Shown here: piece by piece, positions 1 to 36,500 of the stretch | How positions within the stretch are numbered: the first letter of the stretch is position 1 | Layout of the letters: every line of letters starts with the position of its first letter | Assembly: GCA_027490055.1 (NCBI GenBank) | Contig: JAIXYV010000070.1 | Span: 1-36,500 of the forward strand | Reading direction: 5' to 3' | Source: Bacteroidota bacterium | Lineage (GTDB): Bacteria > Bacteroidota > Bacteroidia > NS11-12g > UBA955 | Length of the DNA stretch: 36,500 bases | The notes under the pieces: generated by a model | What the model saw: only the letters and a program-made list of their open reading frames with translations | Database searches by the model: none | What the model was told of the DNA's origin: nothing | Position numbers and translations under genes: made by a program

Positions 1-128
1 CTATCCAGGGTATCGAGGTTATCAGAGAGTTGAAGTTTCTTGGTAAAATCTCCATGAGAATACGCCAGAAGGGTATCTTCCAGTTGTAAGAATCTTTCGT
101 CTAATTCAAAGTTAATCGGGCTTGACAA
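1..128 (-). CDS. N-terminus of a probable sensor histidine kinase (runs off window)
   Basis: Only about 42 residues are in the window; the gene continues beyond position 1. The reading frame contains LLAYSHGDFTKKL followed by LSDNLDTLD. This resembles the short HAMP-like linker (G-D-[FY]-..., then D-E-L-D) found at the start of soluble Bacteroidota histidine kinases that carry PAS, HisKA and HATPase domains further on. No kinase motif is visible here, so the call rests on that short resemblance. The start is placed at a TTG (126-128), because an in-frame stop lies three codons upstream and there is no ATG in the visible frame. It lies 66 bases downstream of the STAS-like gene on the same strand, probably in one operon with it. 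Confidence 0.5.
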   Translation of the reverse strand, partial: MSSPINFELDERFLQLEDTLLAYSHGDFTKKLQLSDNLDTLD

Positions 129-194
129 TGTATGTTAAAAAGTTAAAGTTTAGGGTTAAATTAAAATACTACACAAATAAATACACACACATTT

Positions 195-566
195 TTATAA
201 GCTTTTAAGCCATTTAAGGGCTTCGGTTTTGTTGTTAAATGCTTTTACCTGAATCTTAGGGTTAGTAAGTCTGAGGAAAAAGTTGATGAGCATTTTGCTA
301 AAAAGTGAATTTTCGATAATGGCAGCGGCACTTAAGCCACCAATACCTTCATCTGAGGATAGAAAATCTCTGGCTGATTTATCCATGCTTACAACTCCTG
401 AATCTATGATCAATACAGGAAGCGATTTTCCATCCAGTAGTTTCAGCCTTTCATTAACGATATGCTTGGCATCGTCTATTGTCATTTTCAGGCCGGCTTT
501 GTAGGTGGCCATAAGAATGCCATCTTCTACTACCATATGAATTTGACTGTTTTCGAAATGCGTCAT
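195..566 (-). CDS. Small STAS/SpoIIAA-like protein
   Basis: A protein of about 123 residues, beginning MTHFENSQIH and ending EALKWLKSL. It has an alternating beta/alpha pattern, a central LPVLIID strand, the segment SARDFLSSDEGIGGLSAAA, and FFLRLTNPKIQVKAF near the end. This matches a family of small STAS/SEC14-like proteins common in Bacteroidota. It has no signal peptide or membrane segment, so it is cytoplasmic. The frame could begin at an ATG at 593, but an exact TAnnTTTG -7 element (minus strand, 587-594) overlaps that codon, so the ATG at 566 is the better start. The next gene downstream looks like a histidine kinase, so a role in signalling, for example as a partner protein, is inferred. 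The precise function is unknown. Confidence 0.7.
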   Translation of the reverse strand: MTHFENSQIHMVVEDGILMATYKAGLKMTIDDAKHIVNERLKLLDGKSLPVLIIDSGVVSMDKSARDFLSSDEGIGGLSAAAIIENSLFSKMLINFFLRLTNPKIQVKAFNNKTEALKWLKSL

Positions 567-586
567 TTTTTTTTGATTTCTTGATG

Positions 587-594
587 CAAACATA
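587..594 (-). promoter_or_regulatory. -7 promoter element TATGTTTG
   Basis: Exact match to the Bacteroidota -7 consensus TAnnTTTG, about 20 bases upstream of the ATG at 566. No clear -33 TTG lies at the usual distance. It helps decide the start of the STAS-like gene. Confidence 0.5.
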
Positions 595-1188
595 GTAAAA
601 CAATTCGAATTATCTCAGCTTTTCCTAAAAATTACCTGTCCGTAAATTGATCAATCGGTGGAAATCTTAAAAAAAATGAGGACAAGTCGCTGAGCTTATC
701 CACTTCTTATTTAATTTAACTATCCACATAAAATTTTGCAAAATGCACTTGGTGGATAAGATATGGATAGTTATCAACAGGTTTTTTGCATCGCTTTTTA
801 AGTATTTCTGGGTCTTTTTTGACAGCTTTTTAAACTGTTTTAAAAATAAGTTTTTTTTGTTAATATATTGATAAACAAATATATAATAGTTATTTTGTTG
901 CTATTTTTAGTATTTAGATACTATTAATATTTATTTAAACAATTTTGCTTTTTTGATTCATTTTTGCCAGGTATTTTAGATTCATATGTGTATTTTAGTG
1001 TACAATAGTTGCTTAATCAGGCTTGTACGAATTTTAAATTCTGTTTAAATTTTAAATAATTTAAAATCAGCATTATAGATAGATTAAAGTACTTGATATG
1101 GTATTAAAGTACTAATTTTTCAACATTTTACTTTGAATTGTTAATTCTATTATTGACCTTTGTAACCCTTAATACTTATCCATAACTT
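594..1188. other. AT-rich non-coding gap between divergent genes
   Basis: No convincing ORF. Positions 690-780 contain a cluster of DnaA-box-like 9-mers. From about 838 to 1110 the DNA is almost all A and T, with runs such as TTAATATATTGATAAAC. Genes diverge from this gap: minus strand to the left, plus strand to the right. No exact TAnnTTTG element was found for the gene at 1189; the nearest candidate, around 1155-1162, lacks the TA. Confidence 0.6.
690..960. other. oriC: Candidate chromosomal replication origin (oriC): DnaA-box cluster plus AT-rich stretch
   Basis: Four sequences each one mismatch from the DnaA box TTATCCACA lie within 85 bases: TTATCCACT (696-704), CTATCCACA (720-728), TTATCCACC on the minus strand (751-759) and TTATCAACA (771-779). 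A further near-match, TTATCCATA, is at 1176-1184. CTTATCCAC (695-703) and GTGGATAAG (752-760) form a perfect inverted pair, as do CTATCCA (720-726) and TGGATAG (764-770). A long AT-rich stretch follows, as expected of a DNA unwinding element. Transcription diverges at this point. No dnaA gene is visible, so the assignment is an inference. Confidence 0.5.
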
Positions 1189-3627
1189 ATGAACAATTTT
1201 CTAAATACGGTTAATGATGTTATCACAGATGGGAAGAACAGTGGGATTTTACATCTCAGTGTTTCCGATCAGGTGCTGCATGGCAACATGCTTTCCATCA
1301 ACAAGAAAGATTTGGTTAATTTTAGTTCATGCAGCTATCTGGGACTAGAGTTCGACAGACGCCTGAAAGATGGAGCGATTAACGCAGTGGAAAACTACGG
1401 CACTCAGTTTTCTGCTTCAAGAGCCTATATCTCATCCATACATTATCAGGAGCTTGAAAGTAAGTTTAATCAGATTTTTGATGCAAATTGTGTGGTTGCT
1501 CCAACTACAACTCTTGGTCACATTGCTACTATACCGGTTATTGTTTCTGATAATGATGCCGTAATCCTGGATCACCAGGTGCACAGTTCTGTTCAAACGG
1601 CCGCTGCTTTATTAAAGCCTAAAGGTGTGCATGTAGAATTGCTTCGCCATAATAGAATGGATATTCTGGAAAGCAGAATTGCTGAGCTAAGTAAGAAGTA
1701 TCACAAAGTTTGGTATATGGCAGATGGTATCTATTCTATGTATGGAGATGGTTCTCCGGTAGAACAGATCTATGCGCTGATGAATAAATATGAGCGTTTC
1801 CATTATTATGTGGATGATGCTCACGGTATGAGTTGCTTCGGAAAGCATGGCAGAGGCTATGTGTTGCAATCGCATGATCTTCACCCAAAAATGGTTTTAG
1901 CTATCAGTTTAGCAAAAGCCTTCGCTACCGGTGGTGCTGTGATGGTTTTCCCAAATCCTAAAATTGCGAGCTTTGTTAGAACCTGTGGCGGTCCGATGAT
2001 CACATCCGGACCAATGCAACCTTCTGCATTAGGAGCCGCATTGGCAAGCGCCGATATACACTTAAGTGAAGAAATTAATGCTATCCAAACGGATTTACAT
2101 GAGAATATTAAATACGCCAATTTGATGATCAAAAAGGCTGGTTTACCGCTAATTAAGGATCTGGATTCGCCAGTTTTCTTTGTTGGTGTTGGATTGCCTA
2201 AAGTGGGGTATCAACTCATTAAAAAAATGATGGATGATGGATACTATACCAACCTCGGAGCATTCCCGGCAGTGCCTATGAAAAATACTGGGGTGCGTTT
2301 TACCATCACGCGTTTACACACATTTGATCAGATTGAAGGTATGGTGTCTTCGATGGCCCATCACTTCGATAAAGTATTAGAAGAACAGAATTTTAGCAGA
2401 GAGTTAATTTATAAATCCTTTAAAATTGATTCTCCAACTGATAAAAAGATGAAGGACCTGGTTCAAAATCAATTGGCCTCATCTCAGTTAAAAGTCGAAA
2501 AGTACCAATCAGTCGCTCAGATTGATAAAACGCTCTGGAATAACCTGTTCGAAGGGAAGGGGAGCTTTGATTATGACGGACTCTTATTCCTGGAAAAAGC
2601 CTTTAAAGGAAATTCAACACCAGAAAACAACTGGGAGTTCGATTATTTAATCGTTAAAGAAAAAAGCTCCAATAAAGTAGTACTCGCTACCTTCTTTACA
2701 ACTGCGCTGTGTAAAGATGATATGCTGTCTCACGAAGCTGTATCTGAAAAAATAGAACAGACTCGTAAATCTGAAGATCCATATTTCCTAACTTCTAAAA
2801 TGGTTATGACCGGTTCTTTACTGACAGAAGGCTCACATATTTATCTTCACGAAATCAGTAATTTCAAGAAACAGGCTTATAATGAACTATACGCCATGGC
2901 CGCTCAGCTTCAAAAGAAATACAATGCCAGCACGATCATGTTGAGAGATTTCATGGATGATAACGGTCCGCTCGACAAGTTAATGCTTGAAAATGGCTTC
3001 TTTAAAGTTCAAATGCCTGAAACCAATGTTCATCGCCATCTGATCTGGAAAAACGAAGACCAGTATCTTAGTACTTTATCTAAAAAGGAGCGCTACCACG
3101 TAAGAAGTGAGATTTTGAAACACTCTCACCAGTTTACAACCAGTATTATAACACATCCAAGTAAAGAACAATGTTCTCACTGGTTTGAGTTGTATAAAGA
3201 AGTAAAGCAAGGCTCTTATAAATTGAATACTTTCGATTTGCCAGAACGTCTTTTCCAGGAAATCGCCACCAGTCAGAATTGGGAAGCGCTTTCATTGCAA
3301 TTGCCAGTTAACGGTGAAATGAAGGAGGTAGCAGTGGTGTTTAATTACAAATCGGGTACCACCTATAATGCCATGTTCATTGGTATTGATAGACAAATAA
3401 AAACCCAATTTAGTATCTATAGACAAGCTCTTTATCAAATACTTAAGCGTGCCAATGCCTTAAACTGCATAGTTGTTAACTACGGTTTTACGGCTTCCCT
3501 TGAAAAACGTCGCTTAGGGGCTGATTCTCATCCAACAGTCGCTTACATGCAAAGTGAAGATCATTTTAATGCTTCTGTTATCGAGTCGATGCAAGTTATT
3601 AAAAACCAAGCAATTGGTGTGATATAG
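1189..3627 (+). CDS. Fusion of PLP-dependent alpha-oxoamine synthase and GNAT-like acyltransferase
   Basis: An 812-residue two-part protein. Residues about 30-405 are a fold-type I aminotransferase of the alpha-oxoamine synthase group (BioF, KBL, serine palmitoyltransferase, CqsA relatives). They contain NYGTQFSASRAYISSIH, the aspartate/histidine motif VDDAHG (208-213), and the Schiff-base lysine in SLAKAFATGG (K243). Residues about 440-800 resemble a GNAT-type acyltransferase. Such enzymes condense an acyl thioester with an amino acid, so this one may make a sphingoid- or capnine-like base and N-acylate it; that product is inference. There is no signal peptide or membrane segment, so it is cytoplasmic. 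The ATG at 1189 is the start, and a small separately promoted gene follows. The substrate is unknown. Confidence 0.75.
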   Translation: MNNFLNTVNDVITDGKNSGILHLSVSDQVLHGNMLSINKKDLVNFSSCSYLGLEFDRRLKDGAINAVENYGTQFSASRAYISSIHYQELESKFNQIFDANCVVAPTTTLGHIATIPVIVSDNDAVILDHQVHSSVQTAAALLKPKGVHVELLRHNRMDILESRIAELSKKYHKVWYMADGIYSMYGDGSPVEQIYALMNKYERFHYYVDDAHGMSCFGKHGRGYVLQSHDLHPKMVLAISLAKAFATGGAVMVFPNPKIASFVRTCGGPMITSGPMQPSALGAALASADIHLSEEINAIQTDLHENIKYANLMIKKAGLPLIKDLDSPVFFVGVGLPKVGYQLIKKMMDDGYYTNLGAFPAVPMKNTGVRFTITRLHTFDQIEGMVSSMAHHFDKVLEEQNFSRELIYKSFKIDSPTDKKMKDLVQNQLASSQLKVEKYQSVAQIDKTLWNNLFEGKGSFDYDGLLFLEKAFKGNSTPENNWEFDYLIVKEKSSNKVVLATFFTTALCKDDMLSHEAVSEKIEQTRKSEDPYFLTSKMVMTGSLLTEGSHIYLHEISNFKKQAYNELYAMAAQLQKKYNASTIMLRDFMDDNGPLDKLMLENGFFKVQMPETNVHRHLIWKNEDQYLSTLSKKERYHVRSEILKHSHQFTTSIITHPSKEQCSHWFELYKEVKQGSYKLNTFDLPERLFQEIATSQNWEALSLQLPVNGEMKEVAVVFNYKSGTTYNAMFIGIDRQIKTQFSIYRQALYQILKRANALNCIVVNYGFTASLEKRRLGADSHPTVAYMQSEDHFNASVIESMQVIKNQAIGVI

Positions 3628-3669
3628 GTTCTTTGTGGCTTAAATGTGACAATTTTTGTTTAATTATAT

Positions 3670-3700
3670 TTGAATTAACAAAAATTATGTTTTACTTTTG
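3670..3700 (+). promoter_or_regulatory. Promoter TTG-N20-TACTTTTG
   Basis: A -33 TTG (3670-3672) and an exact TAnnTTTG -7 element (3693-3700) are separated by 20 bases. It sits between the fusion gene and the small ORF, showing that the latter has its own promoter. Confidence 0.65.
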
Positions 3701-3730
3701 TTGCTAGTTCAAAAAACTATATACAGAATT

Positions 3731-3985
3731 ATGCTTATTGTACCAGTAGAATTTTCCACGTTTAACAGGAGTTCTATGATTCAAATTTTAGAAAGCAAGT
3801 CTGTATTTGTGTGTGAAATGCCATTAAATAACGGGTTCAAGTTGCACTTGTATTCAATGTCCAGTTTCTTTGTTGAGGAGTTGTTAGATTCCAAAGGCAA
3901 TGTATTGGAAATTAAGCCTGTCAGCACCAGTTACGTGGCAAGTTTGTACTGTAAGAATTTTAATTTAAACAGTCAAATTTTTTAG
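3731..3985 (+). CDS. Small orphan protein, 84 residues
   Basis: The protein begins MLIVPVEFSTFNRSS and ends NFNLNSQIF. I do not recognise the family. It has no clear signal peptide or membrane helix. It has hydrophobic strands and one Cys-Glu-Met-Pro segment, and could be a small beta-rich cytoplasmic protein. The frame could open at a TTG at 3698, but that codon lies inside the -7 element of a good promoter, so the ATG at 3731 is preferred. A promoter upstream and a hairpin terminator downstream (4015-4048) argue that this is a real, separately transcribed gene. Confidence 0.6.
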   Translation: MLIVPVEFSTFNRSSMIQILESKSVFVCEMPLNNGFKLHLYSMSSFFVEELLDSKGNVLEIKPVSTSYVASLYCKNFNLNSQIF

Positions 3986-4014
3986 AATTTCTAAAATTTC
4001 GTTAAACCCAAAGG

Positions 4015-4048
4015 CACCAGATCTATAACTAGATTTGGTGTTTTTTTT
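4015..4048 (+). terminator. Rho-independent terminator
   Basis: CACCAGATCT (4015-4024) pairs with AGATTTGGTG (4031-4040), with one G-U pair, and is followed by eight T. It ends the transcript of the small orphan gene. Confidence 0.7.
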
Positions 4049-4310
4049 ATACGCCGTTTTTTCACTTTTTAAGCAGCTCAATGGGCTGCCTAAATTCTCC
4101 TTTCTCCTATTCCCAAATCTTGTATTTAACCCTGCCAAATCTTCTTTTTTGGTCGAAGTAATTCGTATCTCGTTTTTCTAATTTGTTTAAGTTTTCATTA
4201 AAAAACTAGTATTAAGTACATATTTTATCAAAATGTCGATATAATTTAAATAAATATTTTTATAAAACTCAGTAATTCAACATTATAAAAATAAACAAAA
4301 TGTTAATAAC

Positions 4311-4343
4311 TTGAGGATTTTAGTATTTTTTACTCTATTTTTG
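4311..4343 (+). promoter_or_regulatory. Promoter TTG-N22-TATTTTTG
   Basis: TTG (4311-4313) and an exact TAnnTTTG (4336-4343), spacer 22, lie upstream of the ATG at 4371. The TTG could be misread as a start codon for the gene. Confidence 0.6.
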
Positions 4344-4370
4344 CAGCGAAATTATACAAATACAAATTAT

Positions 4371-5606
4371 ATGAAAAAACAATGTTTTATGGCTCTGTTA
4401 TTGAGTCTTTCTTTTAATCTATCTGCACAAAGCTCTTGCGAGCCTCCACTTTACAATTTCAACAATAAGTCAAATGTCAATGGGACGGTTGGAGTTGGAA
4501 CCGAGTTTACCTTTTCTAATGTTTTGAGTAATGTTAATGCCATTGTCACAATTACCAAAATGCAAAATGCGACCATTAACAATGCGAATATGGATAATGC
4601 TTCTCCATATGCACAAGCCTGGCAGCCGTTTATTACTTTCCCATCCTCAAGAAGTGCTGCCGGCGATTCTAGTTACATAGAGTATAAAGTACGTTTCGTG
4701 TCTAATAACCAAACTTCCTCTCAAGCTTGTATGGCAATGACGATCGTAGACTGCGATGGCAATGGCTCTGGAAATACTTACCGCGAGATGGTTAAGGTTT
4801 CTTTACCCGGTAATCCAATGGGGATCTCTAATTCTACGATTAGTGGTTATGAAGATAGCAGATGGATGCTGTTTAAAAGTGGTCCGGCTACCTTTAGTAA
4901 CATTGACACAGTTAATAAGGCTGCAATGGGGCAGGTTAACTTTCCGGCAGGTACTCACACCTTTTATATACGTGTAGGAGTTGTAGGACCGGTTAGTGCC
5001 AATACCCAAAGACAATTTTCTTTCTATTTTAAAAGCTTTACAGGCTTACTAGTTCCACTTCCTGTTAATTTAATAAGTTTTACTTCAGTGTCCAGTGGTG
5101 ATAATGTTCAGTTGAACTGGATAAGTTCAGATGAACATCAATTTAGTCATTACGAAGTTTTTAAGTCTACGAATGGTAAGGACTATACTTATGTTGCCAG
5201 TGTAGAAGCTTCTGGTAATGTTAATTCGATTTCTAATTATACTTTTACGGATAGCCGTTTGCCTGGCGAATCGAATCAAGTGTTCTATAAACTTAAGTTA
5301 GTAGATTTAAATGGCCTTTATCAATGGAGTGGTGTAAGATCAGTCCTGTATAATCAAGTTGCATCAACTGAAGGAATTGTTTTCCCAAATCCTGTTCTTA
5401 ATGATTTTACAGTATTGCCCTCTGCTGGAGCAAATATTCAGCGTTTAATTCTTAATGACGCTTTAGGTCAAGAACTGATCAAGCATTCTATTAGCACAGA
5501 TTCCACAGCTAAATTCGATATTAGCAACTTACAGGCTGGTATATATAATTTATATATATACTACGAAGACGGAACCTGCCAGGCTGTTAAATTGGTAAAA
5601 CAGTAA
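4371..5606 (+). CDS. Secreted T9SS type A sorting-domain protein (paralogue of the next gene)
   Basis: About 411 residues from the ATG at 4371. The frame extends upstream, but only through the promoter. A Sec signal peptide, MKKQCFMALLLSLSFNLSAQ, is followed by a beta-rich domain with VDCDGNGSG and FYIRVGVVGPVS. Next comes the motif LPVNLISF and a fibronectin-III-like module ending VFYKLKLVD. The C-terminus has VFPNPV, DALGQEL and LQAGIYNLYI, the three-part signature of type A sorting domains that direct export and cell-surface attachment by the type IX secretion system. The N-terminal domain closely resembles that of the gene at 6666 (AWQPFI, YREMV, RVGVVG shared). The role of that domain is unknown; a surface or calcium-binding role is only a guess from the DxDGxGSG motif. 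Confidence 0.85.
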   Translation: MKKQCFMALLLSLSFNLSAQSSCEPPLYNFNNKSNVNGTVGVGTEFTFSNVLSNVNAIVTITKMQNATINNANMDNASPYAQAWQPFITFPSSRSAAGDSSYIEYKVRFVSNNQTSSQACMAMTIVDCDGNGSGNTYREMVKVSLPGNPMGISNSTISGYEDSRWMLFKSGPATFSNIDTVNKAAMGQVNFPAGTHTFYIRVGVVGPVSANTQRQFSFYFKSFTGLLVPLPVNLISFTSVSSGDNVQLNWISSDEHQFSHYEVFKSTNGKDYTYVASVEASGNVNSISNYTFTDSRLPGESNQVFYKLKLVDLNGLYQWSGVRSVLYNQVASTEGIVFPNPVLNDFTVLPSAGANIQRLILNDALGQELIKHSISTDSTAKFDISNLQAGIYNLYIYYEDGTCQAVKLVKQ

Positions 5607-5632
5607 CCATATACAGATATATCATCTTTGGA

Positions 5633-5656
5633 AGTCGCCCGCGGGCGACTTTTTTT
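5633..5656 (+). terminator. Rho-independent terminator
   Basis: A perfect 18-base palindrome AGTCGCCCGCGGGCGACT (5633-5650) followed by a T run, 26 bases after the stop codon. Its high GC stands out in AT-rich surroundings. Confidence 0.8.
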
Positions 5657-6586
5657 ATGCCACTCTTATAATTGTTGCCTATATATACTATAGTGTAATG
5701 TTTTTTGCCATTGGCAGGCTTAGGAAGGCTTATTTGCCTCTGACAGTCCATTTATCCCATTAAAGCTATTGCTTGATTTGTATTTGCTGATGTATGGCGC
5801 AATATTTTAGTTAAAAATAAGGTTTTCAGGTGAAAAAGTTTCAGGTTTAAAAAATTGAAAATGAGGCCTATAGATTGCTTGTGTCTCGACTGTTTTAATA
5901 GTAAAATAAATAATAGTAATAATATAAAATAAAGTAAATCAGTAATATAGAATAAATATACTATTATAATACTATTATATTAAGTGAAGTTTTAATTTAA
6001 GCGCAAAAATGTTTAATAATAGAGGTGTAAAAATCGCCTTTAATTTTTTATATAATAGTTAATATATTATAAGTGTTGAACATTTGTATTCATTTTGGCA
6101 TAGATACTATATACTTAGTGTAAAAAGGACTAGGTATTTAACGCAAAGTGCCTTTAAGCTGGTTTTAGACCGATTGATTATTGCCGGTAATGTAGTCTTT
6201 TAGTAGATTTAAACACATGAAAAACAATGATATAAGTTTTTAATATTTAAATAGATCTTTATTGAAGCGACTTTAAATGGCTGATTTTGTTACCAGGTAA
6301 TACTACCTATTAAAGGGTGTTTTTTACGCATTTATACCTCATTTTGATAAAGTAAAATAATAGTTTTCAGGGTATTTAAATAGACATTGAGGTAGGTTTG
6401 TTGAGTTTTTGTGTTGATAAACTCCTTTGTTTGTCGACTTTTTAGCCGATTCTGGAAAAATCTGACGTTTTTTCGACTAGTATTTTATACTCAAAGTGCA
6501 AAACTTGTGTTTTATCACTCAAAAATTACAATTAAAACAATTGAAAATGAATGAAATACGAAAAAATTAACATTTTTTGAAAAAAT
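5657..6586. other. Long AT-rich intergenic region
   Basis: About 930 bases with no ORF I can support. Positions 5900-5990 and 6040-6075 are nearly pure A/T with many TAATA-type repeats. I see no tRNA, hairpin terminator or conserved RNA. It may be a long regulatory leader or simply degenerate spacer. Confidence 0.5.
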
Positions 6587-6616
6587 TTGTGTTTTAGTAT
6601 TTTAGTACTATCTTTG
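6587..6616 (+). promoter_or_regulatory. Promoter TTG-N19-TATCTTTG
   Basis: TTG at 6587-6589 and an exact TAnnTTTG at 6609-6616, spacer 19, about 50 bases upstream of the ATG at 6666. The leader contains repeated ACACA/AAACAC runs. Confidence 0.7.
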
Positions 6617-6665
6617 TATCGTTGATTTATTAAACACATTTACACAAATATTAAACACACACAAA

Positions 6666-7886
6666 ATGAAAAACACAATTAAAATTATCATCTTAACAGT
6701 ATTATCTTTAATAAGTGATAATCTTTTTGCTCAAGCACCTTATTTAAGATTTAGAAAACCGACCACTAATGACAATGTAAGTTTCAAGTTTGCTCATGTG
6801 GTTTCTGGAACTGATGCTATTATTTCTATTGTAGGTTCAAGAAATGCTTCTATTAGTAGAATTGATGATTCTTCTTCTAACCCATACGCCTGGCAGCCAT
6901 TTATCAATTATGGTAGAACAAACAATACTGCTGATACCAGCTATATCGATTTTAGTATTTCTTTTAAAAACAGTAGCAATGGTAACAATGTTTCTTTAAG
7001 TAAATTATCACTTTGTATAGTAGATTTAGATGGTAGTGGTTCTGGTTCTTACAGAGAAATGGTAGCAACTTCTAAGCCTTCAACCCCAAAAGGAATTACT
7101 GGTTCAACTATCAGCGCAATCAATAGCATATTAAACAATATCTTTATTAGCGGTACTACATCATATAGTAATATTGATACCAACAACTTTATAGCAATGG
7201 CTCAGGTAGACTATGCGAATGTTAATACCTTCACCATAAGAGTAGGTGTGGTTGGCAGAGTGTCTTCAGCTACTACCCGTCAGTCTTCTTTCTACTTTAA
7301 ACCTTTCAACTCTTTAAATTTAGTACTTCCTGTTAAATTGATCGATTTTAATGCAACAGCTGCAGATAATAACAATTTGATTTCCTGGAAAACGACTTCT
7401 GAAGAAAACGCTAACCGTTTTGAAGTTTATAAGTCTTTAAATGGTGTTGATTTCGAATTAGCTGGTGAAGTAGAAGCTGCTGGATTTAGCCAAACTTTAC
7501 AATCATATGCTTTCACTGATGCTTCTATCGCTGAAAATGTTACAGTATTCTACAGATTGAAATTAATCGACAACGATGGTTCTTTCTCTTGGTCTAAAAT
7601 CGTTACCGTTGCCGCAACCAACGCTAACACCACTAAAGTACAATCAGTTTACCCTAACCCAACCAGCGGTGTTCTGAACATTAACTTCAGTCAGTTGTCA
7701 GAAACTAACTTCAATGTTCAAATTATTGATGCCTTTGGTAAAGTATACCAACAGGTTAATAGCGAAGATCTTAACGGTAGCAGTAATCTGAGCTTCGACT
7801 TAACAGAGCTTAACACTGGTATCTACTTTGTAAAAGTGAGCAGCGACTGTGGTCAGTCTGATCTAACGAAATTTTCTAAAAACTAA
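6666..7886 (+). CDS. Secreted T9SS type A sorting-domain protein (paralogue of the previous gene)
   Basis: A 406-residue protein. A signal peptide of about 22 residues (MKNTIKIIILTVLSLISDNLFAQ) is followed by a beta-rich domain with NPYAWQPFINYG, VDLDGSGSGSYREMV and FTIRVGVVGRVS, then LPVKLIDFNA and a fibronectin-III-like segment with FYRLKLIDNDG. The C-terminus has VYPNPTSG, DAFGKVYQ and LNTGIYFVKV, a clear T9SS type A sorting domain. It shares domain order and motifs with the gene at 4371, so the two are tandem paralogues. Each has its own promoter and terminator. Codon choice becomes more biased towards GGT, AAC and TTA than in the 4371 copy, suggesting stronger expression. The molecular function of the N-terminal domain is unknown. 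Confidence 0.85.
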   Translation: MKNTIKIIILTVLSLISDNLFAQAPYLRFRKPTTNDNVSFKFAHVVSGTDAIISIVGSRNASISRIDDSSSNPYAWQPFINYGRTNNTADTSYIDFSISFKNSSNGNNVSLSKLSLCIVDLDGSGSGSYREMVATSKPSTPKGITGSTISAINSILNNIFISGTTSYSNIDTNNFIAMAQVDYANVNTFTIRVGVVGRVSSATTRQSSFYFKPFNSLNLVLPVKLIDFNATAADNNNLISWKTTSEENANRFEVYKSLNGVDFELAGEVEAAGFSQTLQSYAFTDASIAENVTVFYRLKLIDNDGSFSWSKIVTVAATNANTTKVQSVYPNPTSGVLNINFSQLSETNFNVQIIDAFGKVYQQVNSEDLNGSSNLSFDLTELNTGIYFVKVSSDCGQSDLTKFSKN

Positions 7887-7915
7887 TTTATAACGCACAT
7901 CTACACAAAAGAACA

Positions 7916-7944
7916 AAAACCACATCCGAAAGGTGTGGTTTTTT
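7916..7944 (+). terminator. Rho-independent terminator
   Basis: AAAACCACA pairs with TGTGGTTTT around the loop TCCGAAAGG, followed by T residues, about 30 bases after the stop. Confidence 0.75.
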
Positions 7945-8447
7945 GTTATGTAGTGGTTTTTACCCAAAAACACTTTTGGAAATTTTTACTTAAATACTTT
8001 AGATTCCTCCATTTTTGGTCGGGCATAAAAACACATTATTGGTTTTTTTACGGCTCTTCTTTCAATCAAAATTCTAACTGGATTTCTAAAAATGAGAATC
8101 ATCAGTTTTACAGATTCTGATATTTTGTTTTAATATTCAGTAAATCAGTGCGATATGGTTTTTTGAATAATTTGCTAAAATTCGCAAAAAAATATTTTTT
8201 CTTGATTTGAATTCGTATCTTACCTATTGATATAAAACAATGCTTAGTGCCTTAATTTTCATAATATTACCAGTGGCTCACTTTTCAGCTAAAGTGGGTA
8301 AAAAATCTTATGAAATAGGGGAGAGTCATAATTCAATCCATTCTCTGATGCCATACTTCACTAATTTACCTGTTTTATTCAAGCTAGTCGTTTTTTTAAG
8401 CGATAGTTTTTCCTCTTTTGCTTTTACACAAATAACCCAAAATACAC
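7945..8447. other. AT-rich intergenic region
   Basis: About 500 bases. Two short open frames here (near 7935-8120 and 8240-8530) have no recognisable family; one begins in a terminator and the other runs into the next gene out of frame. I see no exact promoter match; a weak CTCTTTTG lies about 30 bases before the ATG at 8448. Confidence 0.4.
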
Positions 8448-10319
8448 ATGAAGTTCAAACTTTTACTCCTGTTTGCGGCAGGTATCCTGCTTCCGCTATC
8501 TGGAAACGCTCTGAGTTCTGGCGATGTTAACGTTAGGCTGATTTCGGGCTACTATTGGATGGATAATTCCTGTTCTGCCGGTTCCCCATTCGGCAAGGTT
8601 GTGTCCTTCAGAGTTAAAAACACCAAGGGTACGCTGATTCAAAATATCAGTGTTGAGCTCACTGGTTTAAACTTTGTCGCCACCGGTGGTACATCTTATT
8701 CCTCTGGAACACCACTTTTTCAATGCAAAACACCGACGAAAGTCTATTTGGGTGATATCCCAGCCGGCGATTCGGTGACTGCTTTCTTTTATGTAGGTTA
8801 CAATTGCCTGATCTACCCCAACAATACCAATCTTACCACCGATTACCTGACAACTGCCATTAAGCTTGCCGACAATAACTCAGGTACTGTTAGCACTTCA
8901 TTTAATAGAAATATTTATGTGTTAAGGAATTCCAATAATAATACCATCACCATTCTGGCAACCAGTACGAATACTGTTGGAACAACCACTACCATCTCTG
9001 TCGCCTATAATATCTCGAATGTCAAGCCGAATAATATAATTGATATGGAATTGAGTACCACGCAGGCTTTTCCTGCCGGTTATTCTATCACTGGTTGTAA
9101 AATAACGGCTTCTTCTATTCCCAGCGATTTTCCTGTTAATCTCTCCAATACCCATTACTCCAATACAATTACTTCTAACCTGCCATCCGGAGGAACGGTA
9201 ACTATAGAATGGTATTTAAAAATCACAGGCGCGTCTTCGGGTTTGACATCCTCTAATATTGTGCCTTATATTGTTTCTGATGCAGGTTCATCACAACGCT
9301 GGCAAGCCAATACCACCACTTTTACAGGAACCTCGACGCCGAGCAACCCGATTACTATGACCAAACGCGCTAATCGTTCCAATGTATTAGCAGGAGATAC
9401 TCTGGTATACACCATTGTCATTAGAAATAGCAGTACGACTACAGATGTGACAATTGACCGATTAGTTGATAAACTACCCCGCGATTACAAATTCAGATAT
9501 ATGGAAAAGAACACCTCGGTATTCCCGCGACTAGTGATGTATTCAAATTCTACTGCTTATCCATCCTATTTAGATACAGGCTATTTATTGTTCAGCGGTC
9601 AGAAAGAAATATCCTCAGGTGTTTTTTCTTATGTGATTCCCCGCCAGGATTCAGTAAAACTAATATATAGTGTTACAGCATCCGCTACCATTGGCACTGC
9701 AGATACCAATATTATCATCGCTTATGTGGGTACGTCTTCTGTAGCCACAGCTTTTGCAAGAGTGAATGTGTTGTCTGTCTTGCCTGTGAGAATGCTCGAT
9801 TTTTCAGCCAGAGCCGATGCCTCTGGGGTATCTGTTAACTGGACAGCCGCCAACCTCGAACCTGGAGACAGATTTGAACTATTCAAAAATGAAACAGAAT
9901 CGCTGAACTATCATCCTTTAAATACGTATCAAATCGATGATCATATGAGTATAGCCCAGTTTTCTTACCAGGATCTTGCTCAAGATGCCGCAGAAGGCGT
10001 TCAATACAAACTGCTTCATTATTCTCTTAATTCTCATGCTAACGAATATGTAGCAGAGCTTAATGGTTCTATAAAGTCTACTATTTGCTCGAGAGTGTAT
10101 GGTGAATCTGTTCTTGTTAACTTAAATGGCGATTTTGGTGCTGAGGCTGAGTTTGTAATTACTGATATGCTTGGAAAAGAACTATATCGGTCAAAGCAAG
10201 ATGTTAGAACTGGTTTTGTTAATTTACCATTTAACACCTCGGCACTTCCTCAACAAGTGCTCTTAATCACCGTTAATTGCAATAATCAATCCTTTACAGA
10301 ACGTTTGTTGAGTCGTTAA
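8448..10319 (+). CDS. Secreted DUF11-type repeat protein with degenerate T9SS C-terminus
   Basis: A 623-residue protein. The signal peptide is MKFKLLLLFAAGILLPLSGN followed by ALSSG. Residues 25-290 form beta-rich, Thr/Ser/Asn-rich immunoglobulin-like regions. Residues about 300-440 contain TKRANRSNVLAGDTLVYTI and DRLVDKLPRDYKF, typical of DUF11-like surface repeat domains. LPVRMLDFSA then leads to a fibronectin-like module and a C-terminal domain with DMLGKELYRS. The usual YPNP box of type A sorting domains is replaced by CSRVYGES, so this end is degenerate, though length and position fit. It is probably exported and surface-attached. Its function is unknown. It ends at a bidirectional terminator facing the S46 peptidase. 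Confidence 0.75.
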   Translation: MKFKLLLLFAAGILLPLSGNALSSGDVNVRLISGYYWMDNSCSAGSPFGKVVSFRVKNTKGTLIQNISVELTGLNFVATGGTSYSSGTPLFQCKTPTKVYLGDIPAGDSVTAFFYVGYNCLIYPNNTNLTTDYLTTAIKLADNNSGTVSTSFNRNIYVLRNSNNNTITILATSTNTVGTTTTISVAYNISNVKPNNIIDMELSTTQAFPAGYSITGCKITASSIPSDFPVNLSNTHYSNTITSNLPSGGTVTIEWYLKITGASSGLTSSNIVPYIVSDAGSSQRWQANTTTFTGTSTPSNPITMTKRANRSNVLAGDTLVYTIVIRNSSTTTDVTIDRLVDKLPRDYKFRYMEKNTSVFPRLVMYSNSTAYPSYLDTGYLLFSGQKEISSGVFSYVIPRQDSVKLIYSVTASATIGTADTNIIIAYVGTSSVATAFARVNVLSVLPVRMLDFSARADASGVSVNWTAANLEPGDRFELFKNETESLNYHPLNTYQIDDHMSIAQFSYQDLAQDAAEGVQYKLLHYSLNSHANEYVAELNGSIKSTICSRVYGESVLVNLNGDFGAEAEFVITDMLGKELYRSKQDVRTGFVNLPFNTSALPQQVLLITVNCNNQSFTERLLSR

Positions 10320-10336
10320 ATCGACTTCAATAGACA

Positions 10337-10371
10337 TAAAAAAAGAGCAACACCAGTGTTGCTCTTTTTTT
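10337..10371. terminator. Bidirectional terminator between convergent genes
   Basis: AGAGCAACAC (10344-10353) pairs with GTGTTGCTCT (10356-10365). The hairpin is flanked by an A run on the left and a T run on the right, so it can stop transcripts from both sides. Confidence 0.85.
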
Positions 10372-10389
10372 ATGTTAAGTTTTTTAGGT

Positions 10390-12516
10390 CTACAAACTTA
10401 CACCCATTTCTTTCAAAAGATTTTCGGCGTTGTTCAGATACTTCATAGTAAACAGAACATAACGGATATCTACTGCTATACTTCTGCTGTAATCGGCATT
10501 CCAGCTGTAATCATTTAATGTGGCTGTGTATGCTCTGTCGAAATTAACACCAACCAGGTTGCCGTCGGCATCCATTACCGGACTGCCACTATTGCCTCCA
10601 GTGGTATCCATATTGTACAACATGCACACCACCAGTTCGCCAGTTTCCGGATCTAGTAATGTTTTATTGATGTCGGTGGTTTTTAATAATTGCATTACGG
10701 GCTCCGATAAACGGTAATCGATATTATCTGTCGCATTCTTCTCAAAAATCTCTTTGATGTGTGTGTAAGGCGCGGTGTGCTTGTTTAAGCCTTCTTTGTA
10801 GCCACTGATATAACCATAGGTGAATCTCAGCGTGGCGTTGGCATCCGGAATAAATCGTTTGTTGCCGTAATTGATTTTTGCTTCTAATAAGCGCGGTAAT
10901 AGAGCACTTAGTTTACTGTTCACTTCGTTGTTGCGCAATTCAATTACTTTTAAAACAGGTAATAGGGCTTTGGCCATTTCTCTCAATGGGTCTTTGCCTT
11001 TGTATACTTCCCATGGCACACTGTCCAGGTATTTTCTAACTTTGGCAGTTTCGTCCATATAAGATTTCGCATAGGCTTTATTCACCCATTTCTTAGCGTC
11101 TTTAATAGATTTCAAGGCCTTTACTCTGTCGCTTTTTGGTAAATCATTAGCGCGCTTAATCAACTCTGCCAGAATTAATGCATCCAGTTCGGCATCTGCA
11201 ACACTTGTATTGTTTAGCGATTGCAGACGTGCTTTTTTCCATTTGTTCCAGAATTCTTTATCGTCTTTTCCTGGCGCTTTCGGATTGGAAGCTACGGCAT
11301 TTTCAATGTTCAAAGCCGTTGCTAAGGCCCCACAATCGAAGTTAAAGCGGTTCAACAATAAATCCCTTTTAGCATTGCTCAAACGAATGGTATACAAGCT
11401 GTCTATTTCTTTGAAAAATCTGGTGTCGACGCCTGCTGACTGCATCTTTGCCATCAGTTGTAGCTGCTCATCTTTTTTTGTATTTAACAAACCGGTTTGC
11501 CCCAAACCAAACATTTTACCTTCGAAATTCTTTTTGGTATTAGCCAATTGTTTGATGGTTCCGGCCATTCTTAAATATCTGTCGCGATCGGTTTTGCCCA
11601 GATCTTCCATAGTTTTGATGCGCCAGCCATACCATTCGCTGATAAAAGGAAGAATATGATCTTGCTGGTAATTTAAAAACTGATAGGGCTCGTTTCTGTA
11701 GGTAGTGCCGGGATAGCCTAAAATGAACACGAGGTCGCTGTTCTTTGTGCCTTTCGGATTGATTTTTAAGAATTTTTTAGGGGTGTATGGAATGTTATCG
11801 GGACTGTAATCGGCGGGTTTTCCGTCTTTACCGACGTACGCTCTCACAATACTAAAATCTCCGGTATGCTTTGGCCATTCCCAGTTGTCAGATTCGCCAC
11901 CAAACTCGCCAATAGTGCGCGGTGGAACATACACCAGGCGCACATCTTTTAATACCTGATAACGGAATAGGGTATAGCTGTATCCAACGAACATCTCGCT
12001 GATTTCTATGCTTAATTCAGGGTATTTGGCCTGTTCTGCTTTAATTAAAGCATCCATGTTTTTCCTAATCATTTCTTTCTTGGCAACTGGTTCTGTTTGC
12101 AAGTTGATGCCATCCAGAACTTTTAAACTAACATCTTCGTAGCTTTTAGTGATTTTACAAGTTAGACCAACTTTAATTTCTTTGCTTTTGTCAGAGGCGT
12201 AGAATCCATTTTCCAGATAGTCATTCTCCTTGGTGCTTACACCTGCAACGCTGCCAAATACGCAATGGTGATTGGTGATGATTAAACCTTCTTCTGAAAC
12301 AAATGATCCAGTGCATCCGCCTAATCTTACCAGAGCATCTGTCAAGGCAACTCCATCCGGATTGTAAATGTCTTTTTGTGAAATGTTAAATCCGGCTTTT
12401 TTGAAATCCACCTGATTCAACTGACTGAGAGGGAACATACCCTCATCGGCTTTGTGTGCAGGCAACAGCAACAAGCAGAATGCCGCCCATACAATCAATT
12501 TTGAATTACGAAACAT
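10390..12516 (-). CDS. dpp11: S46 family dipeptidyl-peptidase, DPP11-like (Asp/Glu-specific)
   Basis: About 708 residues from the ATG at 12516. A signal peptide MFRNSKLIVWAAFCLLLLP precedes ADEGMF, the usual mature start of S46 enzymes. The chymotrypsin-like fold shows the catalytic motifs ITNHHC, DNWEWPKHTGDFS and GGNSGSP (nucleophile Ser, about residue 643). The residue 18 positions after the catalytic Ser is Arg (NFDRAY). In characterised S46 enzymes Arg here gives specificity for Asp/Glu at P1 (DPP11), while Gly gives DPP7. The enzyme would trim dipeptides from peptides in the periplasm. An upstream ATG at 12555 would add 13 residues before the signal peptide and is less likely; a near -7 element TATATTCG precedes 12516. 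It lies 19 to 58 bases behind mlaF, depending on start. Confidence 0.9.
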   Translation of the reverse strand: MFRNSKLIVWAAFCLLLLPAHKADEGMFPLSQLNQVDFKKAGFNISQKDIYNPDGVALTDALVRLGGCTGSFVSEEGLIITNHHCVFGSVAGVSTKENDYLENGFYASDKSKEIKVGLTCKITKSYEDVSLKVLDGINLQTEPVAKKEMIRKNMDALIKAEQAKYPELSIEISEMFVGYSYTLFRYQVLKDVRLVYVPPRTIGEFGGESDNWEWPKHTGDFSIVRAYVGKDGKPADYSPDNIPYTPKKFLKINPKGTKNSDLVFILGYPGTTYRNEPYQFLNYQQDHILPFISEWYGWRIKTMEDLGKTDRDRYLRMAGTIKQLANTKKNFEGKMFGLGQTGLLNTKKDEQLQLMAKMQSAGVDTRFFKEIDSLYTIRLSNAKRDLLLNRFNFDCGALATALNIENAVASNPKAPGKDDKEFWNKWKKARLQSLNNTSVADAELDALILAELIKRANDLPKSDRVKALKSIKDAKKWVNKAYAKSYMDETAKVRKYLDSVPWEVYKGKDPLREMAKALLPVLKVIELRNNEVNSKLSALLPRLLEAKINYGNKRFIPDANATLRFTYGYISGYKEGLNKHTAPYTHIKEIFEKNATDNIDYRLSEPVMQLLKTTDINKTLLDPETGELVVCMLYNMDTTGGNSGSPVMDADGNLVGVNFDRAYTATLNDYSWNADYSRSIAVDIRYVLFTMKYLNNAENLLKEMGVSL

Positions 12517-12574
12517 GATGCGAATATAGGTTTTTTTTACAAGCCTATGCCTCATGTTAGTGAGCCTGATTTAG

Positions 12575-13312
12575 CTATTCGAAGTAACTGGCTTTGATAA
12601 ATTCGTCGAGTTCTTTAATCTCTTTCTGTGCGTGCTTGAGGTCGGCGCGATTGCCCTCCCACCATTTCTTTCCTTTGTACAAAAAGATGATGTGATCACC
12701 GATGTCAAAAACAGTTTTCATATCGTGACTGTTGATCACGTTGGTGATGCCGTATTCTTTGGTGATTTCATCTATTAACTCATCAATTAAGCGAGAGGTG
12801 ATTGGATCTAAACCACTATTGGGTTCATCGCAAAACAGGTACTTAATATCTAAGGCGATAGCGCGCGCAATACCGACACGTTTTTTCATGCCACCACTTA
12901 TTTCAGAAGGAAATTTATTGTTAATATTTTCGAGGTTAACGCGTTTCAGACAGAAGTTCACCCGGTCGCGAATTTCAGCTGTAGACATTTTCGAGAACAT
13001 CTCTAAAGGGAAAGCGATATTTTGTTCGACGGTCAATGAATCGAATAGGGCAGTACCTTGGAACAGCATGCCTATTTCGCGACGAACATCACGCAAATCC
13101 TGATCCTCTAAAGCCAGAATATCTCTTCCATCGAAAGCAATTGTGCCAGTATCCGGATGCTCTAGTCCGACCATGCACTTCATCATGACACTTTTACCAC
13201 CACCACTGGCGCCTATTATCAGATTGTTTTTACCACTAAGAAAAGTAGCATTGATATCAAATAAAACCTGACGGTCTTCGAATAGTTTGTTAACACCTTT
13301 AATCTCGATCAT
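12575..13312 (-). CDS. mlaF: ABC transporter ATPase, MlaF-like
   Basis: A 245-residue nucleotide-binding protein. It has Walker A GASGGGKS (34-41), Q-loop Gln near 85, signature SGGMKKR (139-145), Walker B YLFCDEP (158-164) followed by the D-loop SGLD, and switch His in NSHD (about 196). The SGGMKKR signature and MlaE-type neighbour place it in the Mla/Mce family, which moves phospholipids between the inner and outer membrane. Its start overlaps the mlaE stop by four bases, so the two are translationally coupled. No MlaD (MCE) subunit gene follows here; a peptidase gene comes next, so the substrate-binding subunit must be encoded elsewhere. Confidence 0.92.
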   Translation of the reverse strand: MIEIKGVNKLFEDRQVLFDINATFLSGKNNLIIGASGGGKSVMMKCMVGLEHPDTGTIAFDGRDILALEDQDLRDVRREIGMLFQGTALFDSLTVEQNIAFPLEMFSKMSTAEIRDRVNFCLKRVNLENINNKFPSEISGGMKKRVGIARAIALDIKYLFCDEPNSGLDPITSRLIDELIDEITKEYGITNVINSHDMKTVFDIGDHIIFLYKGKKWWEGNRADLKHAQKEIKELDEFIKASYFE

Positions 13313-14052
13313 AGTAATATTTCAGCTAGGATATAATCAAAAAACAATACCAGTACCGAGCTGTAAACAACAGCTCTTGTGCTGGATTCACCAACACCTA
13401 ATGCACCACCAGTGGTATAATAGCCCTGATATGAACTCACCGACGTAATGATAAAGGCAAACGTGAATGCTTTTACGGTACTGAAGAAAACTGTAAAACC
13501 TTTGAAAGTGCTGCGCGCGCCAGAGATAAATTCTTCGTGAGTAAGAATACCAGACAATTCGCCAGCCGCATAGCCACCGTATATACTTAAAGTAATAGCA
13601 ACGATATTCAGCAATGGAATCATTAGCATGCCCGCAATAATTTTAGGCAGTGCCAGGTAACCCGGAGCGTTGATACCCATCACATCGAGGGCATCTATTT
13701 GTTCGCTGATACGCATATTGCCAATTTCAGAGGCAATGTGTGCGCCAACTTTTCCGGATAATACCAGGCATGAGATTGTCGGACCGAGTTCAAGCATGGT
13801 GCTATCAGATACAATGGTGCCGATGACGGATTTCGAAATCAGTCCGCTTACCAGCTGATAGGCCGTTTGCACAGTGGTTACAGCGCCTATAAAGAGTGAG
13901 GTAATGGCAATAATGGGCAGAGAGCCAATGCCGATTTTATACATTTCATCAGACAAACGTTTGAAGAAAATACGTGTTTTCTCCGGACGAGCAATCATAC
14001 TCTTCATAAACAGCAGATAGTGGCCGAAGTAATAAAAAAATCTAAGATTCAT
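13309..14052 (-). CDS. mlaE: ABC transporter permease, MlaE family
   Basis: A 247-residue inner-membrane protein with about five hydrophobic segments. Motifs are typical of MlaE: GSLPIIAITSLFIGAVTTVQ near 42-60, the conserved stretch LGPTISCLVLSGKVGAHIASEIG, and EQIDALDVMGINAPGYLALP. It is the transmembrane partner of the ATPase just downstream, with a four-base overlap. Together they form the core of a Mla-type lipid transporter that maintains outer-membrane asymmetry. The upstream region to the divergent SDR gene is about 120 bases; a near -7 TATCTTTA is present on this strand but not an exact match. Confidence 0.92.
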   Translation of the reverse strand: MNLRFFYYFGHYLLFMKSMIARPEKTRIFFKRLSDEMYKIGIGSLPIIAITSLFIGAVTTVQTAYQLVSGLISKSVIGTIVSDSTMLELGPTISCLVLSGKVGAHIASEIGNMRISEQIDALDVMGINAPGYLALPKIIAGMLMIPLLNIVAITLSIYGGYAAGELSGILTHEEFISGARSTFKGFTVFFSTVKAFTFAFIITSVSSYQGYYTTGGALGVGESSTRAVVYSSVLVLFFDYILAEILL

Positions 14053-14139
14053 GAATTGAAAACTTGGGTGTAAAGATACATCAAATAGTTTTTAGAATTT
14101 AAGACAACAGATTTCCTTACCAACCACTGTCTAATAGAT

Positions 14140-14170
14140 TTGAAAGTTTGTATTATTTGCACTAGGTTTG
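14140..14170 (+). promoter_or_regulatory. Promoter TTG-N20-TAGGTTTG just before a start codon
   Basis: TTG at 14140-14142 and an exact TAnnTTTG at 14163-14170, spacer 20. The ATG at 14175 begins only four bases after the -7 element, so the transcript would be leaderless or nearly so. Confidence 0.5.
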
Positions 14171-14174
14171 AAAC

Positions 14175-14861
14175 ATGCAAACAACAGTATTAGTCACCGG
14201 CGGATCAAAGGGTATAGGATTGGCAATTGCCTCAAAATTTCTACACGCTGGATGCAAGGTGATTACATTTTCGCGCAGTATAGGTGATTCTGCGGCCTTA
14301 AAGGAAGAATTCGGCTCAATGCTCGAGATGCGTTTCGGCGATTTAAGCAGGGCAGAGGAAGTGAAAGCAATGTGTGCAGAGGTAGTGAAAGAGCATGCAA
14401 AAATTGATGTATTGGTTAATAATGCAGGCACCTTTTTGCCAGGTTCCATTGGGGAAGAAGCAGAAGGGGTATTTGAATTGCAAATGGCCTTGAATTTAGG
14501 GTCTGCCTATCATACAACTCGTGCCATATTGCCACAAATGGGAGAGGGGAGCTATATTTTTAATATGTGTTCTACAGCCAGTATTGTGCCTTATATCAAT
14601 GGCGGTTCTTATTGCATCAGTAAACATGCTTTATTAGGTTTTTCTAAAGTATTGCGACAAGAGTTAATGAGCAAGGGAATTGCAGTGAGTTCTATATTGC
14701 CGGGCGCGACCCGAACAGAGAGCTGGAATGGGACAGATTTGCCTGATAGCAGATTCATGAAACCAGAGAATGTTGCGGGTGCTATTTTTCTTGCTTGGGA
14801 GAGTCGCGGAAACTGCGTGTTTGAAGAGTTATTGATCCGTCCGGTCCTGGGCGATATATAA
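14175..14861 (+). CDS. Short-chain dehydrogenase/reductase (SDR)
   Basis: A 228-residue classical SDR. The nucleotide-binding motif TGGSKGIG is at 8-15, the structural NNAG at 82-85, a catalytic Ser in CSTAS (133-136), and the catalytic Tyr-x3-Lys in YCISK (Y146, K150). The Gly-rich loop with Ser-Lys (TGGSKGIG) and Arg34 fit NADP(H) preference, but that is inferred. It would reduce or oxidise a carbonyl or alcohol; the substrate cannot be told from sequence. It is soluble and cytoplasmic. The gene stands alone, divergent from mlaE, and appears to have a promoter directly abutting its start codon. Confidence 0.85.
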   Translation: MQTTVLVTGGSKGIGLAIASKFLHAGCKVITFSRSIGDSAALKEEFGSMLEMRFGDLSRAEEVKAMCAEVVKEHAKIDVLVNNAGTFLPGSIGEEAEGVFELQMALNLGSAYHTTRAILPQMGEGSYIFNMCSTASIVPYINGGSYCISKHALLGFSKVLRQELMSKGIAVSSILPGATRTESWNGTDLPDSRFMKPENVAGAIFLAWESRGNCVFEELLIRPVLGDI

Positions 14862-14944
14862 TTTTTAAATCGCTGTTTTATAGCGCTTTGCATATTATTG
14901 TTAATTTTTCTTAATTTTTTTATTATTCATTGCAGCGTTGTCAT

Positions 14945-14952
14945 TAATTTTG
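14945..14952 (+). promoter_or_regulatory. -7 promoter element TAATTTTG
   Basis: An exact TAnnTTTG about 40 bases upstream of the ATG at 14993. No TTG lies at the usual -33 distance. Confidence 0.45.
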
Positions 14953-14992
14953 GCGTCTAAATTTATTAGAATATATATTTTTACAAATCATT

Positions 14993-16285
14993 ATGAAAAA
15001 ATTACTTACAGTTGCCTTGACACTTTTCTACAGTGGAGGCTTAATTTTATCTGCACAGGTGCCAGCTCCGAAAAAGAAGGACGTGCAAAAGCAAGTTGTT
15101 AAAGGCGAAGAGGTAAAGATCAATGCTAAATCTAATGCAGGTTCAAAGAGAACTGCTGCGGGTCCGGATTGGTTTACACCTTCTGAAACCATCAGAACTT
15201 TTAACGGTGGTGCAACTTCAGGTTACAGCTACGCAACTTTATTCCCTGATACCAACGCTTTGTTTACTTACTCTGGTTCAGCTGGTAATGTTACTTTCGA
15301 AAACAACATCAATTCACTTGGTTTAGTATTCGATCCAAGAAGTGATATCTACGATGGTTCTCCATTCAAAACCACTAAATGGTCTAACTACACTGTGGAT
15401 TCAATCAAATTCCCTTTCTTCTACAGACGTTTTAATACTGATGATAACATCGTTGATACTATCATCGTAACCACTTTTGACAGAACCAGCATTGGTAGAG
15501 GTTTTACTACTATCTATGCAGGTGCAGTTGATTACACTACTGACAGATTCAGAGCTGCCGGTACTGGTACCAGCGTCTTCACAATCTTATTAACTAAAGA
15601 TGATACTTCATCAAGTGCACAAGAGCGTGCAGTTGCAGTAAACAAAACCATCAATGGTTCTAACAATGGTGGTAACTACTTCGGTGCTACTATCACTTTC
15701 TTACCAGGTTACAAAGGATACAACCACGGCTTACCATTTGATACAGTAGCAAACTTTGTATCAGGCACTAAAGGTCCAAACAAAACTAACGTTATCCGTT
15801 TATTAGGTTACTACGATCCATCTATGTATGTTGAGAGCACTACAGTTCCAGCAGTTAGTGGAAACAGAATCTACAACCACGGTATCGTTGCTGAACCAAC
15901 TCAACGTTACCAGTTAGGTACTAACAAAGTTGATTACTACTTCCCAGCTTTCTACCAGTCTGTGCATTTATTCCCAGCAATCGACTTCAAATTATCAAGT
16001 CCTAACGTATCAGTAAACACGCTTAGCAGTGCTTCTATCAGCAATATCTATCCTAACCCAGCAACTGGTGGTGATGTGATTGTTGAATTGAAATCAGACA
16101 TCAATGCAGCTTCTGTAGTAACAGTAACTGACATCACTGGTAAAGTAGTTAAAACTGCTGACTACGCTTTAGTAGCTGGTTCTAACGAAATTTCTTTAAA
16201 TGTAGACGGTTTATCAAAAGGTATTTATGTTGTTAGCGTTAAAGCTGATGGTGTAAACACAATCTCTAAATTGACCATCGAATAA
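14993..16285 (+). CDS. Secreted T9SS protein, probably very highly expressed
   Basis: A 430-residue protein. A signal peptide of about 22 residues (MKKLLTVALTLFYSGGLILSAQ) is followed by a Lys-rich stretch (KKKDVQKQVVKGEEVK). The middle (about 45-340) is beta-rich with many Asn, Thr and aromatic residues and no domain I recognise. The last 80 residues carry IYPNPATGG, DITGKVV and LSKGIYVVSV, a standard T9SS type A sorting domain. Codon use after the signal peptide is strongly biased (TTA for Leu, GGT for Gly, AAC for Asn, ACT and ACC for Thr), more than in most neighbours. This suggests an abundant product, perhaps a surface or extracellular structural protein. A strong terminator follows 18 bases after the stop. 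Confidence 0.82.
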   Translation: MKKLLTVALTLFYSGGLILSAQVPAPKKKDVQKQVVKGEEVKINAKSNAGSKRTAAGPDWFTPSETIRTFNGGATSGYSYATLFPDTNALFTYSGSAGNVTFENNINSLGLVFDPRSDIYDGSPFKTTKWSNYTVDSIKFPFFYRRFNTDDNIVDTIIVTTFDRTSIGRGFTTIYAGAVDYTTDRFRAAGTGTSVFTILLTKDDTSSSAQERAVAVNKTINGSNNGGNYFGATITFLPGYKGYNHGLPFDTVANFVSGTKGPNKTNVIRLLGYYDPSMYVESTTVPAVSGNRIYNHGIVAEPTQRYQLGTNKVDYYFPAFYQSVHLFPAIDFKLSSPNVSVNTLSSASISNIYPNPATGGDVIVELKSDINAASVVTVTDITGKVVKTADYALVAGSNEISLNVDGLSKGIYVVSVKADGVNTISKLTIE

Positions 16286-16303
16286 TATTAATTGATTAAT
16301 TAA

Positions 16304-16342
16304 AAATCCCTGACAAATTAGTTTGTCAGGGATTTTTTTTTG
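16304..16342 (+). terminator. Rho-independent terminator
   Basis: AAATCCCTGACAAA (16304-16317) pairs with TTTGTCAGGGATTT (16322 onward), followed by a long T run. Its 3' arm also contains the -33 TTG of the next promoter. Confidence 0.9.
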
Positions 16343-16352
16343 ATTACTTTTG
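16323..16352 (+). promoter_or_regulatory. tRNA-Arg promoter TTG-N19-TACTTTTG
   Basis: TTG at 16323-16325 and an exact TAnnTTTG at 16345-16352, spacer 19, ending 21 bases before the mature tRNA. The -33 element lies inside the upstream terminator stem. Confidence 0.65.
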
Positions 16353-16373
16353 CACTCGCTTTAAAAAGCAAAA

Positions 16374-16447
16374 GGACCCGTAGCTTAATTGGATAGAGCA
16401 TCTGACTACGGATCAGAAGGTTGGGGGTTCGACTCCCTTCGGGTCCA
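16374..16447 (+). tRNA. tRNA-Arg (anticodon ACG)
   Basis: A 74-base cloverleaf. Acceptor GGACCCG pairs with CGGGTCC and is followed by discriminator A. The D-arm region is GCTTAATTGGATAGAGC. The anticodon stem TCTGA/TCAGA encloses loop CTACGGA, giving ACG (16408-16410) for Arg. The T-arm is GGGGGTTCGACTCCC-like. The terminal CCA is not encoded. A 131-bp repeat shared with tRNA-Val begins at its last acceptor bases. Confidence 0.95.
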
Positions 16448-16575
16448 CCCTGTAGCAGAGAAAACCCTGAAAACAACATTCAGGGTTTTTTTATGCAATT
16501 CGGTCAGGGTTTTCACGCTACAGGGTGAGACCCGTAGCGTGATGTAACGAAGTGTAATCTCTGCTACGGGGACAC
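16445..16575 (+). repeat. 131-bp tRNA-linked repeat, copy 1
   Basis: Identical to 18652-18782 except for one base (T at 16555, G at 18762). It starts in the last bases of tRNA-Arg. Inside are a terminator-like hairpin (AAAACCCTGAA / TTCAGGGTTTT plus T run, 16461-16492), the inverted pair CACGCTACAGGGT / ACCCGTAGCGTG, and outer arms CCTGTAGCAGAG / CTCTGCTACGGG. The whole unit can fold on itself. It resembles a REP-like mobile repeat or a conserved tRNA terminator cassette. Confidence 0.9.
16461..16492 (+). terminator. tRNA-Arg terminator within the repeat
   Basis: Stem AAAACCCTGAA / TTCAGGGTTTT around a seven-base loop, followed by T residues, 13 bases after the tRNA. Confidence 0.75.
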
Positions 16576-17075
16576 AATATTTTTAAATGCAGAGAAAACC
16601 CTGAGAACCACCTTCAGGCGGTTTTTTATTTCCCCACACCCACCCTCAACCTCACCCTCAAACTCATCCTCACCCTTTTAACCGCGGACCGCAGGTCCGA
16701 TGGTTAAAACTCTTCACCCTCACACTCACCCTCTCATTCCAATCATGTAGCGTGCGACCGAAGGAAGCTCTGCTACATGACTCTTTAAACCGAGGATCGC
16801 AGGTCCGACGGTTTAACCCCCTAAGAGCAAAGCTCTTAACGGGGCAGGCTGTGAACCGCAACTCCGACGCTTATAATTGGTGATCATGTTGGTGAGTTAT
16901 CGGTATGGCAGATGTTACGATGATTGTTTGCGTTGTGTTTTGTTCCCGGCGCCGCTGGCACCAGGTTAACCAGAATTTAGTTTCTTAAACAATCAATGTT
17001 AGTCCAGCGTCGCTGACGCATCAAAGTTTTTGGTCTGGAGCAGCAACCCCTATATCCTATATCCTCCCAATCCCC
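16576..17075. repeat. Repeat-rich intergenic region after tRNA-Arg
   Basis: No supported gene. It holds a module GGCGGTTTTTTATTTCCCCA (from 16617) and a G-free CTCACCCT-type tract (16624-16680 and again 16714-16740). It has palindromic GGACCGCAGGTCCGA (16686-16700) and variants at 16794 and 16853, a unit GTAGCGTG...CGAAG...CTCTGCTAC (16747-16776), and AGAGCAAAGCTCTTAACGGG (from 16824). Most of these recur after tRNA-Val. An open frame on the minus strand (16670-16861) is made of these repeats and is not believed. Confidence 0.75.
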
Positions 17076-17083
17076 TATTTTTG
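17076..17083 (+). promoter_or_regulatory. -7 promoter element TATTTTTG
   Basis: An exact TAnnTTTG nine bases before the ATG at 17093, so the leader would be very short. This favours 17093 over the upstream in-frame TTG at 17030. Confidence 0.45.
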
Positions 17084-17092
17084 TTATACTGT

Positions 17093-17644
17093 ATGACTGC
17101 TTTATCCTCTAAAGAACATTCTGAATTGTTGATGTTGCTGGAAACGCGTTTTTATCGCCATCAACAGCGACATGCCAATATTACCTGGCAGCAGGTATTT
17201 GATCGTTTAAAGGCGCATCCTGAAAAAATCAAAACCTTACAAGCAATGGAAGCCACGGGCGGAGAACCGGATTTAGTGGCGGTTGAAAATGATGGTGCTC
17301 TGGTGTTCTTTGACTGCTCGCCCGAGAGTCCGAAACAACGACGAAGTATCTGCTACGACCAAAAAGCTTTGGACGCTCGTAAAGAGAATAAGCCTGCCGA
17401 TAGTGCCTTGAATATGGCCAAAAATATTGGTATTGAGATACTCAACGAAGAGCAGTATCGATATCTTCAATCGCTGGGTGAGTTTGATCTTAAAACCTCC
17501 AGCTGGATTGAAACACCAGATAATATTCGTCAGCTGGGAGGCGCCTTATTCGGCGACAGAAGGTATAATACCGTCTTTTTTTACCACAATGGAGCTGAAT
17601 CGTATTATGCTGCCAGAGGTTTCAGAGGAAGTCTGAAAATTTAA
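17093..17644 (+). CDS. DUF4256 family protein
   Basis: About 183 residues from the ATG at 17093. The sequence matches the DUF4256 family strongly: [67 protein letters not shown] and [16 protein letters not shown]. Family members have the same length. It is a soluble cytoplasmic protein. The biochemical function of the family is not established as far as I know; the dense conserved charged residues suggest an enzyme or binding fold. The upstream extension to 17030 adds 21 residues without family support and runs through a promoter element. The ArsR operon follows immediately. Confidence 0.85.
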
Positions 17645-17657
17645 TTAAAAAGTTTAT

Positions 17658-17710
17658 TTGCGCAATTAAATGGTTGCGCATATATTTGCAACCAATTAGT
17701 TGCAAATATA
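17658..17710 (+). promoter_or_regulatory. ArsR promoter with two overlapping palindromic operators
   Basis: Promoter TTG (17658-17660), spacer 20, TATATTTG (17681-17688). Palindrome 1 is TGCGCAA-N8-TTGCGCA (17659-17680) and fills the spacer. Palindrome 2 is TATATTTGCAAC-N6-GTTGCAAATATA (17681-17692 and 17699-17710), perfect over 12 bases per arm; it covers the -7 element and ends at the A of the start codon. This arrangement fits autorepression by the ArsR protein encoded next. Confidence 0.75.
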
Positions 17711-18024
17711 TGGAAGCAAGACGAGACGTTTATCAAGCGATTGCCGATCCGACAAGACGAGCGATACTGAGTTTGCTATCATTGCAAGCCATGACACCTA
17801 ATGCTATAGCAGAGAATTTTGATTGTAGCAGACAGGCGGTATCTAAACATATTAAGGTGCTTAGCGACTGTCACTTGTTAAAGCAGAAGCAGAAGGGCCG
17901 AGAAATCTATTATCAGTTTAATCCATCAAAAATGAAAGAGGTAAAGAAGTGGCTGCATCAATTAGAGCAGTTATGGGAGAGTAGATTTGAGCAACTGGAT
18001 GAGGTATTAAAACATCAAAAATAA
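17710..18024 (+). CDS. ArsR-family transcriptional repressor (SRPBCC-linked type)
   Basis: A 104-residue winged-helix protein from the ATG at 17710. It opens with [17 protein letters not shown], typical of ArsR/SmtB proteins. The helix-turn-helix lies about 29-53 ([20 protein letters not shown]), followed by the wing with [10 protein letters not shown]. No Cys-x-Cys metal site is present, so it is not an arsenic or zinc sensor of the classic kind. This ArsR subgroup usually sits before SRPBCC/AHSA1 genes, as here, with a gap of five bases to the next gene. Two palindromes over the promoter suggest it represses its own operon. The inducer is unknown. Confidence 0.88.
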
Positions 18025-18029
18025 TTTAT

Positions 18030-18524
18030 ATGAGACAATCTATTTTTAACAAAGACATTGAGAATCATCGAATGATGATCACACGCGAGTTTAATGCCCC
18101 AATTGGTCAGGTATGGCGCGCATGGACAGATCCGAGCATTATCGATCTGTGGTGGGCTCCTAAACCCTGGAAAGCCGAAACTAAGGCGCACAACTTTACT
18201 GTTGGGGGCGAGTGGTTGTACTGCATGAACGGTCCTGAAGGCGAAAAGCACTGGGCAAAAGCAACATTTCATAAAGTAGAAGCGCCTGTTTTGTATGAAG
18301 GAACTGATGCTTTTTGCGATGAAGAGGGCATAGTTAATCCGGAGATACCATCGATGTATTGGAAAGTGCAGTTTGAAGACAAAGGCGTTAGCACTGTGGT
18401 AAATATAGAGATTACATTTGACTCAGCGGAGTCTTTAGAAACAATCGTCTCCATGGGCTTCCAGGAAGGCTTCACGATGGCGCATGGCAACCTCGACGAA
18501 TTAATAGAAAAAAACGCTATTTAG
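18030..18524 (+). CDS. SRPBCC/AHSA1 (START-like) domain protein
   Basis: A 164-residue single-domain protein. ITREFNAPIGQVWRAWTDP, LWWAPKPW, FTVGGEWLYCMNGPEG and GFQEGFTMAHGNLDELI are hallmark positions of the AHSA1-like SRPBCC family, which forms a deep hydrophobic ligand pocket. It starts five bases after the arsR stop, so it is in the same operon. The ligand and function are unknown; members are often annotated as activator of Hsp90 ATPase homologues, but that activity is not implied in bacteria. The promoter of tRNA-Val begins just after its stop codon. Confidence 0.88.
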   Translation: MRQSIFNKDIENHRMMITREFNAPIGQVWRAWTDPSIIDLWWAPKPWKAETKAHNFTVGGEWLYCMNGPEGEKHWAKATFHKVEAPVLYEGTDAFCDEEGIVNPEIPSMYWKVQFEDKGVSTVVNIEITFDSAESLETIVSMGFQEGFTMAHGNLDELIEKNAI

Positions 18525-18528
18525 TATT

Positions 18529-18557
18529 TTGCAAACTGCCCTCTGAGCGTATATTTG
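18529..18557 (+). promoter_or_regulatory. tRNA-Val promoter TTG-N18-TATATTTG
   Basis: TTG at 18529-18531 and an exact TAnnTTTG at 18550-18557, spacer 18, 22 bases before the mature tRNA. Confidence 0.65.
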
Positions 18558-18579
18558 CAGTCCTGTAAACAATTAACAG

Positions 18580-18654
18580 GGGCAATTAGCTCAGTTGGTT
18601 CAGAGCACTACCTCGACAAGGTAGGGGTCACTGGTTCGAGCCCAGTATTGCCCA
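18580..18654 (+). tRNA. tRNA-Val (anticodon GAC)
   Basis: A 75-base cloverleaf. Acceptor GGGCAAT pairs with ATTGCCC, discriminator A. The D-arm is AGCTCAGTTGGTTCAGAGC. The anticodon stem CTACC/GGTAG encloses loop TCGACAA, giving GAC, which reads Val codons. The T-loop is GGTTCGAGCC. CCA is not encoded. The 131-bp repeat starts in its acceptor end, as for tRNA-Arg. Confidence 0.95.
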
Positions 18655-18782
18655 CCCTGTAGCAGAGAAAACCCTGAAAACAACATTCAGGGTTTTTTTA
18701 TGCAATTCGGTCAGGGTTTTCACGCTACAGGGTGAGACCCGTAGCGTGATGTAACGAAGTGGAATCTCTGCTACGGGGACAC
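18652..18782 (+). repeat. 131-bp tRNA-linked repeat, copy 2
   Basis: 130 of 131 bases match 16445-16575, offset exactly 2207 bases. It includes the same terminator-like hairpin and internal inverted repeats. Both copies begin at the end of a tRNA and in the same orientation. Confidence 0.9.
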
Positions 18783-19066
18783 CTTCAAATCACTTTTGAA
18801 AACATTTTCACCAAGTTCGACATTTCGCTAATTGCCTCCACCAAATAAAAATACCGCCGCAAGGCGGTTTTTTATTTCCCCACACTCAAACTCACCCTCA
18901 TCCTCAAACTCAACCTCACCCTTTTTACCCCCGTAGAGCAAAGCTCTTAACGGGGCAGGCTGTGGACCGCAGGTCCGACGGCTATAATGTAATTATGAAG
19001 TCTACAGTTCAGCGCTTACAAGATTAAAAGCACTTCAGTGACCCATTCTAGATTATAAAGATGCTT
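18783..19066. repeat. Repeat-rich intergenic region after tRNA-Val
   Basis: No ORF. It repeats, in the same order as after tRNA-Arg, the GGCGGTTTTTTATTTCCCCA module (from 18863), a G-free CTCACCCT tract (about 18880-18932), AGAGCAAAGCTCTTAACGGG (from 18935) and GGACCGCAGGTCCGA (18964-18978). The stretch 18783-18862 is not shared. Confidence 0.75.
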
Positions 19067-19726
19067 CTAAATACTTATCCTGAAATACAAAGCCGCAGGT
19101 ATAAAATACCGTGTTTTGGGATAATTACTCTCTCTGTGAGAACCCATGCTGGGTGTTAAAGGAAATACTTTGTCGTATGAATAACTATGCTGACTGCGGT
19201 ATAAGGGCATTTCCAGTATTACACTAAAAAAGCGGTTGAACTGATACGAACCTCTGAATAGTAAAGAAGCCCCATGTTCGGTTTGTAAACCTCTTTCTGT
19301 TTGATTTTCTAAAGAGGTGTACAGAATATTCATGGTGTCAGACTGCTGAAAGTAATAAGATACACCGCCGTAGCACTGAAACTTTTTATGGTTGTAAAAA
19401 TTATAGGTGTAAGAGAGATTTACCCGTCGGTGCAAGCGGTCTTTGGTTTTCTTAATGCCATTGACATAGGTATTGTCTGATTTGTAATTGCGGACATACC
19501 CTACACCTCCTAAATGTTTTTTAATGCCGTACTGTACCTCGTAATACACACCCGAATAAAAGAGACCGCTTTGCTGAACCGGTTCAGCCTGCTGTAATAT
19601 CGGATTCAATGACACCAGTAGGTGTAAACCAAGTTTTTTCGAGGTGCTGTCATTGGCGCCTTTTGCGCTGTTTGTCAAGAAACAACTCAGTACTAGAATA
19701 AATGCTTTTTGACAATTACTTGGCAA
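19067..19726 (-). CDS. Putative outer-membrane beta-barrel protein
   Basis: A 219-residue protein with an N-terminal signal peptide (MPSNCQKAFILVLSCFLTNS then AKG). The rest alternates polar and aromatic residues with many Tyr and Phe (FYSGVYYEVQYG, VNLSYTYNFYN, CYGGVSYYFQQS, LLFRGSYQF) and ends YFRISI with a terminal hydrophobic pattern. This fits a small outer-membrane beta-barrel. I recognise no specific family. Its start overlaps the end of the cytochrome c peroxidase gene by 11 bases, so the two are cotranscribed and perhaps functionally linked. Its role is unknown. Confidence 0.6.
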   Translation of the reverse strand: MPSNCQKAFILVLSCFLTNSAKGANDSTSKKLGLHLLVSLNPILQQAEPVQQSGLFYSGVYYEVQYGIKKHLGGVGYVRNYKSDNTYVNGIKKTKDRLHRRVNLSYTYNFYNHKKFQCYGGVSYYFQQSDTMNILYTSLENQTERGLQTEHGASLLFRGSYQFNRFFSVILEMPLYRSQHSYSYDKVFPLTPSMGSHRESNYPKTRYFIPAALYFRISI

Positions 19727-20795
19727 ACGGAGAAGAGAATTTTGGGTCTGTTAAACTATTTTCATCTTCCAGAGTTCTTAAAAATGCCAGGATATCATTT
19801 TTCTTTCCTCCGGTATAAGAATCAAAATTGTGAGCAGGAGGTCGGTTCTTTAACTCGTCACTTAAATGCGTATTGTTCTGTACGCCAAATCCGTAATGGT
19901 TAATTACTTCATTTAAAGTTTTAAAACGACCATCGTGCATATATGGTCCGGTTTTAGTAATATTTCTCAGGTCGGGTATACGGTATAAACCATCTTTGCC
20001 CTTGTCTCTGTTCTCTGCTTCTAATCCAATATTAGCAAGTTTTTCGCGCTTAGAACCATCTAAAGAAAAGTCTTCATGCAAGAAATGGCATTTGTCACAT
20101 TCTAATTCAACAAATAACTCCATACCATTCGTTTCAGCTATGTTGAAGTTAGAGAAGCCAGTTGCAATACCTTTGTCAAATTTGCTGTTAACATTCACGA
20201 TAGAAAAAAGAAACTGACCCATGCTTTCACGCATTCTGTCTGTGGTAATTTCCTCGTCGCCATAAGCATCCTTAAACAATTGCTGATAGTACTTCAAATT
20301 GCCTATTTTTTCGGTAATTAAATCTATTTGAGAAAAGCCCATTTCGATATGGTCCTGGATAGGTGCAAACACCATCGATTCTATTTTGCTCTCGCGTGTA
20401 TCCCAGAAATAGCCTGCCTTGCGGTTCATGTACAAATTGCTGATCGGCATAGAATTTCTTTTGGTTGGCAAACCTTCGAATCCGGCACTAAACTGAACGA
20501 CGTCTGAAAAACCTTTCTCTTGTAAGTGGCAAGAGGCGCAGGCCGTAGAGTTGTTAAATGACAAAGCTTTGTCGTAGAAAAGAACACGACCAATTGTCGC
20601 TTTCTTATTGTTAATTATACTGCCATCTTCATATAAAACAGGAATCTTGCCTTGTATAGTGTTTACAGAACTGTAATCAAAAGGCACTGAAGGCAGATTT
20701 AGTTTAATTTCACCAATCGACGGTTGTTCCGGCATCTGACGAGTGCAGCCAATTAAGGCGGCAATTAAAGCTAGAGAGAAAATGAGTTTCTTCAT
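19716..20795 (-). CDS. Di-haem cytochrome c peroxidase (CcpA/MauG family), lipoprotein
   Basis: A 359-residue protein. The N-terminus MKKLIFSLALIAALIGC carries a lipobox with Cys17, so the mature protein is probably lipid-anchored and periplasmic. Two haem c sites are visible: CASCH (86-90) and CDKCH (233-237). The motif RNSMPISNL, the tryptophan in YFWDTRES between the haems and the segment TGPYMHDGRF (a candidate distal Met ligand) fit bacterial di-haem peroxidases, which reduce hydrogen peroxide using cytochrome c, or MauG-like oxidases. Gene order places an outer-membrane-type protein directly downstream with an 11-base overlap. No exact promoter match was found upstream. Confidence 0.9.
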   Translation of the reverse strand: MKKLIFSLALIAALIGCTRQMPEQPSIGEIKLNLPSVPFDYSSVNTIQGKIPVLYEDGSIINNKKATIGRVLFYDKALSFNNSTACASCHLQEKGFSDVVQFSAGFEGLPTKRNSMPISNLYMNRKAGYFWDTRESKIESMVFAPIQDHIEMGFSQIDLITEKIGNLKYYQQLFKDAYGDEEITTDRMRESMGQFLFSIVNVNSKFDKGIATGFSNFNIAETNGMELFVELECDKCHFLHEDFSLDGSKREKLANIGLEAENRDKGKDGLYRIPDLRNITKTGPYMHDGRFKTLNEVINHYGFGVQNNTHLSDELKNRPPAHNFDSYTGGKKNDILAFLRTLEDENSLTDPKFSSPFAK

Positions 20796-21026
20796 AGAGT
20801 TTTTTGTTGAAGGGTTTTAATTATAACAACTAATCGGAGCTGAGCCCCTAATTGTTACAATCTTATATCAAATTTAATTGATTTATTGGAATAATAAAAA
20901 AGAAATGACTTTATTTTTTTGTTAAGTCTGTCTAAAAAGATGTAAGATCCTGAAATAATTACATCTAATCGAACTCATTACATTTGAATTTCTAAAGGTT
21001 TTTTATTATTTTGCAGTTGTTTAAGC

Positions 21027-23231
21027 ATGGGACATATTCCACCACTCATACTCGATTTAGCCTTGATTCTGGTTTCGGCCGCGGTGATTATTCTGGTGTT
21101 TAAAAAACTAAAACAACCAATCGTACTGGGCTACATTATTGCAGGTTTGCTGGTGGGACCGAATTTCAATTTGTTCCCATCTGTTACTGAGGCCGACAAT
21201 ATTCGCATACTTGGTGAGATTGGGGTGATATTTCTATTGTTTAGTCTGGGACTGGAATTTAGTTTTAAGAAATTGCTCAAGGTAGGCGGGGTGGCCGTTA
21301 TGACAGCTGTTACTGGTGTTGTATTTACGATGTTTTGTGGGTATTTGCTAGGTAAACTAATGGGTTTAGACGGATTAAACAGTTTATTCCTCGGTGGTAT
21401 TTTAGCCATTGCCTCAACAACGATTATTATAAGAGCCTTTGATGAACTGGAATTAAAAACTACTAAGTTTGCTCAAATAGTCACGGGTGCTTTGGTAGTT
21501 GAGGATCTGGTAGCCGTTGTTTTAATGGTGCTTCTGTCTTCTGTTGCCGTTAGTGTCTCTTTTCAAGGGACAGAAATGCTTTTGTCAATTGCTAAACTGG
21601 TCTTTTTTCTGGTCCTTTGGTTTGTCATGGGGATATTCTTTTTACCCGGATTTTTCAGAAAAATCAAACCAATGCTCAGTGAAGAATCCCTGCTGATTAT
21701 CGCTTTGGCATTGTGCTTCTTAATGGTTTATCTGGCAACTCTGGTAGGATTTTCAGCAGCACTGGGAGCCTTCGTTATGGGGTCTATATTAGCCGAAACT
21801 ACTAAGGCCGAAAAAATAGAACACCTGATTGCTCCTCTAAAGAATCTTTTTGGCGCTATCTTCTTTGTTTCTGTCGGTATGTTGCTGGATATTCAGATGA
21901 TGGGCAAGTATTACGGTCCCATTATCGCAGCTACTTTAATATTACTGATTGGCAAACCTGTTTTTGCTGCCTGTGGCGCTTTGTTGTCTGGCCAGAATCT
22001 AAAGACTTCGGTTCAAACAGGTATGAGTTTGTCTCAGATTGGCGAGTTCTCTTTCATTATCGCTGGCATGGGTATAAGTCTTAAAGTGACTGAGGCATAC
22101 CTGTATCCAATTGCTGTAGCGGTCTCTGTTATCACCACTTTTACGACGCCGTATATGATGCGTTTGTCTGAGCCGGTATATCTCTGGATTCAAAAAACCT
22201 TGCCACCAAGATTGTTAACAAAGCTCGAGCGCTACAGTGCCGAAGCCGATAAAACCAGAAATGAAAGTGATTTTAAAATTCTTCTGAAACATCAGGTTGT
22301 GAATGTGCTCATTCACTCTGTTATAATTACAACTATCATCATTATTAGCACAACATACATGTATCCGTTGTTGGCTAAATACAGATTTGGAAGATGGGTA
22401 GATGTAACAGTTTCCATGCTTTTACTTTCGCCCTTCTTATGGGCTCTGGCTTTTAGAAGAACGAAGCGCCAGTTATATGCCAGTGTCTGGAGTGATCCCT
22501 CAAAACGCAGTCCGCTCATTGCCCTCATGCTCTCAAGAGTTGTGTTAGCAATTGTGTTTATAGGAATTTTATTCGACCGCCTGTTTTCACCTAAAGTGGC
22601 GCTCATAGGGGTGGTTGTGGCAATTCTGATTCTGATAGTCTTTGCAAGAAAAGTAAAAAGATTCTACGGCCGTATTGAAAAGCGTTTCATTACGAATCTC
22701 AATGAAAGGGAATCGTCTAAACAGCATAAACCTTTATCACCTTGGGATGCGCATATGGTGAGTATGCCTCTGAATGCCCTATCGGTTTTTGTTGGTAAAT
22801 CTCTGGAAGAGGCATTGATCAGAGAACGATTTGGCGTCAACATCGCTAAAATTGTCAGAGGTGATATAACGATTCCTGTGCCTTCGCGAGTAGAACGACT
22901 TTTTCCTAATGATGAACTTCATGTCATAGGAACCGACGAGCAATTAAAAGCTTTTACTCATGCACTCGAAGAGAATCATGCCATTGATATTGATCCTGAA
23001 AAAACTAGAGTAAGTTTATTGAGTATCGTCTTACACAGTGGATCATCGTTTATAGGCAAAAGTATCGCAAATTCTAATATTAGGGTATTAACGCAGGGAC
23101 TGGTAGTAGGGGTTGAAAGGGAAGGGCAAAGGCTCCTCAATCCGGACTCTGATTTTGTGTTTCAGCAAAGCGATACCATCTGGGTGGTTGGCAACGAGCA
23201 GCGGATACGAATACTTGCCCGTCAATCCTGA
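21027..23231 (+). CDS. CPA2-family monovalent cation:proton antiporter with C-terminal RCK_C domains
   Basis: A 734-residue membrane protein. Residues 1-385 form the Na+/H+ exchanger core of about 12 helices, with LGYIIAGLLVGP, IFLLFSLGLEFS, ASTTIIIRAF, TGALVVEDLVAVVL and FSAALGAFVMGSILAET, as in KefB/KefC-like transporters. Residues about 425-550 add four more hydrophobic segments. Two RCK_C (TrkA_C) regulatory domains follow (about 575-655 and 660-734), the second containing SFIGKSIANSNIR and IWVVGNEQRI. The Rossmann-type RCK_N domain of KefB/C is absent. It probably exports K+ or Na+ in exchange for H+. It stands alone with no strong promoter match. Confidence 0.88.
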   Translation: MGHIPPLILDLALILVSAAVIILVFKKLKQPIVLGYIIAGLLVGPNFNLFPSVTEADNIRILGEIGVIFLLFSLGLEFSFKKLLKVGGVAVMTAVTGVVFTMFCGYLLGKLMGLDGLNSLFLGGILAIASTTIIIRAFDELELKTTKFAQIVTGALVVEDLVAVVLMVLLSSVAVSVSFQGTEMLLSIAKLVFFLVLWFVMGIFFLPGFFRKIKPMLSEESLLIIALALCFLMVYLATLVGFSAALGAFVMGSILAETTKAEKIEHLIAPLKNLFGAIFFVSVGMLLDIQMMGKYYGPIIAATLILLIGKPVFAACGALLSGQNLKTSVQTGMSLSQIGEFSFIIAGMGISLKVTEAYLYPIAVAVSVITTFTTPYMMRLSEPVYLWIQKTLPPRLLTKLERYSAEADKTRNESDFKILLKHQVVNVLIHSVIITTIIIISTTYMYPLLAKYRFGRWVDVTVSMLLLSPFLWALAFRRTKRQLYASVWSDPSKRSPLIALMLSRVVLAIVFIGILFDRLFSPKVALIGVVVAILILIVFARKVKRFYGRIEKRFITNLNERESSKQHKPLSPWDAHMVSMPLNALSVFVGKSLEEALIRERFGVNIAKIVRGDITIPVPSRVERLFPNDELHVIGTDEQLKAFTHALEENHAIDIDPEKTRVSLLSIVLHSGSSFIGKSIANSNIRVLTQGLVVGVEREGQRLLNPDSDFVFQQSDTIWVVGNEQRIRILARQS

Positions 23232-23319
23232 TCTTTGTCATTGCGTATAAAATTATCAACTGATAATTAAATCATTACATCTTAAAAGACACTTAAATCT
23301 TAAAACGTTTAATTAGTTC

Positions 23320-23349
23320 TTGTTTTGTTAAAAAATAACTATAATTTTG
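23320..23349 (+). promoter_or_regulatory. Promoter TTG-N19-TAATTTTG
   Basis: TTG at 23320-23322 and an exact TAnnTTTG at 23342-23349, spacer 19, about 77 bases upstream of the ATG at 23427. Confidence 0.65.
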
Positions 23350-23426
23350 TTTGTAGGCGACCTGTTAAAATTAACAAATTAGCCACTTGCCGTTCTCTGA
23401 ATCATCAACACTAAACACCAATAAAC

Positions 23427-26400
23427 ATGGAACAAAACTACCTATTAAAACGTTTGGCATTGCTTGTCTTAGCGCTTGCTTCATCGTTTAACTATGCCTT
23501 AATGGCACAGTTAAGCGGATCTTACACCATCAATCCCTATCAGTCCGCCAGTAGTACTAACTATCAAAACTGGACTTCGGCAATCGGAGATTTACTTTCT
23601 GGAAGTCGCTCCGATGGCGGTTCTACTCAGGGTCCCGGAATTTCTAACGCTGTTACTTTCACTGTTTTTGATACCGTTTATAATGCTGTTTCAATTGATC
23701 TGACAGCGGTTGCGGGTTCAAATCCATCCAGAAGAATCACATTCCAATCGGCCAGCAATAATAGCGCTCGCTGTATGCTTAAATTAGCGTCATCTTCTTC
23801 TAATACGGCCGATTTTGTTCTCAATGTGAACGGTGCAGATAACATCACTTTTAAAGGCATTGGTTTTGAAAGAACTGGCACGGCAGCATACGCAACTGTT
23901 GTACAAATAGGCAATGATGCTAACCAGGTGAAGTTTGAGAATTGTTTTTTTAGAAGTAAGAAAGTGCCAAGTAATTCAACAAATGGTTTTAATTACACAG
24001 TTGGAACCTGTTTGTATTTCTATGGTAATGCAGATAGCACAACCGTGTTAAATTCCCGGCTCTTATATGGCTATAATGGTGTTTATTGCGCCAGTTCAGC
24101 TACAAACAATTTATTTAGTGGTAACACCTTTGATACCAGTGGTTCTGCAGGAATATATATTACCGGTCAGAGTAATCTGCTAATAACAGGGAATACCTTT
24201 AATATGGGGGATTTTGGGGCCAATCAAGGGCATTATACCTCTTATGGCATGCGTATAGAATCTTCGCCAAGTATGGTGGTGACAAAGAATAAAGTATTTA
24301 TGTCGGCCACTAACGGTCAGGTTGTTAGAGCTGTGATAATTGCCAGCACAACCAGTACAGCCTCTGCCCCAACCATGGTAAGTAATAACTGGATAGTTAA
24401 TTCGGGAGGTTCCGGCGACTGTACCGGATTAGCGGTATACAATTGTAATTATCTCAATTTTGTCAATAACAATGTTTTGATTACGAGTCCGCTTACCACC
24501 AGCGCTGCCTATTACCATTATCCTCAGTACACGAATACTTATATACGTTTAATCAATAATAATCTGATCAATAAAGGTTCAGGTTTTGCTTATAGTGTAA
24601 CAGGTTCTAATACTGCCGATCTGGATACTTTAGATTATAACAATCTGTTTAGCAGCGGTACCTACATAGCCAATTGGTCTGGAACAACCTATACTGGTTT
24701 ATCTGGATTGCAATCTGCGAGTTCAAAAGATGCTAACTCAATCAGTGTAGATCCAGGGTATATCAGTGCAAGGAATTTGCATGTTTCCAATATTGGTTTA
24801 AATAAAAAAGCTTTGAAATATCCTTGGGTGCCTGTAGATATTGACAATGAATTGCGTGATACCGCTACTCCGGATATAGGTGCCGATGAATTCTTCCCAA
24901 TTTCAAATGATGTTGGAATTAACTCAGTTGACAGTCCCATGGTTTTTTGTCCAGGTACAAGAAATGTCAGAGTAAAATTTCAGAATTTCGGAATCGATAC
25001 CATTAAATCTGTAAGGATACAATGGCAAATTAATTCAAGCTCACAAACGTCTTATAACTGGACAGGAACTTTAGCACCTGGAGCGACATCTGCCTCTCTA
25101 ATTCTCGGATCATATGCTTTCGCCGCTAACACGCCATATGCCATAAAGGCATGGACAGTCAATCCGAATAATCTAACGGATGGTAAAAGAAGTAATGATA
25201 CTTTATTGGTGACAAGGTATCCGGGCATGTCAGGAACATATAAAATAAGCGATTCACTCAATGCCGATTTTAAATCGTTTAACTCTGCTATTGCAGCCTT
25301 CACAGCAAGAGGTATTTGCGGTCCGATTACTTTCAGGGTAGCACCAGGTATTTACAACGAACAAATTACATTGGTTCAACTACCAGGAATGGGCTCCTCC
25401 AGTCCGATTACATTTGTGAGCATGGATAAAGACAGTTCATTGGTTAGAGTTGTACTGCCGAGTACCATTGCAACTGGTAATAATAATTCGGCAGTTCAGT
25501 TAAGGGGAGCAGATTATATCAATTTTAAAGGCATCACTTTCGAAAGGACAGGTACTAATCTATACGCACAGGTAGTTCATATTCTCAATGGTTCTACGCA
25601 TAATACTTTTAGGAATTGTCAGATGATAGGCCTAAAGTTAAGCGCAGCTAATACCAATGCCATCAATATCTGGTCCGATCAGGGACAGGATGATTACAAT
25701 GAGTTTCACAATAACTACGTTAAGTTCGGGCAAAATAGCGTGTCTTATGCAGGCTTAAGTACAACCCATGAAGTGGGGACCATATTTAGTGGGAATACTT
25801 TCGATAGTGCATTCAACTCATCCGTTCAGGTCTCATACAATGATGGCATAGATTTTAGTAAAAATGTCTTTAAAAGAATTATAACGCCTTTGACAGGTAA
25901 TTACAGTTTACAGCTCCTGGATTGCGATCTAGCTATTAGAGTGCTGAGCAATAAGTTCTTCGATCAGGGTGTAGAAAATTCAATTTTAATAACTTCATGT
26001 AATGCAGTCTCAGGTAATCCCGGATTCGTAGCCAATAATGCCATAGCAAAAGCCTCCGGTAAAGGGATAGTTCTTGATGGTGTCGACTATCAGACTGTGG
26101 CATTTAACAGCCTGTATTTTACAGCCGCTAATTCAGCTAATTACGGAATTTATTCGACTGTTAATACAACTACTAATCTGGTGATGAAAAGTAATAATAT
26201 GTTGCTCGAAGGTGGTCAGGCTTATTTCATTCCAAGCGCTTCACAGGTTAGTGCCAGCGATTATAATAATCTGCTTATAAAGGGTGGCGCTTTTGCGTAT
26301 TGGGGAGCATCGTATACCAATTTAAATGATTTAAGTGTGGCCAGTGGTAAAGATCTCAATACGAAAACAATTAATCCTCTGTTTAAATCTGCTACCGATT

Positions 26401-28307
26401 TGCATATAGCCAATCCTTTTCTGAAAGGGGCAGGAGCGGCAGTCACGGGAATTTCAACAGATTTTGACGGTGAGACTAGAAATTCTACCAATCCAGATAT
26501 TGGTGCCGATGAATTTAAACTAATGGACCATGATGCTGGAGTGGTTGAAATGACTGGTCCGGGAAGCGGGGCTTGTGCCGGCCTTCAATCCATAGAGATC
26601 GTTATTCAGAATTTTGGTGGCGATACCTTAACGTCCGCTGACATTAAGTGGATGGTAGGCAATGTGTCGCAAACGACTTATAAATGGACTGGTAATCTGC
26701 TAAACAAACAGAAAGATACAATTGTTATAGGTACTTATAATTTCTTCGGAAATCTGAATCCAAAATTCTCGTTCTGGACCGATGCGCCAAACGGACAATC
26801 GGATGCTATAAACTTTAATGATACGCTAATGCTTAACCGCTCGGTGAGAGCTTTGCCTGTAGCTAATGCCGGGAATGATTTGACAATATGTAACGGCGAT
26901 TTCGCAGTTATCGGACCGAACGCACAAACAGGTTTTTCCTATCGCTGGTATGATATGAATGCGAATGTATTAGGTGTTGTATCTAAAATTAGTGTTGGTC
27001 CGACCACCCAAACAGCCTACGTGCTTGAAGTTACCAATTCTACTTTTGGCTGTAAGAAAAATGACACAATTGTTATTAGTGTAAATCCTGCACCAATAGC
27101 AAATGCAGGTGCCGATAAAACTGTATGCTATGGCAATAGCGTTCAGATTGGAGCGGCTTCTCAAAGTGGTTTTAACTACAGTTGGAGCAGTATTCCTGCT
27201 GGCTATTCTTCGAGTATTGCAAACCCTGTTGTTACAAGCTTACAAACGATTAAATATGTTTTGTTGAAATCATCAGTTGCAACTGGTTGCTATGATACTG
27301 ATACAGTGCAGGTGAATGTGGCCTTACCACCTTCTCCAAATATAACTGGAACTGGCTCAGGATGCGAAGGTGAAAGGTTCTTGTACTCAACACCTGGAGC
27401 GAATGGAAATACCTTTGTGTGGTCGGTAAATGGCGGACAGATCATTAGCGGTCAGTCGACAAATTCAGTTAATGTCAGATGGACTGGCGCTGGATTAGGT
27501 TCACTGAGTGTTATACAAACTAATGCAACTGGCTGTAAAGATACGGTTGCTTACAATGTGACAATATACAAACGACCAGTCGCCAAATTTGGTGTTATTG
27601 AGGACTGCGAGGGTGGTTCAACCAGGTTTAATGATTCGTCTTTGGATGCCAATGTCTACAACTGGAATTTTGGAGATGGTAAAATTAGTTTACAGAAAAA
27701 TCCTGTTCACCTTTACGATAGTTTAAAAACGTACACAGTTAGATTAATTGCATTTAGTAACGGCAATTGCGCAGATACAAGTTATAAAACGGCAACTGTA
27801 CACGCGTTGCCTTTAACAGATTTTAGTTTTGTTAAGGGTTCCGGATTGGCTTATCAGTTTACAGATAACAGTTCGGTTCAAAGTGGAAGTGTGGTGAAAT
27901 GGGAATGGCAAATGGGAGATGGAAATACTTACACGACGCAAAATCCATTGCACGTTTACAGTTCTGCAGTGATTGGGCAGAATTTCAGTGTTGTGTTGTG
28001 TTCTACTACAGATTTTGGTTGCCGCACCTGCTTTAGTAAGCAATTAACGGTTACCAGTATTGAGGATGCATTGAAAGCTTCGGGTATAGCAGTATATCCA
28101 AATCCTAGTGCTGGACAGTTGACGGTGGTTTCAGCAAATGTCATTGACTATGTGGTGGTGTACAACAGTGTTGGTCAGAAACTGTTAAAGGTGAGCTCTG
28201 GCAATACAACAGAACATCTAAATATTGAAGCCTTAAGTCCTGGCATCTATTCAATAGAAGTTCACACTAGCCGGGGTGTTAAAGTGGTTAAAATTACAAA
28301 ACAATAG
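23427..28307 (+). CDS. Giant secreted beta-helix/PKD protein with T9SS sorting domain
   Basis: A 1626-residue protein with a signal peptide (RLALLVLALASSFNYALMAQ). Two similar large units follow. Each has a right-handed beta-helix of many short repeats rich in Asn and Gly, a closing PDIGADEF motif (about 480 and 1023), and a CARDB-like beta-sandwich (RNVRVKFQNFGIDT; QSIEIVIQNFGGDT). Then come two Ig-like repeats starting ANAGNDLTICNG and ANAGADKTVCYG, another Ig-like domain, and two PKD domains with WNFGDG and WQMGDG. The end carries VYPNPSAG, NSVGQKL and LSPGIYSIEV, a T9SS type A sorting domain. It is a likely surface adhesin or glycan-binding protein; no catalytic residues were recognised. 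Confidence 0.88.
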   Translation: MEQNYLLKRLALLVLALASSFNYALMAQLSGSYTINPYQSASSTNYQNWTSAIGDLLSGSRSDGGSTQGPGISNAVTFTVFDTVYNAVSIDLTAVAGSNPSRRITFQSASNNSARCMLKLASSSSNTADFVLNVNGADNITFKGIGFERTGTAAYATVVQIGNDANQVKFENCFFRSKKVPSNSTNGFNYTVGTCLYFYGNADSTTVLNSRLLYGYNGVYCASSATNNLFSGNTFDTSGSAGIYITGQSNLLITGNTFNMGDFGANQGHYTSYGMRIESSPSMVVTKNKVFMSATNGQVVRAVIIASTTSTASAPTMVSNNWIVNSGGSGDCTGLAVYNCNYLNFVNNNVLITSPLTTSAAYYHYPQYTNTYIRLINNNLINKGSGFAYSVTGSNTADLDTLDYNNLFSSGTYIANWSGTTYTGLSGLQSASSKDANSISVDPGYISARNLHVSNIGLNKKALKYPWVPVDIDNELRDTATPDIGADEFFPISNDVGINSVDSPMVFCPGTRNVRVKFQNFGIDTIKSVRIQWQINSSSQTSYNWTGTLAPGATSASLILGSYAFAANTPYAIKAWTVNPNNLTDGKRSNDTLLVTRYPGMSGTYKISDSLNADFKSFNSAIAAFTARGICGPITFRVAPGIYNEQITLVQLPGMGSSSPITFVSMDKDSSLVRVVLPSTIATGNNNSAVQLRGADYINFKGITFERTGTNLYAQVVHILNGSTHNTFRNCQMIGLKLSAANTNAINIWSDQGQDDYNEFHNNYVKFGQNSVSYAGLSTTHEVGTIFSGNTFDSAFNSSVQVSYNDGIDFSKNVFKRIITPLTGNYSLQLLDCDLAIRVLSNKFFDQGVENSILITSCNAVSGNPGFVANNAIAKASGKGIVLDGVDYQTVAFNSLYFTAANSANYGIYSTVNTTTNLVMKSNNMLLEGGQAYFIPSASQVSASDYNNLLIKGGAFAYWGASYTNLNDLSVASGKDLNTKTINPLFKSATDLHIANPFLKGAGAAVTGISTDFDGETRNSTNPDIGADEFKLMDHDAGVVEMTGPGSGACAGLQSIEIVIQNFGGDTLTSADIKWMVGNVSQTTYKWTGNLLNKQKDTIVIGTYNFFGNLNPKFSFWTDAPNGQSDAINFNDTLMLNRSVRALPVANAGNDLTICNGDFAVIGPNAQTGFSYRWYDMNANVLGVVSKISVGPTTQTAYVLEVTNSTFGCKKNDTIVISVNPAPIANAGADKTVCYGNSVQIGAASQSGFNYSWSSIPAGYSSSIANPVVTSLQTIKYVLLKSSVATGCYDTDTVQVNVALPPSPNITGTGSGCEGERFLYSTPGANGNTFVWSVNGGQIISGQSTNSVNVRWTGAGLGSLSVIQTNATGCKDTVAYNVTIYKRPVAKFGVIEDCEGGSTRFNDSSLDANVYNWNFGDGKISLQKNPVHLYDSLKTYTVRLIAFSNGNCADTSYKTATVHALPLTDFSFVKGSGLAYQFTDNSSVQSGSVVKWEWQMGDGNTYTTQNPLHVYSSAVIGQNFSVVLCSTTDFGCRTCFSKQLTVTSIEDALKASGIAVYPNPSAGQLTVVSANVIDYVVVYNSVGQKLLKVSSGNTTEHLNIEALSPGIYSIEVHTSRGVKVVKITKQ

Positions 28308-28322
28308 TGTTTAAATTGCTAT

Positions 28323-28357
28323 AAAAAAAGGCTTCCCGAATTGGGAAGCCTTTTTTT
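28323..28357. terminator. Bidirectional terminator between convergent genes
   Basis: GGCTTCCC (28330-28337) pairs with GGGAAGCC (28343-28350), flanked by an A run and a T run. Its right edge reaches the stop codon of the minus-strand kinase. Confidence 0.85.
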
Positions 28358-30509
28358 ATGACTCGTGATTTTTAAAGTAAATTTTGAAGGTACTTCCGGA
28401 ATTAGGGATACTCTCTACTTCTATTTTCCCATTCATCGACTCAATTTGTGTTTTGGTAATGAACAAACCTAAACCTCTGGCGTCTTTATTTGAATGGAAA
28501 GTTTTATACATGCCGAATAGTTTTTTGCCATGCGTTTCAAGGTCAATGCCCATGCCGTTGTCTTCGATGCAGAGAATGGTATAATCAGGCTCCTGTTCGG
28601 TGTATAATCGGATTATTGGGTCGCGCTCAGGTGAACGGTACTTGATGGCATTGGTCATCATATTTAACAAAATGCTTTCGAGATAGGATGGGACAGCATT
28701 GACAAATACAGATTCCTGGACTTCATTGATAATGGTCGTGTTGTTATTATTGCTAATAGCATTTATCGAATCACCTGTTTTAATGATTTCCTCGCGCAGG
28801 TTCATGCGGGTGCGACTGTTATCAAGGTTATTCTGTATAGTTATAATATCATTTAGATTATCCGTTGTTTCTGTTAATTTGTCGGTGCTGGCCTTAAGCA
28901 TTCGCATTAGTTTTTCCTGTTCTGATTTTTCATCGGATGCATTCAGGATATCGACTATGCCAGCGATGTTAACCACATGCGAACGGATATTATGAGAGAC
29001 GATATGCGCAAAGTTTTGAAGGCGTTTGTTTTGATCGGTAGTAACATTGAGGAATTGCTGAACTTTAGCTTCATGAGAACGGCGTTCGCTGATGTCGCGA
29101 TGATTAGATACAATAGCTTGTACGTTTTCATCATTTAATAAGTTGATAACCACACCTTCTACCCATATTTCGCGACCGTTTTTACTGACGAATCTATTGA
29201 CTCGGGGGATAATGGTTCCAGGTTTGTCAAGTATAGTATTAAAATTTGACATTGATTCCTTGGCCTGTTCCGGGTGCATGATTTCGAAGATCGAGCGGTC
29301 TTTAAGTTCACTCATGCTATAATCTAAAGCCTTAAGCATAGCTGGAGAGGCATAAAGAAAATTGGAGTTTTTGTCAGTCATTGAAATAAAATCACCAACA
29401 TTCTCGGCCAGCGCTCTGAATAATGCTTCCGAACGTTTAGACTCGTTGATATTGGTATAGATGATGATATGACCTGTTGTTTTGTTCCAATGGTCGAGAT
29501 AAGGCGTCCTGCTTACAAGGAACCATGTTTTTTTACCTGATTTAGAGGTAATCTGAAATTCGTATGGTTCCTTAAACGAAACAGATAAAACATCTTGGGT
29601 GTGATCGAGAAAGCGACCAGTAGCTCTGCTATGAATCAGTTCGTCGTTGGTGTAACCTGTAACATCGCAAAACATGGTATTGGCATACATGATTTCATTG
29701 TTGAGGTTGACGATGATCAAGCCCTCATTCATGGTTTCTACAATTTTGTCCCAGTGTTGTTTAGGAGAGAATTCCAGAAGGTTATATTTCACCATGGCTA
29801 GCGCTGAAAAGAAGGAAAATGCGGTAAAGAAAGAAGGTGCAACAGGTATGCTTGTTTTGTTAAACAAAAGAGGATATACAACCTGGAAGAACAGCCCGCC
29901 CACAATCGGGAATAAAAAGCCAATAGCAAGTAACTGACTTTGTTTCCGTTTTACACTGCCTTTCGGATTTCGGTAGGCACAATTCCATAGAATGGCTTGA
30001 ATAGCCATACTTTGAAGTGTAATCCAAAAATACATTAATTCGGTAAACGTCGATTTGTTTGGATTAGGGATCCAGTACCATTGGTCGGATTGTACAATAT
30101 AGTGAGAATCAATCCTTCCAATATTTAATGTCAGGAAAATAGTGGCCGGTACAACCTGCGAGATGAATAATAGACTGAACCAGCGCTTATTGTCCCATTG
30201 AAGGAAATAGGCGACAAAAATAATTCCGACAGGCGTGGCTAGTATAACAAACTGCCCTAGAATATATAACCAGTCTTCTGCCGTCTCTATAGTGACAGAC
30301 AAACGCATAAAAGCGTCTGAAATTTGCCAGAGTGATATGATGAAGACAAAAAATGAAAAAAGAATATTTAAAGTGTTTTTTGGCTGGAAAATCAGGACAT
30401 AAAAACAAATAGCCAGATTAAGTAAAGCAGGTAAAACCGACAAGAATAAAACATCGGTTCTGCTGAAATCTAAATTAAATAAATTTTCTAGTGATATTAT
30501 CGGATGCAA
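28356..30509 (-). CDS. Membrane sensor histidine kinase: 7TM, two PAS, HisKA, HATPase
   Basis: A 717-residue protein. Seven hydrophobic segments (about 20-40, 46-68, 82-104, 111-130, 156-176, 191-213, 225-245) form a 7TM sensory region. PAS domains follow at about 252-365 and 366-480. HisKA has H506 in SHNIRSH, an unusual box compared with SHEIRTP. The ATPase shows the N box NMMTNAIKYRSP, DNGMGID (G1) and RGLGLFITKT (G2). It would sense a membrane or small-molecule signal and phosphorylate a response regulator; no regulator is adjacent on the same strand. Genes for two regulators and a hybrid kinase lie nearby on the other strand, divergent from it. Confidence 0.9.
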   Translation of the reverse strand: MHPIISLENLFNLDFSRTDVLFLSVLPALLNLAICFYVLIFQPKNTLNILFSFFVFIISLWQISDAFMRLSVTIETAEDWLYILGQFVILATPVGIIFVAYFLQWDNKRWFSLLFISQVVPATIFLTLNIGRIDSHYIVQSDQWYWIPNPNKSTFTELMYFWITLQSMAIQAILWNCAYRNPKGSVKRKQSQLLAIGFLFPIVGGLFFQVVYPLLFNKTSIPVAPSFFTAFSFFSALAMVKYNLLEFSPKQHWDKIVETMNEGLIIVNLNNEIMYANTMFCDVTGYTNDELIHSRATGRFLDHTQDVLSVSFKEPYEFQITSKSGKKTWFLVSRTPYLDHWNKTTGHIIIYTNINESKRSEALFRALAENVGDFISMTDKNSNFLYASPAMLKALDYSMSELKDRSIFEIMHPEQAKESMSNFNTILDKPGTIIPRVNRFVSKNGREIWVEGVVINLLNDENVQAIVSNHRDISERRSHEAKVQQFLNVTTDQNKRLQNFAHIVSHNIRSHVVNIAGIVDILNASDEKSEQEKLMRMLKASTDKLTETTDNLNDIITIQNNLDNSRTRMNLREEIIKTGDSINAISNNNNTTIINEVQESVFVNAVPSYLESILLNMMTNAIKYRSPERDPIIRLYTEQEPDYTILCIEDNGMGIDLETHGKKLFGMYKTFHSNKDARGLGLFITKTQIESMNGKIEVESIPNSGSTFKIYFKNHES

Positions 30510-30991
30510 AGTGAATTTAGTGTAGGTTTAAAAAGTTTAAAAATGCTGTTAAATAAATTTAATTATATAAAAATCATACTAAAACTTCTTCAATATTAAC
30601 TAAAAATTAACTCTGGGTCAAGGCAATTAGAGTCAGTTTTCTTGATCAAAACCTATTCAGTTTTTTAGTAATGAACATTTAAAATTTAATTTTGATGTAA
30701 AAGACTGTTTGTAAGTTGTTTTCAATTTCAATAATGTGTAAAATTTTAATTTTTGCCCAAAACACAAAAAATAAATTACCCAAAAAATAATTCATTTTTG
30801 GATAAAAAAAAGGTCCAATAAAGGTGTTTTTGAATAAAAAGTTAAAAGCCTGGCATTCAATATCGCTTTGTTTAAAATAAATTCTACAAGATTCGGGAAA
30901 ATTATAGTTCAATTCGGGCAATCCTATTAAAAGGTGTCAAATTTTAACACACTTTTGTAAGTACTTAAACATTTAAATTACAATCAAATTC
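30510..30991. other. AT-rich divergent intergenic region between kinase and regulator
   Basis: About 480 bases, very AT-rich. A minus-strand open frame (30679-30921) has no signal or family and is probably chance. Near-match -7 elements are present on both strands (TCACTTTG on the minus strand before 30509; CACTTTTG about 40 bases before 30992). It probably holds the divergent promoters. Confidence 0.45.
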
Positions 30992-31627
30992 ATGAACATT
31001 TCCAAAATTTCAATTATTGACAGTAACAATTTTTATTCGCTCGGGATCAAGTATGTATTACAATCTCTGGAGTCTTGTAAAGGTAGTGATATCAGTATAT
31101 TCTCTACAGGTGCAGAATATCTGAGCAGTAATCAGAATTCTGAGCTTGTTTTATTAAATATGATGCTTCCGGATATTGGTGGTATTAAATTGTGTCACCT
31201 GATTAAAACCAAATCGCCTAAAACCAAAGTAATCCTTTTGTCTATGAATGATGATGAAAGTGATCTATACAATTGCTTAACCTCTAACGCCAATGGTTTC
31301 TTAATCAAGGATTTTAAAGACAAAGAACTTGATTTTGCCATCTATAAAGTATTCAATGACTCTTATTATATCGATTCAAACCTGGCACTGCGACTCATTA
31401 AAAACAGTCCGACCAACAAGAAACTGGAAGCCAATAGCTTAAACGACTTTGAATTGACCTTGCTTCAATACATTTCAGACCAGTTGACGGATATGGATAT
31501 AGTAGAGAAATTGAAAATGCCAAGAGGTAAATTATCGTATTACAAAAGAAAGCTTTACAAAAAGCTGGATGTGAAAAATTCTGCAGGTCTAATTAAAAAG
31601 GCGGTATCTCTTAAATTAGTTAGTTAA
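30992..31627 (+). CDS. LuxR-type regulator with degenerate receiver domain
   Basis: A 211-residue protein. Residues 1-120 have the receiver fold (SKISIIDSNNFYS, LVLLNMMLPDIGG, VILLSMNDDESDL, LIKDF). The expected phospho-acceptor Asp is Asn (N56 in LLNMMLP), and the acidic pair at the end of strand 1 is D10-S11. S84 and K106 are kept. Residues about 145-205 form a LuxR/GerE-like helix-turn-helix (FELTLLQYISDQLTDMDIVE, then YKRKLYKKLDVKN). Classical phosphorylation therefore seems impossible, and it may work as a phosphorylation-independent regulator. Its position between two sensor kinases is notable. The start ATG is preceded by a weak -7 match only. Confidence 0.82.
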   Translation: MNISKISIIDSNNFYSLGIKYVLQSLESCKGSDISIFSTGAEYLSSNQNSELVLLNMMLPDIGGIKLCHLIKTKSPKTKVILLSMNDDESDLYNCLTSNANGFLIKDFKDKELDFAIYKVFNDSYYIDSNLALRLIKNSPTNKKLEANSLNDFELTLLQYISDQLTDMDIVEKLKMPRGKLSYYKRKLYKKLDVKNSAGLIKKAVSLKLVS

Positions 31628-31715
31628 TCATCAACATTAAAATTAAGTAAGTTAGACTATTAACTAACTCAATCGCCAAAAGTTTAAAAAATATTTAAAA
31701 ATTCAAGGATTAATT

Positions 31716-31745
31716 TTGAACTTTAGAGTAAAAAAATTAATTTTG
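31716..31745 (+). promoter_or_regulatory. Promoter TTG-N19-TAATTTTG
   Basis: TTG at 31716-31718 and an exact TAnnTTTG at 31738-31745, spacer 19, 86 bases upstream of the LytTR regulator start. It shows the regulator/hybrid kinase operon is transcribed separately from the LuxR-type gene. Confidence 0.7.
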
Positions 31746-31830
31746 TTTTCTTTAGTATTACAAACAAAATTCCCCAAGCGCTTGTTTTACTGGTAAAAAA
31801 AATAGACTAACACATTAATACACAAATAAC

Positions 31831-32583
31831 ATGACCCAATCAGAACATCCCTACAGATCCATTATTGTTGACGATGAGCCTCAGAATATTCTGATGCTCG
31901 AGCATCTTTTAAAAGAGTTTTTTCAGCCTGATATTGAAGTTCAGAAAACTTTTGAAAGCGCTTTAGATGCTCTTAAATATATAAATTCTGAATCGATTGA
32001 CTTAATATTCCTTGATATAGAGATGCCAGAGCTCAACGGTTTTGATCTTATCAAAGCTATCTCTGGTCAGTCTGACGCCCGAATTATTATCGTAAGCAGT
32101 CATGACCAATATGCCTTAAAAGCTTTTAAACACTCTGTTTTTGATTTCCTTAAAAAACCTGTGGGCATTAACGATATCAGAGAATGTCTGAATAAACTCA
32201 ATAAACAGCGCGTAGTTGCCAACAGCAACGAGCCTGGTATTTATGATAACATACTGGTTGTTAACAGACAGGATAAAACCATTTTTATTGATATTAATCA
32301 AATCCTGAGAATGGAAGCTTCTGGTTCTTACACAGACATTTACTTAGAAGATGGCACTAAAGTTAATTCAACCAAGAAAATGAATTATTATGAGACAGCC
32401 CTTGCTAAGCATCCTTTCTATAAATTACACAGAAGTCACTTTGTTAACCTGAATAAAATCAGAGAAATTATTAAAAACGAGGGCGATGGCATGGTAGTGA
32501 TGCAAGACGGTAGTCGCATTGAAATCTCAAGAGCCAAAAAAGATGAGTTCCTGAGAACTGTTATCAAAGAAAGAAAACTCTAA
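31831..32583 (+). CDS. LytTR-type response regulator
   Basis: A 250-residue protein. The receiver (about 8-125) has the acidic pair in IIVDDEP (D14-D15), phospho-acceptor D62 in FLDIEMP, and the conserved lysine in FLKKP (K108 or K109). The LytTR DNA-binding domain (about 140-245) has ILRMEASGSYTDIYLEDG, HRSHFVNLNKI and MQDGSRIEISRAKKDEF. It should be phosphorylated and then bind promoter DNA as a dimer on repeat sites. It is the first gene of a two-gene operon: the hybrid kinase starts 12 bases after its stop. LytTR regulators usually pair with LytS or HisKA_2-type kinases, so pairing with a long hybrid kinase is less usual. Confidence 0.92.
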   Translation: MTQSEHPYRSIIVDDEPQNILMLEHLLKEFFQPDIEVQKTFESALDALKYINSESIDLIFLDIEMPELNGFDLIKAISGQSDARIIIVSSHDQYALKAFKHSVFDFLKKPVGINDIRECLNKLNKQRVVANSNEPGIYDNILVVNRQDKTIFIDINQILRMEASGSYTDIYLEDGTKVNSTKKMNYYETALAKHPFYKLHRSHFVNLNKIREIIKNEGDGMVVMQDGSRIEISRAKKDEFLRTVIKERKL

Positions 32584-32595
32584 CACTTTATTATT

Positions 32596-35500
32596 ATGGA
32601 AAATACGCAAAACCATCAGCCTGAAAACGCTAGTGGTGGTGAAATCGATATGTCAACCAGGCATCTCGACGCTTTATCGACCCTTAATAATCGCCAGTTA
32701 AACCTTATTCTGAAGCATATTCAGTATGGACTGCTACTCGAGAATTCGGAGAGACGCATTGTCATGGTTAACGATGCGTTTCTTAAAATGTTTGGTATTC
32801 CCCTTGCTCCTGAACAAATGCTTGGTTTCGATTGTGCCGCGTCTGCTAAAGACACGGCTTTAATGTTTAAGGATGAAGATAAGTTCATGAGAGACATCGA
32901 AAAGACGCTTCACGATAAAGTAAAGATCGAAGGTGTTATACTCGAACTAAAGGATGGCCGTTTTCTTAGTCGCGACTACATTCCGCTTTGGAAAGATAAA
33001 ATTTATGATGGTCATCTTTGGGTCTATAGTGATATTTCACAAGCTGAAGGAATCAAAGACACTATTAAAATCCAAAGAGCATTTTACGAGGAAATTCTGA
33101 ATAAAATACCAGCAGATATTGCGGTATTTGATAAAGATCACCGCTACTTATTCGTTAATCCCAATGGGATCAGAAATCCTGAAATACGCCAGTGGATTAT
33201 TGGTAAAAAGGATGAGGAGTATTGCGAAATGCGTAATATTTCGGTCCAGATGGCCGAACAACGACGTTACCACTTCAATCAGGCAGCTACTACAAAACAA
33301 ATACATTCCTGCGCAGAGGAGATAGTGCGTAAAGACGGAGAGGTTGAAATGCATTTGCGAATGATGTCTCCTGTAATTAATGCCAATAACGAAATTGATA
33401 TGGTGATTGGTTACGGTTTAAATGTCACTGAAGCTAAGAAAAATGAAAAAGCCATCATCGAAGCTAATCAAAACCTTGAACTTCTTAGAAGTCTTATTGG
33501 CAATTCTTCGGATGCCATACAGGTGGCGACCGAAGATGGAACTATTTTTTATTTAAACGAAGAAGCAACCAAACGACTCGGAATTGATTCTCACGAAATG
33601 GGCAAATACCGGGTGTCTGATTTCGAGAAATTATTTGAAGATAAACTAATTTGGGATCAACATGTTGCTGAACTAAAGAAAAAAGACAGTCTGATCATTG
33701 AAGGACTGAACCTCAATCAAAAAACAGGAGTTACTTGTCCGGTAGAGGTTACTGTTAAGTACATAAAAATTGGAGACACCGGCTATGTCATTGCTAACTC
33801 AAGAGATATTACCGAGAGGAAAAAAACTCTGAACGCACTAAGAACCAAGCAAGGGATGCTAAACGCGATAGCTAAGGCAACCGACGAATTGTTGTCAAAC
33901 CCCAATGTTTATGAGGCAATCAACTTTTCATTACCAATGATTGGCGAAGCCGTGGGCGTAGACAGAACCTACCTATTCGAAAATACCGAAATTGATGGTG
34001 CTTCATTTACCTCTCAGCGATTTGAATGGAGTGCTGAAGATGCAGTGCCTCAGATTAATAATCCGGAATTGCAGAATGTGCCAATTGAAATATTCGGTGA
34101 TATCATACACAGCATGTATGAAAAACGACCGTTCAAAGCCATTGTAAGTAAAATAGAGGAGGATGATTTACGCGAAGTATTACAATCACAAGGTATCATA
34201 TCCATACTAATTATTCCCGTTTTTTATAAAGATAAATTCTGGGGATTTGTGGGCTATGATGACTGTAAGGCAGAGCGCACATGGTCGCACGACGAAGTAG
34301 CCATCCTACAGAGTTTTGCCAGTAGCATAGCCAATGCTATTGATAGAAAAGAACTGGAAGAACGTGCCTTAAACGCCAAAGAGATTGCTGAAAAGGCAAC
34401 AGTGGCAAAATCTGATTTTCTTGCCAATATGTCTCACGAGATTCGTACGCCTATGAATGCATTTATAGGGATTACTGGCTTGCTCTCAAGAACAGATTTG
34501 GATGAAACGCAACGTAAATACATTGATCTCATAAGTGAGTCTGCAGATCACCTTTTGTTGATTGTGAATGATATTCTGGACCTTGAAAAAATCAATTCCG
34601 GAAAAATTGAACTGGAAACTATTCCTTTTGATCTTGAAAAGAGGATTGAAAAGGCCATAGAAACCTACAGATACAGGGCTGAAGAAAAATCTAATAAGCT
34701 ACAGTTTATGAGTCATCTGCCTGAAAAATTCCTGGTAGATGGCGATCCATACAGATTAACTCAAATGCTCAATAACATAATTGGTAATGCGGTTAAGTTT
34801 ACTAATGAAGGTCGCATAAGCGCTGAAGTGAGCCTGATGGAGGAAAAAGATAAGTCGGTTATCGTGAAAATTGAAATCAGAGATACTGGTATCGGCATTC
34901 ACAAAGAACGACTTGAACAAATATTTGATCCATACACACAAGGTGGGAAAGATGTCACAGGCAAATATGGTGGTACCGGACTTGGTCTGAGTATTTGTCG
35001 CTCAATTGCCGAAATGCAGGGAGGAAGCATTGAAGTGGATAGTGTTGTCGGACAGGGTAGTACCTTTACCTTGAAACTGCCTTTCATGAAGTCTAACGCC
35101 AGTCCTGATGCCGTTTCCAGTGTTAAGGATATGGCATTCAAAGCGAATTCACATCTTGAAGGTAAACACATTCTTGTTGCTGAAGATGTTGAAATTAACA
35201 GATTCCTGGTTAAGAGCATACTCGAATCATGGGGCTGCAGAGTAACGCTTGCAGAAGATGGTATTCAGGTCGTAGAAATTGCAGCTAAAAATTCATTTGA
35301 TCTTATCCTAATGGATATACAAATGCCTGGAAGAGACGGAACAGAAGCAGCTGGTATCATCATGCGCCAAAACAATTACAATCAAGCTCCAATTCTCGCG
35401 CTTACTGCTCATGCTCTAAAAGGTGATAATAAAAAGTATATTGATCAGGGCTTCAGACAATGCTTATCTAAACCTTTTACAGAAATCAGTCTGCATAATG

Positions 35501-35910
35501 TAATTCTGGATGCCATGATTGCCCATCCGGTTGAACAGATATTTCATGAAATTCAAGAAGAAGCACTTTATCAAATTGCCTATCTCGAGGGGATATCCAA
35601 TGGTAAACGCGAGTTCATCAATAAAATGCTAAAGCTCTTTGTAGATAATACACCAGTGCTTCTTGAAGAAATTGAAACGGCCTTTAAGTACAGAGATACG
35701 GATGCGCTCAAAAAGAATCTGCATAAAATCAAACCTGCTTTGTCTAATCTGATGATGACGGAATGTAAAAATTTGCATGCGGCCATGGAAAATAAACTGT
35801 TAAGCGGTGGTGTCATCGATAAAGAGTTCGACGACTACCTGCTCAAATTTAATGCTTTAGTTAAACTGACCATCGAAGACATAAAAAAAACACATTTAAA
35901 AGATTCTTAA
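32596..35910 (+). CDS. Soluble hybrid histidine kinase: PAS x3, GAF, HisKA, HATPase, REC, Hpt
   Basis: A 1104-residue protein with no membrane segment, so cytoplasmic. Domains in order: PAS at about 30-150, 155-285 and 290-410; GAF at about 425-590; HisKA with H614 in [10 protein letters not shown]; HATPase with [18 protein letters not shown] and [10 protein letters not shown] (about 715-830); receiver with phospho-acceptor D907 in LMDIQMP and lysine in LSKPF; and a C-terminal Hpt with H1043 in LHKIKP. It can run a full phosphorelay His-Asp-His, ending on the LytTR regulator encoded just upstream, from which it is separated by 12 bases. A weak hairpin overlaps its stop codon (about 35892-35914). 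Confidence 0.93.
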
Positions 35911-35973
35911 ATGTTTGAAATTAAGTCTTTTGTTCTGATTTGTTGAAAAAAAGCAGATAACTCTATTTCTTAA

Positions 35974-36006
35974 TTGATACCTTTTAAAGGCTAAGGTATA
36001 CCTTTG
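35974..36006 (+). promoter_or_regulatory. Promoter TTG-N22-TACCTTTG with palindrome in the spacer
   Basis: TTG at 35974-35976 and an exact TAnnTTTG at 35999-36006, spacer 22. The inverted repeat ATACCTT / AAGGTAT (35977-35983 and 35993-35999) fills the spacer and could be an operator. The likely start codon follows five bases after the -7 element. Confidence 0.55.
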
Positions 36007-36011
36007 CTTTA

Positions 36012-36500
36012 GTGAAATTCGAAGGTAATTTAAATGGCAAGCTATCGCAGGTAGGAAATTCTATATTTTCTGTCATGTCGGCTTTAGCAAACGAGCACAA
36101 TGCCATCAATCTGGCTCAGGGTTTTCCGAACTTTGATTGTTCTGATGCTTTGAAAAAAATGGTCACGGATGCCATGGCAAAAGGCTTTAATCAATATGCG
36201 CCAATGCCTGGTTTACCGCTTCTGCGCGAGAGGATTGCCACAAAAACCGAAGAGCTTTATTCTGCCGTTTACGATCCTGAAAAGGAAATTACGGTTGTAC
36301 CAGGAGCAACGCTTGGTATTTTTGCTGCGATTAATGCCTTGGTCAGAGACAACGACGAAGTTATTGTGATTGAACCTGCATACGATTCTTACATTCCCTC
36401 TATCGAGCTGGCTGGTGGTAAAGCTATCGTTTATGAAATGCAGTTCCCAGAGTATAAAATCGACTGGAAAAAAAAAAAAAAACTGATTAGCATTCGAACC
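36012..36500 (+). CDS. PLP-dependent aminotransferase, class I (methionine/YbdL-like), partial
   Basis: The first 163 residues only; it runs off the window. The sequence KLSQVGNSIFSVMSALANEH, INLAQGFPNFD, YAPMPGLPLLRERIA, VVPGATLGIFAAINAL and VIEPAYDSY matches fold-type I aminotransferases of the methionine/kynurenine aminotransferase (YbdL-like) group, which transfer the amino group of methionine or aromatic amino acids to 2-oxo acids using PLP. The catalytic lysine lies beyond the window. Start taken as GTG at 36012, because homologues begin only a few residues before the SQVG-like segment. A run of 15 A (36468-36482) encodes five Lys codons in frame and could cause slippage. Confidence 0.8.
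   Translation, partial: MKFEGNLNGKLSQVGNSIFSVMSALANEHNAINLAQGFPNFDCSDALKKMVTDAMAKGFNQYAPMPGLPLLRERIATKTEELYSAVYDPEKEITVVPGATLGIFAAINALVRDNDEVIVIEPAYDSYIPSIELAGGKAIVYEMQFPEYKIDWKKKKKLISIRT

Follow-up and report, generated by a model that had tools for sequence, protein, structure and literature searches.

The 131-bp repeat that abuts two different tRNA genes in a 36,500-nucleotide stretch of a Bacteroidota chromosome (contig JAIXYV010000070.1; hereafter the window) is probably the left, hairpin-bearing end of a mobile element of very small size. This element inserts in a single orientation, directly behind the 3′ ends of tRNA and tmRNA genes, and we read it as homing-type and nuclease-driven, with hairpin-only derivatives. 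Its identity and location are well supported; that a nuclease drives its mobility is what we infer from sequence patterns. The evidence comprises location and orientation, structure, gene content, filled and empty sites, and the duplication of tRNA ends in a sister clade.

The two copies in the window

A preliminary description had reported a near-identical repeat at two tRNA genes, with both copies in the same orientation and starting in the last acceptor bases, which is borne out. Comparison of 16445–16575 with 18652–18782 reveals a single difference in 131 bp, at 16555 (T/G), and identity breaks off exactly at both ends. According to ARAGORN/Rfam, the 3′ ends lie at 16449/16447 for tRNA-Arg(acg) and at 18656/18654 for tRNA-Val(gac). 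Of the shared bases, the first two (CC) are part of the acceptor stem in both tRNAs and the third (A) is the discriminator. Since these bases are part of the tRNAs, the element proper begins after them (Table 1).

Table 1. Features of the two tRNA loci in the window
Feature	Position	Strand	Remarks
tRNA-Arg(acg), host RNA gene	16374..16447	+	CCA not encoded (ACCC in DNA)
Element copy 1	16448..16575	+	16445–16575 minus acceptor CC and discriminator A
HP1, copy 1	16446..16527	+	arms CACCCTGTAGC-AGAG ... CAC-GCTACAGGGTG, terminator hairpin in loop
Terminator-type hairpin with T-run inside HP1, copy 1	16461..16492	+	from sequence and fold
HP2, copy 1	16531..16570	+	CCCGTAGC-GTG ... CTCT-GCTACGGG
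Remnant of a second HP1 fused to probable own terminator of the tRNA	16589..16629	+	locus L005
Additional HP2-type palindrome	16743..16780	+	TCATGTAGC-GTG..CTCT-GCTACATGA
tRNA-Val(gac), host RNA gene	18580..18654	+	
Element copy 2	18655..18782	+	
HP1, copy 2	18653..18734	+	
Terminator-type hairpin inside HP1, copy 2	18668..18699	+	placed by copy 1
HP2, copy 2	18738..18777	+	
Right end of copy 2: degenerate tRNA T-arm and CCACC	18813..18842	+	AAGTTCGACATTTCGCTAATTGCCTCCACC
Likely original terminator of tRNA-Val, displaced by the insertion	18853..18868	+	

The flanks had been described as different. This is true upstream, where the longest common match within 1000 bp is 17 bp, but not wholly so downstream, where the two loci have other dispersed repeats in common (68 bp at 90% and 66 bp at 88%); the stretch 18862–18992 has 19 matches in its own genome, itself counted. 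Both copies are devoid of a nuclease gene. Copy 1 is a left end only, whereas copy 2 combines the HP1–HP2 left end with a pseudo-T-arm right end similar to those of loci L066, L074, L075 and L031. In congener copies, right ends of this kind lie 3′ of a GIY-YIG ORF. We read the window copies as non-autonomous, MITE-like derivatives, copy 2 with both ends: being short and ORF-less while sharing both ends with autonomous copies is a MITE-like trait, and copy 2 displays it.

A plain segmental duplication, or gene conversion from one locus to the other, could produce near-identity over 131 bp as well as similar dispersed repeats downstream, and gene conversion may indeed have homogenised the two copies. 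The tRNAs are different, however, and share no longer upstream match; as a full explanation, duplication is refuted by the copies elsewhere, and we give this reading next to no probability. The preliminary description had itself raised the case of only two copies made by a segmental duplication. What we find instead is a third copy at tmRNA, copies behind many tRNAs of congeners, and empty orthologous tRNA ends, all of which agree with its suggestion of a mobile repeat that targets tRNA ends.

Two covarying hairpins

The unit consists of two covarying hairpins: HP1, with a terminator-type hairpin in its loop, followed by HP2. HP2 repeats the palindrome of HP1 in inverted form, including the fixed inner mismatch GTG/CTCT. 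The pattern X-GTG..CTCT-X′ occurs five times in the window, compared with a mean of 0.04 and a maximum of 1 in 100 control pairs. The inverted repeats GTAGCAGAG/GTAGCGTG noted at the outset are real, with z = −8.8 for the DNA fold and z = −7.4 for the RNA fold of tRNA plus repeat. Scored on the same 19-copy alignment from which RNAalifold had derived it, the tandem structure is paired in 94.6% of cells (77.8 in shuffled alignments), shows double changes in 22 of 32 pairs (13.7 shuffled) and reaches a covariation score of 0.514 (0.206 shuffled). The number of pair types is unexceptional (43 versus 40.1, a value reached by 69 of 500 shuffles). The minimum-energy fold of the genome's own copy has HP1 cross-paired with HP2; as the conserved structure this is disfavoured, because over the 19 copies cross-pairing attains only 82.5% of cells and a covariation score of 0.247.

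As previously described, each window copy contains a terminator-type hairpin, so that the repeat appears to bring along a putative terminator within HP1, in keeping with the preliminary suggestion that it supplies tRNA terminators. A consensus terminator scanner did not list the hairpin of copy 1, and Rfam found no family beyond tRNA and tmRNA at the gathering threshold.

Paired inverted intergenic palindromes with a fixed internal mismatch are a feature of REP/BIME sequences with RAYTs. HP1 and HP2 have a similar, BIME-like layout, and movement of REP-like palindromes by a RAYT (Y1) transposase was considered in this context. The element here lies at tRNA 3′ ends instead and is linked to GIY-YIG genes. 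Of the 25 Y1-transposase matches in the genus, ten loci were examined and none carries the palindrome, on which ground we reject a RAYT origin; Y1 is represented in the own genome by a single weak match (25.6 bits). We regard this origin as hardly credible.

Copies in the genome and the genus

The own genome contains three full copies, at tRNA-Arg, tRNA-Val and tmRNA, and shorter relatives adjoin tRNA-Ala and tRNA-Phe. A covariance model built from 19 copies, themselves among the counted matches, finds matches at E ≤ 0.01 in 14 of 17 genomes of the genus, most genomes being MAGs. We examined 54 matches, namely the best 57 (E ≤ 5.6e-7) minus G011:C119:107344, G003:C99:9792 and G004:C106:5646. 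A complete tRNA or tmRNA 3′ end adjoins 26 of them, representing ten RNA species, and all 26 lie in the tRNA's orientation (the same strand was required by the test). Another 17 pass a loose T-arm test (TTCGA or TTCAA, 14–34 nt upstream), at least one of which (G012:C49:6332) looks like chance. G010:C68:13525 is a tmRNA end according to Rfam, and G010:C42 seems to be a tRNA truncated by the contig end. The other 11 comprise six located 62–423 nt behind a tRNA or tmRNA, one that lies where a contig ends, one that belongs to the array following the tmRNA of G010:C68:13525, and three with neither RNA gene. Copies are found also behind tRNA fragments and pseudo-T-arms.

A GIY-YIG nuclease gene in the complete element

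The complete element consists of HP1, HP2, about 40–100 nt, a GIY-YIG gene of about 90 codons (UPF0213/Slx1 type), and a degenerate T-arm/CCA right end. The encoded proteins, mostly of about 80–100 residues, are bare UPF0213/Slx1-like domains with sequence matches to PDB entries 1zg2, 1ywl and 7wme (E 6e-8 to 6e-4) and to Pfam GIY-YIG (E 7.5e-15). Residues Y8, Y19, G21, R29, H33 and E65 (Y, Y-x-G, R, H, E) are invariant in 18 of 18 aligned ORFs, which were picked as intact; several other nuclease copies are interrupted by stop codons. The preliminary description had no view of the nuclease of complete copies. A phage origin was considered and set aside: phage records yielded no more than four matches to the query protein, all weak, from Listeria phage.

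Within the genus, PF01541 has 47 standalone matches, of which 26 are located 3′ of a tRNA or tmRNA on the same strand, at no more than 600 nt. The chance of such linkage is 0.43%, assuming 40 tRNAs in 2.8 Mb, corresponding to P ~3e-49 if the rows were independent, which those of related genomes are not. None of nine long-frame GIY controls was linked; these are the rows having loci among 29, and their UvrC or DnaQ type was judged by frame length. A further domain set was obtained by skipping twelve loci judged to be repeats, dropping matches below 50 bits or in frames above 260 residues, and collapsing repeats per locus and label, which reduced 133 domains to 113 rows; among the original 133, 48 are without a tRNA within 600 nt. 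Two observations count against the main reading. The remaining 21 of the 47 standalone ORFs have no called tRNA closer than 600 nt, nine of them having tRNA remnants (judged by eye) or a tRNA at 794–829 nt and 12 having neither, and the hairpin-bearing clade is represented in the own genome by a single ORF, which belongs to a decayed array following tmRNA.

Filled, empty and moved sites

Free-standing homing endonuclease genes occupy a site in some alleles and leave the orthologous site of others empty, a pattern seen at both tRNA-Arg(acg) and tRNA-Val(tac). Thirteen Arg(acg) orthologues, judged by eye over 420 nt, comprise three with the full unit, two with a short variant, one with a remnant, six with none, and one at a contig border. 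At ten Val(tac) loci, among them L061 and L095, which were included for carrying the ORF, the nuclease or its remains occur at three, a tRNA-tail remnant at two and no tail copy at five.

One congener, G006, has an ORF-bearing unit of about 500 bp behind both tRNA-Phe and tRNA-Arg, with 91% identity from the tRNA 3′ end to within the pseudo-T-arm. The tRNA 3′ ends are not the same at the two loci: each suits its own tRNA, and the shared sequence starts only beyond them; the element therefore brings no tRNA end along at its left. As the tRNA end stays intact on insertion, the site is not obviously destroyed, unlike in classical homing, and this counts against a homing-type reading. As regards protection of the donor from self-cleavage, several duplicated tRNA ends bear an inserted or substituted hairpin; tandem arrays nonetheless exist.

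Sister elements across the class

Relatives of the nuclease occur in 106 of 149 sampled genomes of the class, own genome included. Sister elements without hairpins mostly have a tRNA on one side and a perfect duplicate of its 3′ end on the other, sometimes in tandem arrays of up to ten units. Class-wide, an exact copy of 13–41 nt follows within 150 nt of 34 of 44 tRNA-linked ORFs, while none of 16 control tRNAs reaches a tail copy of 12 nt; tRNA-linked proteins had supplied the profile, two loci (L230 and L252) are repeats of others, and a single tRNA is in some cases common to several ORFs. Against this stand ten of the 44 linked ORFs without a tail copy above 10 nt, and 35 of 79 ORFs for which no tRNA is called in the 500 nt upstream, some being later array members. 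At clade-B loci outside the genus, the hairpin model (E < 1e-4) begins right at the tRNA or tmRNA 3′ end in 10 of 26 and lies between the called RNA gene and the ORF in 11 of 26. The link is weaker in other classes, with a tRNA just upstream in two of the nine best loci. On the tree, the tRNA-specific clade requires 11 target changes compared with 27.4 after shuffling, and the hairpin clade 17 compared with 20.1.

The many units flanked by direct repeats of tRNA 3′ ends could recall att sites, that is, remnants of tyrosine-integrase elements with an intact tRNA on the left and a degenerate tRNA end on the right. Such an origin is very unlikely: units of about 130–500 bp contain at most a single ORF, that of the nuclease; the ORFs listed around the copies include no recognisable integrase; and the G006 pair brings no tRNA end at the left. 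Less improbable, although still unlikely, is a host RNA element in which HP1/HP2 serve as tRNA/tmRNA 3′ trailer and terminator, selected for termination or 3′ maturation and spread by gene conversion, with GIY ORFs as hitchhikers. The strong covarying RNA-like structure, the embedded terminator-type hairpin and the orientation of the abutting matches (on the strand required by the test) fit this description. However, nearly half of the congeners' Arg(acg) loci (6/13) do without HP1/HP2, copies follow tRNA fragments and pseudo-T-arms too, nuclease ORFs recur next to the hairpins outside the genus, and hairpin-less sister elements also duplicate tRNA ends.

Possible mechanism

For a nuclease-driven mobile element, the following path can be proposed. 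At a tRNA 3′ end without the element, or close to it, the nuclease would make a break; a locus that carries the element would then serve as template for repair, and the unit would be copied in by homing-type gene conversion. The tRNA would remain whole, with the element supplying a terminator, and a copy or mimic of the tRNA end would be left on the far side, where more units could stack and form arrays. Hairpin-only copies may be served by the nuclease in trans, or may spread by ordinary gene conversion.

More tentatively, these units might represent a distinct class of mobile elements in Bacteroidia chromosomes: below about 500 bp, with a bare Slx1-like GIY-YIG nuclease as their only gene and DNA (or RNA) structure as recognition signal. 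One clade would be tRNA-specific, and the hairpin-bearing clade promiscuous across tRNA species via its paired palindromes, mobilising ORF-less hairpin copies. We consider this possible rather than probable.

Relation to known systems and significance

In the tyrT operon of Escherichia coli, the rtT repeats lie in tandem 3′ of a tRNA and include a copy of its 3′ end, as do the arrays described here. To our knowledge the rtT repeats are confined to tyrT and lack a nuclease; the Rfam family RtT, which we take to be that of the rtT RNA, gave no match at the gathering threshold.

In behaviour, the nearest known system is SegB of phages T4/T6. T-even phages carry free-standing GIY-YIG homing endonucleases, SegB foremost among them, whose genes are described beside tRNA genes of a wide isotype range, with tandem amplification through recombination between short homologies and hairpins or terminators at some (PMC13096335; PMC2988022). 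Both groups have a free-standing GIY-YIG gene near tRNAs of many isotypes and amplify in tandem. The elements here differ in residing in bacterial chromosomes, directly at tRNA 3′ ends, with fixed orientation and duplicated tRNA ends, a two-hairpin leader conserved in one clade, ORF-less derivatives, and a bare domain; the searches described for the phage genes cover phage and archaeal-virus proteins, not bacterial chromosomes (PMC13096335). The element's protein belongs to the same sequence family as the UPF0213/Slx1-like nucleases, described as a minimal stand-alone family in a paper whose text has no word beginning 'Bacteroid' and uses 'tRNA' three times, never for tRNA genes as sites (PMC1564403). 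Among the matches listed for open-licence literature, titles and abstract beginnings mention no GIY-YIG genes nested at bacterial tRNA 3′ ends, which is not proof of absence.

The 3′ ends of tRNA genes are a favourite docking site of integrating elements, which rely on integrases. In the present case a nuclease of some 90 residues seems to be enough. The element offers a minimal, testable system for studying the gain and loss of target specificity in homing nucleases, and suggests an origin for tRNA pseudo-ends and tandem tRNA-tail arrays. If it does belong to a distinct class, it would constitute a transposon-like system without a transposase, integrase or reverse transcriptase of its own.

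A palindrome family at tRNA ends

The two 131-bp copies behind tRNA-Arg(acg) and tRNA-Val(gac) are as near-identical as first described, with a single-base difference and an identity that breaks off exactly at both borders; both start at the tRNA 3' end. Within the unit, a first hairpin (HP1), whose arms enclose a terminator-type hairpin, is followed by a second (HP2), and the HP2-type palindrome is present inverted as HP1. Palindromes with a perfect arm of at least 6 around GTG..CTCT occur five times in the window, compared with a mean of 0.04 for 100 other inner pairs; the family is not due to chance. None was found in 294 kb of other sequence from the same genome (7 tRNAs included) or in 286 kb of the congener G013 picked irrespective of hits, and two further ones lie in two G013 stretches that had been picked for known hits. 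A called tRNA lies within 400 bp upstream of six of these seven palindromes, and a tRNA fragment precedes the seventh (L021).

Across species the arms show compensatory changes, with double changes in 22 of 32 pairs and 114 double-change cells versus 32.7 after shuffling; the number of pair types is unexceptional (43 versus 40.1 shuffled). Cross-pairing of HP1 with HP2 was considered as an alternative structure and is disfavoured, its conservation being lower than that of the separate hairpins. The surroundings hold more dispersed repeats (ACCGCAGGTCCGACGG, AGAGCAAAGCTCTTAACGGGGCAGGCTG, CACCCTCAACCTCACCCTC), and the HP1 3' arms of several species, at loci L021 and L102 among others, carry small related inserts (like CCCTATxGTAAAATAAATACACCATAGGG).

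Coordinates of the repeat copies and neighbouring features
Feature	Sequence	Position	Strand	Remark
131-bp copy	window	16445-16575		tRNA-Arg(acg)
131-bp copy	window	18652-18782		tRNA-Val(gac)
Dispersed repeats	window	16680-16880
Dispersed repeats	window	18862-18992		19 matches within own genome
Small related insert	L003	about 1890-1926		HP1 3' arm
Decayed tRNA-Ala-like sequence	L007 (own genome, contig C101)	1097-1163	-	just upstream of intact tRNA-Ala (by eye)

Copies in the genome and the genus

The preliminary description had considered a mobile repeat that targets tRNA ends, and a genome search indeed recovered a third full copy (85%), which adjoins tmRNA and has decayed tandem copies after it. 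Shorter relatives adjoin tRNA-Ala and tRNA-Phe of the same genome, and tRNA-Asn is followed at about 150 nt by an HP2-like match. BLAST matches were found in 15 of 39 genomes (besides this one, in 12 of the 16 congeners and in 2 of the 22 remaining genomes), and a covariance model matched in 14 of the 17 genus genomes, this one counted. Among 54 of the 57 best model hits, which include the 19 copies from which the model was built, 26 adjoin a complete same-strand tRNA or tmRNA (Arg(acg), Arg(ccg), Arg(cct), Val(gac), Met, Phe, Ala, Leu(caa), Glu and tmRNA). By a loose test, 17 are preceded at the appropriate spacing by a T-arm-like motif; 11 have neither, eight of which have a tRNA/tmRNA within 430 nt upstream or lie within an array that follows a tmRNA or at a contig end.

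A GIY-YIG nuclease gene as part of the unit

In several congeners the unit continues into an ORF of about 90 aa, whose family profile matches UPF0213 and Slx1 structures; the copy behind the tmRNA array of the window's own genome carries a GIY-YIG domain. The 17 genus genomes contain 76 PF01541 matches, 47 of them in frames of at most 231 aa. A same-strand tRNA/tmRNA lies within 600 nt 5' of 26 of these 47, against a chance expectation of 0.43% (assuming 40 tRNAs in 2.8 Mb); were the rows independent, P would be about 3e-49, but they come from related genomes and are not. None of nine long-frame controls has a tRNA/tmRNA so placed. Among the other 21 short-frame ORFs, nine either show remains of a tRNA on inspection by eye or have a tRNA 794-829 nt away; for 12, neither was seen by eye. 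Six of these 12 (L055-L060, from other genus genomes) form a separate second group of standalone GIY-YIG ORFs, several of them, by eye, near other palindromic repeats such as CTTCGACTTCGCTCAGGGTAC and TTCGACAGGCTCAGCATGAC. From this group, several repeat families may be partnered by GIY-YIG genes.

Filled and empty sites

In the congener G006, ORF-bearing units of about 500 bp behind tRNA-Phe and tRNA-Arg(acg) are 91% identical (465 of 511). Leaving aside the T-arm motif common to both tRNAs, the two sequences match from the tRNA end up to a point within the GTTCGACA pseudo-T-arm immediately 3' of the ORF. G015, G014 and G004 have a comparable right end after the ORF, which in G004 is broken. 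Another such right end lies 31-60 nt beyond the window Val copy, which has no ORF and therefore looks, from its sequence, like an internal-deletion derivative.

Empty tRNA 3' ends do exist in relatives: 6 of 13 Arg(acg) orthologues with a called tRNA have no unit (by eye, 420 nt), three have a full unit, two a short variant and one a remnant, and one is at a contig border. Of five Val(gac) loci inspected likewise, two carry the unit, two a short variant and one nothing. In G003, Arg(acg) and Val(gac) are each followed by the same short variant of about 100 bp; copying between these two tRNAs therefore occurred there too.

Sister elements and two lifestyles

Nuclease relatives (E <= 1e-8) are present in 106 of 149 genomes of the class. 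A class-wide set of 50 loci contains 79 ORFs. A same-strand tRNA/tmRNA precedes 44 of them by at most 500 nt; the other 35, which have no tRNA that close, are in part later array members. An exact 13-41-nt copy of the 3' end of that tRNA follows within 150 nt of the stop in 34 of the 44, and the longest tail copy in the other 10 is at most 10 nt; shuffled tails give 5-7 nt, and none of 16 control tRNAs without an ORF has an end copy of at least 12 nt in the next 800 nt. One genome holds tandem arrays of ten units at 457-bp spacing behind tRNA-Met and of at least four units at 379-bp spacing behind tRNA-Asn. At seven loci (L077, L089, L018, L079, L092, L085, L062) the duplicated ends behind GIY ORFs appear, by eye, altered by a short hairpin (TCCCGCAT..ATGCGGGA, CCCCGAT..ATCGGGG) that replaces or splits the anticodon arm or T-arm, perhaps blocking re-cutting.

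The two-hairpin model matches only 2 of 48 class-wide loci, L240 and L245, both in the hairpin-bearing clade B (SH-aLRT 94) of a quick tree of 113 domains, built on few columns and with 51 of 108 forks open. Clade B, in which tRNA and domain lie a median 183 nt apart, is promiscuous in its tRNA target (17 changes versus a mean of 20.1 and a minimum of 17 in 200 shuffles). The remaining domains, clade A, are tRNA-specific (11 changes versus a shuffled mean of 27.4 and minimum of 23); their median distance of 53 nt leaves no room for HP1-HP2.

Clade B relatives include Agriterribacter humi (tRNA-Phe), Pseudochryseolinea flava (Glu), a Daejeonella MAG (tmRNA), many Bacteroidota MAGs and Robiginitalea marina (no upstream tRNA called). 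A tRNA/tmRNA lies within 700 nt upstream in 29 of 35, nine of which are genus genomes already counted, and in 20 of the 26 new ones. In these 26, the hairpin model (E < 1e-4) hits upstream of the ORF in 15 (one about 1 kb off), between the called tRNA/tmRNA and the ORF in 11, and right from the tRNA/tmRNA 3' end in 10. Outside the class the tRNA link is weaker (2 of the 9 best loci). Farther afield, in another class of the phylum, L322 has an arrangement similar to the Bacteroidia pattern, a GIY ORF 3' of tRNA-Cys and, 5' of that tRNA, a pseudo-tRNA-Cys bearing an inserted hairpin.

A proposed homing-type mode of spread

Taken at sequence level, these arrangements suggest that the unit spreads by a homing-type process. 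A tRNA end without the unit would be cut nearby and the break repaired with a filled locus as template, which would leave the tRNA intact on the near side, with a built-in putative terminator supplied, and its end duplicated or mimicked on the far side. The putative nuclease would be the driver, acting in trans on copies that consist of hairpins only, like the two in the window.

The GIY-YIG nuclease SegB of phage T6, encoded beside phage tRNAs, is described as driving tandem amplification, with recombination between short homologous stretches as the likely route (PMC13096335), and embedded terminators or hairpins are described for some T4 free-standing nucleases (PMC2988022). By analogy, the arrays and tRNA-tail duplications seen here would be the traces expected from a SegB-like process. 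Among the titles and abstract openings listed by full-text searches of open-licence PMC papers, none was seen to describe such elements in bacterial chromosomes. We infer that the tRNA-end unit belongs among the homing-endonuclease elements.
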